From Humibacillus sp. (GTDB taxonomy: Bacteria; Actinomycetota; Actinomycetes; Actinomycetales; Dermatophilaceae): DNA of 64,000 nucleotides. The DNA lies in contig JAKDLG010000002.1 in NCBI GenBank assembly GCA_030452985.1, forward strand, positions 1 through 64,000, in the 5' to 3' direction. Shown here piece by piece: positions 1 through 64,000 of this stretch (positions within the stretch are counted from its first letter, which is position 1; every line of letters begins with the position of its first letter). The notes beneath the pieces were generated by a model. That model worked only from the letters and a program-made list of their open reading frames with translations. It ran no database searches and was not told the DNA's origin. Position numbers and translations under genes: made by a program.

Positions 1-55
1 ACCCCGCGAACGACTCGTTCGAGGTCGAACGCCGCGGTATGCCGAGGCGTTCGAC
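1..55. repeat. Palindromic repeat element, copy 1 (left of hisI)
   Basis: Bases 1-38 are the exact reverse complement of 559-596, so hisI lies between inverted copies. The element has two nested inverted repeats: CGAACGA/TCGTTCG around one base (7-21), and GTCGAACGCC/GGCGTTCGAC with a 12-base loop (24-33 and 46-55). A further GGCGTTCGAC half-site follows at 65-74. The element starts at the window edge and may extend further. It lies 3' of hisI and could end its transcript, but no T-run is seen. Confidence 0.75.
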
Positions 56-105
56 CACCAGCACGGCGTTCGACTCCGAAGGGCGCCTCAGGGGCTGAGT
101 CGCCC

Positions 106-483
106 CTACTCGCGTGTTCCGACTGCAGCCGGCAGCAACCGGGCGTCGAAGCAGGTGTGGTCACCGGTGTGACAGGCTCCACCCTCCTGGTCGACCGAGA
201 CGAGCAGTGCGTCGCCGTCGCAGTCGAGACGCACCGTCTTGACCCACTGGGCGTGCCCGCTCGTGTCACCTTTGCGCCAGTACTCCTCGCGGCTCCGGGA
301 CCAGAACGTCACCCGACCCTCGGTGAGGGTGCGGCGCAGCGCCTCGTCGTCCATCCACCCGACCATCAGCACCTCGAGGGTGTCGTGCTGCTGCACCACC
401 GCCGCCACGAGCCCGTGACGGTCACGCTTCAGCAGCTCGGCGATGGCGGGGTCAAGGCGGGCGTTCCCGGTGGCGTCGTCCAT
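106..483 (-). CDS. hisI: Phosphoribosyl-AMP cyclohydrolase HisI
   Basis: This 125-residue protein opens the purine ring of phosphoribosyl-AMP, the third step of histidine biosynthesis, in the cytosol. Family motifs are present: an [16 protein letters not shown] stretch in the middle, DCDGDALL, and the metal-binding HTGDHTCF near the C terminus. The length matches stand-alone HisI enzymes without a fused HisE domain, and hisE is a separate gene at 10697. The ATG at 483 follows an AGGAGAAG ribosome binding site. The gene stands alone between two copies of a palindromic repeat and is not joined to the other his genes of the window (hisF at 5757, hisE-hisG near 10 kb). Confidence 0.95.
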
Positions 484-522
484 GGTGACATCTTCTCCTG
501 GCGGTGAAAACCCGAGAAGTGT

Positions 523-596
523 GTCGAACGCCGCGCTGGTGACCGACCGCGTCGGTACACCGCGGCGTTCGACCTCGAACGAGTCGTTCGCGGGGT
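523..596. repeat. Palindromic repeat element, copy 2 (right of hisI)
   Basis: A perfect 13-bp inverted repeat (GTCGAACGCCGCG at 523-535, CGCGGCGTTCGAC at 561-573) is followed by the odd palindrome CGAACGAGTCGTTCG at 576-590. Bases 559-596 equal the reverse complement of 1-38. The element fills most of the space between hisI and the ABC exporter genes, so it would lie at the 3' end of the exporter transcript and within the hisI upstream region. Confidence 0.75.
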
Positions 597-620
597 GGGC
601 AGGGGTAGGTCAGGGGTGGG

Positions 621-2432
621 TCAGACGGTGGTCTGCTGGGCCACCCACGAGTCGTGCAGACGTGAGTACACGCCGCCGAGGCGTACCAGCTCGGTGTGGT
701 GACCGCGCTCGACGATGCGGCCGGCATCCACCACGATGACCTCGTCGGCCGCCTGCGCGGTCGAGAGCCGGTGCGCGATGGCGATCGAGGTGCGCCCACG
801 GGTGAGCGAGTCGAGGGCGCGTTGCAGCCTCACCTCGGTGCTCGGGTCGACCGCAGAGGTCGCCTCGTCGAGCACGAGCAGGTCGGGGTCGGCCAGGTAG
901 GCACGGGCCAAGGCCACGAGCTGTCGCTCCCCCGCCGAGAGCGACTCCCCGCGTTGGCCGACATCGGTGGCTAGGCCGAGCGGCAGGGTGGAGACCCACG
1001 GGTCGAGCCCGAGCTCGGTCAGGGTGAGCCGCACGTCGTCGTCGCTGGCGTCGGGGCGTCCGAACCGCACGTTGTCGAGCAGCGTGCCGTCGAAGAGGAA
1101 GCCCTCCTGCGGCACGAGCACGACGCGGGAGCGCAGCGTGGAGAACCGGATGCTGTGCAGGTCGGCCCCGTCGAGCTGCACCCTGCCGGTGGTGGGGTCC
1201 ATCAGGCGGGTCAGCAGCTTGGCCAGGGTCGACTTGCCCGAACCGGTCTCGCCGACGATCGCGACCCGGCTGCGCGGCGCGATGGTGAGGTCGATGTCGT
1301 GCAGCACCGGCTCCCCACCGGGGTAGGCGAACCCGACGCCACTGAACTGCACGGTGATCGGCCCACGAGGCAGCGTGACACCGCGCTCGCCCGGGTCTGC
1401 CACGTCGGCATCCGTGTCGATGATGCCGATCACGCGACGCCAGCCGGCCACGGCATTCTGCATCTCGTTGAGGATCTCGGTCGCCTGCTGCACCGGCTGC
1501 GTGAACAGGTTGACGAGGAAGAGGAAGGCGAGCAGCTCACCCAAGGTGAGGCTGCCCCTCGCTGCGAGCACGGTGCCCACGACGAGCACGACGGCTGTGG
1601 TCATGCCCGACACCAGCTGGCCGGAGGTGAAGGCGATCACCGAGCGGGCCTGGGCCCCGATGGCGGCCTTGCGGTGGGCCTCGACGGCAGCGTCGATGCG
1701 TTCGGCGGTGCGCTCCTCGACGCCGTAGGCCCGGATCGCCTGGGCGCCGACCACTGCCTCGGAAACGGCGCCGAGCATGTCGCCGACGCGCTCCCGGACC
1801 CCCGTGTAGGCGCGGCCGACGATGCCCTGGAACCTGCGGATGATGAAGAACAGCGGCACGAAGCACACCCACACCACGAGCCCGAGCAACGGGCTGTAGA
1901 CCACCATCAGAACCGTGGCGAGGGTGATCTGCGCGACGTTGATGATCAGCATCAGGCCGCCGAACTGCACGAACGTCGAGATGGTGTCGACATCGGAGGT
2001 CACCCGGGAGACGAGCGACCCGCGTCGCTCGGTGTTCTGGGTCAGCATCGCCAGGTCGTGGATGTGCCGGAACGCCTTGGTGCGCAGCGTCGCCAGGCCG
2101 TTCTCGGACGCCTGGAAGAGCCTGACGTTGACGAAGTAGGCGGAGAAGGCCGTGACCACGACCCCGGCCAGGGCGACCCCGATGTACATCGCCACACTGC
2201 CGAGGTCAGGGCCCCCGTCGGCGAGCAGCCCCTCGTCGGTGATGCGCTGGACCACGAAGGGCACCAGCACACGCCCCAGGGTCGAGAGCACCGCCAGCAT
2301 GACGGTGACCCAGATTCCCTTCTTCAGCTCGGGTGAGAGCACGAAACCCCGCTTGAGCGTGGCCCAGGTCGACATCTCGGTGCCCGAGGCGATGCCGTGG
2401 TGCTCGACGATCGGCTGGCCGCGCATGCTCAT
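621..2432 (-). CDS. ABC exporter half-transporter, catalytic-site subunit
   Basis: This 603-residue protein has an N-terminal six-helix exporter domain and a C-terminal nucleotide-binding domain. Walker A GETGSGKST lies near residues 394-402, Walker B ends LVLDE with the catalytic Glu near 523, and the switch His of IAIAHRLS is near 554. The signature motif is degenerate, LSAGE instead of LSGGQ (near 498). It overlaps the upstream half-transporter by 4 bases (ATGA), and a GAGGAGG site precedes the ATG at 2432, so I did not use the longer reading frame from 2519. In family terms it pairs with its neighbour as a heterodimeric multidrug or lipid exporter. The substrate cannot be read from sequence. 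Confidence 0.88.
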   Translation of the reverse strand: MSMRGQPIVEHHGIASGTEMSTWATLKRGFVLSPELKKGIWVTVMLAVLSTLGRVLVPFVVQRITDEGLLADGGPDLGSVAMYIGVALAGVVVTAFSAYFVNVRLFQASENGLATLRTKAFRHIHDLAMLTQNTERRGSLVSRVTSDVDTISTFVQFGGLMLIINVAQITLATVLMVVYSPLLGLVVWVCFVPLFFIIRRFQGIVGRAYTGVRERVGDMLGAVSEAVVGAQAIRAYGVEERTAERIDAAVEAHRKAAIGAQARSVIAFTSGQLVSGMTTAVVLVVGTVLAARGSLTLGELLAFLFLVNLFTQPVQQATEILNEMQNAVAGWRRVIGIIDTDADVADPGERGVTLPRGPITVQFSGVGFAYPGGEPVLHDIDLTIAPRSRVAIVGETGSGKSTLAKLLTRLMDPTTGRVQLDGADLHSIRFSTLRSRVVLVPQEGFLFDGTLLDNVRFGRPDASDDDVRLTLTELGLDPWVSTLPLGLATDVGQRGESLSAGERQLVALARAYLADPDLLVLDEATSAVDPSTEVRLQRALDSLTRGRTSIAIAHRLSTAQAADEVIVVDAGRIVERGHHTELVRLGGVYSRLHDSWVAQQTTV

Positions 2433-4255
2433 CGCGACACCTCCTCGTCGGCGGCGACGGCGTCTCGTTCCGCTGACTCGCGGGCGTAGGCCGTGACGAG
2501 CCGTTCGTAGCCGGCGCACCGGGAGAGCAGCTGGTCGTGCGAGCCGTGGTCGATGACCCGGCCCTGCTCGAGATAGACGACCTCGTCGGCGAGCAGGATG
2601 GTGGCCATCCGGTAGGCGACGACGAGCACGGTGGTGCCGCTGCTCGCCGCACGCAGCCGCGAGAGGATCGCCTGTTCGACGCTCGGGTCGACGGCCGAGG
2701 TCGCGTCGTCGAGGATGAGCAGCTGCGGCTCACGGATCACCGCACGGGCGAGGGCGATCCGCTGCCGTTGCCCGCCCGAGAGGCTGGCCCCGCGCTCCCC
2801 CACGTGGGTGTCGAGCCTGTCGTGGAGGTCGGCCACGAAGCCTGCTGCCTGCGCAACGTCGAGGGCTCGCCAGACCGTGTCGTCGTCGTGGTCGACACCG
2901 AGGGTGATGTTGCCGCGGACGCTGTCGTCGAACATGAAGGTCTGCTGGGCCACGAGGGCGGCCACCTCGGGGATGCCGCCGTGACGCACCTCGCGCAGGT
3001 CGATGCCATCAACCAGCACCGCCCCAGTGTCGGGGTCGACCAGCCGCATCATCAGGTTGGTCAGCGTCGACTTGCCGCTGCCGGTGGGGCCCACCAGCGC
3101 CACTGTCGAGCCGGGCGCCACGTCGAGGCTGACGTCGACGACCGCCGGGTTGAGGTCTGCATCGCCCTGCTCGGTCTCGATCTCGTAGGCGTAGGACAGC
3201 GACTCCGCCTGCAGGTGGCCGGCGGCGCCGGTCGGCAGGCCGCGGGCCCCGTACTCCATGCTGCCCTCCGCGTCGAGCACCGCAGAGACGCGCTTCCAGC
3301 CGACCACGGCGCGAGGCAGCTCGGCGAGCACCCAGCCGAGGGCGCGCACCGGGAAGGCGAGGATGGAGAAGAGGTAGGCGATCTGCACCACCTCTGCGGG
3401 CGAGAGCAGGCCACTGCGAACCCGCAACGTGCCTACCAGGAGCACCGCGAGCGTGCCGATCGTGGGGATCGCCTCGATGGCGGGGTCGAACCGCCCGCGC
3501 GTGCGGCCCACCTCGATGTTCGCGTCACGCAGCTCGTGGGTCACGTCGCGGAAGCGGTCGGCCTCGTGGTCCTCGCGGCCGAGCGACTTGACGATGAGAG
3601 CCGCCTCGAAGCTCTCGTGGGCGACCTCGGAGACGTCGGCCCGCAGCTGCTGGGCCCGCGTGACCCGCGGCGACATGGCGCGCTGGAAGGCGACGTTGGC
3701 GACGAAGAGCATCGGGAAGACCGTCAGGCCCACGACGGCGAGCCACGGGTCGACGATGACCATCTGCAGCACTCCGAAGACCAGCATGACCACGACGCCG
3801 AGCGCCATCGGCAAGGGCCCGAAGATGTTCCAGGTGGCCTCCACATCGGCGTTCGCGTTCGACAGCAGCTGCCCCGAGGGGTGCTTGTGGTGCCAGCTGA
3901 GCGGCAGCTTCAGATACTGACGCGTCACCTGACGGCGGTACATCGCCCCGAGGTTGAACATGGCCACACCGCCCGCCAGGCGGCGGCCGATGACCCCGAT
4001 GATGGTGGTCAGCACCACGGCCGACATGACTCCACCGATGAACCACAGCTGCCCGGCCGTCACCGATCGGGCCGCGATGGCAGGGGTGACCGCCCGGTCG
4101 ACGACGTAACCGATCGCCGCCGCCGTGAGGCTCGTCATGATGCCGTAGACCACGCTGCCCACGACGGCGAGGGCGAACCAGCGTGGCTGGCCTCTGATGC
4201 CGCGCCGGATGACGCTCCAGCCCTCGAGCAGGGTCGAGGGGGTGGCCGTGCTCAC
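2429..4255 (-). CDS. ABC exporter half-transporter, degenerate-site subunit
   Basis: This 608-residue membrane ABC protein has an exporter domain followed by an ATPase domain. Walker A GPTGSGKST is at about 389-397 and a canonical LSGGQ at about 492-496. The residue after Walker B is Asp instead of Glu (LILDD, 516-517), and the switch His is Tyr (VVAYRMA, residue 548). Its own site should therefore be non-hydrolytic, while its intact signature completes the active site of the partner encoded downstream. This is the known arrangement of heterodimeric exporters such as TM287/288 and BmrCD. A GTG start at 4255 follows AGGGAGA. It is first in the two-gene operon. Confidence 0.88.
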   Translation of the reverse strand: MSTATPSTLLEGWSVIRRGIRGQPRWFALAVVGSVVYGIMTSLTAAAIGYVVDRAVTPAIAARSVTAGQLWFIGGVMSAVVLTTIIGVIGRRLAGGVAMFNLGAMYRRQVTRQYLKLPLSWHHKHPSGQLLSNANADVEATWNIFGPLPMALGVVVMLVFGVLQMVIVDPWLAVVGLTVFPMLFVANVAFQRAMSPRVTRAQQLRADVSEVAHESFEAALIVKSLGREDHEADRFRDVTHELRDANIEVGRTRGRFDPAIEAIPTIGTLAVLLVGTLRVRSGLLSPAEVVQIAYLFSILAFPVRALGWVLAELPRAVVGWKRVSAVLDAEGSMEYGARGLPTGAAGHLQAESLSYAYEIETEQGDADLNPAVVDVSLDVAPGSTVALVGPTGSGKSTLTNLMMRLVDPDTGAVLVDGIDLREVRHGGIPEVAALVAQQTFMFDDSVRGNITLGVDHDDDTVWRALDVAQAAGFVADLHDRLDTHVGERGASLSGGQRQRIALARAVIREPQLLILDDATSAVDPSVEQAILSRLRAASSGTTVLVVAYRMATILLADEVVYLEQGRVIDHGSHDQLLSRCAGYERLVTAYARESAERDAVAADEEVSR

Positions 4256-4309
4256 GTGGCGTTCTCCCTGCTGCGTTGACGTGGCGGGTGCTCTCGTCGA
4301 GACTCGTTG

Positions 4310-4325
4310 CGAGTTGTACTACTCG
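4310..4325. promoter_or_regulatory. Possible operator upstream of the ABC exporter operon
   Basis: CGAGT/ACTCG half-sites flank six bases (TGTACT), about 55 bp upstream of the first exporter gene. Repressor sites often look like this near drug exporters, but no regulator gene is adjacent and the half-sites are only 5 bp. Weak call. Confidence 0.2.
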
Positions 4326-4410
4326 AACAGTCAGCGTCTCACGACCCCCCGACAACGGGCACCGGCACGCCGGTTATTCCGGAGGCCGCTGGCCGGGTCG
4401 ATAGTGCTGC

Positions 4411-4932
4411 TCAGAGCCCGGTCGGAACCCAGTAGCGACAGCTGCCGGCGCGTTCGTCCTCCAGCCTCCCGCCGACCCTCTCGATGGTGCGGGCCGACGC
4501 CACGTTGTCGGGGTCGCAGGTGATGAGTACGCGGTCGAGGCCGCGCGCCGACGCCATCGAGAGCGCGAGACGAACCGCGGCGGTCGCCACGCCCCGCCGG
4601 CGGAACCCGGGTTCGACGGCATACCCGAGGTGGCCCCCGACGACGAGTAGAGCGGGGTTGAGGGCGTGACGCAGAGCGACGGTCCCGACGACGCGGTCAG
4701 CGTCGACGACCCAGCGGTAGGAGCTGGGCACCCTGCCCTCGGGCAGCTCCACGTCGTCCCTGGCCTGCTCGACCAGCCAGTCGACCCACACCGCGAACAC
4801 GGCGGGGTCACGCAGCCGGCCGCGATCTTCCGCGCGCAACGACGACCCGTGGATCACCTCGGCCCCGAACGCGTCGACCATGGTCCACCACGAGTCGGCC
4901 AGGTCGACGGTGGGGCGCACGAGCTCGATCAT
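4411..4932 (-). CDS. GNAT-family N-acetyltransferase
   Basis: This 173-residue cytosolic protein has the GNAT fold. Its acetyl-CoA motif is visible as VEPGFRRRGVATAAV in the middle, followed by the helix region VLITCDPDNVASARTIERVGG, which resembles RimJ-like and aminoglycoside-type acetyltransferases. The ATG at 4932 gives a normal family length. It is a single gene, divergent from the TIGR03085 gene at 5007, with 74 bp between the start codons. The substrate is not predictable. Confidence 0.85.
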   Translation of the reverse strand: MIELVRPTVDLADSWWTMVDAFGAEVIHGSSLRAEDRGRLRDPAVFAVWVDWLVEQARDDVELPEGRVPSSYRWVVDADRVVGTVALRHALNPALLVVGGHLGYAVEPGFRRRGVATAAVRLALSMASARGLDRVLITCDPDNVASARTIERVGGRLEDERAGSCRYWVPTGL

Positions 4933-5006
4933 CCACCGAGGGTACGGGTCGCCCGATCACCCTCCACCGGGTTCTCGGCCGCCGCCCGAATGGTTGGATG
5001 GTCGAT

Positions 5007-5645
5007 ATGACACGCCACGCACAGTCCGAACGTCACGCGCTCTGCGACGAGCTGGACCGTCTTGGGCCCGAGGCCGACACCATCGACGACGGATGGCGCG
5101 CCAAGGACCTCGCCGCGCACCTGCTCATCCGCGAGACCCGGCCCGACCTCTTGGCCGGCCTCTTCATCCCGGCGCTCGCCGGCCGAACCGATCGGGGCAT
5201 GGCATCGGCGGCGGCGGGCGACTTCGGTGCGCTGGTGCAGAAGATCCGCTCGGGGCCGCCGGTCTGGAACCCGATGGCGATCCCGGCGGTCGACGAGAAG
5301 GCCAACCTCACGGAGTTCTTCGTCCACTTCGAGGACCTGCGGCGGGCCCAGCCCGACTGGACCCCCCGCAGCCTGTCCACCGAGCTGCAGCAGTCCCTCT
5401 GGGCCGCCCTCAAGTCTGGCTCGAAGCTGCTGCTACGCAAGGCGCCGACGGGCGTCGTGCTGATCGCGAACGGTCTGGGGCGCCACGCCGCCAAGGCACC
5501 GGGTGCCGGCGGCACGGTCGTCGTGCGCGGGCCGGTGGGTGAGCTGGTGCTGTTCGCGTTCGGCCGTGAGCGGGTGGCCCAGGTCACCTTCGAGGGCGAC
5601 GACGACGACGTGGCCGCGCTGCGGGGTGCGAACTTCGGCGTCTGA
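5007..5645 (+). CDS. TIGR03085 family protein (DinB/maleylpyruvate isomerase-like fold)
   Basis: This 212-residue protein begins with a metal-dependent DinB-like four-helix domain typical of actinobacterial TIGR03085 proteins. Visible family features are an N-terminal ERHALCDEL segment, DGWRAKDLAAHLLIRETRPD with the conserved His, and a central WNPMAIPAVDEKANLTEFFVHFEDLRRA segment with a further His. Biochemical function is unknown for the family; thiol-dependent (mycothiol) chemistry has been proposed for related proteins. I chose ATG 5007 over ATG 4998 because GGATGG lies at a suitable distance from 5007. No operon partner is evident. Confidence 0.8.
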   Translation: MTRHAQSERHALCDELDRLGPEADTIDDGWRAKDLAAHLLIRETRPDLLAGLFIPALAGRTDRGMASAAAGDFGALVQKIRSGPPVWNPMAIPAVDEKANLTEFFVHFEDLRRAQPDWTPRSLSTELQQSLWAALKSGSKLLLRKAPTGVVLIANGLGRHAAKAPGAGGTVVVRGPVGELVLFAFGRERVAQVTFEGDDDDVAALRGANFGV

Positions 5646-5756
5646 ACCCCCGGACAAGGCCGCATCAAGCTGCGGGTCAGTCTGCGGTTGGGGTTGTCCT
5701 GACGACCACCAGCGCCAACTGATCTGCCGACAGATCGGGTCGGACGGCAGCGAATC

Positions 5757-6530
5757 TCAGCGAACGGTGATGCCCGCCTCGCGAAGGGCGGCCTTGACCT
5801 GGGCGACCGTCAGCTCGCCGAAGTGGAAGACGCTGGCGGCCAGCACGGCATCCGCACCGGCTGCCGCGGCCGGCGCGAAGTGCTCGGCCCGCCCGGCACC
5901 ACCACTCGCGATGAGAGGCACCGTTACCGCGGCGCGCACCTGGCGGATCAGCTCGAGGTCGAAGCCGTTCTTGGTGCCGTCGGCATCCATCGAGTTGAGC
6001 AGGATCTCGCCCGCCCCGAGCTCGGCGGCGCGCGCGCACCACTGCACGGCGTCGAGGTCGACGGCGGTGCGGCCGCCGTGAGTGGTCATCACGAAGTCGT
6101 CGGTGGGTCGACCCTCGTCACCTCGCCTTCGCCGCACGTCGGCCGAGAGCACCAGCACCTGGGCCCCGAAGCGGTCGGCGATCTCGGCGATGAGCTCGGG
6201 GCGCGCGATCGCCGCGGTGTTGACGCCCACCTTGTCGGCGCCGGCGCGAAGCAGCCGGTCGACGTCGTGGGCCGTGCGAACGCCGCCTCCGACCGTGAGC
6301 GGGATGAACACCTGCTCGGCCGTGCGCCGAACCACCTCGAAGGTCGTCTCGCGGTTGCCGCTGCTCGCGGTGACATCGAGAAAGGTTAGCTCGTCGACGC
6401 CCTGGTCGGCGTAGCGCTGGGCGAGCTCGACGGGGTCACCGGCATCCTGCAGGTTCTCGAAGTTGACGCCCTTGACGACGCGACCGGCATCGACGTCCAG
6501 ACAGGCGATCACGCGGGTGGCGACGGGCAT
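5757..6530 (-). CDS. hisF: Imidazole glycerol phosphate synthase cyclase subunit HisF
   Basis: This 257-residue TIM barrel uses ammonia from HisH to convert PRFAR into imidazole glycerol phosphate and AICAR. The catalytic Asp residues are seen in [16 protein letters not shown] near the N terminus and in LSADVRRR mid-sequence. The phosphate-binding loops LTVGGGVRT and LIASGGAG are intact. The frame is open upstream to 6665, but homology begins at [13 protein letters not shown], so the start is ATG 6530. HisH is not in the window. The gene is divergent from the P-loop kinase at 6644, sharing about 110 bp of upstream DNA. Confidence 0.95.
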
Positions 6531-6643
6531 GAGCCCAATGTAGGCGAGCAGCCGTCGGGTGCCGGCACCGCCAGCCATCGCCCGGCACCGACCGGACCGA
6601 TCCGGCATCCTGGATGAGCGGCCTCCGCAGTAGGGTCGCCGCC

Positions 6644-7258
6644 ATGTGGGACGACATCTCGGCATCCCCCGAACCCGAGCGTGTCGCGACCATCACGGCG
6701 CTCGCGGTGGCGGCCACGCCTCGGTGCAGTTCAACGGTCGTGGTCGCCATCGACGGAACGAGCGGGGCCGGCAAGACCACTTTGGCGCAGGGCGTGGTCG
6801 CCGCGCTCGCCGCACTGCCTGGCGAGCCCGGCGGTGCTTCCACCACCGATGTCGGGCTCGTGCACATGGACCATCTCTACCCGGGCTGGGACGGCCTCCA
6901 GGTGGCCCCGGACCTGCTGACCACCCAGGTGCTCGCGCCGATCGCTCGCGGCGAGCCCGCGGCCTACCGGGTCTGGAGCTGGCTGCGGAACGAGTGGAAG
7001 GGCAGCCGCGCCGTGGCACCGTCGCGGTTCCTCGTGGTCGAGGGCTGCGGTTCGAGCGTCATGCCGGCCGGGGCGTATGCCGCCGTGCGGGTGTTCATGG
7101 AGGCCGACCGAGGGCTGCGGATGGAGCGTGGCATCGCCCGTGACGGTGAGGCCTACCGGCCGAACTGGCAGCGATGGGCCGACCAAGAGACCGCGCTGTT
7201 CGACGCCGACGGAACGAGACGGCGAGCCGACCTCGTCATCGACACCTCTAATGTCTGA
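6644..7258 (+). CDS. Uridine-kinase-like P-loop NTPase/kinase
   Basis: This 204-residue cytosolic protein has a Walker A motif, GTSGAGKT, about 30 residues from the start. A downstream [11 protein letters not shown] segment resembles the substrate-binding Asp region of uridine kinase-like proteins. VVEGCGSS and an arginine-rich [16 protein letters not shown] lid-like segment follow. The fold class is well supported, but whether the substrate is a nucleoside is not known. ATG 6644 is preferred over ATG 6614 because AGGG lies about 9 bases upstream. The MFS permease gene starts 3 bases after the stop, suggesting co-transcription. Confidence 0.75.
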
Positions 7259-7261
7259 GAG

Positions 7262-8545
7262 ATGCAGGATGTGCGGCCGCCCGAGCCCGGGCCTGGAGTG
7301 AGCGACGGGTCCGGCAGGCTCACCGCTCGCCGGGCGAGGGTCCCCGGCCTGGTGCGACCGCTGCCTGCCGTCTGGGTGATGGCCGCGGTCCTGGTCGCCG
7401 TGGCGACCAACCTGCGCATCGCAATCACCAGCGTTCCCCCGCTGCTCGACGTGATCTCCGCCGACCTGGGCCTCTCCCACGCCGCGGCCGGTGCCCTGAC
7501 GACGCTCCCGGTGCTGTGCATGGGCCTGTTCGCCCCCGCGGCAAGCCCCTTGGCGCATCGCTTCGGCGCCGTGGCGACCGTGCTCGCCGCCGCCGTCGCC
7601 GTGCTGCTCGGCACGCTCAGCCGTTTTGAGGGTCAGCACGTGGTCGTGCTCTACGTGGGTACCTTCGTGGCCGGAGTCGGCATCGCCGTGGGCGGCACGT
7701 TGCTGCCGCGCTTGGTCAAGACATTCTTCCCTCCCGAACGGGTGGGGCTGGTCACCGGCCTCTACATGCTCGCCATGATGGCCGGCGCCGCCGGCAGCTC
7801 GGCAGCGTCGGTGCCACTGGCCGCCCTGTTCGGCTCGTGGCAGGCCTCGCTCGGTTCGTGGAGCCTCCTCGCGCTGCTGGGGGCTCTCGCCTGGGCCCCG
7901 TTCACCCGGCGGGCCAACCCCCACAGCCTGAGCGGCAGCGTCGACACGCCTGGCACGAATACCGCTGCGCGCCTCCCGTGGCGCCACCCGACGGCCTGGC
8001 TGTTGGCCGGCTACTTGGCCATGCAGTCGTGGGCCTTCTACTCGACCGTGACGTGGCTGGCGCCCACCTACGTCGAGCACGGCTGGTCACCGGAGTCAGC
8101 CGGCTACCTCGCAGCGGTCTTCAGCGGGTCCCAGATCGTGTCGGGCCTGCTCGGGCCGGTGCTGAGCGACCGGGTACGCGACCTCCGCCTGCTGCTGGTG
8201 CCGTTCGCCGCGATCGGCATCGGCGGCTCGCTCGGGGTCTGGCTGGCGCCCGAGGCGGCGCCCTGGGTCTGGGCTATCGTCATCGGGCTCGGCCAGGGGG
8301 CGGCCTTCGCGCTCGGCCTGGTGCTGCTGGTGCGCTACGCCGCCACCCCGCAGGCGAGCGGCCGCCTCAGCGGCATGGTCTTCCTCTGCTCGTACACCGT
8401 GGCCTCGGTGGGGCCGCTCACCATGGGAATGCTTCGCGACGCGACCGGCAGCCTGTCGCTGGTGTGGGCGGTGCTGGCCGCGGCAGGGGCCATCCAGCTG
8501 CTGGTCGCCGTCGCCTTGCGGCCCGACCTGCGCCGGGTGGCGTGA
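7262..8545 (+). CDS. MFS transporter, CynX/NimT-like
   Basis: This 427-residue integral membrane protein shows about 12 hydrophobic segments. The first carries VATNLRIAITSVPPLL, a hallmark of the cyanate/nitroimidazole (CynX/NimT) branch of the major facilitator superfamily. The loop between the two halves is charged and proline-rich (near residues 210-235). It follows the P-loop kinase gene by 3 bases and is probably translated from the same mRNA. Members transport small anions or amphiphiles, and the substrate here is unknown. A palindromic repeat with a short T-run follows the stop and could act as terminator. Confidence 0.85.
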   Translation: MQDVRPPEPGPGVSDGSGRLTARRARVPGLVRPLPAVWVMAAVLVAVATNLRIAITSVPPLLDVISADLGLSHAAAGALTTLPVLCMGLFAPAASPLAHRFGAVATVLAAAVAVLLGTLSRFEGQHVVVLYVGTFVAGVGIAVGGTLLPRLVKTFFPPERVGLVTGLYMLAMMAGAAGSSAASVPLAALFGSWQASLGSWSLLALLGALAWAPFTRRANPHSLSGSVDTPGTNTAARLPWRHPTAWLLAGYLAMQSWAFYSTVTWLAPTYVEHGWSPESAGYLAAVFSGSQIVSGLLGPVLSDRVRDLRLLLVPFAAIGIGGSLGVWLAPEAAPWVWAIVIGLGQGAAFALGLVLLVRYAATPQASGRLSGMVFLCSYTVASVGPLTMGMLRDATGSLSLVWAVLAAAGAIQLLVAVALRPDLRRVA

Positions 8546-8613
8546 GCAGCGGCATCCAGCACTGCCGGGAGCCGTCGGGAGCCACGCACGGAGCTCGAAC
8601 GACGAGCTGGTGA

Positions 8614-8670
8614 GCGAACGCGCTGGCACACCGGCGCGTTCACCCTCGAACGAGTCGTTCGAGGTGGGGT
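8614..8670 (+). terminator. Palindromic repeat element, copy 3, possible terminator between convergent genes
   Basis: GAACGCGC/GCGCGTTC (8616-8623 and 8634-8641) is followed by a 21-bp odd palindrome (8644-8664) with 10-bp arms and then TGGGGTTTT. It shares the 17-mer CTCGAACGAGTCGTTCG with copy 2, and with copy 1 in reverse. It lies between the convergent MFS and flavin reductase genes. The trailing Ts on the plus strand suggest Rho-independent termination of the MFS transcript. Confidence 0.55.
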
Positions 8671-8672
8671 TT

Positions 8673-9299
8673 TCAGCCCCAGTAGTCGTCGAGCAGCTCG
8701 TCCGAGTGTGCGGCCTCGTCGGCCGAGCCGCTGGCCCGGCGCTCGGTGACGCTGAACCGGCCCCGATAGAAGAGCATCGGCCGGCCGGCCTCGGCGTCGT
8801 CGAGGCCGAGCACCCGACCGATCACGACGTCGTGGTCACCGGCAGTGTGCACCTTCTCGACCTGACAGTGCACCCGCACGAGGGCACCGGGCAGGCTCGG
8901 GCCGCCGTCGGGCGACGGCTCCCACGGCAGGTCGTCGAAACGCAGCCCGGACGGTCGTCCGAACCGTTCGACGAGGTCTCGTTGAAGGTGGCCGAGCACG
9001 TTGACCGTGAACCGACCGGTGTCTCGGATCAGCGGCCAGGAGCGGCCACGGTGGTCGGCGCAGAACAGCACGAGGGGCGGGTCGAGCGACACCGAGGCGA
9101 ACGACTGGCACGCGAAGCCGACCGGGTGGCGGGTCGGCGCGTAGCCGGTGACGACCGTGACACCAGTCGCGAAGTGGCCGAGAGCGTGGCGCATCCGCTC
9201 CGGAGTGGGCGGCTGAGCCGGCGCAGCGGATGAAGCAGCAGATGAAGTCGGGCCCGGTGCCGGGCCGGGGGTCCGGTCGGGGGGCTGTGAGACGGTCAC
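8673..9299 (-). CDS. Flavin reductase family protein (FMN-binding split barrel)
   Basis: This 208-residue protein has a proline/alanine-rich N-terminal tail of about 30 residues, then the flavin_reduct domain: FATGVTVVTGYAP, VGFACQSFASVSLDPPLVLF and the FTVNVLGHLQRDL segment are characteristic. Such proteins reduce free FMN or FAD with NAD(P)H, often for a partner monooxygenase, which is not present here. A GTG start at 9299 overlaps the stop of the PH-domain gene (GTGA). It is last in a run reaching up to hisE and the riboflavin operon, so flavin supply and use may share transcripts, but that link is inference. Confidence 0.88.
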   Translation of the reverse strand: MTVSQPPDRTPGPAPGPTSSAASSAAPAQPPTPERMRHALGHFATGVTVVTGYAPTRHPVGFACQSFASVSLDPPLVLFCADHRGRSWPLIRDTGRFTVNVLGHLQRDLVERFGRPSGLRFDDLPWEPSPDGGPSLPGALVRVHCQVEKVHTAGDHDVVIGRVLGLDDAEAGRPMLFYRGRFSVTERRASGSADEAAHSDELLDDYWG

Positions 9300-9808
9300 G
9301 ACCGGTCGTCATCCGGCTCGTCGGGCTCGCGGGCCTCACCGAACGCCTGCACCAGTGCCGCGAGCCGCGACGCCTCGCGGCTGCCGGCCGCGCCGTCGGC
9401 CTTCTGGATCGCCATGACGGCCAAGGTGTCGCCGTCCTCGAGGTCGAGGCTCACCCACGGCTCCCCCCCGCCGAACGAGATGCCGACCACCTCCGACCAC
9501 TCGAGGGTGCGCGACACCACGAGGTTGCGTACCAGCAGCCCCTGCCGGCTGGGTACGGCCCGGATGGAGGCGTAGCGCCAGGCCAGCACCGCGATGACGA
9601 CCCCGAAGGCGAAGAGCATCAGGCGGTCTCCAATGCCCCAACGGTCGTCGACCTGGGACGGGATGATGACGGCGATGACGCCGAACACGGCCAGCGAGCA
9701 CCACCCGGCCCACAAGGCCACCACGCGCGCCCGTCGTGGTCGGAACGGAGCGAGCGCATCCCCCGGGACCTCGGCCCCCGCGGCCGAGTCGTTCTCGGGC
9801 GTGGCCAT
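9296..9808 (-). CDS. PH-domain membrane protein (two transmembrane helices)
   Basis: This 170-residue protein has a short acidic cytosolic N terminus and two hydrophobic helices (about residues 32-50 and 65-82). A bacterial PH-like domain follows (VPSRQGLLVRNLVVSRTLEWSE...), as in actinobacterial low-molecular-weight PH proteins. The segment VVGISFGGGEPWVSLDLEDG fits the core strand pattern. Its start overlaps the hisG stop by one base (TGATG) and its stop overlaps the flavin reductase start, so it is translationally coupled on both sides. Function is unknown; the conserved place next to hisG in related actinobacteria is from memory. Confidence 0.75.
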   Translation of the reverse strand: MATPENDSAAGAEVPGDALAPFRPRRARVVALWAGWCSLAVFGVIAVIIPSQVDDRWGIGDRLMLFAFGVVIAVLAWRYASIRAVPSRQGLLVRNLVVSRTLEWSEVVGISFGGGEPWVSLDLEDGDTLAVMAIQKADGAAGSREASRLAALVQAFGEAREPDEPDDDRS

Positions 9809-10680
9809 CAGAGCCGGCAGGCTGCGATGTCGGTGACGAGGATCGCGCGAGCCCCGAGGTCGTAGAGCTTGTCCATCAACCGGTCGCGGCCGGCCTGCGG
9901 CACCATGGCGCGGACCGCAACCCAGGCCTCGTCCTGCAGCGGAGACACGGTGGGCGACTCCAGGCCGGGGGTCAGCTCGCAGGCCCGGTCGACAAGGCTC
10001 CTGGGGCAGTCGTAGTCGAGCATCACGTAGGTGCGGGCGGTGATGACACCGGCGAGGCGCCGCTCCAGCACCCGCACCCGGTCGGCCTGGCCGGGCCGGT
10101 CACCTCGGATGAGCACCGCCTCCGAGCGCAGGATCGGCTCGCCGAACACCTCCAGCCCCTGGCTGCGCAGGGTCGCGCCGGTCTCGACGACGTCGGCGAT
10201 GACATCGGCCACACCGAGCGTGATTGCGGTCTCGACCGCGCCGTCCAGACGCACGACCTCGGCCGTGATGCCTCTGGCGCCCAGGTCGACGCGCACCAAC
10301 CCGGGGTAGGAGGTCGCCACCCGCCTGCCGTCGATCTCGGCAACCGTGGCGACATCGCCGGGCACAGCGGCATACCGGAAGGTTGACCCACCGAACCCGA
10401 GCGCCATGATCTCGATGGCTTCCGAGCCCGAGTCGAGCAGCAGGTCGCGGCCGGTGAGCCCGGCATCGACCGTGCCCGAGCCGACGTAGACGGCGATGTC
10501 GCGCGGGCGAAGATAGAAGAAGTCGACGTCGTTCTCGTGGTCGGTGACCACCAGCTCCTTGCTGTCGCGGCGGGTGCGGTAGCCCGCCTCGCGCAGCATC
10601 TCGATGGTCTCGTCGCTGAGGGCTCCCTTGTTGGGAACGGCGATGCGCAGCCGGGTGATGCCGGCCGTATCGGTCGTCAT
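9808..10680 (-). CDS. hisG: ATP phosphoribosyltransferase HisG
   Basis: This 290-residue enzyme joins ATP and PRPP, the committed and histidine-inhibited step of histidine synthesis. LRIAVPNKGALSDETIEML opens the catalytic domain. DVGLTGRD-type sequence (DAGLTGRDLLLDSG) and DVIADVVETGATLR supply the PRPP/ATP site. The C-terminal part (SPTVSPLQDEAWVAVRAMVP) is the regulatory ACT-like domain of long-form HisG, so no HisZ is needed. hisE lies 16 bases upstream in the same orientation. The start is ATG 10680. Confidence 0.95.
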   Translation of the reverse strand: MTTDTAGITRLRIAVPNKGALSDETIEMLREAGYRTRRDSKELVVTDHENDVDFFYLRPRDIAVYVGSGTVDAGLTGRDLLLDSGSEAIEIMALGFGGSTFRYAAVPGDVATVAEIDGRRVATSYPGLVRVDLGARGITAEVVRLDGAVETAITLGVADVIADVVETGATLRSQGLEVFGEPILRSEAVLIRGDRPGQADRVRVLERRLAGVITARTYVMLDYDCPRSLVDRACELTPGLESPTVSPLQDEAWVAVRAMVPQAGRDRLMDKLYDLGARAILVTDIAACRL

Positions 10681-10696
10681 GTTCGTCGCGGTCCTT

Positions 10697-10960
10697 CTAC
10701 AGGTGGGCGTAGACGTCGTCGAGCGTGATGCCCTTGGCCAGCATGAGAACCTGCAGATGGTAGAGCAGCTGGCTGATCTCCTCCGCTGTCTCGCCGGTCG
10801 TCTGGTACTCGGCCGCCATCCACACCTCGGCTGCCTCCTCGACGATCTTCTTGCCGATCTGGTGCACGCCGGCGTCGAGGGCTTCGACCGTGCCCGAACC
10901 CTCCGGGCGGGTTACGGCCTTGCCGGCCAGCTCGGCGTACAGCTGCTCAAAGCTCTTCAC
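10697..10960 (-). CDS. hisE: Phosphoribosyl-ATP pyrophosphatase HisE
   Basis: This 87-residue all-alpha MazG-like enzyme removes pyrophosphate from phosphoribosyl-ATP, the second histidine step. The metal-binding [11 protein letters not shown] helix and the [17 protein letters not shown] helix are visible. I chose GTG 10960 ([11 protein letters not shown]) because family members start there. The frame is open to 11008 but the extra 16 residues have no similarity I recognise and would touch ribH. It lies 44 bases downstream of ribH and 16 bases upstream of hisG. Confidence 0.92.
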
Positions 10961-11004
10961 GGGGCCACAGCCTACGGTGGCCGCCTGCGGGGCCCGCACA
11001 CCGC

Positions 11005-11481
11005 TCACCCGCTGGCCACGGCTCGCAGCGCGACGACCGTGGCGACGGCCGCCGTGGCCGCCTCGCGCCCCTTGTCCTCGGCTGATCCGGGCAGACCGGC
11101 GCGCTCGAGCGCCTGCGCCTCGTCGTCACACGTGAGCACCCCGAAGCCGACGGGCGTGTGCGAGCGGACCGCGACGTCGGTCAGCCCGACGGTGGCGGCC
11201 TGACAGACGTAGTCGAAGTGCGGGGTGCCACCGCGGATGACGACCCCGAGCGCGACGAGGGCGTCGAACCGCTCGGCCAGGGCGGCGCAGGCGACCGTCA
11301 GCTCAAAGGTGCCCGGCACCCGAACGACGGCCACGTCGGCCGGCTCGACCCGGGCGTCGGCAAGCCCGCGCAGCGCTCCGTCGAGCAGGCCGTTCATCAC
11401 CTCCTCGTGCCATGAGGCTGCGACGACTGCGACACGCAGGCCGCTGCCATCGACCGTGAGGGTGGGTGCTCCGTCTTTCAT
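11005..11481 (-). CDS. ribH: 6,7-dimethyl-8-ribityllumazine synthase RibH
   Basis: This 158-residue enzyme condenses 5-amino-6-ribitylaminouracil with dihydroxybutanone phosphate and usually forms a 60-subunit shell or pentamers. Motifs seen are [17 protein letters not shown], the [14 protein letters not shown] segment, and [15 protein letters not shown] with the catalytic His. ATG 11481 is preceded by GGAAAGGA, so the upstream extension to 11511 is not used. It is the last riboflavin gene of the operon, 133 bases after ribBA. Confidence 0.95.
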
Positions 11482-11614
11482 GACGGTCCTTTCCGATTCT
11501 TGGGGTGACACCGGTTCGTGCTACTGCTGAGGCGGGCGGGATCGGTGCTGACACAGATCTCGAGGACGGCTGGGCTGGGCTGGGCGACCGTGGACGACGG
11601 CCGAAGCCGCGGCC

Positions 11615-12841
11615 TCAGGCTGTTCGCTCGGCGGCGCCCAGCGCCAGCGGCAGGTCGTGACCGAGTCGGTCGCGCTTGGTGCGCAGGTACAGCTCGTTGT
11701 CGGCCCCGACGGGGGTGTGCAGCCGCTCGACCGCCACGACGTCGAGGCCCGCGTGCCGCAGTGCCTCGACCTTGGCCGGGTTGTTCGTCAACAGCACGAG
11801 CTGCCTGATGCCGAGGTCGTGGGCGATGGCCGCCCCGGCCGCGTAGTCGCGAGCGTCGACGGGCAGGCCGAGCGCGGTCTGGGCGTCGACGGTGTCGGCG
11901 CCGCAGTCCTGTTCTGCGTAGGCGCGGAGCTTGTCGACGAGGCCGACCCCACGGCCCTCGTGACCACGGAGGTAGATGACCACCCCACCTTCACGCGCCG
12001 TTCTCGACAGGGCGGTCTGCAGCTGGGGCCCGCAGTCGCACCGGAGCGAGCCGAGGGTGTCGCCGGTGAGGCACTCCGAGTGCAGGCGCACGAGCGACAC
12101 CCCGCGGCCGAGGCCGCGGGGGCTCACCAGTGCGACGTGCTCGTCGCCGGTGAGCACGTCGCGGTAGCCGTGGGCCGTGAAGGTGCCGTGGGCGGTGGGC
12201 AGCCGTGTCGTGGCGAGCCGCTTCACCCGGTCGTGGCGCTGACGCCAGGCCACCAGCGACTCGATGGTGACCACGGGCAGGTCGTGAGCGAGGCCGAGCG
12301 CCATCACGGCGTCGCGGCGCATCACACCGCCATCGTCGTGGACGAGCTCGCCGATCACCCCGACCGGAGCGAGACCCGCCAGCCGGGCCAGGTCGACGGC
12401 GGCCTCGGTGTGGCCGGGGCGGGCGAACACACCGCCGGGCCGGGCCCGCAGCGGCAGGACGTGGCCCGGGCGAATGAGGTCGCACGGGGATGCCGCCGGG
12501 TCGGCCAGCACCCTCGCGGTGCGGAGGCGGTCGGCCGCGCTGATGCCGGTCGTGACTCCCGCGGCCGCGTCGACCGAGACCGTGTAGGCCGTGCGTAGCG
12601 GGTCGCGGTTGCGCTCCACCATGAGCGGCAGATCGAGCCGATCGGCTGCCTCCGCGGTGAGCGGCGCGCAGAGGTAGCCCGAGCTGTGACGCACCGTCCA
12701 GGCCACCCACTGCTCCGTCGCCGTCTCGGCAGCAAGCACGACGTCGCCCTCGTTCTCGCGCTGCTCCGAGTCGAGCACGAGCGCCGGACGCCCGGCCCTC
12801 AGAGCCTCCAGGGCCTGCTCCACCGTCGAGAGGCCGCTCAT
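11615..12841 (-). CDS. ribBA: Bifunctional DHBP synthase / GTP cyclohydrolase II RibBA
   Basis: This 408-residue fusion supplies both riboflavin precursors. The N-terminal RibB half (residues 1 to about 200) makes dihydroxybutanone phosphate from ribulose 5-phosphate; DSEQRENEGDVV and RPGHVLPLRARPGG are its metal and substrate motifs. The C-terminal RibA half opens GTP; the zinc Cys set appears as ECLTGDTLGSLRCDCGPQL, followed by GHEGRGVGL. ATG 12841 overlaps the ribE stop by one base and has a strong GAGGAGG site. The open frame extending to 13267 lies antiphase to ribE and is not used. Confidence 0.96.
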   Translation of the reverse strand: MSGLSTVEQALEALRAGRPALVLDSEQRENEGDVVLAAETATEQWVAWTVRHSSGYLCAPLTAEAADRLDLPLMVERNRDPLRTAYTVSVDAAAGVTTGISAADRLRTARVLADPAASPCDLIRPGHVLPLRARPGGVFARPGHTEAAVDLARLAGLAPVGVIGELVHDDGGVMRRDAVMALGLAHDLPVVTIESLVAWRQRHDRVKRLATTRLPTAHGTFTAHGYRDVLTGDEHVALVSPRGLGRGVSLVRLHSECLTGDTLGSLRCDCGPQLQTALSRTAREGGVVIYLRGHEGRGVGLVDKLRAYAEQDCGADTVDAQTALGLPVDARDYAAGAAIAHDLGIRQLVLLTNNPAKVEALRHAGLDVVAVERLHTPVGADNELYLRTKRDRLGHDLPLALGAAERTA

Positions 12842-13491
12842 CACGACACCTCCTCGAGGGTGGACGCGTCGCAGACCCGCCCGCGGGTCAGCAGCCGCTC
12901 GACGTACTTTGCGATCACGTCGACCTCCAGGTTCACGGAGTCGCCGACACCCTTGCGCCCCAAGGTGGTCAACGCCAGCGTCGTGGGGATGAGCGACACC
13001 GAGAACCGGTGGTTGGATCGGTCGTCGAGACCGGCATCCGTGACGGTCGCGATCGTGAGCGACACGCCGTCGACGGTGATCGACCCCTTCTCGACCACGT
13101 AGGCCGCCAGCTTCGGCGGCAGGGTGAGCTCGAGCGTCTCCCATCGGTCTCCCGGGGTGCGCGACACGATGACCGCGGTCCCGTCGACGTGTCCCTGCAC
13201 GACGTGTCCCCCGAACCGTCCGTCGGCCGGCATGGCGCGTTCGAGGTTGACCCGGTCGCCGGGGCACAGGGCGCCGAGCGAGCTGCGTCGCAGCGACTCG
13301 GCCATGACATCGACCGCGAAGCTCGAGTCGTCGTGCTCCGTCACGGTCAGGCAGACGCCATTGACCGCGATCGAGGCACCGTGAACGGCGTCGCTGACGA
13401 CGAGCGGCCCGGTGATGCGGAGCACAGCCGAGTCGGTGCCGCGGTCGATAGCCGCGACCGTTCCGAGCTCTTCGACGATTCCGGTGAACAT
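12841..13491 (-). CDS. ribE: Riboflavin synthase alpha chain RibE
   Basis: This 216-residue enzyme dismutates two lumazine molecules into riboflavin and its pyrimidine precursor. It starts with the invariant MFTGIVEELG. It contains two lumazine-binding barrels in tandem, each with a G-x-SIAVNGVCLT or VDGVSLTI-type motif (near residues 40-55 and 140-155). ATG 13491 follows GAGGAGA. ribD is 10 bases upstream and the ribBA start overlaps the stop. Confidence 0.95.
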   Translation of the reverse strand: MFTGIVEELGTVAAIDRGTDSAVLRITGPLVVSDAVHGASIAVNGVCLTVTEHDDSSFAVDVMAESLRRSSLGALCPGDRVNLERAMPADGRFGGHVVQGHVDGTAVIVSRTPGDRWETLELTLPPKLAAYVVEKGSITVDGVSLTIATVTDAGLDDRSNHRFSVSLIPTTLALTTLGRKGVGDSVNLEVDVIAKYVERLLTRGRVCDASTLEEVS

Positions 13492-13501
13492 GCTTCTCTC
13501 C

Positions 13502-14623
13502 TCAGGGTTGTGCACGGACGGCTTCGAGGTGGTCGTCGACCTTGTGCGGTCGCAGATCACGTCGAAGCGCGGGAAGAACCGCGTGGATGCGAACGTCGTC
13601 GCCGATCAGGCGCACGTCCGAAGTCGAGAGGCGCACGATGTCGGCCATCGACCCGACCCCGATGTCGCCGATCGCGTTGGCCCCGGCACCGAGCAGCGCC
13701 GGGGCGACGTAGGCGTACACCTCGTCGACCAGACCCGCCGCGATGAAGGCCGCCGCCAGGGTCGGGCCACCCTCGAGCCAGATGTCACGGATCCCCCGGT
13801 GCCACAACTGCTCCAAGGCTTCACCAGGCGACCGCACCGCCACGTGCAGCACCTCACCTGGTGCGTCGTGCACCCGAGCCGTGGGGGGAACCCCGCGCAC
13901 ACCCATGACGACGCGCAGCGGTTGGTGGGCACTCAGGGCACCCGATGGCATCCGCACGGTGAGTCGTGGGTCGTCGACGAGCAACGTTCCGGTGCCGACC
14001 AGCACGGCGTCGCGGGTCGCCCGCAGCGCGTGCACGTCGGCGCGCGCGGCGTCGCCGGTGACCCAGCGACTCGACCCGTCGGCGGCAGCGCTGCGACCGT
14101 CGAGCGTGGTAGCCAGCTTCCACGTCACGAGCGGGCGGTGCAGGGCGATGGTGCGTGACCAGCGCCCGTTGAGCTCGTCGGCCTCCGGGGCCAGCACGCC
14201 GCCGTGTACGTCGATGCCGGCCCGGCGCAGCACGCCGGCGCCGCCCGCGGCCACCGGGTTGGGGTCTGGGGCCGCGAACACGACCCGGGTCACCCCGGCG
14301 GCAACGAGCGCGTCGGTGCACGGTGCCGTGCGGCCGCTGTGGGCGCACGGTTCGAGGGTCACGAACACCGATCCACCGCGGGCCCGGTCACCGGCCACCG
14401 CCAGCGCGGCGGCCTCGGCGTGCGGGCTGCCGGCTCCGCGGTGCCACCCTTCGCCGACCACAGTGCCGTCGCGGTCGACGACGACCGCACCCACCCTTGG
14501 GTTGGGGTCGGGCCAAGGTCCTGCGGCTGCGAGCTCGAGGGCGCGCCGCATCCGGGTCTCGGTCTCGGTGTCGGTGTCGGCCTCGGTGCGGCCGTGCCCC
14601 AGCGATGCGGCGTGCGAGCTCAT
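13502..14623 (-). CDS. ribD: Bifunctional deaminase/reductase RibD
   Basis: This 373-residue enzyme carries out the second and third steps from the GTP cyclohydrolase product. The N-terminal deaminase domain has the zinc motif SPHAEAAAL plus TLEPCAHSGRTAPC. The C-terminal reductase domain holds LVTWKLATTLDGRSAAADG and LEGGPTLAAAF. Length and order are standard. It starts at ATG 14623, 12 bases after ribM, and is followed 10 bases later by ribE. Confidence 0.95.
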   Translation of the reverse strand: MSSHAASLGHGRTEADTDTETETRMRRALELAAAGPWPDPNPRVGAVVVDRDGTVVGEGWHRGAGSPHAEAAALAVAGDRARGGSVFVTLEPCAHSGRTAPCTDALVAAGVTRVVFAAPDPNPVAAGGAGVLRRAGIDVHGGVLAPEADELNGRWSRTIALHRPLVTWKLATTLDGRSAAADGSSRWVTGDAARADVHALRATRDAVLVGTGTLLVDDPRLTVRMPSGALSAHQPLRVVMGVRGVPPTARVHDAPGEVLHVAVRSPGEALEQLWHRGIRDIWLEGGPTLAAAFIAAGLVDEVYAYVAPALLGAGANAIGDIGVGSMADIVRLSTSDVRLIGDDVRIHAVLPALRRDLRPHKVDDHLEAVRAQP

Positions 14624-14635
14624 GGCGGTGCTCGG

Positions 14636-15346
14636 TCAGCGCCGAGCGGCGTCGGCCAGCTCGGGGGTCGGACGTTCGACCCGACTGGCACGCAGCCAGA
14701 CGACGAAGCCGTAGATGACGAAGACCGAGTAGACCCCGTAGAGCACGGCCGTCGGGATGTAGCCGGAGTGGATGAGCAGCGGCACGCCCACCAGGTCGAC
14801 GGCGATCCAGACCAGCCAGAACTCGTTCCAGCCCCGGGCCATGGCGTAGGTGGCGATCATCGAGCCGACGAAGATCCACGCGTCACACCAGAAGTACCAG
14901 CGCGGGGCGGGCCAGCCGGCTCCGATGATGCTGAACACCTGTTGCACGACGAGCAGGCCCACCAGCATGGTGACGCCCATCATGACCCGTTCGCGGGCCG
15001 TGGCCCACCGCGGCACGATCGCGGGAGCGTCGGCGGGGCGGTCGTCGAGCCTCTTGACCTGGTTCCAGCGCCACCAACCGTAGACACTGGTGATGATGAA
15101 GAAGATCTGACGGCCCGACTGGCCGAAAAGGGGGGCTCGCCCGTCAGCAGCGTCGAACGTGACGGTGATGTAGACGAAGAAGAGCAGCACGTTGCCGACG
15201 ATGCCGACCGGCCAGGCCCAGACCCGGCGCACGAGACCGCCGATCGCCGAGGCGAGCCCGAAGAGCACCCCGATCAGCTCGAGCCAATGCAGTTCGTAGC
15301 CACCGATGGGGATGCTGGCCTCGTAGAGCCACCTGAGGATGTCCAT
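14636..15346 (-). CDS. ribM: Riboflavin transporter RibM (PnuC/PnuX family)
   Basis: This 236-residue membrane protein has about seven hydrophobic helices and PnuC-family landmarks such as SVYGWWRWNQ (near residues 85-95) and WYFWCDAWIFVGS. PnuC proteins usually carry nicotinamide riboside. In Actinobacteria, members encoded behind an FMN riboswitch (RibM/PnuX in Corynebacterium glutamicum and Streptomyces davaonensis) take up riboflavin. This gene is the first one after a clear FMN riboswitch and precedes ribD by 12 bases, so riboflavin uptake is strongly favoured. ATG 15346 has AGGGA upstream. Confidence 0.85.
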   Translation of the reverse strand: MDILRWLYEASIPIGGYELHWLELIGVLFGLASAIGGLVRRVWAWPVGIVGNVLLFFVYITVTFDAADGRAPLFGQSGRQIFFIITSVYGWWRWNQVKRLDDRPADAPAIVPRWATARERVMMGVTMLVGLLVVQQVFSIIGAGWPAPRWYFWCDAWIFVGSMIATYAMARGWNEFWLVWIAVDLVGVPLLIHSGYIPTAVLYGVYSVFVIYGFVVWLRASRVERPTPELADAARR

Positions 15347-15488
15347 GTCGTGTTCGTCCCTGGGTCGTCGCGATGATCGGACGTCCTCCGGGGATCCTTA
15401 CGACCTGGCCAGCGGGGGTCGGTCACCACAAAGAGGACCCGAAACCACCACTGAACCATTGTCTTGGCCGACCACTGATGGCCTGCCT

Positions 15489-15613
15489 CGTGCTGCCTCC
15501 CATCCGGACTTTCACCGTCGGTTCTGGAGTTTCACCAGATCAACCGGCCGCTGGCTGCGGCCGGGTCGCGGACTGTAACCGCCGGCTCGGAATTACACCG
15601 ACCCCGGAGCACG
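15489..15613 (-). ncRNA. FMN riboswitch (RFN element) of the riboflavin operon
   Basis: Read on the minus strand, this 125-nt segment has the conserved FMN aptamer blocks in order: GGGGTCGGTGTAATTCCGAG, CCGGCGGTTACAGTCCGCGA, GATCTGGTGAAACTCCAGA, ACCGACGGTGAAAGTCC and GGATGGGAGGCAG. The closing helix P1 is the exact pair CGTGCT/AGCACG (15608-15613 with 15489-15494). It lies 142 bases upstream of ribM, leaving room for an expression platform. By family knowledge, FMN binding lowers expression of the operon ribM-ribD-ribE-ribBA-ribH. Confidence 0.97.
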
Positions 15614-15620
15614 TGCTGCC

Positions 15621-15626
15621 AGTATG
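15621..15626 (-). promoter_or_regulatory. Candidate -10 element of the riboflavin operon
   Basis: On the minus strand CATACT (consensus TANNNT with one mismatch) lies 7 to 12 bases before the start of riboswitch helix P1, so a transcript would begin just at the aptamer. No convincing -35 hexamer is seen. Confidence 0.35.
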
Positions 15627-15690
15627 CACCCGACCGTGCGACCCGCGCACCACCCGGCCGAGTGATGATCGCCACCCGACCCTGAAACGC

Positions 15691-15831
15691 GACACCAACC
15701 GCGCGACGCGCGGCGCGACGCGCAAACGGAGTCGATCTCATGACACCAACCGCGCGACGCGCGGCGCGACGCGCAAACGGAGTCGAAATCACGACACCAA
15801 CCGCGCGACGCGCGGCGCGACGCGCAAACGG
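15691..15831. repeat. Three 51-bp tandem repeats between rpe and the rib riboswitch
   Basis: Copies begin at 15691, 15742 and 15793. Each has an identical 39-bp core, from GACACCAACCGCGCGACGCG to GCGCAAACGG, followed by a 12-bp variable spacer (AGTCGATCTCAT, then AGTCGAAATCAC). The third copy ends at the core. Inside the core, GCGCGACGCGC-type dyads could form hairpins. The 51-bp period is divisible by three and open frames run through on both strands, but they encode only arginine- and alanine-rich strings without a ribosome binding site, so I do not call a gene. The array lies between the rpe stop and the rib promoter. Confidence 0.9.
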
Positions 15832-15861
15832 GGGCGGTGGGGCGGGTGAGGATCACGGGAG

Positions 15862-16521
15862 TCAGGGATGCTGGTGACGGTCGGCCAGCCGGCGCAGCTC
15901 GTCGATGGCGGATGCCGCGTCGTCGGCGCCGTAGACGGCCGAGCCGGCCACGAACACGTCGGCCCCGGCGTCGGCGCACCGCTCGATGGTCTCGGCGCTC
16001 ACCCCCCCGTCGACCTGCACCCAGATCTCCCCTCCGTGGCGGACGACAGCCTCGTGAACCTGGCGCACCTTGCCCAGCTGGTCTTCCATGAACGACTGGC
16101 CTCCGAACCCGGGCTCCACGGTCATGACAAGCACCATGTCGAGGTCGGGCAGCAGCTCCTCGTACGGCGCGAACGCCGTGCCCGGCTTCAGGGCCATGGC
16201 GGCCCGGGAACCGGCTGCTCGCAGCTCTCGGGCGAGCCGACGGGGGTCGGCGGCGGCCTCGATGTGGAACGTCACGGACCGGCATCCGGCTTCGGCATAG
16301 CCCGGCGCCCACCGATCGGGGTCATCGATCATCAGGTGCGCGTCGAGCGGGATGGGGCTGACCTTGACGAGGGCCTCGACGACCGGGAGCCCGATGGTCA
16401 GGTTCGGCACGAAGTGACCGTCCATGACGTCGACGTGGGCCCAGTCGGCGTCGCTGATCCGCTTCAGCTCTGCCTCGAGGTTGGCGAAGTCGGCGCTGAG
16501 GATGCTGGGTGAGATCTGCAC
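15862..16521 (-). CDS. rpe: Ribulose-phosphate 3-epimerase
   Basis: This 219-residue TIM-barrel enzyme interconverts ribulose 5-phosphate and xylulose 5-phosphate in the pentose phosphate pathway. [51 protein letters not shown] and [11 protein letters not shown] carry the metal ligands and catalytic Asp residues. A GTG start at 16521 (VQISPSILS) follows an AGG-type site. Its substrate, ribulose 5-phosphate, is also the RibB substrate, and placement next to the rib operon is common in actinobacteria. It is divergent from the hydrolase at 16583. Confidence 0.96.
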
Positions 16522-16582
16522 GTCGACAGCCTAGTTCGCCGGGTCCATGCGGCCAGGGAACCGGGTGGTGCACGATGACACC

Positions 16583-17326
16583 ATGACCGACACGAGCACC
16601 CTCAGCGGCTGGGCCCGCGGCAGCCACACCGCCGTAGGGCACACGCACCCCACCTACCGCAGAGGCTCCGGGCCCGGCGTGGTGGTGATCCACGAGATCC
16701 CCGGCATCACCCCCGACGTCGTGGCGTTCGCGAACGCCGTCGTCGATCGCGGATTCACCGTCGTGATGCCGCACCTGTTCGGCCGACCCGGCGCGCCGGC
16801 CTCGGGTAGCGAGATGATGCGCTCGATGGGGCAGGTGTGCGTCAACCGGGAGTTCACCAAGCTGGCCGCCGGTCGCACCTCGCCCGTGGCCGACTGGCTG
16901 CGGTCCCTGGCGCGCGAGCTGCACGCCGAGCTCGGCGGCCCGGGCGTGGGTGCCCTCGGCATGTGCTTCACCGGTGGCTTCGCCCTGGCGATGATGGTCG
17001 ACGACTCGGTGGCCGCCCCGGTCGTGGCGCAGCCTTCGCTGCCCTTCGCCATCGGCTCGCGGCGCAAGGCCGACCTCGGCCTCAGCCCCGCCGACCTCGA
17101 CGTCGTGCGTCGGCGGGTGGCCGGTGGCTGCTCCGTGCTGGGGCTCCAGTACCGCAGCGACTCCGCGACCGGTACCCGCTTCGACACGCTCGACGCCGAG
17201 CTCGGCGAAGGCTTCATCCGTGTCGACCTCGAGGGCAAGGGCCACTCGACCCTGACCGCTCAGCGCCAGCAGTCGGCCGTCGACCGGGTGCTCGACTTCT
17301 TCGACGAACGTCTACGGGCCGACTGA
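16583..17326 (+). CDS. Dienelactone hydrolase family protein
   Basis: This 247-residue alpha/beta hydrolase has a recognisable Cys-Asp-His arrangement. The nucleophile elbow is GMCFTGGFAL (G-x-C-x-x-G-G), an Asp occurs in RSDSATGTRFDTL, and the His is in GKGHSTLT near the C terminus. An N-terminal VVVIHEIPGITPDV motif with a conserved Glu supports membership. ATG 16583 fits homology; the upstream ATG at 16547 lacks similarity. It has no operon partner and converges with rsmB. The substrate could be any small ester or lactone. Confidence 0.85.
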   Translation: MTDTSTLSGWARGSHTAVGHTHPTYRRGSGPGVVVIHEIPGITPDVVAFANAVVDRGFTVVMPHLFGRPGAPASGSEMMRSMGQVCVNREFTKLAAGRTSPVADWLRSLARELHAELGGPGVGALGMCFTGGFALAMMVDDSVAAPVVAQPSLPFAIGSRRKADLGLSPADLDVVRRRVAGGCSVLGLQYRSDSATGTRFDTLDAELGEGFIRVDLEGKGHSTLTAQRQQSAVDRVLDFFDERLRAD

Positions 17327-17347
17327 CCCCGCAGGCGCCCATCGGTA

Positions 17348-18877
17348 TCACCGCTTTCGGAGCAGGGCGAAGAACATCGCGTCGGTGACGTGCACGTGCG
17401 GCCACAGCTGAACGAACGGCCCGTCGCCCAGCGAGGCAACCTGATCGCCGAGCGCATCGACGAACCACCCTCGGGCATCGACGATCTCGACGTCATCACG
17501 CTTCTTGACGACGTCGCCGACCACGAACCGGGTCTCGTTGAGGTGCGGGCTGCACGTCGCGTAGCCGATGAGCCCACCAGTGGCCGTGGCCTCGATGCCT
17601 GAGGCCAGCAGCTCGCGCTGCAGCGTCGCCAGCGCTGCGACGTCGGAGGGCTGCCGACGCCAGCGCGCCTCTGGTCGGCGCCGCAGTGCCCCCAGGCCGG
17701 TACAGGGGGCGTCGATGAGCACCCGGCTGTAGACGCCGGGCTCTGCATCGCCGACGGTGCGCCCATCTCGTCGGGTGACCTCGATCGACCCGCCGACCTC
17801 TCGGGCCCGAGCCCGGGCCGCTCCGAGCGTCTGCTGCACCAGCTCGGCCCGGTGCTCACTGACCTCGTTGGCCACGAACGGAATTCCTCGACCCACCGCG
17901 ATCGCGGCGAGCAGACCCGCTTTGCCGCCGGGGCCGGCGCAGAGGTCGAGCCAGCGCTCCTCGGCAGCCGCCGCCCCCTCGACCCCGGCCGCGGTGAGGG
18001 CCAGTGTGAGCAGCTGAGACCCCTCGTCCTGCACCGCAGCGCGGCCGTCACGAACGGCGCCGAAGTCGCCCGGGTCGCCGTGCGCGACGAGGGCTCCGAC
18101 CGGGCTCGTCGTCGACCGCGCGGCACCCGAGGCGACCAGCTCGTCGACGGTGACCAGGCCCGGCCGAGCCACCAACGACACTCGGGCCGCGGTGTTGTCG
18201 GCTTCGAGCAGTGACACCAAGGCCGGTTCGACGTTCTCGGGGCGGACCAGGCCGTGACCGATGAGGGCCCCGCGCATAGCCCTGACGATCCACAACGGGT
18301 GCGACGTACGGGTGGCGAGCACGTGCATTGGGTCGGTCACATCAGCGGTCACCCGCTCCCGCCATTCCCCGAGCGGCCGCTCACTGACTCGCCGCATCAC
18401 GGCGTTGACGAAACCTGCGGCGCCTGCTCCGTTGACCTGTCGGGCCAGGGCGACCGTCTCGTCGACGGCGGCGTGGGTCGGCACCCTCATCGACAGCAGC
18501 TGGTGCGCCCCGAGCCGCAGCGTGTCGAGCACGTTGGCGTCGATCTTGTCGACGGGTCGCTTCGCGGCTGACGCAACAATCTCGTCGTAGAGGCCGGACA
18601 TGCGCAGGGACCCATAGGCCAGCTCGGTGGCGAAGGCGGCGTCGCGGCCACGGATGTTTTTCTCGCGCAGCAGCTTCGGCAGAACCAGGTTGGCGTAGGC
18701 GCCCCCGGCCACCTCGCGCATGACCGTGTAGGCGGCCAGCCGGGCGGGGTCGGTGCGGCGCGACCGCTCTGCCGGGCGCTGGTCGGAGCGGTGCCGCGCC
18801 GACCGCTCCCGAGCGGGTGGTCGCTGACGCTCCCCTCGGCGTGCGCCCGGCCGGCCCGGGCGCTCTTCGTCGCTCAC
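17348..18877 (-). CDS. rsmB: 16S rRNA (cytosine-C5) methyltransferase RsmB-like
   Basis: This 509-residue protein has an arginine-rich N-terminal tail (about 45 residues), a NusB-like RNA-binding domain ([20 protein letters not shown] to about residue 170), and a SAM methyltransferase domain. Motif I is [15 protein letters not shown], motif IV is [17 protein letters not shown] and motif VI is [12 protein letters not shown]; the last two carry the catalytic Cys pair of m5C RNA methyltransferases. A GTG at 18877 overlaps the fmt stop (GTGA), so the open frame to 19183, which runs against fmt in another phase, is not used. It is third in def-fmt-rsmB. Confidence 0.93.
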
Positions 18878-19818
18878 TCCCCCACCCGCTCGCCGTTTTC
18901 GATGCGGGCCCCTCGCGCCCAGTCGGATGCCGGCATCGTCTTCTTGCCGTGTGGTTGCACCTCGCCGAGTCGCACGGGGCCGGTGCCCGTGCCCACGACG
19001 ACGTCGCGCTTGGTCACGAGCAGTGCCCCAGGCGCCACCGTGTCGTGACCGGTCAGCCCCTCGGGCGCGCCGAGCGAGACGGGCCCGATCTTGAGGCGCT
19101 CGCCCCGGAAGGTCGTCCAGGCTCCGGGGGCCGGGATGCAACCACGCACCCGTCGGTCGACCGTCATGGCGCTTTGTGACCACGCCACCCGAGCATCTTC
19201 GACCTCCAGTTTCGGTGCCAACGAAACCCCTTCTGCCGCTTGCGGTTCGGCCACCAGATCTCCCGTCTCGATGCCGTCGAGGGTCGCGACGAGCAGGCCG
19301 GCGCCGGCCTCCGACAATCGGGACAGCAGGTCACCCGCCGTGTCGGTGGGGCGGATCGTCTCGGTCATCATCCCGAACACGGGCCCCGTGTCGAGCCCGC
19401 GCTCGATGCGGAAGGTGGTGGCGCCGGTGACCTCGTCACCGGCCATGAGGGCATGCTGAACCGGCGCCGCACCCCGCCAGGCGGGAAGCAGGGAGAAGTG
19501 CAGGTTGACCCAGCCGTGCACGGGCAGGTCGAGGGCCGCGGGCGGGATGAGGTTGCCGTAGGCGACGACGGGGCAGGCGTCGGGCGCGAGGTCACGCAGC
19601 GCGGAGAGGAACGCCTCGTCGCGGATCGTCGTCGGCGTCATCACCGGAACGCCAAGCTCGTCCGCGCGCTGCCGCACCGGCGACGGGAGCGTACGTCGGC
19701 CTCTCCCGGCGCGCGCGTCGGGTCGGGTGATGACACCGACCACCTCGTGGCGGGAGTCGGCGACGGCCTCGAGACTCGGCACGGCGGCATCCGGCGTTCC
19801 CGCGAAGACAACTCTCAC
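18874..19818 (-). CDS. fmt: Methionyl-tRNA formyltransferase
   Basis: This 314-residue enzyme formylates initiator Met-tRNA using 10-formyl-tetrahydrofolate. [19 protein letters not shown] opens the protein. The active site is [20 protein letters not shown] with the catalytic Asn and His, followed by GLDTGPVF. The C-terminal part (residues about 205-314) is the tRNA-binding barrel. GTG 19818 begins right after the def stop (TGA at 19820-19822); the frame open to 20004 is antiphase to def. Pairing with def fits the formylation/deformylation cycle. Confidence 0.95.
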
Positions 19819-19819
19819 C

Positions 19820-20365
19820 TCAGGTCGCCCGGCCGAACGTGGCGTGCGGGCTGAGGCGCACGTCGGGGCGGCTCTCACCGAACCAGTCGGCCTCCCGGAT
19901 GGCCCGCATCGCCGCCTTGCGTGCTTCGGTGTCGAGCCGGTCGACGAAGAGGATGCCGTCGAGGTGGTCGGTCTCGTGCTGCACGCAGCGAGCCAGCACG
20001 TCACTGCCCTCGAGCAGCACCGGCTCGCCCCACATGTTCTGGCCCCGGGCGACGACGGTGAGCGCGCGCCGGGTGTCGTAGGCCAGACCCGGGATGCTCA
20101 GGCACCCTTCGGGGCCGCACTGTTCCTCTTCCGAGAGCTCGAGAACGGGGTTGACCAGGTGACCGACGACGTCGTCGACGGCATAGGTGAACACCCGCAG
20201 GCCCACGCCGATCTGGGGTGCGGCCAGGCCCGAGCCGGGCGCCGCCGTCATGGTGTCCTGAAGGTCCTTGACGAGCACCCGCAGCTCCTTGTCGAAGTCG
20301 ACGACCTCGAGCGCGGTGGTGCGCAGCACGGGGTCACCGAAGAGGCGGATGTCCTTGATCGACAC
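19820..20365 (-). CDS. def: Peptide deformylase
   Basis: This 181-residue metalloenzyme removes N-terminal formyl groups from nascent proteins. All three motifs are seen: [10 protein letters not shown] (usually G-V-G; here Ser replaces Val), EGCLSIPG with the metal Cys, and [12 protein letters not shown] with the HExxH metal site and catalytic Glu. The start is GTG 20365. It heads def-fmt-rsmB, one base from fmt. The Ser in motif 1 does not remove a catalytic residue. Confidence 0.95.
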
Positions 20366-20437
20366 GGAGGTGTTGGTCCTTGCGCTGGAGCGGTGGGGCA
20401 GATCGCCACGCTCATCCTAGTTGCGGCGCACGACTGC

Positions 20438-21721
20438 TCACGCTCGATCGAGCGACGCCTCGATGGGGTCTGAGCTCTCGGGCTCGTCGGGTTCGTCGAC
20501 GACCCGCCCCAGGTTGCGGACCGAGGGGGACAGCAGGGCGCTGAGGGCAATGACGACGTAGACCACGGCGCTGATCACGAGCAGGTCGGTCAGGTCGATC
20601 GAGGTGGCCAGCCAGCCGTAGAGGAACGTGCCGATCGGCATGGCCACGAACGAGCCCAACGCGTCATAGCTCGAGACCCGGGACAGGACCTCGATCGGAA
20701 CGTGCTCCTGCAGCGCCGTGCTCCAGCCGACGCCGAAGATCTCGACGGCGGCCCCGGCGACGAAGAAGCCGATCGCGACCGGGATCATGGCGGGCGCGAG
20801 ACCGAGCACGGCCATGGGCACGCAGATCAGGGAGGCGGCGATCATCCCGGCCCGCAGCGGATGGCGGAAGCGCAGTTGCAGCATCACCAGGGTCATCAGC
20901 ACCGTGCCGAGGGCCTCAGCGCTGAGGATGAGGCCCCAGCCGGCCTCTCCGATGGCCGGGGTCGTCTTGGCCACGAGCGGCCCGATCACCCCGATCACCC
21001 CGACGTGGATCGCGTTGGTGATGCCGAAGGCCACGACGATCACCCACAGCCACTGCCGAGAGACGAACTCGCCCCACCCCTCTCGCAGCTCGCTCAGCAT
21101 GGAGGGCCGGCGCCCGCGCGCCTCCTCGGCCCGGCTGGGTAGGCGCACCTGCGCGAGAGCGATGATGGCGACGGCATAGGTCACGGCGTCAGCAGCGAGG
21201 GCCCAGCCGGGTCCGACCCCCACCACGAGCAGTCCGGCGACGGCGGGCCCCACGATTCCCAGCCCGCTACGACTGAAGGACAGCAGCGCGTTGGCCTCCT
21301 GCAGCCGCCTCCGCTCGACGACCAGGGGGACGATGCCCATCATGGCCGGCATCGTGAAGGCCGACACGGCTCCGTTGATGCCCTCGATGACGGTCAGCTG
21401 GGTCAAGGTCGCGTGTCCGCTGATGATGAGCGTCGCCGCCACCGCCTGACTCAGGCCGGTCAGCACGTGCGACACCTGGAGCACGACGATGCGTGAGAAC
21501 CGGTCGGCCACGACACCACCGACGAGCAGGAAGACCACCAGGGCGAGGGTGCGCACCCCGAGCACCTGGGCGAGAGCGCCCGCGGACGAGTCGACGTGCA
21601 GCACCGCGAAGGCCAGCGCCACGGGAACCATCACCGAGCCCGCGGTCGAGACCGTTCGGGCCGTGAAGTACCAGGCGAAGCGCCGGTCGCCCAGCGCCCC
21701 CAACGACTCTCGTAGTCTCAT
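20438..21721 (-). CDS. MFS exporter (DHA3-like)
   Basis: This 427-residue membrane protein with about 12 helices starts RLRESLGALGDRRFAWYFTART, typical of drug:H+ antiporter-3 family transporters, with a charged central loop (PSRAEEARGRRPSML near residue 200). It overlaps the regulator gene upstream by 4 bases (ATGA), so both are co-translated. The open frame above 21721 is antiphase to the regulator and is discarded. Export of a drug or metabolite sensed by the adjacent regulator is the usual arrangement, but the substrate is unknown. Confidence 0.85.
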   Translation of the reverse strand: MRLRESLGALGDRRFAWYFTARTVSTAGSVMVPVALAFAVLHVDSSAGALAQVLGVRTLALVVFLLVGGVVADRFSRIVVLQVSHVLTGLSQAVAATLIISGHATLTQLTVIEGINGAVSAFTMPAMMGIVPLVVERRRLQEANALLSFSRSGLGIVGPAVAGLLVVGVGPGWALAADAVTYAVAIIALAQVRLPSRAEEARGRRPSMLSELREGWGEFVSRQWLWVIVVAFGITNAIHVGVIGVIGPLVAKTTPAIGEAGWGLILSAEALGTVLMTLVMLQLRFRHPLRAGMIAASLICVPMAVLGLAPAMIPVAIGFFVAGAAVEIFGVGWSTALQEHVPIEVLSRVSSYDALGSFVAMPIGTFLYGWLATSIDLTDLLVISAVVYVVIALSALLSPSVRNLGRVVDEPDEPESSDPIEASLDRA

Positions 21722-22290
21722 CGCTCGCGCTGCTCCTTCGTCGTCATCGAGAAGGCGGCCACCGACACGTTCGTGCGCACGGTCCCCTCGGTGCGAGGAG
21801 GCTTGGCCTGTTCGTGAACGATCCGACTCGCGCGGAACAGCAGCTCGCGCACCTCCGCCCAGGTCTCCGGCGTCACCCACAGCTCGGCGTCGGTGAGCAG
21901 GGTCTGCGACTCGTTGCTCCGTTGCCGGAACCGACGCGGGATCATGTCGGCGAACGCACGAACGTAGGCGTCCTGGTCGGCGTCGGACGCGCCGCTGTCC
22001 GGCGTGCCGGTGTCGTCGGTTTTGCCGGTGGCCAGTTCGGCGTCCCACGGATGCCGGTACTTCTTGGCCCTGCCGCCGCGGACGTTCTGCTCCCCCGCGA
22101 TGACGAGCAGGCCGGCATCCAGCAGAAACCTCAGGTGGTAGCTGGCGTTGGCCTGCGTCGTGCCCAGCTCTCGCGCGACCTCAGCCGCGCTGAGCTCGGC
22201 GCCGGTGAGCAGTGACAGCATCTGCAGCCGCAGCGGGTGCGCTGTGGCGCGCAGGGTGTTCATTCGGCGGCCGTCATCCTCCAAAGACAT
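21718..22290 (-). CDS. ArsR-type helix-turn-helix transcriptional regulator
   Basis: This 190-residue protein has an N-terminal winged helix (residues about 8-75). HPLRLQMLSLL leads into ELSAAEVARELGTTQANASYHLRFLLDAGLL, the helix-turn-helix of the ArsR/HTH_20 group, followed by a basic wing. The C-terminal half (about residues 100-170) is an acidic then helical region without known metal-binding Cys, so it is not a metalloregulator of the CxC type. It overlaps the MFS exporter and probably represses it. A dyad spans its start codon. Confidence 0.85.
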   Translation of the reverse strand: MSLEDDGRRMNTLRATAHPLRLQMLSLLTGAELSAAEVARELGTTQANASYHLRFLLDAGLLVIAGEQNVRGGRAKKYRHPWDAELATGKTDDTGTPDSGASDADQDAYVRAFADMIPRRFRQRSNESQTLLTDAELWVTPETWAEVRELLFRASRIVHEQAKPPRTEGTVRTNVSVAAFSMTTKEQRER

Positions 22291-22297
22291 GTTTGGA
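22280..22297. promoter_or_regulatory. Candidate autoregulatory operator at the ArsR-type gene start
   Basis: TCCAAA-GACATG-TTTGGA is a perfect 6-bp inverted repeat around six bases and contains the start codon of the regulator gene. If the transcript is leaderless or has a very short leader, binding here would block initiation. Location and symmetry are seen; function is inferred. Confidence 0.35.
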
Positions 22298-22388
22298 AGT
22301 ATGGAGCGTGCCGCATCCCACTGTCAAGCACTTCTTTGGCGGTGATGCCGAGATCGCCTCGCGGCGACTCGGTCTCACCACCACCGCC

Positions 22389-23654
22389 TCACAACTCGAC
22401 GGCCTCTCGGATGTCGAAGACGAAGCCGTGGGACCGCAGGCGGTCGACGAGCACGCCGCCCATGGCCGTGGCCGGCGTGAGCACCCCGGCACGGTCGGGC
22501 AGCAGGTCGCCGTCGAGGGCGAGGCAGAGGGCGGCCTCCCCCAGCATGACCGCCGTGCCGTTGTACCCCGGGTCGTAGTCGGCGCCGACCTTGGTGACGT
22601 AGCGAGCGCCGGTCGTGGTGGTCGAGCGGATCTCGAGCCGGAAGCGACCCGCAGCCCGCTGCTGCGCGGAAGGCCCGTCTCCGGGTTTGGGCAGCACCCG
22701 GTCGAGGACCGCCCGGGTGGGCCGGTAGGCCAGCCCAGCGACCGTCGCCCCCATCCCGATCGCCATGCCACCGGCCATCAGCGGCGACACCGGGCTGGAG
22801 CCGAAGTCAGTGACCTCCCGATAGCGGAAGTCGCGGCCGTACGACCAGTCGGTCAGGGTGTTCGACAGCCGGACGACCCGGGTGTTGAACGCAGCCATGA
22901 TGAACGGCCCGGTCCAGCGGCCCGTCTCGGTGTCGCGGTCGACCGGCACCCACCGCTTGAGCGTGGCCAGCACCCCACTGCCCGAGCGGCGTGACGAGAC
23001 CGGCTCCTCCGACCGCCTCGGGCTGAGGCCGTACGGGTCGTTCACGGTGCGCCGCGCCACGGCGTCGTCGCGGGCGATGATCGCCTGCTGGCGGCCCGAG
23101 TCGATGGTGCCGCCCGAGATGCCACCGCGCAGCGACCGCACGGTCAGGGTCGTCTCACCCAGGGTGCCGGCGTCGTCGTTCGCGGCGCGTTCGGCGGTGA
23201 CCAGCACACCGAGGTCGGAGGGGATGGAGTCAAAGCCACACGCGTGCACGATGCGGGCACCGGTCTCGGCGGCTCGGGCCGCCACCTCGTCGAGCGACCA
23301 CCGCACGAAGAGCACCTCGCCGGTCAGGTCGGCGTAGTGCGTGCCCTCCTCGGCGCAGGCCCGCACCAGCTCCTTGCCGTACCGGGCGTAGGGGCCGACC
23401 GTCGTGGCGACCATGGTGGTGCGCGCCGCGAGCCTGCGTAGCCCCACCGAGTCTGACGCCTCGACCGTCACCAGCTCCCAGCCGGCGGCCGCCCCGCCGA
23501 GGTCGGCGCGCAGGGCTTCGAGCTTCGCGTGCGAGCGTCCGGCCAGCGCCACCCGCACGTGCGGCTCGGCGTGGTCGGCAAGATGTGCTGCGGTCAGGGC
23601 TCCGACGAACCCGGTGGCGCCGTAGAGGACGATGTCGAGGTCGCGAACGGTCAT
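22389..23654 (-). CDS. Saccharopine dehydrogenase-like oxidoreductase (trans-acting enoyl reductase-like)
   Basis: This 421-residue protein begins with a Rossmann fold, DIVLYGATGFVGALTAAHLA, followed by VALAGRSHAKLEAL. The segments TTVGPYARYGKELVRACAEEG, HYADLTGE and HACGFDSIPSDLGV are characteristic of the actinobacterial group that includes mycobacterial trans-acting enoyl reductase and human SCCPDH. Hydrophobic stretches near residues 285-305 suggest membrane association. Such proteins reduce polyketide or lipid intermediates in some mycobacteria; no polyketide synthase is nearby. ATG 23654 fits homology. The frame open to 24398 is a shadow of the DUF429 gene. Confidence 0.85.
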   Translation of the reverse strand: MTVRDLDIVLYGATGFVGALTAAHLADHAEPHVRVALAGRSHAKLEALRADLGGAAAGWELVTVEASDSVGLRRLAARTTMVATTVGPYARYGKELVRACAEEGTHYADLTGEVLFVRWSLDEVAARAAETGARIVHACGFDSIPSDLGVLVTAERAANDDAGTLGETTLTVRSLRGGISGGTIDSGRQQAIIARDDAVARRTVNDPYGLSPRRSEEPVSSRRSGSGVLATLKRWVPVDRDTETGRWTGPFIMAAFNTRVVRLSNTLTDWSYGRDFRYREVTDFGSSPVSPLMAGGMAIGMGATVAGLAYRPTRAVLDRVLPKPGDGPSAQQRAAGRFRLEIRSTTTTGARYVTKVGADYDPGYNGTAVMLGEAALCLALDGDLLPDRAGVLTPATAMGGVLVDRLRSHGFVFDIREAVEL

Positions 23655-23734
23655 GGCGACACTCTGCCATCCGGTGACGGAACAGTGATCAGCCGTCGGC
23701 GCGCGTCGGAGGATGAGCCGGCGACCGGCGGACG

Positions 23735-24646
23735 TCAGGCCCAGATCGCGGCGGGGATGCCGTCCGAGAAGTGTTCCGGCGCCGGCGGCCGTGACCTCGC
23801 GGCACCGTTCGCGTACCGGGCGGCTGTCCACGCGACCGCGCAGGCGTCGAGCACGTCGTCGGCGCCGTAACCGGAGCCCGTCAGGATGCTGGGCGAGGCG
23901 ATGCCGACGCTGCGCAACGCCTGGAGTCGGGCCGTGCGCCCGGCATCCGTCTTCTTGTTGGGCCTGATCGGGGAACCGCTCATCGCGGCGAACGACAGCT
24001 CGGGATGCACCTCGATGACCGTCAGCGTGGGCCGGGAGCGCACCCACGCGTCGACCTCGACGATCTTGTCGCGCAGCGCGAACGCCTGGGCACCGACCCC
24101 CTGCCCGCACCGGGCCCGGTTGACGGCGTCGGCCGCGGCGCGGTCGGGCGCCGCGTACGCCGCTCGGGTCAGAGTCGTGAACACCGACGACGCCTTTCCC
24201 CTCAGTGCCTGCCGGGCCAGTGCGTCGGCCTGGCGCGTCGTGGTGTCGGGAAGGCCGATCGGGATGTCGATGCCCACCACCACGACACCGAGCGAGGAAC
24301 GGACCGTCTCGACGAGCTCGCCGATGCCCTTGGCCACGGCGATGCGAGGCCGAGGGGCGCCCGGTTCGAGCACCGCGCCGACCCAGCCTCCGCGGCACCC
24401 GTCGACCCCCAGCACCGGCACGGTGACCTCGACCGGTTCGACGCTCCGGTCATCGCCCGACCGGGCCTGGCCGGCCCCCATCACGTCCGTCAGCCGGGCC
24501 AGGGTTCGGGTGGCGGCCGCGAGCGCGTCGCTGACATCGCTCGGGCGCGCAGCCGGCTCGTGCGCGGTGGCCCGCACCAGCGCACCGACCTCGGCCTCCA
24601 GCGCGAGGGCCAGTCGGTGGGCCGTCGTCGCATCGCCCGGGCTCAT
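23735..24646 (-). CDS. DUF429 domain-containing protein
   Basis: This 303-residue protein has an N-terminal helical extension of about 75 residues and then a DUF429 domain with an RNase H-like look. VLGVDGCRGGWVGAVLE gives the first acidic strand, VVGIDIPIGLPD the second, and VIEVHPELSFAAMSG, followed by DDVLDACAVAWTA, the later conserved acidic residues. The function of the family is not established. It is encoded 80 bases upstream of the enoyl-reductase-like gene in the same orientation. The extra N-terminal region is predicted helical and is not part of the core domain. Confidence 0.8.
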   Translation of the reverse strand: MSPGDATTAHRLALALEAEVGALVRATAHEPAARPSDVSDALAAATRTLARLTDVMGAGQARSGDDRSVEPVEVTVPVLGVDGCRGGWVGAVLEPGAPRPRIAVAKGIGELVETVRSSLGVVVVGIDIPIGLPDTTTRQADALARQALRGKASSVFTTLTRAAYAAPDRAAADAVNRARCGQGVGAQAFALRDKIVEVDAWVRSRPTLTVIEVHPELSFAAMSGSPIRPNKKTDAGRTARLQALRSVGIASPSILTGSGYGADDVLDACAVAWTAARYANGAARSRPPAPEHFSDGIPAAIWA

Positions 24647-24812
24647 TCCTCGACGCTACGGCACGGGAGCGACCGGCCGGCCATCGCGCCGTTGGGGGGT
24701 CTCGGGCGGCGTGCACGTGCCACCTTCTTCCGCCCGTCAAGGGCGCGGATGCCGGCTTCGACCCGGAGCACCACAACGAGATCGGACGGCCTCGGCGCGC
24801 AACTTCCACCTC

Positions 24813-24836
24813 ATGGTTCACGTCATCGTGAACCAT
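24813..24836. repeat. Perfect 10-bp inverted repeat, operator- or terminator-like
   Basis: ATGGTTCACG-TCAT-CGTGAACCAT is perfectly symmetric with a 4-base loop. It could be a regulator binding site or the end of a minus-strand transcript, since the doubtful minus-strand frame stops inside it. No T-run follows on either strand. Confidence 0.6.
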
Positions 24837-25095
24837 GTCTCGTCGATGACTCGGCTCGCTCGCGTGGTGGGGGCCTGACGCGAGCTGGTGTTGGCCCAGG
24901 CCAGCCACCCCATCGCCACACCAGTCGGGATCATCACCTGACCCCACAGCCACTTCAGCGGGTTTTGGCTTGGGCCGCTCTCGAGGTGGTGCAGAGCGAT
25001 GGACGTCCAGACCTGTCTCGGGGGCCGACACGAACAGCGCTGGTGCGGGGGCGCGGTGGGAAGTTCCGGGCCGGCTCGAGGCTTTCGTGCATATG

Positions 25096-25106
25096 GCAAT
25101 AGTTGC
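25096..25106. promoter_or_regulatory. Candidate MarR operator
   Basis: GCAA-TAG-TTGC is a short perfect dyad that ends 3 bases before the start codon of the MarR gene. Many MarR regulators bind TTGC/GCAA-type dyads overlapping their own promoters. The position supports autoregulation; binding itself is inferred. Confidence 0.4.
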
Positions 25107-25109
25107 AGT

Positions 25110-25685
25110 ATGCTCAAAAGAGTGCAGGGCGCAACGTCTCCAGACTTCAACGCCGCCGAACTGAGCGGCGATGAAGTGGCCAGTGTGCTGGCCGGTCAGG
25201 CCGAGGTGGTCGACGCCGTGCTGGCCGCCAGCCGGGTTCTTGTCGGGGTCGCCGCCGGCGCCTTGGCCGATCTGGAGCCCGAGGTCACGATGCCGCAGTT
25301 TCGGGCCCTCGTGCTGATAGACATGCACGAGACCCTGACGGTCGCGCACTTGGCGGACGCCCTCGCGGTGGTGCCGTCCACGGCGACCCGAATGTGCGAC
25401 CGGCTGGTCGCCAAGCACCTCATCAAGCGCACGACCGACCGGACGAACCGCCGACAGGTCACCCTGAGGCTGCAGCCCAGGGGACGCCGTCTGATCGAGG
25501 AAAGCACCGCCAAACGCACCCGCGAGATCAATGCGTTGCTGACCGCGGTGCCCGCCGAGGCGCAGACCGAGCTCGCACACGCACTCGGCCTGCTCGTACA
25601 GGCCGCGCTCGGCAGCGATCGCACCCGGGCTTCAGGACGCCCAGTCCCAGACCCGTCCCTGTCGAGAACTGCGCGAGATGCCTGA
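25110..25685 (+). CDS. MarR-family transcriptional regulator
   Basis: This 191-residue protein has the MarR winged helix: VTMPQFRALVLIDMHETLTV, then AHLADALAVVPSTATRMCDR as the DNA-reading helices, and KRTTDRTNRRQVTLRLQPRG as the basic wing with the conserved D-R-N-R-R. ATG 25110 is preferred to ATG 24999 because the leading 37 residues are unlike MarR and the proposed operator would then lie inside the gene. Its stop overlaps the ClC start (TGATG), so it likely controls the ClC gene and itself. Confidence 0.88.
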   Translation: MLKRVQGATSPDFNAAELSGDEVASVLAGQAEVVDAVLAASRVLVGVAAGALADLEPEVTMPQFRALVLIDMHETLTVAHLADALAVVPSTATRMCDRLVAKHLIKRTTDRTNRRQVTLRLQPRGRRLIEESTAKRTREINALLTAVPAEAQTELAHALGLLVQAALGSDRTRASGRPVPDPSLSRTARDA

Positions 25686-27775
25686 TGGCCCTCGTCCGGG
25701 TGCAGCTGCGGTCGGTCGGGGCCGGGGCCGGCCGTTGGGTGGGTCGCAGCAGCTACCTGAAGAAGTGGCTGGTGCTCGGCACGGCAATCGGGATCATCGC
25801 GGGCCTCGGCGCCGTGGTGTTCTACATCGCCCTGGAGACTGCAGGAAACCTGCTGCTGAGGGATCTCGGCGGCTACGTGGTGCCCTTGCCCGCGGCCGAG
25901 GGTGGCACTCTCGGCTCTGGGCACTACACCCGTTGGTGGGCGATCCCACTGGTCGTCGGGCTGGGGGGCCTGCTCTCAGGCCTGCTCGTCACCCTGCTCG
26001 CGCCCGAAGCCGCCGGCCACGGCACTGACGCCGCGATCGACGCCGTCCACCGCAACCCACGGATGATCCGCAGCCGCGCGGTCATCGTCAAGATGATCGC
26101 GTCAGCACTCACCATCGGCTCCGGTGGGTCGGGTGGCCGCGAGGGCCCGACGGCGCAGATCTCGGCGGGATTCGGCTCCCTGCTGGCGCGCACCCTCGAC
26201 CTGTCCCCCGAAGACGGCCGGATCGCCGTCTCCGTGGGCATCGGCTCGGGCATCGGCGCGATCTTCGGAGCGCCCCTCGGCGGCGCGGTCCTCGCCGCCG
26301 ACATCGTCTACAAGGACGACTTCGAGGTCGAGGCGCTGATCCCTGGCCTGTTCACCTCGATCGTCGGGTACACCGTGTTCGGGTTGTTCCAGGGGTTCAC
26401 TCCCATGTTCGGATACGCCACGGCGGGCTACGAGTTCAACCAACCGGTGCAGCTGGTCTGGTTCGCGATGATCGGCATCGTCGCCGGCCTCGTGGGCCTC
26501 GCCTACAGCAAGACGTTCTACGGTGTCGCTGACCTCGTCAAGCGTCTGCCCGGCAAGACCATCGTCAAGCCCGCCGTCGGAGGCCTGATGGTCGGCCTGA
26601 TGGCGTTGGCGATCCCTCAGGTCCTCGGCACCGGATATGGCTGGGTTCAGATATCCCTGAGCCGAGAAGGGCTGCTCGGCATCCCGTTGTGGATCATCCT
26701 GCTGTTGCCGTTCGCCCGCATCCTCTCGACCGCCTTGTCCATCGGGTCCGGTGGGTCCGGAGGCATCTTCGGGCCCGGCATGGTGATCGGAGCCTTCGCG
26801 GGCGGGGCCGTGTGGCGGGTGCTCGAGGTCTTCGCTCCAGGCGTCCCGCACAGCCCGGCACCGTTCGTGATCGTCGGCATGATGGCGTGCTTCGGCAGCA
26901 TCGCGCGAGCCCCGCTGGCCATCATGTTGATGGTGGCGGAGATGACCGGAAGCTTGACGATCCTGGCGCCCGCCATGGTGGCCGTCGGGGTCGCCTACCT
27001 GATCGTTCGCCATTTCGACCAGACCATCTACCGGTCCCAGCTGACCAGCCGTGAGGAGGCTGCGGGCGCACGGTTGAAGCAGGGCCTTCCGCTGCTCGGG
27101 CGGGTCGTGGTGAGCGACGCGATGTCACGGCCGCGGCTCGTCCTGCGCGAAGACGACACGTTGTCCCACGCCGTGCGCCGGCTGACTGAGGTGAGCACCC
27201 CAGGGGCGCCGGTGGTCGACGCCAACGGCCGGTTCCTCGGCACCGTGTCGCGCTCCGACCTGCTCGGACCGGCCGAGAAGGACCCCGACGGGGCGATCGC
27301 ACGCCGGGTCGATGCGAGCGCCCCGACGTCGACGCGGACTGCGACCCTGGACCAGGCCATCGATGCCTTACCGGAAGCGATGCACTGGCTGACCGTGCTG
27401 GACGACACACGCCAGGTCTGCGGCATCGTCGCCTTCAGCGACATCGTGCGCGCCTACCACCGGGCGCTGCGCTCCGACGCGCGACGCCTGGCCCGGGTCG
27501 CCTCGAGCGCCGGGCTCATGGACGTGCAGGTCGGCCCTCGATCACGGCTCGTCGGGCACCGGCTGAACGAGAAGGTGGTCCCAGACGGCGTGATCGTCGT
27601 CGCCGTACGGCGCGCAGACACGATGCTGCTCGGCCTGGGCGCAGTGCACCTCGAGGCGGGTGACCAGGTGACCCTGCTGGCTCGCCCCGACCACAGCGCC
27701 CGCATCCGGTCCCTGTTCGACGGCGAAGCGGTCGCCGCAGAGCGCACCACGGCCGCCGACCCGGGCGGGGGCTGA
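25685..27775 (+). CDS. ClC-type chloride channel/transporter with CBS pair and RCK_C-like domain
   Basis: This 696-residue protein has a ClC membrane domain (about residues 25-455), two CBS motifs (about 475-600) and a C-terminal TrkA-C/RCK_C-like domain (about 615-680, VGHRLNEKVVPDGVIVVAVRR...). The selectivity loops are seen as GSGGSGGREGP, with the gating Glu, and GSGGSGGIFGP. In the helix after FGAPLGGAVLAADIV, the place of the internal proton glutamate (E203 of E. coli ClC) is Ile, as in channel-type ClCs with Val. It may therefore conduct chloride without tight proton exchange; that is inference. ATG 25685 overlaps the MarR stop. Confidence 0.9.
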   Translation: MALVRVQLRSVGAGAGRWVGRSSYLKKWLVLGTAIGIIAGLGAVVFYIALETAGNLLLRDLGGYVVPLPAAEGGTLGSGHYTRWWAIPLVVGLGGLLSGLLVTLLAPEAAGHGTDAAIDAVHRNPRMIRSRAVIVKMIASALTIGSGGSGGREGPTAQISAGFGSLLARTLDLSPEDGRIAVSVGIGSGIGAIFGAPLGGAVLAADIVYKDDFEVEALIPGLFTSIVGYTVFGLFQGFTPMFGYATAGYEFNQPVQLVWFAMIGIVAGLVGLAYSKTFYGVADLVKRLPGKTIVKPAVGGLMVGLMALAIPQVLGTGYGWVQISLSREGLLGIPLWIILLLPFARILSTALSIGSGGSGGIFGPGMVIGAFAGGAVWRVLEVFAPGVPHSPAPFVIVGMMACFGSIARAPLAIMLMVAEMTGSLTILAPAMVAVGVAYLIVRHFDQTIYRSQLTSREEAAGARLKQGLPLLGRVVVSDAMSRPRLVLREDDTLSHAVRRLTEVSTPGAPVVDANGRFLGTVSRSDLLGPAEKDPDGAIARRVDASAPTSTRTATLDQAIDALPEAMHWLTVLDDTRQVCGIVAFSDIVRAYHRALRSDARRLARVASSAGLMDVQVGPRSRLVGHRLNEKVVPDGVIVVAVRRADTMLLGLGAVHLEAGDQVTLLARPDHSARIRSLFDGEAVAAERTTAADPGGG

Positions 27776-27804
27776 CGCCCAGAGCCGCGGGAGCCCCAGA
27801 GGAG

Positions 27805-27828
27805 CCACGGCGCCTGCTGGCGCCGTGG
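27805..27828 (+). terminator. Hairpin terminator after the ClC gene
   Basis: CCACGGCGCC-TGCT-GGCGCCGTGG is a perfect 10-bp stem with a 4-base loop, 30 bases after the ClC stop. No T-run follows, as often in high-GC actinobacteria. It may also protect or end the convergent priA message. Confidence 0.6.
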
Positions 27829-27944
27829 AGCGCTCAGCGATTGCTGGTCTCGCGTCTGCGGCTCGCTGGCGGCGTGGACATGTCCGTCACCGACTCCGGG
27901 CAGCGTCAGCAGCCCGGCCGACCGCCGCAGTGAGGCGAAGTGGG

Positions 27945-30254
27945 TCACCAGCTCTCGTGCGGGTCGACCCGAACGGTCACGACCTCCGCATCCTTTCGAG
28001 CCGAGCGGAAGGCCCGGAGCGAGCTCAACGCGCGCGTGAGCTCGAGGGTGCGGTCGGAGTCGATGCGCACGAGGGCGTGCCAGTGGGGGCCTGCCTCGGC
28101 GCGTCGACCCCGGCTGGGCTGACCCGGTGGGCTCGGCTGACCCGGTGGGCTCGGCTGGCTCGTCGAGGCCTGCATGGGGCCGAGCAGCGCGGCCCCGTTC
28201 GGCAGGTCGAGGTGCGTCAGTGCGTCGTCGAGGGCCCGGCGCGGGCCGGTCAGCTGGGCGAACAGGGTCGCCGGGGGCAGGCCCAGCTCGCGACGCTCGG
28301 ACAGCTCGCGCGCGGCCAGCCACGCGGGGTCCCACCGCACGAGCGCCTCCACGGCGGGCAGGGCCACGACCTCGGGCACCCCGCTGAGCACCACGGCCCG
28401 GCCGGGCCGGGCCAAGGCCGCGGCCGCCATCCAGCGACGCAGCGACTCGACGGGCGCGTCGAGAACCGGGAGGTCGAGGCTGGCCCACGCGTCGAGCAGG
28501 AGTACTGCCGTGTACCCGCTTTCAGCGACCGGCTCGGCCCCGGGCGTGGCGATGACGATGGCCGGCTCCGGGCCCACATTCGCCAGCACCTCTCCCGACC
28601 CCGACGTGTGCACAGGTACCCCAGGGAACGCCCGACCGATCTCCTCCGCCGTGCGCCGCGCGCCGGTCACCGCCGAACGCAGCCGGCGCGCGCCGCAGTG
28701 GGCGCACTCGAACCCACGGGCCGCGAGGGCGGTGCCACACCAACGGCACGACGGGGGCGCCCCCCGCGAGCCGAGGGCCATCGGCCCGGCGCACCGCGAA
28801 CAGCGCACCGCGGCCCGGCACTGCGCACACGACAGCGACGGCAGGTAGCCGCGCCGCGGCACCTGCACGAGCACCGGCCCGTCAACCAAGGCGTCCTTGG
28901 CGACGCGCCAGGCGCGCGAGGGCAGGTGGGCTCGGGCTGCCGGGCCGTCACGCTCCTCGTCGAGGCCCTCCCCGGCCACGGTGACCACAGGCGCGGCAGC
29001 GCGCACCGTCGCCGGCTCCGCCGAGACGGCGACGAGCCGTCCCGCCTCCACCTCTACCTGCGTGCGCAGGCTGCGCACGAACCCACCGGTCAGCAGCGCC
29101 GCGCCGGTCTGGGCGGCGCGCAGACCGAGCACGACTCCGGTCTGGTGGTAAGGGGCGCGCGGCTCGGCGAGCAGGTCGTCGCCGTCGTCCCACCAGGCGA
29201 CCAGACCCAGGTCGCGCACGGGGGCGAAGGCCGCGGCCCGGGTGCCGATGACGACCTGGACATGCCCCCGCAGCACCTTGAGCCAGGCCGTGTAGCGAGC
29301 CTGCGGCCCCTGGTCGGCGGTGAGGCGCACGTGCCGGCCGACGCCGAGCACCTCGCTGAGCTCGCGGTCGAGGCGGGCGACGTCGCGGTGGTCGGGCACC
29401 ACGAGCAGCGCCCCGCGGCCACCGGCCAGGGCGGTGGCCGCCGCCACCGCGAACGCCCGAGGCCAGTCGTCGTCGCGACGGCGTGTCGGCAGGGTCGACC
29501 AGGCGGCGGCGGGCGACCCGCCCTCGCGGACCCGACGCAGCCACGCCGGACCAGCGGGGTAGTCGGCCCACGGGCCGGGGGCGGATGCCGAGTCGTCCGA
29601 CCGTCGCGAACCCTCCCCGTCGGCCCCGGCGGCCCCGTCAGGAGGGTCGGCTGCGGGCGCTGCGTCGGTGGCCCGGTCGCCAACCTTTGCGTCCCCATCG
29701 CCAGTCGCGTCAGGACCGCTGACGCCGGTGACAGCGTCGTGACCGTCGTGAGCGTGCGATGTCGCCGAGCGGCTCGAGGCCGGGTTGGCCGAGGCTGACG
29801 ACCCCACTGGCGCCCTCACGATGGGCGCCGCCGGGGGATACAGAGCGAGGTTGCGCTCGGCGGTGGCGTGCCGCTTCGGTATCGCGAGTCGGAGCACGTC
29901 GCTGAGCGTGCCGGCGTATCGGTCGGCCACCGTCCGAGCGAGGGCCAGCACCTCGGGCGTGAGCACCGGCTCAGGGCTGACCACCCGGCGCAACGGCGAG
30001 AGCCGCCCTTCATGCTCTGGGCCCGCCCGCCGCTCCAGCACGAAGCCTTCGAGGTCGCGACCGGCGAAGCGCACCCGCACGCGGGCGCCCGGGACGGCAT
30101 CCGCCGACAGCTCTTCGGGAACGGCGTACTCGAACACGCGGTCGAGGTGGGCGAGAGGGGTCTCGACAACGACGGCAGCGACCGGCAACTCACGGTCGGG
30201 GGCCGCAACCGCACTGGACGCTGCCGGTCGGCCGATCAGCTCGTTGGTCGCCAC
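27945..30254 (-). CDS. priA: Actinobacterial PriA-like primosomal protein N', ATPase motifs missing
   Basis: This 769-residue protein has the PriA 3'-DNA-binding domain (VVETPLAHLDRVFEYAVPEEL at residues about 28-48), a degenerate helicase core and the zinc region with paired Cys: CAQC, CSRC, CRWC and CAHC. The Walker A loop is replaced by ALAGGRGALLVVPD, without GKT, and the DEEH box by WWDDGDD, so ATP hydrolysis is unlikely. This loss is known for actinobacterial PriA. An acidic, low-complexity insert (about residues 150-235) separates the DNA-binding domain from the core. GTG 30254, 16 bases after metK. Confidence 0.9.
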   Translation of the reverse strand: MATNELIGRPAASSAVAAPDRELPVAAVVVETPLAHLDRVFEYAVPEELSADAVPGARVRVRFAGRDLEGFVLERRAGPEHEGRLSPLRRVVSPEPVLTPEVLALARTVADRYAGTLSDVLRLAIPKRHATAERNLALYPPAAPIVRAPVGSSASANPASSRSATSHAHDGHDAVTGVSGPDATGDGDAKVGDRATDAAPAADPPDGAAGADGEGSRRSDDSASAPGPWADYPAGPAWLRRVREGGSPAAAWSTLPTRRRDDDWPRAFAVAAATALAGGRGALLVVPDHRDVARLDRELSEVLGVGRHVRLTADQGPQARYTAWLKVLRGHVQVVIGTRAAAFAPVRDLGLVAWWDDGDDLLAEPRAPYHQTGVVLGLRAAQTGAALLTGGFVRSLRTQVEVEAGRLVAVSAEPATVRAAAPVVTVAGEGLDEERDGPAARAHLPSRAWRVAKDALVDGPVLVQVPRRGYLPSLSCAQCRAAVRCSRCAGPMALGSRGAPPSCRWCGTALAARGFECAHCGARRLRSAVTGARRTAEEIGRAFPGVPVHTSGSGEVLANVGPEPAIVIATPGAEPVAESGYTAVLLLDAWASLDLPVLDAPVESLRRWMAAAALARPGRAVVLSGVPEVVALPAVEALVRWDPAWLAARELSERRELGLPPATLFAQLTGPRRALDDALTHLDLPNGAALLGPMQASTSQPSPPGQPSPPGQPSRGRRAEAGPHWHALVRIDSDRTLELTRALSSLRAFRSARKDAEVVTVRVDPHESW

Positions 30255-30270
30255 GAAGGCGAACCTAGCC

Positions 30271-31491
30271 TCAGCCGGCGACGGCGGCCTGGAGCGCCTC
30301 GACCCGGTCGGTGCGCTCCCAGGTGAAGCCGTTCTCGATACCCGGCGCCTCGGTGCGACCGAAGTGGCCGTAGGCGGCGGTCGGCTTGTAGATGGGACGC
30401 AGCAGGTCGAGGGCCTCGACGATCGCGCCGGGTCGTAGGTCGAACACCGTGGTGATGGCCGTCTGGATCTTGTCGACCGGTTCGGTCTCGGTGCCGAACG
30501 TCTCGATGTAGAGACCGACCGGCTGCGCCTTGCCGATCGCGTAGGCGACCTGGACCTCGCACCGGCTGGCGAGCCCTGCGGCTACGACGTTCTTGGCCAC
30601 CCAGCGCATCGCGTACGCGGCCGAACGATCGACCTTGCTGGGGTCCTTTCCCGAGAAGGCGCCGCCGCCGTGACGGGCCATGCCACCGTAGGTGTCGACG
30701 ATGATCTTGCGGCCGGTGAGGCCGGCATCCCCCATCGGGCCACCGATCTCGAAGCGGCCGGTCGGGTTGATCAAGGCGCGGAAGTCGCGCGTGTCGAGCT
30801 CGGTGCCGCTGCTGGCCAGCTCGTGCAGCACCGGCTCGATGACGTGCTCGCGGATGTCGGGTTCGAGCATCCGCTCGAGCGAGACGTCGGGCGCGTGCTG
30901 GGTGGAGAGCACGACGGTATCGAGCGCCACGGGCCGGTCGCCGTCGTAGGCGATCGTGACCTGGGTCTTGCCGTCGGGGCGCAGGTAAGGCAGCACGTCA
31001 CCCTTGCGCACGGCCGTGAGCCGCTCGGCCAGCCGATGAGCGAGGTAGATCGGCAACGGCAGCAGCTCGGCCGTGTCGGTGCAGGCGTAGCCGAACATCA
31101 GGCCCTGGTCGCCCGCGCCCTGCTTGTCGAGGGGGTCGATGCCGCCATGTCGGTTCTCGTGGGCGGTGTCGACCCCTTGGGCGATGTCGGGTGACTGGGC
31201 CCCGATCGAGATGGAGACACCGCAGGTGCGGCCGTCGAAGCCCTTCTGAGACCCGTCGTAGCCCACATCGAGGATCGTCTCGCGCACCAGCGCGGGAATC
31301 TCGACGTATCCCACGGTCGAGACCTCGCCGGCCACGTGGACGAGGCCGGTCGTGACCATCGTCTCGACGGCGACCCGGGCGTGCGGGTCGGCCCGGAGCA
31401 GTGCGTCGAGAATCGAGTCGCTGATCTGGTCACAGATCTTGTCGGGATGGCCCTCGGTGACTGACTCGGATGTGAACAGGCGTGCAGGCAC
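30271..31491 (-). CDS. metK: S-adenosylmethionine synthetase
   Basis: This 406-residue cytosolic enzyme makes SAM from methionine and [23 protein letters not shown] opens the protein with the ATP-binding His and Asp. [13 protein letters not shown], the Gly/Lys loop [20 protein letters not shown] and the C-terminal GHFGRTEA are intact. The GTG at 31491 is preceded by AGGGAG. It lies between coaBC (59 bases upstream) and priA, the common actinobacterial order. Confidence 0.97.
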
Positions 31492-31550
31492 GAGGCTCCC
31501 TAATCGGGTCGATGGGTAGAGATGAATGGTTCGGCGGGCAAGTTTACCGG

Positions 31551-32849
31551 TCAGTTCAGCAGTTGCTCGATGGCGTCCACGACCGCGTCGGCCACGATGT
31601 CCTTCGACGCCGGGCCCACGGTGACCGCGGTCTCGTCGCCGCGGTGCAGGAGGTGAACGGTCGTGTCGTCACGGCCGAAGGTGACCCCGTCGCCGACCTC
31701 GTTGACGACCTGCAGGTCGCTCCCCTTGCGCGCGAACTTCGCTCGAGCATGGTCCATCACGGAGCCGGCGGCGTCGCCCGTCTCGGCCGCGAAGCTGACG
31801 ATGACCGGGCGCCCGGACCCGTGCTGGGCCCGAGCCGCTACGAGACCCTTGACGATGTCGGGGTTCTCGACGAGCTCGAGGCGCAGACCCGCGGGCTCGT
31901 CGGGGTTCTTCTTGATCTTGTGCCCGCTCGCGTTCGCCGGCCGGAAGTCGGCGGGGGCCGCCGCCATGACCACCGCGTCGGCCCCGGCCGCCGCCTCGTC
32001 GACGGCGGCCTTTAGCTGCTCGGTGGTCTCGACCGTGACCAGCGTCACGCCGTCAGGGGTCGGCAGCGAGACGTTGGCCGCCACGAGCGTCACGGCTGCT
32101 CCCCGGTCCCGCGCCGACCGGGCGATGGCGTAGCCCTGCTTGCCAGAGCTCCGGTTGCCGATGAAGCGCACCGGGTCGAGCGGCTCGCGAGTTCCGCCGG
32201 CCGACACCACGAAGTGCCGCCCCTCGAGCCTGCGGTCGCGGTCATTCGCCCGCTCACCCGCATCCGCCGTGGTCGCCGTCGGTGTGGTCTGCGTGATGGT
32301 CGAACCGGCCACCACGGTCAGGCATTCCGCGTAGAGGTCAGCCGGCTCGGGGAGCCGTCCGGCGCCGGTGTCGGCCCCCGTGAGGCGGCCGCGCGCGGGC
32401 TCGACGACGTGGACGCCTCGCTCACGCAGGGTGGCGATGTTGGCGCGGGTGGCCGGGTGCTCCCACATCTCGGTGTGCATCGCCGGGGCGAACACCACGG
32501 GGCAGCGCGCGGTCAGCAGAGTGCTGGTGAGCAGGTCGCCGGCAAATCCGTGGGCGGCCTTGGCCACGATGTCGGCGGTAGCGGGAGCGACCACGACCAG
32601 GTCGGCATGCTGACCGATACGAACGTGCGGCACCTCATGAACCGAGGTCCAGACGTCGGTGCTGACCGGCTTGCCCGACAGGGCCGCCCACGTGGGGGCG
32701 CCGACGAACTCCAGGGCGGCCGCGGTGGGCACGACGGTCACGTCGTGGCCGGCCTCGGTGAACAGCCGAAGGAGCGAGCACGCCTTGTACGCGGCGATCC
32801 CACCGCTGACGCCGAGGACGACCCGCAGGGGCGCGGCGGAGCCGGTCAC
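31551..32849 (-). CDS. coaBC: Bifunctional phosphopantothenoylcysteine synthetase/decarboxylase CoaBC
   Basis: This 432-residue enzyme performs two steps of coenzyme A synthesis. The N-terminal flavoprotein CoaC half has [20 protein letters not shown] and the decarboxylase-type loop [16 protein letters not shown]. The C-terminal CoaB half has [20 protein letters not shown] and [15 protein letters not shown], the CTP/substrate site. The start is uncertain: GTG 32849, or TTG 32852 one codon earlier. It begins 10 bases after rpoZ. Confidence 0.94.
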
Positions 32850-32859
32850 CAAGCGGGGC

Positions 32860-33123
32860 TCAGACCTCGGTCGGCACGGAGGTGAGCAACCGCTGGTTGA
32901 TCTCGCGCAGGGCGATCGACAGCGGCTTCTCGTGCACCTCGGTCTCGACGAGAGGGCCGACGTAGTCGAGCAGACCCTCCTGCAGCTGCGAGTAGTAGGC
33001 GTTGATCTGACGGGCGCGCTTGGCCGAGTAGATGACGAGCGCGTACTTGGAGTCAGCCACGGTCAGGAGGTCATCGATCGGCGGGTTGGTGATGCCGATG
33101 GGAGCGGCCTTGGTACCGGACAC
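32860..33123 (-). CDS. rpoZ: RNA polymerase omega subunit
   Basis: This 87-residue protein assists assembly of RNA polymerase by binding the beta' subunit. [20 protein letters not shown] followed by [16 protein letters not shown] is the conserved omega fold. The tail [16 protein letters not shown] is typical of actinobacteria. It begins with GTG 33123 and has only a weak GAGA-type ribosome binding site. It is part of mihF-gmk-rpoZ-coaBC-metK. Confidence 0.95.
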
Positions 33124-33207
33124 GGTGATCTCGTTTCGTTCGGGGTCTGCGGGGCTTCAACGGACGGCGTCGGCGGAACCAGTCCGCAGCGCACTTCGGG
33201 GTCAGGC

Positions 33208-33825
33208 TCAGCGAGCGGCCGGGCCTGACCTCATCAATGATACGAGTTCTTCGCTGGCCCGACGAACGTCGTCGTTGACGATGACCTCGTCGAACTCGCT
33301 CCGGGCCGCCATCTCGGTGCGGGCCGTGGTCAGGCGACGCTCGCGCTCGACCTCGTCCTCGGTACCCCGACCGACCAGTCGCCGCACGAGCTCCTCCCAG
33401 CTGGGTGGGGCGAGGAACACGAACAGCGCGTCGGGCCACGAGTCGCGCACCTGGCGGGCGCCCTGCAGGTCGATCTCGAGCAAAGCGTCACGGCCCTCGC
33501 GGATGGCCCGCTCGACGGGGCCACGGGGCGTTCCGTACTTGGCCACCCCGTGCACCACGGCATGCTCGAGGAACTCCCCCGCCAGGGCGAGCCGGTCGAA
33601 CTCCTGGTCGTCGACGAAGTGGTAGTGCACGCCGTCGACCTCTCCGGGGCGCGGTCGGCGGGTGGTCATCGACACCGAGAACCAGACACCGGGAAAGTGC
33701 GTGCGCACGTAGGCCGACATGGTGCCCTTGCCGACGGCCGTGGGGCCGGCCAGCACGACGAGGCGACCGAGGCGGGGGCGGGCCACTTCCTCGGGCTGCG
33801 GCTGCCGTTCGCCGTTCGGGTTCAC
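33208..33825 (-). CDS. gmk: Guanylate kinase
   Basis: This 205-residue enzyme phosphorylates GMP to GDP. Walker A is GPTAVGKGT (near residue 27). The GMP-binding segment is SVSMTTRRPRPGEVDGVHYH. LLEIDLQGARQVR and the lid FVFLAPPSWEELVRRL follow. A GTG start at 33825 overlaps the mihF stop (GTGA). The first 18 residues form a hydrophilic extension before the domain. Confidence 0.96.
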   Translation of the reverse strand: MNPNGERQPQPEEVARPRLGRLVVLAGPTAVGKGTMSAYVRTHFPGVWFSVSMTTRRPRPGEVDGVHYHFVDDQEFDRLALAGEFLEHAVVHGVAKYGTPRGPVERAIREGRDALLEIDLQGARQVRDSWPDALFVFLAPPSWEELVRRLVGRGTEDEVERERRLTTARTEMAARSEFDEVIVNDDVRRASEELVSLMRSGPAAR

Positions 33826-34139
33826 GGCTTCTCGAACCGGCGCAGCAGGGCCGCCGCCTGGTTCGCGCCGAGCCCTCGGACGCGTCGCGACTCCGCGATA
33901 CCGACCTCGGCCATGATCGCCCGGGCCCGCACCCGACCCACGCCGGGCATCGCCTCGAGCAGCTCGGTGACCTTCATCTTGCCGATGACCGGGTCAACCT
34001 TGCCGTCATCGATGACCTCGGAGAGCGAACCACTGGAGTACTTGAGCCGGTTCTTGACCGCCGCCCGCTCCCGACGAGCCGCGGCGGCCTTCGCCAACGC
34101 TGCCGCGCGTTGCTCAGGGGTGAGCGGTGGAAGTGCCAC
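33822..34139 (-). CDS. mihF: Actinobacterial integration host factor mIHF
   Basis: This 105-residue basic nucleoid protein bends DNA. VALPPLTPEQRAAALAKAAA forms a charged N-terminal helix. GSLSEVIDDGKVDPVIGKMK and LLEAMPGVGRVRARAIMAEV form the helix-two-turn-helix DNA-binding part. GTG 34139 follows AAGGAG; the frame open to 34370 is not homologous. The gene overlaps gmk, a placement fixed across actinobacteria. Confidence 0.95.
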   Translation of the reverse strand: MALPPLTPEQRAAALAKAAAARRERAAVKNRLKYSSGSLSEVIDDGKVDPVIGKMKVTELLEAMPGVGRVRARAIMAEVGIAESRRVRGLGANQAAALLRRFEKP

Positions 34140-34262
34140 GGTGCAGGGTCTCCTTGCTGACACGGGGCATCGCCTGGCGCGGTCCCGACATGATCTGTTC
34201 CGCCCGAACCTAGCGACCCCTGCGACGGTGCCGCAACGCGGGCACCCCCGGCGCGCGGAAGG

Positions 34263-34396
34263 TCGGCAGGGCCGGCAGGGCCGGCAGGGTCGGCAAAGCA
34301 GGCGGTTGCCCGTCTGGCACCTCCCAGCCGCCGCGGGTGTCGAACGCGCGACAGGCTGGGCGTCTGGCACCTCCCAGGCCCCAGGGGTGTCGAACG
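34263..34396. repeat. Short tandem and 50-bp direct repeats between mihF and pyrF
   Basis: Bases 34263-34297 hold near-perfect 9-bp units of the type GGCAGGGCC/T. Two direct repeats 50 bp apart follow (starting 34311 and 34361), each with CGTCTGGCACCTCCCAG, a variable 8-base stretch, and GGGTGTCGAACG. The second copy abuts the pyrF stop at 34398. The sequence lies in the gap between pyrF and mihF, where it may mark a terminator or processing site. Confidence 0.7.
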
Positions 34397-34397
34397 G

Positions 34398-35240
34398 TCA
34401 GCTGCGCAGCCCATGCGCGACCCGCTCGGCCCGGTCGACCAGCCCGGAGATGCTGGGGCCCGCCTGGAGGATCTCGCGGCTCGAGGAGGCGAGCACCTGC
34501 GGTCGGGCCGACCCGAAGGTGCGCTCGAGCGCCTCCACGGTGCCGCCCTGGGCTCCGAAACCTGGCGCCAGCACGGGGGTGGCCGCGGTGACGAGATCGA
34601 GCCCGAGGTCTGCGACGGCCGTTCCGACAGTGGCTCCGACGACGAGGCCGACGCTGCCGAGCCGCCCTCGCTCACGAGCGAGCGCGTTGTCGACCGTGGC
34701 GCCCTCCACGATCGAGGCCGCCACGGAACGTCCGTCGCGCACGGCATGCTGCACCGCCGCACCCTCCGGGTTCGAGGTGAGGGCCAGCACGAAGACCCCT
34801 CGCCCCGTCTCGGCCGCGACGTCGATGGCCGGACGGAGGGACTCGTAGCCGAGGTAGGGGCTCACGGTGACCGCGTCAGCCGGCGCGACGGCATCTGCCC
34901 CGAGCAACGCCTCGGCGTAGGCAGCCATGGTCGAGCCGATATCGCCGCGTTTGGCGTCGAGGATGGTCAGGGTGTCGCCCGCACGCAGCTCGGTGAGCAC
35001 CCGTTCGAGCACGGCGAGGCCGCGGCTGCCGAACACCTCGAAGAACGCCGACTGCGGCTTGACGACGGCCACCCGGCCAACGAACGCCTCCACGCAGGTC
35101 AGCGCGAACCGTTCGAGGCCGGCAATGTCGTAGGTCAGGCCCCACGCCTCGACGAGCGCCCGATGCGGGTCGATGCCCACACAGAGCGGGCCCTTGCTCG
35201 CCATCGCCTGTTCGAGCCGTGCGCCGAAGCCTGTCGTCAT
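34398..35240 (-). CDS. pyrF: Orotidine 5'-phosphate decarboxylase (type 2)
   Basis: This 280-residue enzyme makes UMP from OMP, the last de novo pyrimidine step. The catalytic motif is LTILDAKRGDIGSTMAAYAE with the Asp-Lys-Asp set, and VVKPQSAFFEVFG is typical of the longer type 2 enzymes. ATG 35240 has GAGGAG upstream. It is the last gene of the pyr operon, 57 bases after pyrD. Confidence 0.96.
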   Translation of the reverse strand: MTTGFGARLEQAMASKGPLCVGIDPHRALVEAWGLTYDIAGLERFALTCVEAFVGRVAVVKPQSAFFEVFGSRGLAVLERVLTELRAGDTLTILDAKRGDIGSTMAAYAEALLGADAVAPADAVTVSPYLGYESLRPAIDVAAETGRGVFVLALTSNPEGAAVQHAVRDGRSVAASIVEGATVDNALARERGRLGSVGLVVGATVGTAVADLGLDLVTAATPVLAPGFGAQGGTVEALERTFGSARPQVLASSSREILQAGPSISGLVDRAERVAHGLRS

Positions 35241-35297
35241 CGTCGTCCTCCTCGTGGGGCCGTGCCGCGTGTCGTTCGGTTCCGGGCCGCTGCCCTC

Positions 35298-36245
35298 TCA
35301 GCGGCCGTGCGCGACACCCACCGCGTCGGTGAACGAGGCGAATCCCTTGGCCTCGAGCAGCGCGGTCAGCTCTGCAAGCACTCGCATGGGGGCAGACGGG
35401 TCGTTGAAGGTGGCAGTGCCGACCTGCACGGCGCTCGCCCCTGCCGCCACGAGCTCGAGGGCGTCGTTGCCCGTGCGCACGCCGCCGACCCCGATGATCG
35501 GCACCGTCGGGATACGCCCCTCGAACATCGCCCGCCGCACCTGCCAGATGGCCCGCACCGCCACGGGCCGGATGCCGGGACCGGAGAGCCCGCCGGTCAC
35601 GCCGCCGAGCTGGGGGCGGAGCCGCTCGGTGTCGATCACCATGCCCAACAGGGTGTTGATCATCGTCAGGCCGTCAGCCCCCGCCTTGACGCAGGCTGCG
35701 GCGATGCTGGTGATGTCGGTGACGTCGGGGCTCAGCTTGGCGAAGATCGGCACGTCGCGGGGCAGCTGCTCGCGCACGAGGGCAACCACCTTGGCCGAGG
35801 CCAAGGGGTCGCAAGCGAAGACAAGGCCGCGGTTCGCGACGTTGGGGCACGAGATGTTCACCTCGACCCCGGCCACGCAGTCGAAGGCCCGGCCGGCGTA
35901 CAACGCGGCTGCGACGTGCGCGAACTCGGTGCTCGAGCTCCCGGCGATGGAGGGCAGCACCGTGGCCCCCACCGACGCAAGCCACGGCAGGTCGTGCTCG
36001 ACGAAGGCCGTGATGCCGGGACCCTGAAGGCCGATGGAGTTGAGCATGCCCGACGGTGTCTCGGCCATGCGCGGCGTGCCACGCCCCGACCGGGGGTCGG
36101 CCATGACCGACTTCGTGACGAAGGCCCCGAGGCCCGCCACGTCGAAGAAGCGGTGCAGCTCCTGGCCGTTCGCCGCGCACCCGGATGCCGTCATGAGCGG
36201 GTTGGCCAGTCGCCGCCCTGACAAGGTGGTGGACATCTCGACCAT
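35298..36245 (-). CDS. pyrD: Dihydroorotate dehydrogenase catalytic subunit PyrD (class 1B)
   Basis: This 315-residue FMN enzyme oxidises dihydroorotate to orotate. NPLMTASGCAANG, FVTKSVMADPRSG, the catalytic Cys in VNISCPNVANRG, and IIGVGGVRTGNDALEL for FMN phosphate binding are visible. It lacks a membrane anchor and is paired with PyrK, so it is the NAD-linked class 1B type. Its ATG overlaps the pyrK stop by one base. Confidence 0.95.
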   Translation of the reverse strand: MVEMSTTLSGRRLANPLMTASGCAANGQELHRFFDVAGLGAFVTKSVMADPRSGRGTPRMAETPSGMLNSIGLQGPGITAFVEHDLPWLASVGATVLPSIAGSSSTEFAHVAAALYAGRAFDCVAGVEVNISCPNVANRGLVFACDPLASAKVVALVREQLPRDVPIFAKLSPDVTDITSIAAACVKAGADGLTMINTLLGMVIDTERLRPQLGGVTGGLSGPGIRPVAVRAIWQVRRAMFEGRIPTVPIIGVGGVRTGNDALELVAAGASAVQVGTATFNDPSAPMRVLAELTALLEAKGFASFTDAVGVAHGR

Positions 36246-37152
36246 CAGTGCCCTCCCGTGCGAGGTGCGCCCACCGCATCCGGCGGAACGTGGGCACCGC
36301 TCCCCGAGAACGCGTCCCAGCGAACGCGGTCACCGCGGAAGACCGGCCCCTCGACACAGGAGCGCACCATGCGCGTCAGGCCGTCGTCACCGACCACGGG
36401 CATGACGCAGGTCATGCAGATGCCGACGCCGCACGCCATCGACTCCTCGACGGCGACCTGGGCGGCCGCGCCGTGCGCGGTGGCGATCTCGGTGATCGAG
36501 CGCAACATCCCCATCGGCCCGCAGCCGTAGACGACGCCGGCCGCCACTCTCGTGATGACCTCGGGCAACACGTCGCTGACCCAGCCCTGCTGGCCGGCCG
36601 AGCCGTCGTCGGTGGTGACGGAGACACCGTCGCTGCTGCGGCGGGCGAGGGTCACCCCGAAGAGCTTGTCCTCACTGGCGGCTCCGAGCACCATCTCGAC
36701 GTGGCACCCGCGCGCCCTCAGCTCGGCGGCCAACCAGAAGAGCGGTGCGCTGCCGTACCCGCCTCCGACGAGCACGCACGCCACCGGCTCCGTCGGCAGT
36801 GGGAAGGCCCGACCCAGCGGCCCCACGACGTCGATGAGGTCGTGGGACCGCCGCGAGGCGATCCACCGTGTGCCGGCCCCGACCGCCGAGACGACGATCT
36901 CGACGGTGCCGCCGTAGGTGCCGCTGGGGCTCACCTTGTGGATGGAGAACGAGCGGCGCAGCAGGGTGCTGCTCGACTCCCCCCCGACCGCCAGGGCGAT
37001 GAACTGGCCCGGTCGGGCCAGCTCGGCCACGCCGGGCGCGACGAGCGTCAGGTGCTGGTACGACCCCACCCGACGGGTCGCGATCACCTCGGCCTGCTCG
37101 TGGGTGACCCGGGCGCGACGGCCCGGCGAGACCGGCTGGGTCACGAGGTCGC

Positions 37153-37156
<4 letters not shown>
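36245..37156 (-). CDS. pyrK: Dihydroorotate dehydrogenase electron transfer subunit PyrK
   Basis: This 303-residue subunit passes electrons from PyrD to NAD. The N-terminal FAD barrel carries [10 protein letters not shown] (R-x-Y/F-S type). The NAD domain has [16 protein letters not shown] and [12 protein letters not shown] 2Fe-2S cluster is bound by the Cys of [13 protein letters not shown] and a fourth Cys 17 residues later (RSCVEGPVF). The protein is longer than many PyrK owing to N- and C-terminal tails. GTG 37156 overlaps the carB stop (GTGA). Confidence 0.93.
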
Positions 37157-40472
<3,316 letters not shown>

Positions 40473-40473
<1 letters not shown>

Positions 40474-41717
40474 TACGAAAAACCTCCAACAGAATGATCT
40501 ACAGCGTCGTCGGTCGCGCTCGTCGGGGCTCCGGGCCTCGCTCGTTCCTCGCTCGTGTCCTCACCCTCTCCTCGCCGCTCCATCAGTTCCACGAACCGGT
40601 CGAACAGGTACGCAGCGTCATGCGGGCCTGCAGCTGCCTCAGGGTGGTACTGCACCGAATACGCTGGTACATCGAGGCATTCGAGACCCTCGACCACATC
40701 GTCGTTGAGGCATACATGCGAAACCCGGGCCAGCCCGTAGGGCGTGTCACTCGGCCGGGCCAACGGCGCGTCGACGGCGAACCCGTGGTTGTGGGCCGTC
40801 ACCTCCACCTTGCCCGTCGTGCGGTCCATCACGGGCTGGTTGATACCGCGGTGACCGTACTTCAGCTTGTACGTGCCGAACCCCAGGGCCCGGCCCAGCA
40901 GCTGGTTGCCGAAGCAGATGCCGAAGAACGGAATTCGTCGGTCGAGCACCTCGCGCAGCAGGGCAACCTGCGGCTCCGCCGTGGCGGGGTCGCCGGGTCC
41001 GTTGGAGAAGAACACGCCGTGGGGCCCGGCGTCGCCGACCGCGAGCACGTCGTCGATGGTCGACGCTGCGGGCAGCACGTGCACCTCGATGCCGCGCCGG
41101 GCCAGCAGGTGGGGGGTCATGGCCTTGATGCCAAGGTCGAGAGCGGCCACCGTGAACCGCTTCTCACCCTCGGCCGCCACGACGTAGGGCTCGTCGGTGC
41201 TGACCTCGGCAGCGAGGGCGGCCCCCGTCATCTGGGGGCTGCTCCTCACCTGCTCGACCAGCTGGTGCTCGGGCCGCTGGGCCGCGGCACCGCTGAACAG
41301 CCCGACCCGCATCGAGCCGCGTTCGCGCAGGTGACGGGTCAGAGCCCGGGTGTCGATCTCGCAGACACCGACCACGTGCTGCTCGCGCAGCTCGTCCTCG
41401 AGACCGCGGGTGGAGCGCCAGTTCGAGGGCCGGATGGCGGGGTCGCGCACGACGTAGCCGGCGACCCAGATGCGGCTGCTCTCATCGTCGTCGACGTTGA
41501 CGCCGGTGTTGCCGACATGCGGAGCGGTCATCACGATGACCTGCCGGTGGTAGCTCGGGTCGGTGAGCGTCTCCTGGTAGCCGGTCATCCCGGTGGAGAA
41601 CACGGCCTCGCCCACCGTCTCGCCGACCGCGCCGTACGAGGAGCCCCGGAACAGCCGACCGTCCTCGAGCACGAGCACGGCCCCGTCTCGTTGCTGGCTG
41701 GGCACGTTCAGCATCAC
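40473..41717 (-). CDS. carA: Carbamoyl-phosphate synthase small subunit (glutaminase)
   Basis: This glutaminase subunit of about 414 residues has an N-terminal CarA domain ([38 protein letters not shown]) and a class I amidotransferase domain. Its nucleophile Cys is in [17 protein letters not shown] and its His-Glu pair in [14 protein letters not shown]. The start is GTG 41717 or ATG 41714; both overlap the pyrC stop. The C-terminal tail after [11 protein letters not shown] is hydrophilic and extra. Confidence 0.96.
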
Positions 41718-43027
41718 TTCTCGCTCTCGGTCAGGGTGGTCAGCTCTCGATCAGTGGTGTGAGTGACGGCGCCGCGGAGAAGCGTCGTCACGACCGCGCC
41801 CCGAAAGGTTCGTCCGTGCCACGGGTTGTTCCGGCTGAGGCTGCGGCTCGTCGTGGCATCGACGGTCACCTCGCGATCGGGGTCGATGAGGGTGATGTTC
41901 GCCGGGTTGCCGACCTGGAGCGGCAACCCATGCCCCTGGAGGCGACCGATGCGTGCCGGGGCGCTCGACATGACTCGGGCGACGTCGGCCCACCCGACCA
42001 GTCCCGGCCGCACGAGCAGGTCGCTGACCACGGCGAGCGCCGTCTCGAGGCCGAGCATGCCGAAGGCCGCGTCGACGAAGGCGTGCTCCTTGTCGTGGCG
42101 CGCGTGGGGTGCGTGGTCGGTCGCGACCGCGTCAATCGTGCCGTCGGCGAGCGCCGCTCGCAGCGCGTCGACATCCTCGGCCGGCCGCAACGGGGGGTTG
42201 ACCTTGTACACCGGGTCGTAGCCGCTGAGCAGGTCGGTGGTGAGGGCGAGGTGGTGAGGGGTGACCTCGGCGGTCACGTCGATGCCCTGAGCCTTGGCCC
42301 AGCGGATCACCTCGACCGTGCCGGCGGTCGTCACGTGCGCGACGTGCACCCGCGAGCCGGTGTGCCGGGCGAGCATCACGTCTCGGGCGACGATCGACTC
42401 CTCGGCGATTCCCGGCCATCCGGGCAGTCCGAGCCGGCCCGAGAGCTCCCCCTCGTGGCAGCAGGCCGACGCGTCGGCGAGCCGAGGGTCCTGGGAGTGC
42501 TGGGAGATGACACCGTCGAAGGCGCGGATGTACTCGAGGGCCCGACGCATGATGCGGCCGTCGTGCACGCAGTGACCGTCGTCGGAGAAGACCCGAACCC
42601 GAGCCCGGGAGCGGGCCATCAGCCCCAGCTCGGCCAGCTCGGCCCCCTCGAGGGCTTTCGTGACCGCGCCCACGGGCACGACGTCGGTCAGCCCGCAGGC
42701 TCGCCCGAGATCGAGCACCCGCTCGGCCGACTCTGCGGTGTCGGTCACCGGAGAGGTGTTCGCCATGGCGAACACGGCGGTGAACCCCCCCGCGGCGGCC
42801 GCCGCCGACCCGGTGGCGATCGTCTCGGCGTCCTCGCGCCCGGGTTCACGCAGGTGCACGTGCAGGTCGACCAGCCCCGGGAGGGCGACAAGTCCGTCAG
42901 CATCGATGGTCAGGTCGGCGCGCTCGCTGCCGAGCGAACCGGCCCCGCGGATGACGCCGTCCTCCACCAGCAGGTCGCTCGCGTCGGCACCGAGCAGTCG
43001 GGCCCCTTTCACCAGCAGGCGGCTCAC
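41714..43027 (-). CDS. pyrC: Dihydroorotase
   Basis: This 437-residue metal-dependent amidohydrolase closes carbamoyl aspartate to dihydroorotate. The metal motif [54 protein letters not shown] and [14 protein letters not shown] supply the His and Asp ligands. GTG 43027 overlaps the pyrB stop (GTGA) and has GAGGAG about 10 bases upstream. The open frame up to 43414 is a shadow of pyrB. Confidence 0.96.
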
Positions 43028-44004
43028 GCGTGCACGCTCCTCTCGGCGTCGTCCCTGGCGGATTCGTCCCCGGCCAGCAGGTGGTAGAGCACCGCCATCC
43101 GCACGGCGACGCCGGCCGAAACCTGGTCGAGCACGACCGACTGGGGCGCGTCTGCCGCATCCGCTGCGATCTCCAGGCCCCGGTTCATCGGCCCCGGGTG
43201 CATCACCAGCACCTCGGGGTTTCGGGCCACGAGGCGACCCAGCCGTTCGCGCGTCAGCCCGTAGCCGACGGTGTACTCGCGCGCTGTCGGGAAGTAACCG
43301 CCGCTCATCCGCTCGCGCTGCACCCGGAGCATCATGATGGCGTCGACCGGGTCGTCGCCGTCGATGACGGAGTCGAGGTCCCAGCCGGTGGCAAACCCCT
43401 CGGTGGCGCTCCACGCGCCGATACCGCTCGGCATCAACGTCGGTGGGGCGACGACGGTCACGCGGGCACCGAGCGTCTTCAAGGTGATCACGTTGCTTCG
43501 GAAGACCCGCGAGTGCGTCAGGTCACCGACGAGCACGACGTGGCGCCCATCGAGGTCACCGAGGCGGGTTCGCAGCGTATAGGCGTCGAGCAGAGCCTGG
43601 GTCGGGTGCTCGTGCATCCCGTCTCCGGCGTTGATGACACTCGCGCGCACCCACTGTGCCACCTGGTGGCAGGCGCCCGACGCCTGGTGCCGGATCACGA
43701 GGGCGTCGACCGACATCGCGTCGATGGTGCGGGCCGTGTCACGCAGGCTTTCGCCCTTGCTCGTCGAGCTGCCCTTGCCCGAGAGGTTGATGGTGTCGGC
43801 CGACATCCACTTTCCGGCGATCTCGAACGAGCTGCGCGTGCGGGTCGAGTCCTCGAAGAACAGGTTGATCACGGTGCGGCCGCGCAGCGTCGGTACCTTC
43901 TTGACCTCGCGGCGTTGCAGGTCGTGCATCGACACTGCCGTCTCGAGGATGGCGATCGTCTCATCGCGAGAGAGGTCGGCCGAGCTGATCAGATGCTTGG
44001 TCAT
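43024..44004 (-). CDS. pyrB: Aspartate carbamoyltransferase catalytic subunit
   Basis: This 326-residue enzyme joins carbamoyl phosphate and aspartate. [20 protein letters not shown] is the carbamoyl phosphate motif (S-T-R-T-R). [18 protein letters not shown] and [12 protein letters not shown] follow. [12 protein letters not shown] near the C terminus binds aspartate. No PyrI regulatory chain is present, as expected when PyrR controls the operon. ATG 44004 overlaps the pyrR stop (ATGA). Confidence 0.97.
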
Positions 44005-44591
44005 CGCGGCTCTCCCCCACTGATGCGCACGACGTCGACCCCGTCGACCTCGGCGACCCGCACCTGCACCCGCTCGTCGCGAGAGGTGGGCAGATTCTTG
44101 CCGACGTGGTCGGCGCGGATCGGCAGCTCCCGATGGCCGCGGTCGACGAGCACCGCGAGGCGGACCGCGCGAGGGCGGCCCAGCTCGGCCAGCGCGTCGA
44201 GGGCGGCCCGGATGGTGCGCCCGGAGTAGAGCACGTCGTCGACGAGCACGACCACCTTGTCGTCGATGCCTTCGGCGGGGATGTGTGAGCGATGCGCCGG
44301 GCGCATGGGATGGCGCCTCAGATCGTCGCGATACAAGGTGATGTCGAGCTCACCGACCGGCACGTCGATCCCTTCGACCGCGCCGATGGCCGCGGCGAGA
44401 CGTCGGCCGAGCGGCGCCCCCCGGGTCGGGATGCCGAGCACGACCAGGTCGTGGGCCCCCTTGTTGCGTTCGATGACCTCGTGGCCGATGCGGCGCAGGG
44501 CCCGCGAGATGTCGTCGGCGGACAGCACGTCGCGCGCGCCCCCGGCGGTCTTCGAGGTTGTCTCTGGCTCGTTCAGGTCTGGGCAGGGCAT
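44001..44591 (-). CDS. pyrR: PyrR, pyrimidine operon regulator/uracil phosphoribosyltransferase
   Basis: This 196-residue protein binds pyr leader mRNA when UMP or UTP is abundant. It has the PRTase fold: [29 protein letters not shown], and the PRPP loop [23 protein letters not shown] 44591 has AAGGAGG upstream, inside a predicted PyrR-binding hairpin. It is the first gene of pyrR-B-C-carA-carB-pyrK-pyrD-pyrF. The frame open to 44708 is not used. Confidence 0.96.
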
Positions 44592-44599
44592 GCCGCAAG

Positions 44600-44636
44600 A
44601 CCTCCTTCCCCGCCTCACAGGACGGTGGTTAAAGGA
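44600..44636 (-). promoter_or_regulatory. PyrR-binding RNA element overlapping the pyrR ribosome binding site
   Basis: On the minus strand the leader reads CCTTTAACCACCG, then TCCTGTGAGG, then CGGGGAAGGAGG. The loop GTCCTGTGAGGC, closed by CCG/CGG, matches PyrR binding loops of actinobacteria. The lower stem can pair CCTTT with the GAAGG of the ribosome binding site. By analogy with Mycobacterium smegmatis, PyrR bound to UMP should stabilise this hairpin and block translation of pyrR and the genes coupled to it. Confidence 0.85.
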
Positions 44637-44651
44637 TGTCGGTTCCGGTTG

Positions 44652-44657
44652 AGTGTA
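44652..44657 (-). promoter_or_regulatory. Candidate -10 element of the pyr operon
   Basis: TACACT on the minus strand fits TANNNT and would start transcription near 44645, giving a leader of about 55 bases that contains just the PyrR element. No strong -35 element is seen. Confidence 0.45.
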
Positions 44658-44830
44658 ACGGGCGCCATCCCGGTCTTCCACGCCGGCCTGTTGCCGGAGA
44701 ACGGCCATGCCGAACGAGTTTGGTGGAAACCATCAGCTGGGCTTCACCGTGAGCGCATAATCACCAGATCGCGCGGTTCGCGTCGTCATGGCACCACCTG
44801 CTTGGGGTTCTGAACGAGGGAGATGTTCCG

Positions 44831-46051
44831 ATGAACGCTGTGATGTCAGGACACGATGGACACGAGCCCCGACCTTGCGTCGGCGGCATCTCCAGACGCA
44901 CTCTGGTCGGGCTGGCCGGTAGCGTCCCCGTTCTGCTGCTCGCCTCGGCTCCCGCCCGAGCAGCAGGTCGGGGGCACACCTCCCCACGGGCCACAAGTGT
45001 GGGGACGGCTCGCACCAGCGGCGCAAACGTCAACGGCCAGTTGGGAACCGGAGGCTCCAGTGGTCGGCTGACATTCGGATCGGTCACACCATCACCACCG
45101 CTCGTCGAGGTCGCGGGTGGCCGCGAGCACGCCCTGGCTCTCGACACCTCCGGACGAGTCCTCGCGTGGGGTGACAACGCCAAAGGTGAGGTGGGAGTGG
45201 GCACCCGGGTGGATCGCAGCACGCTGACCCTCGTTCCGGGCCTGCCCGTTGCCGTAACCGTTGCGTGCGGCCACTACCACTCGGCTGCCGTGCTCGCCGA
45301 CGGCACGGTACGTACCTGGGGACTGAACGTCAACGGTCAACTCGGGGATGGCAGCAAGACCAACCGCCTCTCACCGGTTGCGGTAGGGGGCCTGTCGAAG
45401 GTTGTGATCGTCAAGGCGGGCCGTGACATGACCTTGGCGTTGCTTACCGACGGAAGCCTGCGAGCGTGGGGCCTGGGAAGCGAAGGACAACTGGGCACCG
45501 GGGGCCTCGCCTCAAGCCTCGTACCGGTCAAGGTCGCAGGTCTGACGAAGGTGGTCGACATCGCCGGCGGACGTGACCACTTCGTGGCCCTCCGTTCTGA
45601 TGGCACGGTGTGGGCGTGGGGCCGCAACAAGTCCGGCAGCCTCGGTGACGGCACCAAGGTGAACCGCTCGGGGCCAGTCCGGTGTGGCAACCTCACCGGC
45701 GCCGTGCAGGTTGCCGCCGGTGCGGACCACAGCCTCGCGCGCCTGGCCGACGGCTCGGTCTGGGCCTGGGGTGAGAGCGGACGTGGTCAGACGGGAACGG
45801 GCACCAAGCTCGATCGCACGGCGCCGGTTCGTGTCGCCGGGGTTCCGGCAGCGAGTGCCATCGGTTGCGGACGCGATCACACGCTCGTGTGCACCAGAGC
45901 TGGGGAACTCTGGGGGTGGGGGATGAACGACTTCGGTCAGTTGGGCGATGGCAGCACCACGACGCACCTCAGCCCCGTCAGGATGGCTGTGACGGGTGCG
46001 CCGGTGATGGCGTACGGCGGACGCAACTACTCCGTGGTCCTCGCAACCTGA
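44831..46051 (+). CDS. Tat-exported RCC1-repeat seven-bladed beta-propeller protein
   Basis: This 406-residue protein has a twin-arginine signal peptide (SRRTLVGLAG, then a hydrophobic stretch, and a likely cut after ASAPARA, near residue 44). About seven RCC1-type blades of some 50 residues follow, with repeats of the form GRDHTLAL-x-DG-x-V-x-AWG-x-N. The ring seems closed by pairing of the N-terminal GANVNGQLGTG with the last GGRNYSVVLAT. No enzyme domain is attached. ATG 44831 has GAGGGAG upstream. It is divergent from pyrR and has no operon partner. Secreted RCC1 proteins are known in bacteria, but their ligand is usually not; function here is unknown. Confidence 0.85.
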   Translation: MNAVMSGHDGHEPRPCVGGISRRTLVGLAGSVPVLLLASAPARAAGRGHTSPRATSVGTARTSGANVNGQLGTGGSSGRLTFGSVTPSPPLVEVAGGREHALALDTSGRVLAWGDNAKGEVGVGTRVDRSTLTLVPGLPVAVTVACGHYHSAAVLADGTVRTWGLNVNGQLGDGSKTNRLSPVAVGGLSKVVIVKAGRDMTLALLTDGSLRAWGLGSEGQLGTGGLASSLVPVKVAGLTKVVDIAGGRDHFVALRSDGTVWAWGRNKSGSLGDGTKVNRSGPVRCGNLTGAVQVAAGADHSLARLADGSVWAWGESGRGQTGTGTKLDRTAPVRVAGVPAASAIGCGRDHTLVCTRAGELWGWGMNDFGQLGDGSTTTHLSPVRMAVTGAPVMAYGGRNYSVVLAT

Positions 46052-46454
46052 CTGCTGTCAGGTTGCGAGGCACGGACGACGGCTCACGCCGCCCACCGGC
46101 GGTGCGGTGCAGTTGACGGCCGGTTCTAACCACCCTGAGACCGGCCCGCCGGGTTCCTCAGGGCGAGGTGGCGGAGTCCTTCGCGACGCCGAGCAGCTCG
46201 ACCAGGCCGGCCGAGTACTCCTGCGACTCGGCGTGCGCCTCGTCGTAGGCGGGTTGGAAGCCAACGCCCTCCTCGGCGGGCACCCAGTTGAGGTGGCGAA
46301 GTCGACCATGTCCGGACATGCGCCCGTCAAGGGTTCCGCCACGCAAACTTCGCGGCGGGCCGCAGTACGCCCAACCGCCGACGCAAGGCCGCCCCCTGAC
46401 GAAGGTCAGGGGGCGGCCTTCAACGAGGCGTCGAAGCGCCGCGTGGCTAGCCGC
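46052..46454. other. 403-bp intergenic region with terminator and a doubtful small frame
   Basis: Downstream of the RCC1 gene and of the convergent symporter gene. A minus-strand frame of 62 codons (46158-46346; MRGGTLDGRMSG start, LVELLGVAKDSATSP end) has no ribosome binding site and no family I recognise; it may be a relic or chance. The rest holds a strong hairpin (46385-46420). Nothing else is evident. Confidence 0.4.
46385..46420 (-). terminator. Strong hairpin terminator of the symporter operon
   Basis: AAGGCCGCCCCCTGAC and GTCAGGGGGCGGCCTT form a perfect 16-bp stem around a 4-base loop (GAAG on the plus strand), 34 bases after the symporter stop. On the minus strand the stem ends in TT but a long T-run is missing. 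It could serve both convergent genes. Confidence 0.8.
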
Positions 46455-47903
46455 TCAGCGGTCGGCGAACTCCTTGATCTCGCCGCTCTGGATGCGCGAG
46501 TAGTACGAGCTGATGGTCGTACGGATCACCTTGGCCAGGAAGTAGAGGCCGATGATGTTGAACACGCCCATCGCGAAGATCATCGAGTCGGAGAAGTCGA
46601 TCACCGGCCCGAGGGCGGCGGCCGCTCCGATGACCGTGAAGATGACGAACACGATCTTGAAGGTGTTCTCGACCTTCTTGCCCTCACCGAAGAGGTACGC
46701 CGTGGCCTTCATGCCGTAGTACGACCAGCTGATCATCGTCGAGAAGGCGAACATCACGACGGCGACGGCCAGCACGACCGGGAACCACGGAAGCACGCTC
46801 TCGAAAGCCCGTGAGGTCAGCTTCACGCCACCGATCTCGGAGGCGTCGGGGTCGGCCCAGGCACCGGTGATCACGATGGTGAGCGCCGTCATCGTGCAGA
46901 TGACGATGGTGTCGATGAACGGCTCGAGCAGGGCCACGAAGCCTTCGGTGGCCGGTTCCTTGGTACGTACGGCGGAGTGGGCCACCGCGGCCGAGCCGAG
47001 GCCGGCCTCGTTCGAGAAGGCGGCCCGCTGGAAGCCCACCAGGAGAGCGCCGACGGCGCCGCCGACGATGCCCGGACCCGTGAAGGCCCCGGAGATGATG
47101 TCGCCGGCCGCCGCCGGGATGGAGCTGAAGTTGCCGAGGATCACCAGGAGGCAGGCCGTGACGTAGACCGCCGCCATGAAGGGCACGACCTTCTCGGTGA
47201 CCTTGGCAATGCTCTTGATGCCACCGATGATGACGGCTCCCACGAGCACCGCGAAGATGACGCCGATCAGCCAGCCGAAGCTGCCCAACGTGCCGTCGGC
47301 ACCGCCGGTGACCTCGATGATCTGGGCTGTCGCCTGGTTCGACTGGAACATGTTCCCGCCACCGAGCGAACCGCCGATCATGCAGACGGCGAAGCAGGCG
47401 GCCAACACCCGGCCGAGCTTGCCGCGGCCCTGCAGGGCCAGAGCGTCGCGCAGGTAGAACATCGGCCCGCCCGAGATGGTGCCGTCGGGACTCTCCCGAC
47501 GAAACTGCACGCCCAGCGTGCACTCGGCCATCTTGGTGCTCATCCCGACGAAGCCGGCCAGGATCATCCAGAGCGTGGCTCCCGGGCCACCCAACGAGAT
47601 GGCGATGGCTACGCCGGCGATGTTGCCCAAGCCCACGGTTCCCGACACGGCGGTGGCCAGAGCCTGGAAGTGGGTCACGTCACCGGCGTCGTCGGGGTCG
47701 GAGTACTTGCCCTTGACGAGGTCGATGGCGTGCTTGAAACCACGCAGGTTCATGAAGCCGAGCCACACGGTGAAGAACGTGCCGGCCACGACGAGCCACA
47801 CGACGATGAGGGGGACCTGCACCCCACCGATCGTGGGAGCGAAGAAGACGATCGAGGTCAGGATCTCGGAGACCTTGCTGAAGGCGTTGACCAGGGCATC
47901 CAT
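46455..47903 (-). CDS. Alanine/glycine:cation symporter family protein
   Basis: This 482-residue membrane protein has about 11 hydrophobic helices and AGCS signatures: KYSDPDDAGDVTHFQALATA, GTVGLGNIAGVAIAISLGGP, and FSNEAGLGSAAVAHSAVRTK. Such proteins import alanine, glycine or serine with sodium. It is translated from the same mRNA as the universal stress protein gene, which ends one base into its start (TGATG). A strong hairpin follows. Confidence 0.92.
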   Translation of the reverse strand: MDALVNAFSKVSEILTSIVFFAPTIGGVQVPLIVVWLVVAGTFFTVWLGFMNLRGFKHAIDLVKGKYSDPDDAGDVTHFQALATAVSGTVGLGNIAGVAIAISLGGPGATLWMILAGFVGMSTKMAECTLGVQFRRESPDGTISGGPMFYLRDALALQGRGKLGRVLAACFAVCMIGGSLGGGNMFQSNQATAQIIEVTGGADGTLGSFGWLIGVIFAVLVGAVIIGGIKSIAKVTEKVVPFMAAVYVTACLLVILGNFSSIPAAAGDIISGAFTGPGIVGGAVGALLVGFQRAAFSNEAGLGSAAVAHSAVRTKEPATEGFVALLEPFIDTIVICTMTALTIVITGAWADPDASEIGGVKLTSRAFESVLPWFPVVLAVAVVMFAFSTMISWSYYGMKATAYLFGEGKKVENTFKIVFVIFTVIGAAAALGPVIDFSDSMIFAMGVFNIIGLYFLAKVIRTTISSYYSRIQSGEIKEFADR

Positions 47904-48334
47904 CAGGGAACCACCGTCACGGGTAGGGGCGAGACGTGCACGAGCTTCATCACGACGCTGCCGAAGATCGCCTCACGCAGGCCCGAGTCGCCGGTGCGTC
48001 CGACCACGATGTGGGAGGCTCCGACCTCCTCGGCGATGTCGATGAGGGTCTCTGACGGGTGGCCGTGCCGAATCTGCGTGCTGGCCTTGCGGCCGGCTGC
48101 CTCGACGAGGCTGACCATCGGTGCGATGACCTGTTCGTCAGCGGCCGCGATCTCAGCCTTCCGGCGCGCTGGTCGCTCCTCGTTCTCGGTGTTGGTGTTG
48201 AACGAGAACGGGGACCAGTTGATGACGTGGGCGACGACGAGCTGCAGATCTTCTGCGTCGGCTCGTTCCAGTGCGAATTCGACCGCTCGGGTCGATGCCT
48301 CACTGTTGTCTACCCCGATGAGCACAGTTGCCAT
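47903..48334 (-). CDS. Universal stress protein UspA-like
   Basis: This 143-residue single-domain Usp has the ATP-binding pattern: VLIGVDNSEASTRAVEFAL at the N terminus, and GRTGDSGLREAIFGSVV (G-x2-G-x9-GS type) near residues 113-129. ATP-binding members act as stress-linked signalling proteins. It precedes and overlaps the amino acid symporter gene by one base, which suggests that it may modulate that transporter. ATG 48334 follows GAGGAGA. Confidence 0.92.
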   Translation of the reverse strand: MATVLIGVDNSEASTRAVEFALERADAEDLQLVVAHVINWSPFSFNTNTENEERPARRKAEIAAADEQVIAPMVSLVEAAGRKASTQIRHGHPSETLIDIAEEVGASHIVVGRTGDSGLREAIFGSVVMKLVHVSPLPVTVVP

Positions 48335-48479
48335 GGGACTCTCCTCGGCGAATGGAAGGGTCCGAGCGTGCCCGCCACGACTCTCTGAGTGTCGTCAGGA
48401 AAGTCATCGTGACCGTACTGTGACCCAGCCCACACTCAGCCGGAGGATGCCGATCCACATCCTGAGACCGCTAGCCGCG

Positions 48480-48914
48480 TCAGACGATGGTCGCCTTGAC
48501 CTCGGCCAGTCGGCCGAGCAGTCCGTTGACGAACGCGGGCGAGTCGTCGGTCGACATCTCGGTGGCCAGGCCGACCGCTTCGGAGATCGCCACGGCATCC
48601 GGGATCTCGTCGTTCCACAGCACCTCCCACGCGCCCAGGCGCAGGATCGCCCGGTCGACGGCCGGCATCCGGTCGAGCGTCCACCCCTGGCTGTAGTCGG
48701 TGAGGGCGGCGTCGATCTCACCCCACCGGCTGGTCACGCCCCGCACCAGCTCTGCCGTGTAGGGGTTGTTGCCGGCCCGCGAGCCCAGTGAGCCGTCATC
48801 GACATTCCTCTGGGCCAGTCGCTCGTCGAGCAGGGCCTGCGCGTTGACGCCTCGCTGGTCGGCCTCGAAGAGGATGTCGAGGGCCCGCGAGCGGGCTTTG
48901 GTGCGTGCAGCCAC
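48480..48914 (-). CDS. nusB: Transcription antitermination factor NusB
   Basis: This 144-residue all-helical RNA-binding protein acts with NusE (ribosomal protein S10) at boxA in rRNA operons. SRALDILFEADQRG, NPYTAELVRGVTSRWGEID, DRMPAVDRAILRLGAWEVLW and DSPAFVNGLLGRLAE are the conserved segments. GTG 48914 lies 12 bases after efp; no good ribosome binding site is seen, so coupling to efp is likely. Confidence 0.95.
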   Translation of the reverse strand: MAARTKARSRALDILFEADQRGVNAQALLDERLAQRNVDDGSLGSRAGNNPYTAELVRGVTSRWGEIDAALTDYSQGWTLDRMPAVDRAILRLGAWEVLWNDEIPDAVAISEAVGLATEMSTDDSPAFVNGLLGRLAEVKATIV

Positions 48915-48926
48915 GAGGTGTGCCGA

Positions 48927-49490
48927 TCAGTCGTTGACTCGGCCGAGGTACGACCCGTCGCGGGTGTCGACCTTGACCCGGGTGCCCTGCTCGAGGAACA
49001 GCGGCACGTTGATCTGCGCTCCGGTCTCGAGTGTGGCCGGCTTGGTGCCACCGGTCGACCGGTCACCCTGCAGGCCCGGCTCGGTGTGGGTGATCTCGAG
49101 CACGACCGACGGGGGCAGCTCGACGTAGAGCGGGGCGCCGTCGTGGGTGGCGACGATCGCGTTCTGGTTCTCGAGCATGTAGTCGGCCGCCCCGCCCACC
49201 GTTACGCCGGGCACGGTGACCTGGTCGTAGGTGTCGGTGTCCATGAAGACGAAGTCTTCGCCGTCCTTGTAGAGGTAGGCCATGGTGCGCTTGTCGACGT
49301 TCGCCGTCTCGACCTTGGTTCCGGCGTTGAACGTCTTGTCGACGACCTTGCCCGAGAGCACCGCCTTGAGCTTGGTGCGCACGAACGCCGGGCCCTTACC
49401 GGGCTTGACGTGCTGGAACTCCACGACGGACCAGAGCTGTCCTTCGAGGTTGAGCACCAGGCCGTTCTTCAGGTCGTTGGTCGAAGCCAT
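48927..49490 (-). CDS. efp: Translation elongation factor P
   Basis: This 187-residue protein relieves ribosome stalling at polyproline. It has three beta domains. The domain I loop [15 protein letters not shown] carries the Lys that points to the peptidyl transferase centre, and the signature [20 protein letters not shown] lies mid-sequence. ATG 49490 is chosen ([10 protein letters not shown]); the four-codon extension to 49502 is unlikely. No gene for a Lys-modifying enzyme is nearby. Confidence 0.96.
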
Positions 49491-49711
49491 TCCACAAACC
49501 ACTTTCTGCCGGCAGGCCCGCCCTCACGCGCGCCGTGGGCACGCGCCGGAGCCCCGGTCGTCTCGTCTCAAGGAAGTTGCCGGGCGAGTCTATCCGCGCG
49601 GAGGCCCGAACGATGAATCGCTGCCGGTGCGCAAGCGCCGGCGGGTGTACCCTTGCTCGCCTTTGGCCGGTACCGCGTATCGGTGAGCACGCAGTGGGCG
49701 ACGAGGGGTGG

Positions 49712-51811
49712 ATGCCGGTGGGGGCAGGGCAGAGCGAGCTCGAACGCGAGCAGGCCTACCTCGTCGGCGCCCGGGCGCAGCTGCGGCGGATGCGCGAACT
49801 GGCTGAGTCGCTCGACGCCGCGAAGGCCAGCGACGCCGTGTCGGCCGAGGCCCTCGGCGCGGTGCTGGCCCGCCGGGTCGCCTCTCTGCGAGACGACCCG
49901 CACACCACCCTCTTCTTCGGACGCATCGACCTTTGCGAGGGCATCGACCTCGGCGAGAGCTTCCACATCGGTCGGCGACACGTCACCGACGACGCCGGCG
50001 ACCCGGTGGTCGTCGACTGGCGGGCGCCGGTGTCGACCGCGTTCTACCGCGCCTCGGCAACCGAACCCATGGGAGTCGTGCGCCGTCGACGGTTCGGCGT
50101 CGACCGCGGCCGGCTCACCGCCTTCGAGGACGAGATACTCACCCGCCGGCCGGATGCCGCTCGGCCGGGTTCGACGCCGACGGGTGACGCCGGGCGCGGG
50201 GGCAGCGCGCTGCTGGCCGCGGAGATCGAGCGACCCCGCATGGGCCCGATGCGCGACATCGTGTCGACGATCCAGCCGGAGCAGGATGAGATCGTACGCA
50301 GCGACCTCGGTGTCACGGTCTGCGTGCAGGGCGCGCCCGGAACCGGCAAGACCGCGGTGGGCCTACATCGGGCCGCGTGGCTGCTCTACTCCTTCCGCTC
50401 CCGGCTCGAGCGCACGGGCGTTCTCGTCATCGGGCCGAACCGGGCCTTTCTCGACCATATCGGGGCCGTGCTGCCGTCACTCGGTGAGGTGCGAGTCGAG
50501 CACGCAACGATCGAGAGCCTGCTCCACCATGCCCCGGTCCGGGCGAGCGACCCCACCGATGTTGCGGTGCTCAAGGGCGACTCCAGGCTCGCGTTGGTGC
50601 TCGAGCGCGCCGTGTGGAACCGGGTCGGTCGCCCGGAGGAGCCGCTGGTCGTGCCACGCGGCGTGCGCAGATGGCGCGTCCCGGCATCCGAGGTCGCCGG
50701 CATCCGGGATGAGCTGCGTGGCCGTGATGTGCGCTACGGCACGGCGCGCGACCTGCTGCCCCAACGCCTCGCCCATCACATACTGCTCGCCATGGAGCAG
50801 GCCGGAGAGATCACCGACGACCGCGTGCAGGATGCCGTCGCCCGCTCTGCGCCCGTGCGCGCCTACGTCAAGAGCCTGTGGCCGGTGCTCGACCCGACCG
50901 CCGTGCTGCACAACCTGCTCTCCGACCCGGCGCGCCTCGCGGCCGCCGCCGACGGCATCCTGAACGACGACGAGCAACGGATGCTGCTGTGGCGCAAGCC
51001 GGTTCGATCCAAGGGCGCGGCGCGGTGGACGGCTGCCGACCTGGCCCTGCTCGACGAGGCCAGCGATCTGCTGGTTCGTCTGCGCAGCCACGGCCACGTC
51101 GTGCTCGACGAGGCCCAGGACCTCTCCCCCATGCAGCTGCGCGCGGTCGGGCGCCGAGCGGGCTCCGGTTCGCTCACCGTGCTCGGTGACATCGCCCAGG
51201 GCACCACCCCATGGTCGACGACCTCGTGGGCGGCGGCGATGTCGCACCTCGGAAAGGCAGAGCACGATCTCGTGGTGCTCGACCGAGGCTTCCGGGTGCC
51301 CGCCGCCGTGATCGACTTCGCCGCCCGGTTGCTACCGGTCATGGCACCCGATCTGGGGGCGCCCGTGTCGGTGCGCGACAACCCCGGCCGTCTCGACATC
51401 GTGCGCGCCGAGTCCCCGGCTGCTGCGCTCGCGACCGTGGTCGAGGCGGTACAGGGTGCGTCCGAGAGTCCCGGTTCGGTGGGCGTCATCTGCTCCGACG
51501 CCCAGGTCGGGGGGGTGTCCGCGGCGCTCACGGCATCCGGCATCGGTCACACCCGACTCGACCACGACCCTCGGGAGACCGGCGACGATGACGACCACCA
51601 GGTGGAGATCGTACCGGCCACCGTCGCCAAGGGGCTCGAGTTCGACCGCACCGTGGTGGTCGAACCGGCGGCCATCGCGGCGGCGGAGCCCGACGAGCGA
51701 ACCGGCCTGCGTCGTCTCTACGTGGTGCTGACCCGGGCGGTGTCAGAGACGACGATCGTGCACAGCCAGCCCCTGCCCGCTCCCCTCAGCCAGACACCGC
51801 GCACCGACTGA
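49712..51811 (+). CDS. helD: HelD-type UvrD-like ATPase, RNA polymerase-associated
   Basis: This 699-residue protein has an N-terminal coiled coil (ELEREQAYLVGARAQLRRMR), a GRID/IGRRHVTDDAGDPVVVDWRA segment typical of HelD, and a split superfamily 1 ATPase. Walker A is GAPGTGKTAVGLHRAAWLLY (about residue 210). VVLDEAQDLSPMQLRAVGRR is the Walker B and motif III stretch, and GLEFDRTVVVEP and LYVVLTRA are the last motifs. HelD proteins remove stalled RNA polymerase from DNA, and the related HelR protects against rifampicin. ATG 49712 has GAGGGG upstream. It runs opposite to its neighbours and interrupts the efp-aroQ order. Confidence 0.88.
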   Translation: MPVGAGQSELEREQAYLVGARAQLRRMRELAESLDAAKASDAVSAEALGAVLARRVASLRDDPHTTLFFGRIDLCEGIDLGESFHIGRRHVTDDAGDPVVVDWRAPVSTAFYRASATEPMGVVRRRRFGVDRGRLTAFEDEILTRRPDAARPGSTPTGDAGRGGSALLAAEIERPRMGPMRDIVSTIQPEQDEIVRSDLGVTVCVQGAPGTGKTAVGLHRAAWLLYSFRSRLERTGVLVIGPNRAFLDHIGAVLPSLGEVRVEHATIESLLHHAPVRASDPTDVAVLKGDSRLALVLERAVWNRVGRPEEPLVVPRGVRRWRVPASEVAGIRDELRGRDVRYGTARDLLPQRLAHHILLAMEQAGEITDDRVQDAVARSAPVRAYVKSLWPVLDPTAVLHNLLSDPARLAAAADGILNDDEQRMLLWRKPVRSKGAARWTAADLALLDEASDLLVRLRSHGHVVLDEAQDLSPMQLRAVGRRAGSGSLTVLGDIAQGTTPWSTTSWAAAMSHLGKAEHDLVVLDRGFRVPAAVIDFAARLLPVMAPDLGAPVSVRDNPGRLDIVRAESPAAALATVVEAVQGASESPGSVGVICSDAQVGGVSAALTASGIGHTRLDHDPRETGDDDDHQVEIVPATVAKGLEFDRTVVVEPAAIAAAEPDERTGLRRLYVVLTRAVSETTIVHSQPLPAPLSQTPRTD

Positions 51812-51879
51812 TCTGCCGCTTGATGCTGGATGGCTGACGAGGGCCCTGATCCGGGATGGCTTGAGAGGGTCGACCGGGG

Positions 51880-52317
51880 TCAGACGAGCGCGCGCAGGGC
51901 CAGCAGGTACGACTGCAGCCCGAACCCGGCGATCGTGCCGGTGGCGACGCCGGCGACGACCGAGGTGTGCCGGAACTCCTCGCGGGATGCCGGGTTGCTC
52001 AGGTGCACCTCGACCAGGCTGCGACCGCTCGTGGTCACGATCGCACACGCGTCGCGCACGGCGTACGAGTAGTGCGTGAAGGCACCGGGGTTGAGCACCA
52101 CGTCGGCGCCCACGTCGACCGCCTCGTGGAGCCAGTCGATCAGCTCACCCTCGTGGTTGGTCTGCCGGCAGTCGGCGACCAGGCCGAGGTGGTGCGCTTC
52201 TCGGTCGACCGCCTCGTGCACGTCGTCGAGCGTGTCGGAACCGTAGACTTCCGGCTCGCGGGTACCCAACCGGCCCAGGTTCGGACCGGAGAGCACGAAA
52301 ACCGTCGGCGCCGTCAT
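51880..52317 (-). CDS. aroQ: Type II 3-dehydroquinate dehydratase
   Basis: This 145-residue dodecameric enzyme dehydrates 3-dehydroquinate in the shikimate pathway. SGPNLGRLGTREPEVYG holds the catalytic Tyr and Arg. NHEGELIDWLHEA, NPGAFTHYSYAVRDA with the catalytic His, and EVHLSNPASREEFRHTS complete the site. ATG 52317. The NLGRLG spelling instead of NLNLLG is normal in mycobacteria and relatives. Separated from aroB by the VOC gene. Confidence 0.96.
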   Translation of the reverse strand: MTAPTVFVLSGPNLGRLGTREPEVYGSDTLDDVHEAVDREAHHLGLVADCRQTNHEGELIDWLHEAVDVGADVVLNPGAFTHYSYAVRDACAIVTTSGRSLVEVHLSNPASREEFRHTSVVAGVATGTIAGFGLQSYLLALRALV

Positions 52318-52403
52318 ACGCGCGAGTCTAGTGAGCGAAGCCTCATCGGCGGGCCCTGCCCAGCGGGTCTGGCGGGGCGGGCACCGAATGTCGAGGCACT
52401 CGC

Positions 52404-52808
52404 TCAGGCGAGGTCGAGACGGGCCTCATCCAGCGTCGGCTCGAACAGCTCGACCGGGTTGCCAGACGGGTCGTCGACGAGGATCTGTCTGCCCCCGACG
52501 CCGTCCACGATGTCGCCCCGAAACCGGGCTCCGGCCGCCTGAAGGTTCGCGACCATCACGGCGAGATCGTCGACCTCGACGGAGAACCGGTTCCAGCCAC
52601 CGGGTTCGGGGATGGAACCATCGGGCATCGCCTGACCACCACCGGGTCCACCCCCTGGCGCGCTCAGCACCAGGCGCAGATCGCCGCGCGTCACCATCGC
52701 GAAGGCGGGGGACGGATGCATCTGCTCGGTGAAACCCAGCTGGTCGCAGTAGAAGGTGATGGCGGCGTCCACGTCGTGGACGATGTAACGCACGCTGACG
52801 GTTGCCAT
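52404..52808 (-). CDS. VOC superfamily protein (glyoxalase/bleomycin resistance-like)
   Basis: This 134-residue protein has the paired beta-alpha-beta-beta-beta fold. VRYIVHDVDAAITFYCDQLGF is the first half and FSVEVDDLAVMVANLQAAG starts the second, with GGRQILVDDPSGNPVELFEP at the end. The terminal Glu and a His in IVHDVD are possible metal ligands. It sits between aroQ and aroB in the same direction but has no obvious role in aromatic synthesis. Confidence 0.85.
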   Translation of the reverse strand: MATVSVRYIVHDVDAAITFYCDQLGFTEQMHPSPAFAMVTRGDLRLVLSAPGGGPGGGQAMPDGSIPEPGGWNRFSVEVDDLAVMVANLQAAGARFRGDIVDGVGGRQILVDDPSGNPVELFEPTLDEARLDLA

Positions 52809-52870
52809 GGGCGGTCCCCCTCTTCTCCCTCCATCATGACGCGACAGGGTTCACGAGTCCATCAGCCCGT

Positions 52871-54001
52871 TCAGCTCTCGCCCCTACCGTGGGTGGCACG
52901 ATCTGCGGGTACCGACACGAGGTCGTAAGCGGCGCGGAGATCGTCGTCGCTCGGGCCCTCCAGCCGGGTCGGCTCGGCCAGCCCGGCGAGCACCACGAAG
53001 CGGAGCATCGAACCGCGCGTCTTCTTGTCGCGGCGCATGGCGGTGAGCAGCTCGGGCCACCGGTCTTCGCGGTAGGTGATGGGCAGGCCGACGGCCTCGA
53101 GCGCCGAGCGGTGCCGGGCGACGAGCGCCGCGCCCGACTCCCCGGCCAGGTGACCGGTCAGTCTCGCCAGCTCGGCGACGTAGACCATCCCGACACTGAC
53201 CGCCTCGCCGTGGCGCCAGGCGTAGTGCTCGACCTGCTCGATGGCGTGACCGAACGTGTGGCCGTAGTTGAGGATCTCGCGCAGCGAGCTCTCGCGCAGG
53301 TCGGCGGCCACGACGTGCGCCTTGACGTGCACGGCCCGCTCGATCATCTCGCGCAGGGCGGGGTTGTCAGCACGACGAGCCGCCGCAGGGTCTGCCTCGA
53401 CGAGCTCGAGGATGACGGGGTCGGCGATGAAGCCGCACTTGATGATCTCGCCGAGCCCGGCGACGAGGTCAGCCTCGGGCAGCGTCGCCAGCACGTCGAC
53501 GTCGCAGAGCACGGCGCGCGGCAGGTGAAAGGCCCCGACGAGGTTCTTGCCCTCGTCGGTGTTGATGCCGGTCTTGCCACCGACCGCCGCGTCGACCATC
53601 CCGAGCAGTGTTGTCGGCACTTGCACGACCGGCACGCCGCGCAGCCACGAGGCGGCGACGAAGCCGGCCAGGTCGGTCACGCTGCCCCCGCCGAGGCCGA
53701 CGACGGCATCCGTGCGCGTGAAGCCGGCCCGGCCGAGCCGCGACCAGAGGCCGGCCGCCACCTCAGCCGTCTTGGCCCCCTCGGCGTCGGGCACCGGGGC
53801 ACGGTGAACGTCGAACCCCCGCGCCGAGAGCGCGTCGGCGACCTTGGCCGTCAGCTCGGGGAGGGTCGGCGGATGCACCACCAGCACGCGCTCGACACTG
53901 TCGCCGAGCTGGTCGGCGACCCGGTCGATGACGCCCGAGCCGATCAGCACGTCATAGTCGTCGCCGACGCGGATGATGCTCGCCACGGGGGTATCACTCA
54001 C
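52871..54001 (-). CDS. aroB: 3-dehydroquinate synthase
   Basis: This 376-residue NAD- and metal-dependent enzyme makes 3-dehydroquinate from DAHP. VVGLGGGSVTDLAGFVAASW, VPTTLLGMVDAAVGGKTGIN, KNLVGAFHLP, GLGEIIKCGFI, and the metal site LNYGHTFGHAIEQ are intact. GTG 54001 overlaps the aroK stop (GTGA). The last 12 residues form a charged tail. Confidence 0.96.
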   Translation of the reverse strand: MSDTPVASIIRVGDDYDVLIGSGVIDRVADQLGDSVERVLVVHPPTLPELTAKVADALSARGFDVHRAPVPDAEGAKTAEVAAGLWSRLGRAGFTRTDAVVGLGGGSVTDLAGFVAASWLRGVPVVQVPTTLLGMVDAAVGGKTGINTDEGKNLVGAFHLPRAVLCDVDVLATLPEADLVAGLGEIIKCGFIADPVILELVEADPAAARRADNPALREMIERAVHVKAHVVAADLRESSLREILNYGHTFGHAIEQVEHYAWRHGEAVSVGMVYVAELARLTGHLAGESGAALVARHRSALEAVGLPITYREDRWPELLTAMRRDKKTRGSMLRFVVLAGLAEPTRLEGPSDDDLRAAYDLVSVPADRATHGRGES

Positions 54002-54570
54002 GCCGCCGGCTCCGGCGCGAGCAGGCTGACGATCTCGTCGACGACCTGCTCGGGCGTGCGGCCGGCGGTGTCGACCCGGTGCGTGGCCACCCGCTCGTAC
54101 GTCGGGCGGCGAGCGTTCATCATCTTGGTCCAGGTGGCGCGCGGGTTGACCGACAACAACGGGCGTGAGCGGTCGAAGCCGATGCGTCTGCTTGCGTCGG
54201 CGATCGCCACGTCGAGGAAGACGACGACGTGGCCCGCCAGGTCGGCCTCGGTGTCGGCGTGCATGACCGCTCCCCCGCCAAGGGCGATGACGCCGACCTC
54301 CTGCGCAAGCGACCGCACCACCTCTGCGCGTTCGAGGGCGCGGAAGGCGGCCTCCCCGTCGTCGACGAAGATGTCGGAGATCGACCGCTGCTCAGCGGCC
54401 TCGATGGCCGTGTCGACGTCGTGCACCGGCACCCCGAGCCGCTCGGCGAGCGCCGCGGCCACGGTCGACTTGCCGGCCCCGGGAGGGCCCACGATGACGG
54501 CAACCGGGCCGGTGGCATGGGGCTCGGCGCCCTCTCTGGTCTCAGTGCGCTGTGAGTCGTCGGTCACCAT
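53998..54570 (-). CDS. aroK: Shikimate kinase
   Basis: This 190-residue enzyme phosphorylates shikimate with ATP. Walker A is GPPGAGKST (near residue 30). [19 protein letters not shown] binds shikimate, followed by [21 protein letters not shown], and the lid motif FDRSRPLL. A hydrophilic N-terminal tail of about 20 residues precedes the domain. ATG 54570 has GGAAGGA upstream and overlaps the aroC stop by 7 bases. Confidence 0.95.
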
Positions 54571-55784
54571 GTGCGCAGTCCTTCCCGGATGCCGTTCAAG
54601 TAGGCCGTGTGGTTGCGCGCGGTCTCGACCACGGAATCGCCCCCGAACTTCTCGAGGCAGGCCTGGGCCACGACGAGAGCCACCATCGCCTCGGCCACGA
54701 CCCCGGCGGCAGGAACAGCACACACGTCGGAGCGCTGGTGAATGGCGGTCGCCGCCTCACCCGTCGCGACATCGACCGTGGCGAGCGACCGCGGCACGGT
54801 GCTGATCGGTTTCATGGCGGCACGTACGCGCAGCACCTGGCCGGTCGACATCCCTCCCTCGGTGCCTCCGGCTCGCCCGGTGCGTCGGGTGATCGTGCCG
54901 TCGACGACGTCCATCTCGTCGTGGGCCTGGCTCCCCCGGCGCCTGGCCGTCTCGAAACCGTCACCGACCTCCACCCCCTTGATGGCCTGGATGCTCATCA
55001 GGGCGGCCGCGAGCTGGGCGTCGAGCTTGCGGTCCCAGTGCACGTGCGAGCCGAGGCCGGGCGGCAGGCCGTAGGCGAGCACCTCGACCACCCCGCCGAG
55101 CGTGTCGCCCTCCTTTTTGGCGGCGTCGACCTCGGCCACCATGGCGGCGGCGCCGGCCTCGTCGAAGGCACGCACCGGGTTGGCGTCGAGGGCCGCGACG
55201 TCGTCGGGGGTGGGCAGCTCGGCGCCCGGTGTCGCGGTAGCGGTGCCGATCGCGACCGTGTGCGAGACGAGGCGGATGCCGTAGGCCTGCTCCACGAAGC
55301 GGGCCGCGACCTCGCCGAGCGCGACCCGGGCCGCGGTCTCGCGCGCCGACGCCCGTTCGAGCACCGGGCGGGCGTCGTCGTAGCCGTACTTCTGCATGCC
55401 CACGAGGTCGGCGTGGCCCGGCCGAGGGCGGGTCAGCGGCTTGTTGCGCGCGACCTCCTTCTCGGCGCCCACGTCGTCGGACGCCGCGAAGTCGGCCACG
55501 CTGACCGGCTCCGGGCTCATGACGGTTTGCCACTTGGGCCATTCGCTGTTGCCGATGCGGATTGCGAGCGGCGAGCCGAGGGTCAGCCCGTGACGCAGAC
55601 CGCCGAGAAACTCCACCTCGTCCTGCTCGAACTTCATCCGCGCTCCGCGGCCGTAGCCCAGGCGTCGCCGAGCGAGGGCGGCCCGCAGGTGCTTGGATGT
55701 GAGCTCGACTCCGGCCGGGAGCCCTTCGAGCATCGCCACCAGGGCGGGGCCGTGCGACTCACCGGCGGTCAACCAACGCAACAT
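54564..55784 (-). CDS. aroC: Chorismate synthase
   Basis: This 406-residue FMNH2-dependent enzyme forms chorismate from [59 protein letters not shown], and [20 protein letters not shown] are signature segments. ATG 55784 begins exactly at the conserved start. The frame stays open upstream to 56090 but that part has no similarity. EPSP synthase (aroA) is not in the window. Confidence 0.97.
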
Positions 55785-56143
55785 GGTTCGATCCTGCCAC
55801 GCGCCCGGGATGCCGCCCGGCCCGCGTCCACCCCGTGCACGAGACAGTGCCGATCGCGACCACCGCACCCAGGCCATGTCCGAGATTCGGCCGCCGCCCA
55901 CCAGCATCCCCCCGCGCGATTCGGACCACGGCCGAGAACAGACGGTAGTAGCCATCGCTGCGTCTCCTGGCGTCGCCCTGCGGGCCAGGTCGCACGTCAT
56001 GTCGCCATGACTGCTGTCAGAGCGACACTCATGGCCACCTGAGCGGCGACGTGACCCAGCGCCCGTCCGACTCGCCGCCCGGCTGCCCACCTACTCCCTG
56101 CTTGGCCCCACTGACCCCAAGGCCCACCCCGCCGAGGCCACGG
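55785..56143. other. 359-bp intergenic region upstream of aroC
   Basis: Likely holds a separate aroC-aroK-aroB promoter. A minus-strand frame in phase with aroC is open throughout. An ATG at about 55955 with AGGAGA upstream would add 57 arginine- and glycine-rich residues to AroC; I regard this as chance. No hairpin longer than a 6-bp stem was seen. Confidence 0.4.
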
Positions 56144-56842
56144 TCAGGGGAAGGGGCGAACCTCGACCAGGAGCGAGAGGTAGCCCCCGAGCAACATCCA
56201 GGGCCCGAACGCGATGGCGCTGCGCCGATCGGCTCGGCGAAGAACGATGCGCCCGAGCGCCCACGCTCCCCCGAGGAGGAAAGCGGCGTAGGTCGTGACG
56301 AGCGGAGCCCACGCCGAGAGGTAACCCGTGGTCAGGCCGAGCAGCGCCGCCAGCTGCACATCGCCAAGTCCGAACGCCCCGCCCAAGGCCCCGGCCAGCA
56401 GTGCGAGAACCAGAAAGACGAGCAGCAGCACGACCGCGCACACCCCCGCCCGGAGCAGCGCGGCCCAGTCACCGGTCACGGCAGACGAGAACGCGAGCTG
56501 GGCAGCGACGAGCACGATCGCGGGACGCACCAGGCCGGTCGGGAGCCGATGCACGTCGGCGTCGATCCACACCAGGGCGACCGCCACCGTGGTGAAGGTC
56601 AGCAGGGCCGGAAGCACGGTGTAGTCGCCGAGCGCGCCGAGCCGCCAGGCCAGCACCCCCCACGCCAACGCCGTCACCGGCATCACGCCCCAGGGCGGGA
56701 ACGGCAGCGACCCGGTCTCGTCGTCGAGCCGGTAGCCGACCGAGGCCAGTCGTGGTGTCAGCACCCGCCCGACCCCAGCACCGACGAGCACGATGACGGC
56801 CACGAACCACCAGGGGGTCGCCGGCGCCGCGACCCAGGTCAC
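56144..56842 (-). CDS. A24-family prepilin peptidase (TadV/PilD-like)
   Basis: This 232-residue membrane protease has about seven helices. The two catalytic Asp residues of the family appear as LVWIDADVHRLPTGL and GAFGLGDVQLAALLG. It would cleave type IV prepilin or Flp-type leaders, and no pilus genes are in the window. It lacks the cytosolic Cys methyltransferase domain of long PilD. GTG 56842 overlaps the aroE stop (GTGA). Its place between aroE and aroC is common in actinobacteria. Confidence 0.88.
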   Translation of the reverse strand: MTWVAAPATPWWFVAVIVLVGAGVGRVLTPRLASVGYRLDDETGSLPFPPWGVMPVTALAWGVLAWRLGALGDYTVLPALLTFTTVAVALVWIDADVHRLPTGLVRPAIVLVAAQLAFSSAVTGDWAALLRAGVCAVVLLLVFLVLALLAGALGGAFGLGDVQLAALLGLTTGYLSAWAPLVTTYAAFLLGGAWALGRIVLRRADRRSAIAFGPWMLLGGYLSLLVEVRPFP

Positions 56843-57795
56843 GTCTTCGGCGTCTTGGGCGTCTTCGGCGGGACCTGACCGGATGCCGACGACCGCGACG
56901 CCTCGCCGAGTTCCTCAGGCAGGGCGCCTCCACGCTCGCCGCCCAGGGCCTCGCGCAGGGCTTCGCGCATGGCTTCGACCGGGGCGGAGCGGCCCGTCAT
57001 GAGTCGAACCTGCTCGGTGGCTTGGTGCAGCAGCATGTCGACCCCTCGGGCACGACGCCAGCCCCGGTCCTGCGCCACCCGTTCGAGGGCGGTCTCGCCC
57101 GCACCGTAGACGACATCGAGCACGGCCCCCGAGCCGGTCTGGGGCGGGGACGGGAAGTCGTCAAGACCCGCAACCGCCGAAGGGGGCACCGTGCTCACCA
57201 CGATGTCGCACGGCGGCCACGTTCCCCACGGTACGACCGCGACCATGAGCCCGGTTCGTTCGGCCTGGGCCACGGTCTCGGGGCGCACGGCGCCGCGCAC
57301 CATGAACGCCACCTTCTGCACACCGGACTCCGCCAGCGCCGCCACCGCCGATCGTGCGGTCGCGCCGGATCCGACGACGAGTGCGCACCATGGTTCGACA
57401 CCGCGCGGCAGGGCCTCAGCGAGACTAGCCCGGATGCCGTACACGTCCGTGTTGTGCGCGTGCCAGCCGTCGTCGTGCCGCACGAGCGTGTTGGCCCCAC
57501 CCGTCGCCCGGGCCGTGTCACTGACGGTGACAGCCCTACGCAGCCCGACCTCCTTCAGCGGCATGGTGAGCGAGAGTCCGCGCCACGTACCGTCCAGACC
57601 GGCCAGCGCGGCCTCGAAGCCCTGTTCGTCGACCTCGCGGCGCTCGTAGGTCCAGCCCTCCAGGCCGAGCACAGCGTAGGCGGCCCGGTGCAGCACCGGC
57701 GAGAGCGAGTGCCCGATCGGCGAGCCCCAGACCGCGCACCGGCGAGACCCGCGGTCGTCGGGCGCCGATCTGGCTGACGCGTGGGGCGTCAGCAC
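56839..57795 (-). CDS. aroE: Shikimate 5-dehydrogenase
   Basis: This 318-residue enzyme reduces 3-dehydroshikimate. The shikimate site is seen in WGSPIGHSLSPVLHRAAYAV and SLTMPLKEVG (the catalytic Lys), plus GGANTLVRHDDGWHAHNTDV. The NADP domain has VVGSGATARSAVAAL (G-x-G-A-x-x-x-A type). It is about 40 residues longer than the family core: the C terminus runs into a charged tail ending PPKTPKTPKT, coded by 9-bp tandem repeats. GTG 57795 overlaps the mltG stop by 7 bases. Confidence 0.94.
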   Translation of the reverse strand: MLTPHASARSAPDDRGSRRCAVWGSPIGHSLSPVLHRAAYAVLGLEGWTYERREVDEQGFEAALAGLDGTWRGLSLTMPLKEVGLRRAVTVSDTARATGGANTLVRHDDGWHAHNTDVYGIRASLAEALPRGVEPWCALVVGSGATARSAVAALAESGVQKVAFMVRGAVRPETVAQAERTGLMVAVVPWGTWPPCDIVVSTVPPSAVAGLDDFPSPPQTGSGAVLDVVYGAGETALERVAQDRGWRRARGVDMLLHQATEQVRLMTGRSAPVEAMREALREALGGERGGALPEELGEASRSSASGQVPPKTPKTPKT

Positions 57796-59027
57796 TTTCC
57801 GCCGGTGGCCTTAAACCACGCCTTGAACTGCGCTACGTTCTTGGCGTTGTCAGCGGCGCTCACAGCGAACTTCGTCTCGCCCGTGCACAGGTTGACGGTG
57901 GTGAACCAGAACCAGTCGCCGGGCGGTGGAGCAGCCGCTGCCTTGATCGCCTTCTCGCCCGGGTTGGCGATCGGGCCGGGCGGCAGGCCCTTGACCTTGC
58001 GCGTGTTGTAGGGGCTGTTGCTGTTGAGCATGGCCTGCGTCGGCACGCCCCGCTTCTTGAAGATGTAGTTGACGGTCGAGTCGAAGCCGAGCGGGGTGTC
58101 GCGCGCCAACCGGTTCTCGACGACCCGGGCCACCTTGCCGCGATCGGCCTGGGTCTTGGCCTCCCCCTCGACGAGGCTGGCCAGGATGACAACGCGCTCC
58201 ATCTTGGCGGGGGTGATGCCAAGGGCAGCGAGGCGCTTGGTCGACTGCGCCACCATCTGCGCCAGCTGGTCCGTGGCGCTCGACGTGGGGTTGAACTCGT
58301 AGCTGGCCGGGAACAGGTAGCCCTCGACGTTGCCCTTCGCCGACGACGGCAGACCCAGGGCCGCCCCGTTCTTGGCCGCCGCGACGTACTTCGCAACCGG
58401 GATGCCCGTCTGCTGCGAGAGCTTGGCGTAGATCTCGCTGGCCCACAGACCCTCCGGGATGACGACCCGAGTGATGATCCGGTTGGCAGGGTCGACCAGC
58501 ATGTCGAGCGCCTCGCTCGCCTTCATCTGCTCCTTGAGCCGGTACACCCCGGGCTGGATGCCGCTCGCCTTGTCGTCGGCCGCGGCCGCCTCGTTGAACG
58601 CCTTGCTCGTCTTGACGACCCCGTCCTTGACGAGCAGGTCAGCGATGGTCGAGCCTCCGGATCCGGCCGCCACCGTGACCATCACCTCGCCCTCGCCCGG
58701 TCCGGGGTAGTCGTTGGACTCGAGCAGCCCCTCGACCATCGGTCGCAGCACCACGAAGGCCACCGCGGCGCCACCACCGACGACGGCCAGGGCCAGGACG
58801 ATGACGACCAGGCGACGCCAGATCGACGGCTTGGAACGTCGTGGCCGGTCTGATCGACGGGAGCGGCGCGACGGTCGACGACCGCCGTGCCGTTCTGCGC
58901 TCTCGGCGGCCCCCGCCGAGGCGGTGCTGCCCGCCCCGCCACCACCGAGGAGGTGGTCGTGCTCTGAACCGAGATCGCGGTGCTCGTCGTGCTCACCGAA
59001 GATGGATGACTCCAGGTGGTCGGTCAT
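57789..59027 (-). CDS. mltG: Endolytic transglycosylase MltG
   Basis: This 412-residue membrane-anchored enzyme cleaves nascent peptidoglycan strands. A long basic cytosolic tail (about 65 residues) precedes one transmembrane helix (LVVIVLALAVVGGGAAVAFVV). A LysM-like part and the YceG domain follow, with the catalytic Glu in ILASLVEGEA and conserved FDSTVNYIF, SPYNTRKVKGLPPGPIANPG and FTTVN. It overlaps ruvX by 4 bases. The order ruvX-mltG-aroE is standard in actinobacteria. Confidence 0.95.
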   Translation of the reverse strand: MTDHLESSIFGEHDEHRDLGSEHDHLLGGGGAGSTASAGAAESAERHGGRRPSRRSRRSDRPRRSKPSIWRRLVVIVLALAVVGGGAAVAFVVLRPMVEGLLESNDYPGPGEGEVMVTVAAGSGGSTIADLLVKDGVVKTSKAFNEAAAADDKASGIQPGVYRLKEQMKASEALDMLVDPANRIITRVVIPEGLWASEIYAKLSQQTGIPVAKYVAAAKNGAALGLPSSAKGNVEGYLFPASYEFNPTSSATDQLAQMVAQSTKRLAALGITPAKMERVVILASLVEGEAKTQADRGKVARVVENRLARDTPLGFDSTVNYIFKKRGVPTQAMLNSNSPYNTRKVKGLPPGPIANPGEKAIKAAAAPPPGDWFWFTTVNLCTGETKFAVSAADNAKNVAQFKAWFKATGGKC

Positions 59028-59575
59028 CGGTGCCGTTCCTTCTTCCGAGGTCTGCCCCTGTCCGGGACGAGTTCGCCGACGGCCCGCCCCGTCGACGCCT
59101 CGGCGTCAAGGGCGGACTGCAGAATGAGCACTGCAGCAGCTTGGTCGACGACGGCCCGCTGCCCCCGACCGGGCACGCCGCTGTCGCGTAGTCTGCGATG
59201 TGCGGCCACAGTCGTCAAGCGTTCATCGACCAGCCGCACCGGCAGCGGCTCGATCCGCTGGGCGAGATTCACGGCATACTCGCGCGCCAGCCGAGCCGCT
59301 TCGCCCTCCGCGCCCGACATCAGTCGCGGGAGTCCGACCACGACCTCGACGGCCGCGAGATCCGCGACCAGCGCGGCGAGCGTCGTGAGGTCGGATCCGC
59401 CCTCACGGTCGCGTGGCAGGGTACGCACGGGGTGCGCCAGCACCGCCGACGGGTCGGACGCCGCCACCCCCACGCGCACGCTCCCGACGTCGACGCCGAC
59501 ACGCACGCCGGCTCGAACGCCTGCGCGCCCCGCTGCTGGCACGGACGTCTCGGGCCCGCCGACGGCATCACTCAT
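59024..59575 (-). CDS. ruvX: Putative pre-16S rRNA nuclease YqgF/RuvX
   Basis: This 183-residue RNase H-like protein matures the 5' end of 16S rRNA or resolves Holliday junctions, depending on the species studied. [19 protein letters not shown] gives the first acidic strand, [11 protein letters not shown] the second, [15 protein letters not shown] the third, and [15 protein letters not shown] the last Asp. About 25 Ala/Gly-rich residues precede the domain. ATG 59575 overlaps the alaS stop (ATGA). Confidence 0.93.
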
Positions 59576-62271
59576 GCGGGCCGCGAACGCAGCTCATCCT
59601 CCACCGCACCCAACGCAGCGGGTACCCCTGACGCGTCCGTGCCGCCACCCTGGGCGATGTCGTCCTTGCCGCCGCCGCCGCCGCCGAGCTTCTTCGCCGC
59701 CGATCGCACGAAGGCGCCCGCCTTGAGGCCGGCCTCGCGGGCTCGCTGGTTCGTCGCCACGATGACGAGGGGTCGCCCACCTGACGCCGACGCCATCGAG
59801 ACCAGCACCGGACGGTCGTTGCCGAGCCGGCCGCGCACGTCGAGTACGAGCGCACGCAGGTCGTCGGCGCCGACTTCCGCTCCGGCGTCGTGGCTCACGA
59901 AGGTCACCCCGCCGAGGTCCCGAGCACTCGCCACGAGCCCTGACGCTGCGCCGAGCACCTGGGCCGCCTTGACCGCTGCGATCTGCTTCTCGGCATCCTT
60001 CAGTCGTGCCACGAGGCCGGCCACCCGGTCGGGCAGCTGGTCTCGGGGAACTCCCAGGGTGGCGGTCAGCTGGTTCACGAGCACGGCCTCACGGGCGAGG
60101 TGGGTGTACGCGTCGGTGCCGACGAGCGCCTCGACGCGGCGTACACCCGACCCGATCGAGCTCTCGCCGAGCAGCTTGACGACACCGATCTGGCCCACCC
60201 GTGGCGTATGGGTACCGATGCAGAACTCACGCGACCACTCGCCGATCGAGACGACCCGCACCCGTTCGCCGTACTTCTCGCCGAAAAGCGCCATCGCTCC
60301 GAGCTTGCGAGCGGCATCGATGCCCATCACGTCGGCCGTGACCGGAAGGTCGTCGAGCAGCACGGCGTTGATGCGTGCCTCGATCTCACCCATGGCGGCG
60401 AGCGAGACCGACTGCAACGACTTGAAGTCGAATCGAAGACGACCGGGTGAGTTCTCCGACCCGGCCTGGGTGGCGGTCGGGCCCAGCTCGTCACGCAATG
60501 CCTGGTGCACCATGTGGGTGGCGGTGTGAGCGCGCGAGATCGAGCGGCGACGCACGACGTCGACCTCTGCCTCAGCGGCCTCGCCCACCGCTACCTCACC
60601 CTCGAGCACCCTGGCGTGGTGCACCACGAGACCGGTGATCGGGCGCTGCACGTTGCTCACCTCCAGCAGCGTGCCGTTCGCGAGACGGATACGGCCGTGG
60701 TCGGGCTGCTGCCCGCCTGACTCGGCGTAGAGCGGCGTACGGTCGAGCACGACCTCGACCTCGTCGCCGGCCGCGGCGCGGTCGACGGACTCACCATCGT
60801 GGATCAGCCCACGAACCGTCGCCTCGGTCGTCACCTGGTCGTAGCCGGTGAACTCCACCTCACGACCGAGCCGGTCGGCCACGGCCCGGTAGACATGCGT
60901 GTCGTCGTGGGTGTGCTTCTTGGCTCGGGCATCGGCCTTGGCTCGTCCGCGCTGCTCGTTCATCAGGGTGCGAAAGCCCTGCTCGTCGACCTGGACCCCC
61001 TGCTCGGCTGCCATCTCAAGGGTCAGGTCGATCGGGAAGCCGTAGGTGTCGTGAAGAGCGAACGCCTCGTCACCCGACAGCCGCAACCCGCCCGAGCTCT
61101 TCACGCTGGCGACGGCGGAGTCGAGACGGGTGGTGCCGCTGGCGAGGGTGCGCCGGAACGCCTCCTCCTCGGCGTACGCCACCTGGCTGATGCGGCCGAA
61201 GTCAGAGCGCAGCTGCGGGTAGCTCTGGCTCATCCGTTCCATGCTCACCGGCAGCAGGTGCGGCAGCGTCGGCTCGTCGACCCCGAGCAGTCGCATCGCG
61301 CGCACGGCCCGACGCAGCATCCGCCGCAGCACGTAGCCCCGGCCCTCGTTTCCGGGTGTGACTCCGTCACCGATAAGCATCAGCGAGGTGCGCACGTGGT
61401 CGGCGACGACGCGCAGGCGCACATCGTCAGGGTGGCTCTGCGCCGCGACGTGGCTGGGCACGGCACCGTAGTGCTTGCCCGCCATCTCGGCGGCGGCGTC
61501 GAGCACCGGAAAGACCTCGTCGATCTCGTAGAGGTTGTCGACGCCCTGCAGCACGCTGGCCACCCGCTCGAGCCCCATTCCGGTGTCGACGTTGCGGGCG
61601 GGCAGCGGGCCGGCCACGTCGAAATCGACCTTCGAGCGAACCGCGCTCAGCTCCTCCTGCATGAACACGAGGTTCCAGATCTCCATGAAGCGGTCCTCGT
61701 CGACAGCCGGGCCCCCGTCGAGACCGTACTCCGGGCCGCGGTCGATGAAGATCTCGCTGCTCGGGCCGCCAGGGCCGGGAATGCCCATGTGCCAGTAGTT
61801 GTCGGCCTTGCCGCGGCGCACGATGCGCTCTTGCGGGATATCGGTCAGCTCCAGCCACAGTGCGGCGGCCTCGTCGTCGTCGTGGTAGACGGTGGCCCAG
61901 AGCTTCTCCGGGTCGAGCCCGTAGCCCCCCTCGGGCTGCGCCGTCGTGAGCAGTTCCCACGCGTACTGGATGGCGCCGCGCTTGAAGTAGTCACCAAAGC
62001 TGAAGTTGCCGGTCATCTGGAAGAACGTGCCGTGCCGGCTGGTGTGGCCGACCTCCTCGATGTCGAGGGTGCGCACGCACTTCTGCACGCTCGTCGCCCG
62101 ACGATACGGCGGGGTCTGCTGCCCGGCCAGATACGGCACGAACGGCACCATTCCCGCGTTGACGAAGAGCAGGTTGGGGTCTTCGAACGGCAGCGGTGCA
62201 CTAGGTACGACCGTGTGCCCACGCTCCTCGAAGAAGGTGAGCCAACGTCGTCTGATCTCTGCGGTTTCCAT
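59572..62271 (-). CDS. alaS: Alanyl-tRNA synthetase
   Basis: This 899-residue enzyme charges tRNA-Ala. The N-terminal class II catalytic domain has [15 protein letters not shown] and [19 protein letters not shown] tRNA-recognition region comes next. The editing domain carries [16 protein letters not shown] and, later, the zinc His/Cys in [16 protein letters not shown]. The C-Ala domain ends with [18 protein letters not shown] 62271. It heads the cluster alaS-ruvX-mltG-aroE. Confidence 0.97.
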
Positions 62272-62706
62272 GACAGTTCCTTGGGTCGACAGTGGTCTGC
62301 GGGGCGAGCGGGCGGGGGCAGTCGAGGCGCCTCAGGCAGGCGCGACTGGCCCCCGGAGAGCTCGGGCCACCCGGCGGCTGGTCAATGGCGTCGGTGAGCC
62401 AGACCTCATGCTCACCACCTCCAAAAACTCGACAGACCATGCGCGCGACCCTCGCGCGGCAGGTCCTCAGCCTAACGGAAGGCGCGCACGGGACCCGTCA
62501 GCATTCCCATCACCATTTCCCCGGAGTCGTCAATCACCTGCACCTGACGCCCGCACACCGCGCCGATAGGGCATTCGTCGCCGAGGCCCAACGCAACACA
62601 CCGAGTAACCGTCAAGCCACCGTGGCGTACCTACCGGGCGTTGACGGGTTCTCGGTGTGTTGCGGAGAACGTGGTGGGGACGAGGGCGGAGAAGGGGACG
62701 CCGCGG
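62272..62706. other. 435-bp intergenic region upstream of alaS
   Basis: Between alaS and the oligopeptide transporter genes. It must hold the alaS promoter, but I cannot pick -10 and -35 elements with confidence. There is no T-box-like specifier structure that I can recognise. A long hairpin lies at 62593-62663, on the side of the transporter operon. No coding frame is supported. Confidence 0.5.
62593..62663 (-). terminator. Long stem-loop at the 3' end of the oligopeptide transporter operon
   Basis: The arms at 62593-62615 and 62641-62663 (23 bp each) match as an inverted repeat with two mismatches, starting GCAACACACCGAG and ending CTCGGTGTGTTGC, around a 25-base loop. It begins 43 bases after the minus-strand stop of the ATPase gene. 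Terminator or mRNA-protecting structure is likely; a tiny relic inverted repeat is also possible. Confidence 0.6.
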
Positions 62707-63753
62707 TCAGGCGGAGACGACCTCCGGGACGAGCTTCTTGACCTCGGGGAAGTGGCAGGCCTGCAGGTGCAGCCCTGTCTCTCGTCCGCCGCGCCCTTCG
62801 TCGGTGGAGGTGGACGGGATGAGCGGAGGCTCCTGCTCGGCGCAGATGTCCTGCGCCTTCCAGCAGCGGGTCCGGAACCGGCATCCGCTCGGCGGGCTGA
62901 TGGGGCTGGGAACATCGCCCACCAGACGGATCCGTTCGGTCCGCTTCGCTCCGCGAGCGACGGCGATGTCGGGCGCCGCCGAGAGCAGGGCCTGGGTGTA
63001 GGGGTGCTCGGGAAGGTCGTAGATCTTGCGCTTGTCGCCGTACTCCACGATCTTGCCGAGGTACATCACCGCCACCTGGTCGCAGAAGTGACGAATGACG
63101 CCGAGGTCGTGCGCCACGAAGATGAAGGCGAGGTCGAGCTCGTCGCGAAGCCGACCCAGCAGGTTCATCACCTGCGCCTGGATCGAGACGTCGAGCGCCG
63201 ACACCGGTTCGTCGGCGATGATCAGCTTCGGTTCGACCGCCAGGGCCCGGGCGATCCCGATGCGCTGGCGCTGTCCTCCCGAGAACTCCGAGGGGTAACG
63301 GTTGATGTGCTCGGGGTTGAGGCCGACGAGCTCGAGCAGCTCCTGAACCCGGGCCCGTTCCTTGCCCTTGTGCAGGCCGTGCACCTTCAAGGGGGTGGTG
63401 AGGATCGAACCGACGGTGTGTCGGGGGTTGAGCGAGCTGTAAGGGTCCTGGAAGATCATCTGCACGTCGCGGCGAATCTCGCGCAGGTCAGACTCCTTCA
63501 GATGGCTGATGTCGCGGCCCTGGAACTCGATGGATCCCGACGTGGGCTCATCGAGACGCGTGATCAGGCGTGAGGTGGTCGACTTGCCGCAGCCCGACTC
63601 ACCGACCAGGCCCAGGGTCTGACCGTGGTCGAGCGTGAAGCTCACCCCGTCGACCGCCTGGACCAGCGACTTCGTCATGCGCAGCCCCTGCACCTCCTTG
63701 AACGGGAAGTGACGCACCAGGTCGGTCACCTTCAGCAGCGGCTGGTCACTCAT
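62707..63753 (-). CDS. Oligopeptide/dipeptide ABC transporter ATP-binding protein (OppF/DppF-like)
   Basis: This 348-residue cytosolic ATPase energises a peptide importer. Walker A is GESGCGKST, the signature [15 protein letters not shown], Walker [13 protein letters not shown], and the switch His is in [11 protein letters not shown]. The C-terminal oligopeptide extension has [15 protein letters not shown] and a later Cys-His pair (ACHFPEV), typical of OppD/DppF proteins. ATG 63753 overlaps the upstream ATPase stop (ATGA). Permease and binding-protein genes would lie beyond the right edge. Confidence 0.93.
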
Positions 63754-64000
63754 TTGGCCCCCTCGTCGTTCTGGAGCGTGGCCACCGGGTCTTCGAGGTG
63801 ACAACGCAGCTGACGGTTGGTCAGACCCGGTGTGGGCCGCCACTCGGGCAGAGTTTCGATGCAGGCCGCACCGACGAGAGGCTGGAAGTCGCACCGGGGG
63901 TGGAACGAACACCCGGTGGGCAGGTTGAGCAGGCTAGGAGGGGCGCCGCGGATGGCCTTGAGGTCGCCGGTGCCGTCGTCGGTGGCCGACGGGATCGACT
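63750..64000 (-). CDS. Oligopeptide ABC transporter ATP-binding protein (OppD/DppD-like), C-terminal part, cut by the window
   Basis: The last 82 codons are inside the window and run off the right edge. The tail reads AIRGAPPSLLNLPTGCSFHP followed by RCDF, the C-terminal oligopeptide_ABC motif (G-x-PPSL...P-x-GC-x-F-x-PRC) that contacts the permease. A Cys in GAACIETLPEW and the ending NRQLRCHLEDP are further family marks. Its stop overlaps the start of the next ATPase gene (ATGA). The two ATPases should form the heterodimeric motor of one importer. Confidence 0.9.
   Translation of the reverse strand, partial: SIPSATDDGTGDLKAIRGAPPSLLNLPTGCSFHPRCDFQPLVGAACIETLPEWRPTPGLTNRQLRCHLEDPVATLQNDEGAK

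Follow-up and report, generated by a model that had tools for sequence, protein, structure and literature searches.

A dispersed 66-bp palindromic element of Humibacillus and an AbiEi-like, nuclease-like gene as its probable partner

The window analyzed here is a stretch of 64,000 nucleotides from a Humibacillus sp. draft genome (contig C169:1-64000; hereafter, the source genome). Near its left end lies a gene that we take to be hisI, the name given to it in an earlier sequence-only reading of this DNA and one consistent with known HisI proteins. This gene is bracketed by two copies of a 66-bp element, and a third copy lies farther right, between convergent genes (Table 1). Base 1 of the window is also the start of the contig, 6 bp beyond copy 1, such that the left copy sits at an assembly end. 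Copy 2 separates hisI from what is presumably an ABC-transporter-like gene, with its intact palindrome towards the stop codon of that gene; the gene to the left of copy 3 is, we presume, transporter-like. Both transporter names were assigned from the sequences.

The sequence-only reading had reported a perfect inverted repeat around hisI, and we found that bases 1-38 indeed match the reverse complement of 559-596 at every position; in a pairwise comparison, copies 1 and 2 are identical at 65 of 72 bases. The 17-mer CTCGAACGAGTCGTTCG occurs without mismatch at 574-590 (+), 8645-8661 (+) and 7-23 (-). When up to three mismatches were allowed, the window contained six matches (three places, each on both strands), a number that none of 100 dinucleotide shuffles reached. 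At all three places the full repeat unit extends over 66 bp without a gap. The third copy, previously placed at 8614-8664, thus exists, but its position was slightly off: the real span is 8596-8661. The two-copy bracket of hisI is also present, in the same orientation, in Humibacillus sp. DSM 29435 (L109), and therefore is no assembly artefact. In this one congener compared, hisI itself also has the same orientation, which speaks against the proposal that the inverted copies permit inversion of the gene.

Table 1. Element copies and adjoining genes in the window.
Feature	Position	Strand	Remark
66-bp element copy 1, type A	7..72	-	3' of hisI; ortholog L109 2069-2134
15-bp odd palindrome CGAACGA-N-TCGTTCG of copy 1	7..21	.	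15-mer match
28-bp dyad of copy 1 (larger stem-loop of the sequence-only reading)	26..53	-	alignment columns 20-47
hisI (presumed), bracketed by copies 1 and 2	106..483	-	ORF
66-bp element copy 2, type A	525..590	+	ortholog L109 2600-2665
28-bp dyad of copy 2	544..571	+	alignment columns 20-47
15-bp odd palindrome of copy 2	576..590	.	15-mer match
ABC-transporter-like ORF (presumed) adjoining copy 2	621..2519	-	rough ORF caller start 2432
Transporter-like ORF (presumed) left of copy 3	7262..8545	+	rough ORF caller start 7379
66-bp element copy 3, type A, between convergent genes	8596..8661	+	ortholog L109 10614-10679
28-bp dyad of copy 3	8615..8642	+	alignment columns 20-47
15-bp odd palindrome of copy 3	8647..8661	.	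15-mer match
ORF right of copy 3, stop 11 bp from element	8673..9299	-	rough ORF caller start 9194

Each unit consists of a 15-bp box, 4 bp, a 28-bp dyad, 4 bp and a 15-bp odd palindrome. The left unit of 19 bp reads CGAACGMCGGGTTGGTGAG or, in some copies, forms the full inverse palindrome; the dyad reads CGAACGC-NNN-GGTNTACC-NNN-GCGTTCG and is followed by ACCT and then by the odd palindrome. Half-sites of the form CGAACG thus recur with a 19-bp period and in a dyad arrangement; they resemble the LexA box, with one base more between them. We aligned 51 rows from 47 places (type A), comprising 25 rows from the source genome and 26 from DSM 29435 (G017), in 66 columns without a single gap. Four near-palindromic places were entered twice, once per orientation, and two source-genome places in which the 15-mer has no dyad on its left were omitted, as were copies cut by contig ends. 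The sites are therefore neither confined to the window nor irregular in spacing, the alternative that the sequence-only reading had allowed for. Because copies were picked by an intact 15-mer (source genome) or a 25-base pattern (DSM 29435), the conservation of columns 42-66 is partly by choice. By reading of the alignment, the conserved blocks are spaced about 9-11 bp apart. In a one-contig genome (G178), many matches measured 85 or 104 bases, which corresponds to 66 bp plus one or two 19-bp modules. Extra 19-bp units or tandem copies at L029 2071-2179, L034, L041 and L128 likewise show that the number of modules varies. Separately, in the matching copies L016/L129 and L034/L132, one species has G and the other has C as the middle base of the odd palindrome.

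The palindromic structure could reflect either a DNA site or an RNA hairpin. Among the type A copies, the dyad positions were paired in 86.0% of cells, compared with 88.1% in shuffles, and the covariation score was equalled or exceeded by 500 of 500 shuffles. The inner pairs (columns 27-29 with 38-40), which played no role in picking the copies, were formed in 41.8% of cells. Within the type A copies, then, we saw no stem kept by compensatory change. Across types and genera, two-sided change did exceed that in shuffles (for example, from G-C to T-A at columns 31/36); such change would be expected if a protein that recognizes the dyad changes its specificity, and it would fit a hairpin too. The outer 6-7 pairs hardly vary and may form a hairpin. 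A search of Rfam with five element-bearing loci gave no match.

These data bear on the possibility, raised by the sequence-only reading, that the repeats are transcription terminators. Bidirectional hairpin terminators would account for a location between convergent genes; moreover, two of the three window copies fold better than their shuffles (z of -3.7 and -3.3, and of -1.8 for 515-605), and a short TTTT follows copy 3. Nevertheless, we give this explanation very little credence: type A copies lack covariation, the sequence blocks and their spacing are fixed, and a scan of window positions 1-10000 found no terminator-like pattern at the three copies (elsewhere in the same interval two were found, with 1.6 expected). 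Fixed blocks in the absence of RNA covariation among type A copies are as would be expected of a protein-bound DNA site. This third suggestion of the sequence-only reading, a site for a DNA-binding protein, is supported, and a candidate protein is proposed below.

To describe the distribution of the element, we turned to whole genomes. In the source draft genome (5.55 Mb, 358 contigs), the 15-mer CGAACGANTCGTTCG was found at 31 exact and 8 one-mismatch places, while the reversed control occurred once per strand; the repeat is thus, as had been proposed, a dispersed, lineage-specific palindromic family. Of 32 complete scored elements in this genome, 26 were type A and about 6 were of other types, and a second subfamily, type B, was present in both Humibacillus genomes. 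For 20 of the 31 exact copies, the contig ends no more than 200 bp away; the element evidently breaks the assembly. Stem-forming repeats seem to be the cause, and a gene framed by a pair of such repeats could be lost as a short contig.

Beyond the genus, at E 0.01, the type A model matched 51 of 186 family genomes, of which 38 had 1-4 matches, many of them weak. A more general model (R2) matched 23 of the 186 at E 1e-4, 13 of them with at least 9 matches (both strands counted, best 28 per genome scored), and within a single genus (g50) the number ranged from 2 to at least 28 per genome. Among the copies listed, the middle triplet of the 15-bp box differed among genera: AGT in Humibacillus and G098, GTT in G178, GTC in G042 and G043, and CGG or similar in g50 and G044. 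We also considered a link to viruses and rejected it: eight IMG/VR stretches matched a loose pattern, the four listed model alignments contained long insertions (best score 26.5 bits), and the stricter type A pattern had no match in IMG/VR. Plasmid records searched with the type A consensus and phage records searched with the g50-type consensus likewise gave no match.

The copies have also changed place. In DSM 29435, the prmC gene (named from its sequence) carries an intact 66-bp element in frame, and the predicted protein is 24 residues longer than that of G044. The element is absent from prmC in five other genera (G178, G172, G098, G044, G042); the source-genome prmC is cut by a contig start, and its present part contains no element. 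Conversely, twelve source-genome loci bear an element that had no partner among the DSM 29435 loci compared, a set from which we excluded two type B copies of L141 that had partial matches. Eleven of these twelve loci could be placed in DSM 29435 by their flanks (L018 could not). In four of them both flanks aligned (L038, L043, L144, L145), and DSM 29435 had no element; in six judged from one flank (L019, L021, L022, L032, L036, L140), none was recognizable; and at L031, DSM 29435 keeps just the 15-bp box, in a promoter-like region. At yet another site, one and the same gene gap holds a type B element in the source genome and a type A element in DSM 29435 (L142/L123). The copy within prmC and the copies missing at matching sites bear out the suggestion that this is a mobile palindrome: the element family has evidently been mobile.

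Two of these sites deserve separate description; the gene and promoter names at both were assigned by reading the sequence. At L031 1984-2049 and its counterpart L189, both Humibacillus species have the 15-bp palindrome, with a difference of one base, immediately after a promoter-like TTGACC-N17-TACCGT in the vicinity of a tmk-like gene, with the remainder of the element in the source genome only; this palindrome may be an operator. The source-genome element at L043 1989-2054 is situated close to the 3' end of a dnaA-like gene and has no counterpart at the DSM 29435 site.

Copies that have remained at matching sites proved to be constrained in a specific way. Across 17 orthologous pairs of complete type A copies, 18 of 714 positions in block columns had changed (2.5%), compared with 12 of 119 in intermediate columns and 53 of 289 (18%) in variable columns (Fisher p about 1e-16). 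Block columns were defined as those conserved among source-genome paralogs, and their rate is somewhat flattered by that choice; when columns 42-66 were left out, columns 1-41 alone still gave 14 changes at 357 block positions and 52 at 272 variable ones (p about 8e-10). In the 60-bp flanks on each side, 239 of 927 aligned positions had changed in 8 of the 17 pairs. The low rate in block columns relative to variable columns and flanks therefore indicates that the blocks are kept at their sites. Apart from L031 and perhaps L022, we saw no half-decayed copies. This in-place constraint is stronger than a purely selfish repeat needs, and it counts against the explanation that we favor below.

The position of the copies relative to genes was similarly nonrandom. 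Using a rough ORF caller, we examined 70 Humibacillus elements, of which 11 were called inside a gene and 16 had one neighbour missing; the remaining 43 lay between 19 convergent, 20 same-direction and 4 divergent gene pairs. The 72 elements of other genera gave 34, 30 and 2, with 5 inside genes and 1 open (29, 27 and 2 of 64 when 8 places counted twice in overlapping loci were removed by hand). The pooled counts, which include the eight double places, were 53 convergent, 50 same-direction and 6 divergent, against a background of 30, 130 and 33 among 193 gene pairs from the sampled loci, element sites included. The enrichment between convergent genes is strong, as computed with the doubles and with orthologous sites that are not independent. 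Copies thus lie mostly behind genes and between convergent genes, in agreement with the earlier remark that they occupy gene 3' ends in both orientations. We also considered a mark of replication orientation or terminus and rejected it, as no orientation rule was seen by eye in the one-contig genome.

Which protein might act on these sites? The sequence-only reading had advised a search for a REP-associated transposase. The RAYT-type (Y1) transposase family PF01797 was not found in the source genome. Of the 186 family genomes, 4 contain it, and R2 matched none of these 4; one of them, G180, gave two weak matches with the type A model. We rejected a RAYT/IS200-type transposase as the mobilizer, since PF01797 was not found in any of the 23 genomes with R2 matches. 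A different candidate emerged when the 264 proteins encoded within 600 bp of elements were clustered: one gene lay beside elements in four genera. This gene has an element on each side in the source genome, DSM 29435, G173, G177, G098 and G178. It adjoins a pntB-like gene in the first four of these and in G098, and an APC-type transporter gene in G098, G173, G177 and G178 (both names taken from the sequences).

A profile of the six proteins from these genomes (A3) found homologs in all 20 genomes searched, which had been picked mainly for their elements. Nine homologs were close (E < 1e-130), and 8 of these 9 genes were bracketed by two elements; the ninth (L211) begins close to where its contig ends, and two elements lie on its other side. 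For L205 and L207, one bracket copy was cut or extended and was recognized by the repeat in the opposite flank and a covariance model rather than by the 66-bp scan. The close gene was present in 9 of 13 element-rich genomes and in 0 of 7 element-poor ones (p 0.005, 20 genomes); the element-rich genomes in which no close homolog was found are G043, G170, G172 and G176. Over the homologs, the bracketed units measured 1.05-1.47 kb and contained a single gene of about 0.95 kb each. The best shared terminal repeat was inverted in 27 of 36 units and direct in 9, an assignment that is partly ambiguous because many of the repeats are palindromic. By eye, the up to 14 bases listed outside each unit end showed no evident target-site duplication.

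The product of the bracketed gene, about 306 amino acids long, combines an AbiEi-like N-terminus with a DUF559/PD-(D/E)XK-like C-terminus. In Pfam searches with the first four proteins, AbiEi_4 matched the N-terminal part of all four and DUF559 or REase_MTES_1575 the C-terminal part of three, all below the cut-off, the fourth having no nuclease match. With 52 homologs at E 0.01, AbiEi_4 matched 41, MTES_1575 15 and DUF559 15, and one PADLOC AbiEi model matched 50. Aside from AbiEi models, DUF559 and MTES_1575, the Pfam scan of the 52 homologs returned four families matching one member each, and no known transposase domain; NCBIfam gave no match for the two proteins tried. Ten columns are invariant over the 52 homologs, and five of these are acidic or lysine (E199, D232, E243, D245 and K249, in 52 of 52); given the general features of the fold, we take these five to be a PD-(D/E)XK-type active site. 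A profile search of the PDB gave nothing convincing (best E 0.44), and a single-sequence structure model was too poor for use (mean pLDDT 43.6), with 0 Foldseek matches at E 0.001.

In a tree of the nine close homologs, L206, L207, L208 and L211 form clade A (support 0.87) and L203, L204, L205, L209 and L210 form clade B (support 1.0). The bracketing elements had G31 together with C36 in 7 of 7 scanned for clade A and in 1 of 9 for clade B; one clade B homolog, L210, has an A-like core on one side. Judged by these sequences, protein clade and element type go together. The source-genome gene belongs to clade B and the DSM 29435 gene to clade A, and both adjoin the pntB-like gene; the source genome has mostly type A elements, yet its sole close homolog is of clade B. 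In that genome, a former clade A gene may have given way to the present one, or may be hidden in an assembly gap.

More distant homologs have repeats of their own. Private repeats lie on both sides of L218 (68 bp) and L220 (71 bp), and L219 has a 19-bp-periodic array. When the two 350-bp flanks of a gene were compared with each other at E 1e-5, a common repeat emerged for 13 of the 30 family-set homologs and for 2 of 150 control genes; when the six homologs that gave rise to the idea (L203-L208) were removed, 7 of 24 were bracketed at the same threshold. In a class-wide draw of 393 genomes, 58 matched at E 1e-25; among the matches listed there were 30 loci, one of which is the source-genome gene, leaving 29. 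Of these, 23 were bracketed and 6 were not, and the 29 homologs are related to each other and hence do not represent 29 independent events. Among neighbour genes at family and class loci, 1 of 48 was bracketed. The shared repeat was inverted in 21 of 23 class-wide and 6 of 13 family-set cases, with an identity of up to 55/55 (L243).

These private repeats seem to resemble one another within protein clades: AATGATCA[CT]GTT in L243, L250, L257 and L258, and a similar sequence in L242 and L248; GACCACGT in L239, L246 and L261; GCAACACACCGAG in L218 and L220; and a TCGCGCGCT motif in L213, L225 and L226. Exceptions are L255, which belongs to the first of these clades and has no bracket, and L256, which lies elsewhere in the tree and also has a TGATCACGTT motif. 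The homologs L240 and L251 have long repeat arrays (138-161 bp) on each side rather than single palindromes. In small samples, no solo copies of the other private repeats were found, either in 191 kb of G235 or in the same-genome loci examined for six other homologs.

We conclude that the repeats are probably scattered 66-bp binding sites whose cognate protein is the AbiEi-like, nuclease-like protein, the gene for which is itself bracketed by such sites, the whole forming a pair of the REP/RAYT kind. That such sites also frame the predicted nuclease gene points to a partnership between repeat and nuclease in which the protein is of an unexpected type. The AbiEi-like domain would bind the 66-bp element, and the nuclease domain, or its ancestor, would cut DNA and start the copying of the bracketing site to new places. 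The cell would tolerate bound copies behind genes or benefit from them, perhaps as a roadblock in both directions where genes converge; as the copies that landed keep their blocks, a bound protein probably still does something there.

The same protein could instead be an autoregulator with a regulon: it would bind its own operators as well as chromosomal sites that insulate or block convergent transcription, the nuclease would mobilize nothing, and the copies would have spread by unrelated recombination or gene transfer. The constraint on the element blocks in place and the enrichment between convergent genes both agree with such a role, and, in excerpts of PMC7319586, the AbiEi family is described as autoregulating through inverted repeats. 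We nevertheless consider it unlikely: an operator needs no near-identical inverted copy behind the gene, and 23 of 29 class-wide homologs (among the matches listed) have a shared repeat in both flanks; moreover, the insertion of a whole unit into a coding frame needs a copying process.

Alternatively, the elements could be miniature derivatives of an ordinary insertion sequence whose transposase was missed, with the AbiEi-nuclease gene a passenger or a hot-spot neighbour. Their mobility and the failure to find a Y1 transposase are compatible with this idea; PF01797 was the sole transposase family in the genome-wide search, and an autonomous copy could have been lost where the assembly breaks at elements. 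It appears quite improbable all the same, as the bracket recurs class-wide in the AbiEi-nuclease family and the repeats largely track the protein tree. 

Our favored pairing of bracketed gene and binding sites leads to a broader proposal, which is plausible but tentative: single-gene mobile elements with an AbiEi-type domain, a restriction-like nuclease and private palindromic ends might exist throughout the Actinomycetes, and in some lineages their repeats might have given rise to dozens of solo protein-binding sites that selection maintains at gene ends, an analogue of RAYT/REP built from an antitoxin and a nuclease. Repeats of the REP type for which no transposase is known pose an unsolved problem, and the bracketed gene offers a testable candidate from an unexpected protein family. 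If the proposal holds, then AbiEi/DUF559-type genes would be parts of repeat-propagating units, and the private repeat beside each gene would predict the binding site of its protein. Since the sites look selected in place, the choice between a parasite and an adopted chromosomal site becomes directly testable.

Among known systems, the closest likeness is to REP/RAYT. Excerpts of PMC3733652 describe REPtrons and TIRtrons, in which repeats lie between convergent or same-direction genes, with some inside genes, and a gene is bracketed by its own repeat. The present system shares with these the short intergenic palindromes, mostly in convergent or same-direction gaps with some intragenic, and the repeat-specific genes bracketed by the repeat; according to the same excerpts, CGTC REPs seem to have no dedicated transposase. 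In contrast to REP/RAYT, the bracketed protein here is AbiEi-like and PD-(D/E)XK-like rather than a Y1/HUH transposase, the type A consensus contains, by reading, neither GTAG nor CGTC, and the site is a 19-bp modular, 66-bp unit conserved as DNA blocks. Our search of open-licence PMC yielded no literature that connects dispersed repeats with DUF559 or AbiEi proteins.

Insertion sequences and their miniature derivatives offer a second comparison. A unit of 1.05-1.47 kb with one gene and terminal repeats, accompanied by short non-autonomous copies elsewhere, resembles an insertion sequence; in contrast to one, no known transposase domain was found in the 52 homologs, no target-site duplication is evident, and the terminal repeats are often palindromic themselves. 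The third comparison is with the AbiE type IV toxin-antitoxin systems, with which the protein shares the AbiEi-like N-terminal domain. AbiEi proteins, according to excerpts of PMC7319586, bind inverted repeats of 23 bp, two or four in number and separated by short gaps, in their own promoters, and a four-unit site with a 19-bp period would fit a relative of these proteins. Unlike AbiE, the protein described here has a C-terminal nuclease-like domain, and the bracketed unit leaves no room for an AbiEii gene beside the gene of about 0.95 kb; its sites flank the gene at either end and, in the case of types A and B, are scattered through the genome.
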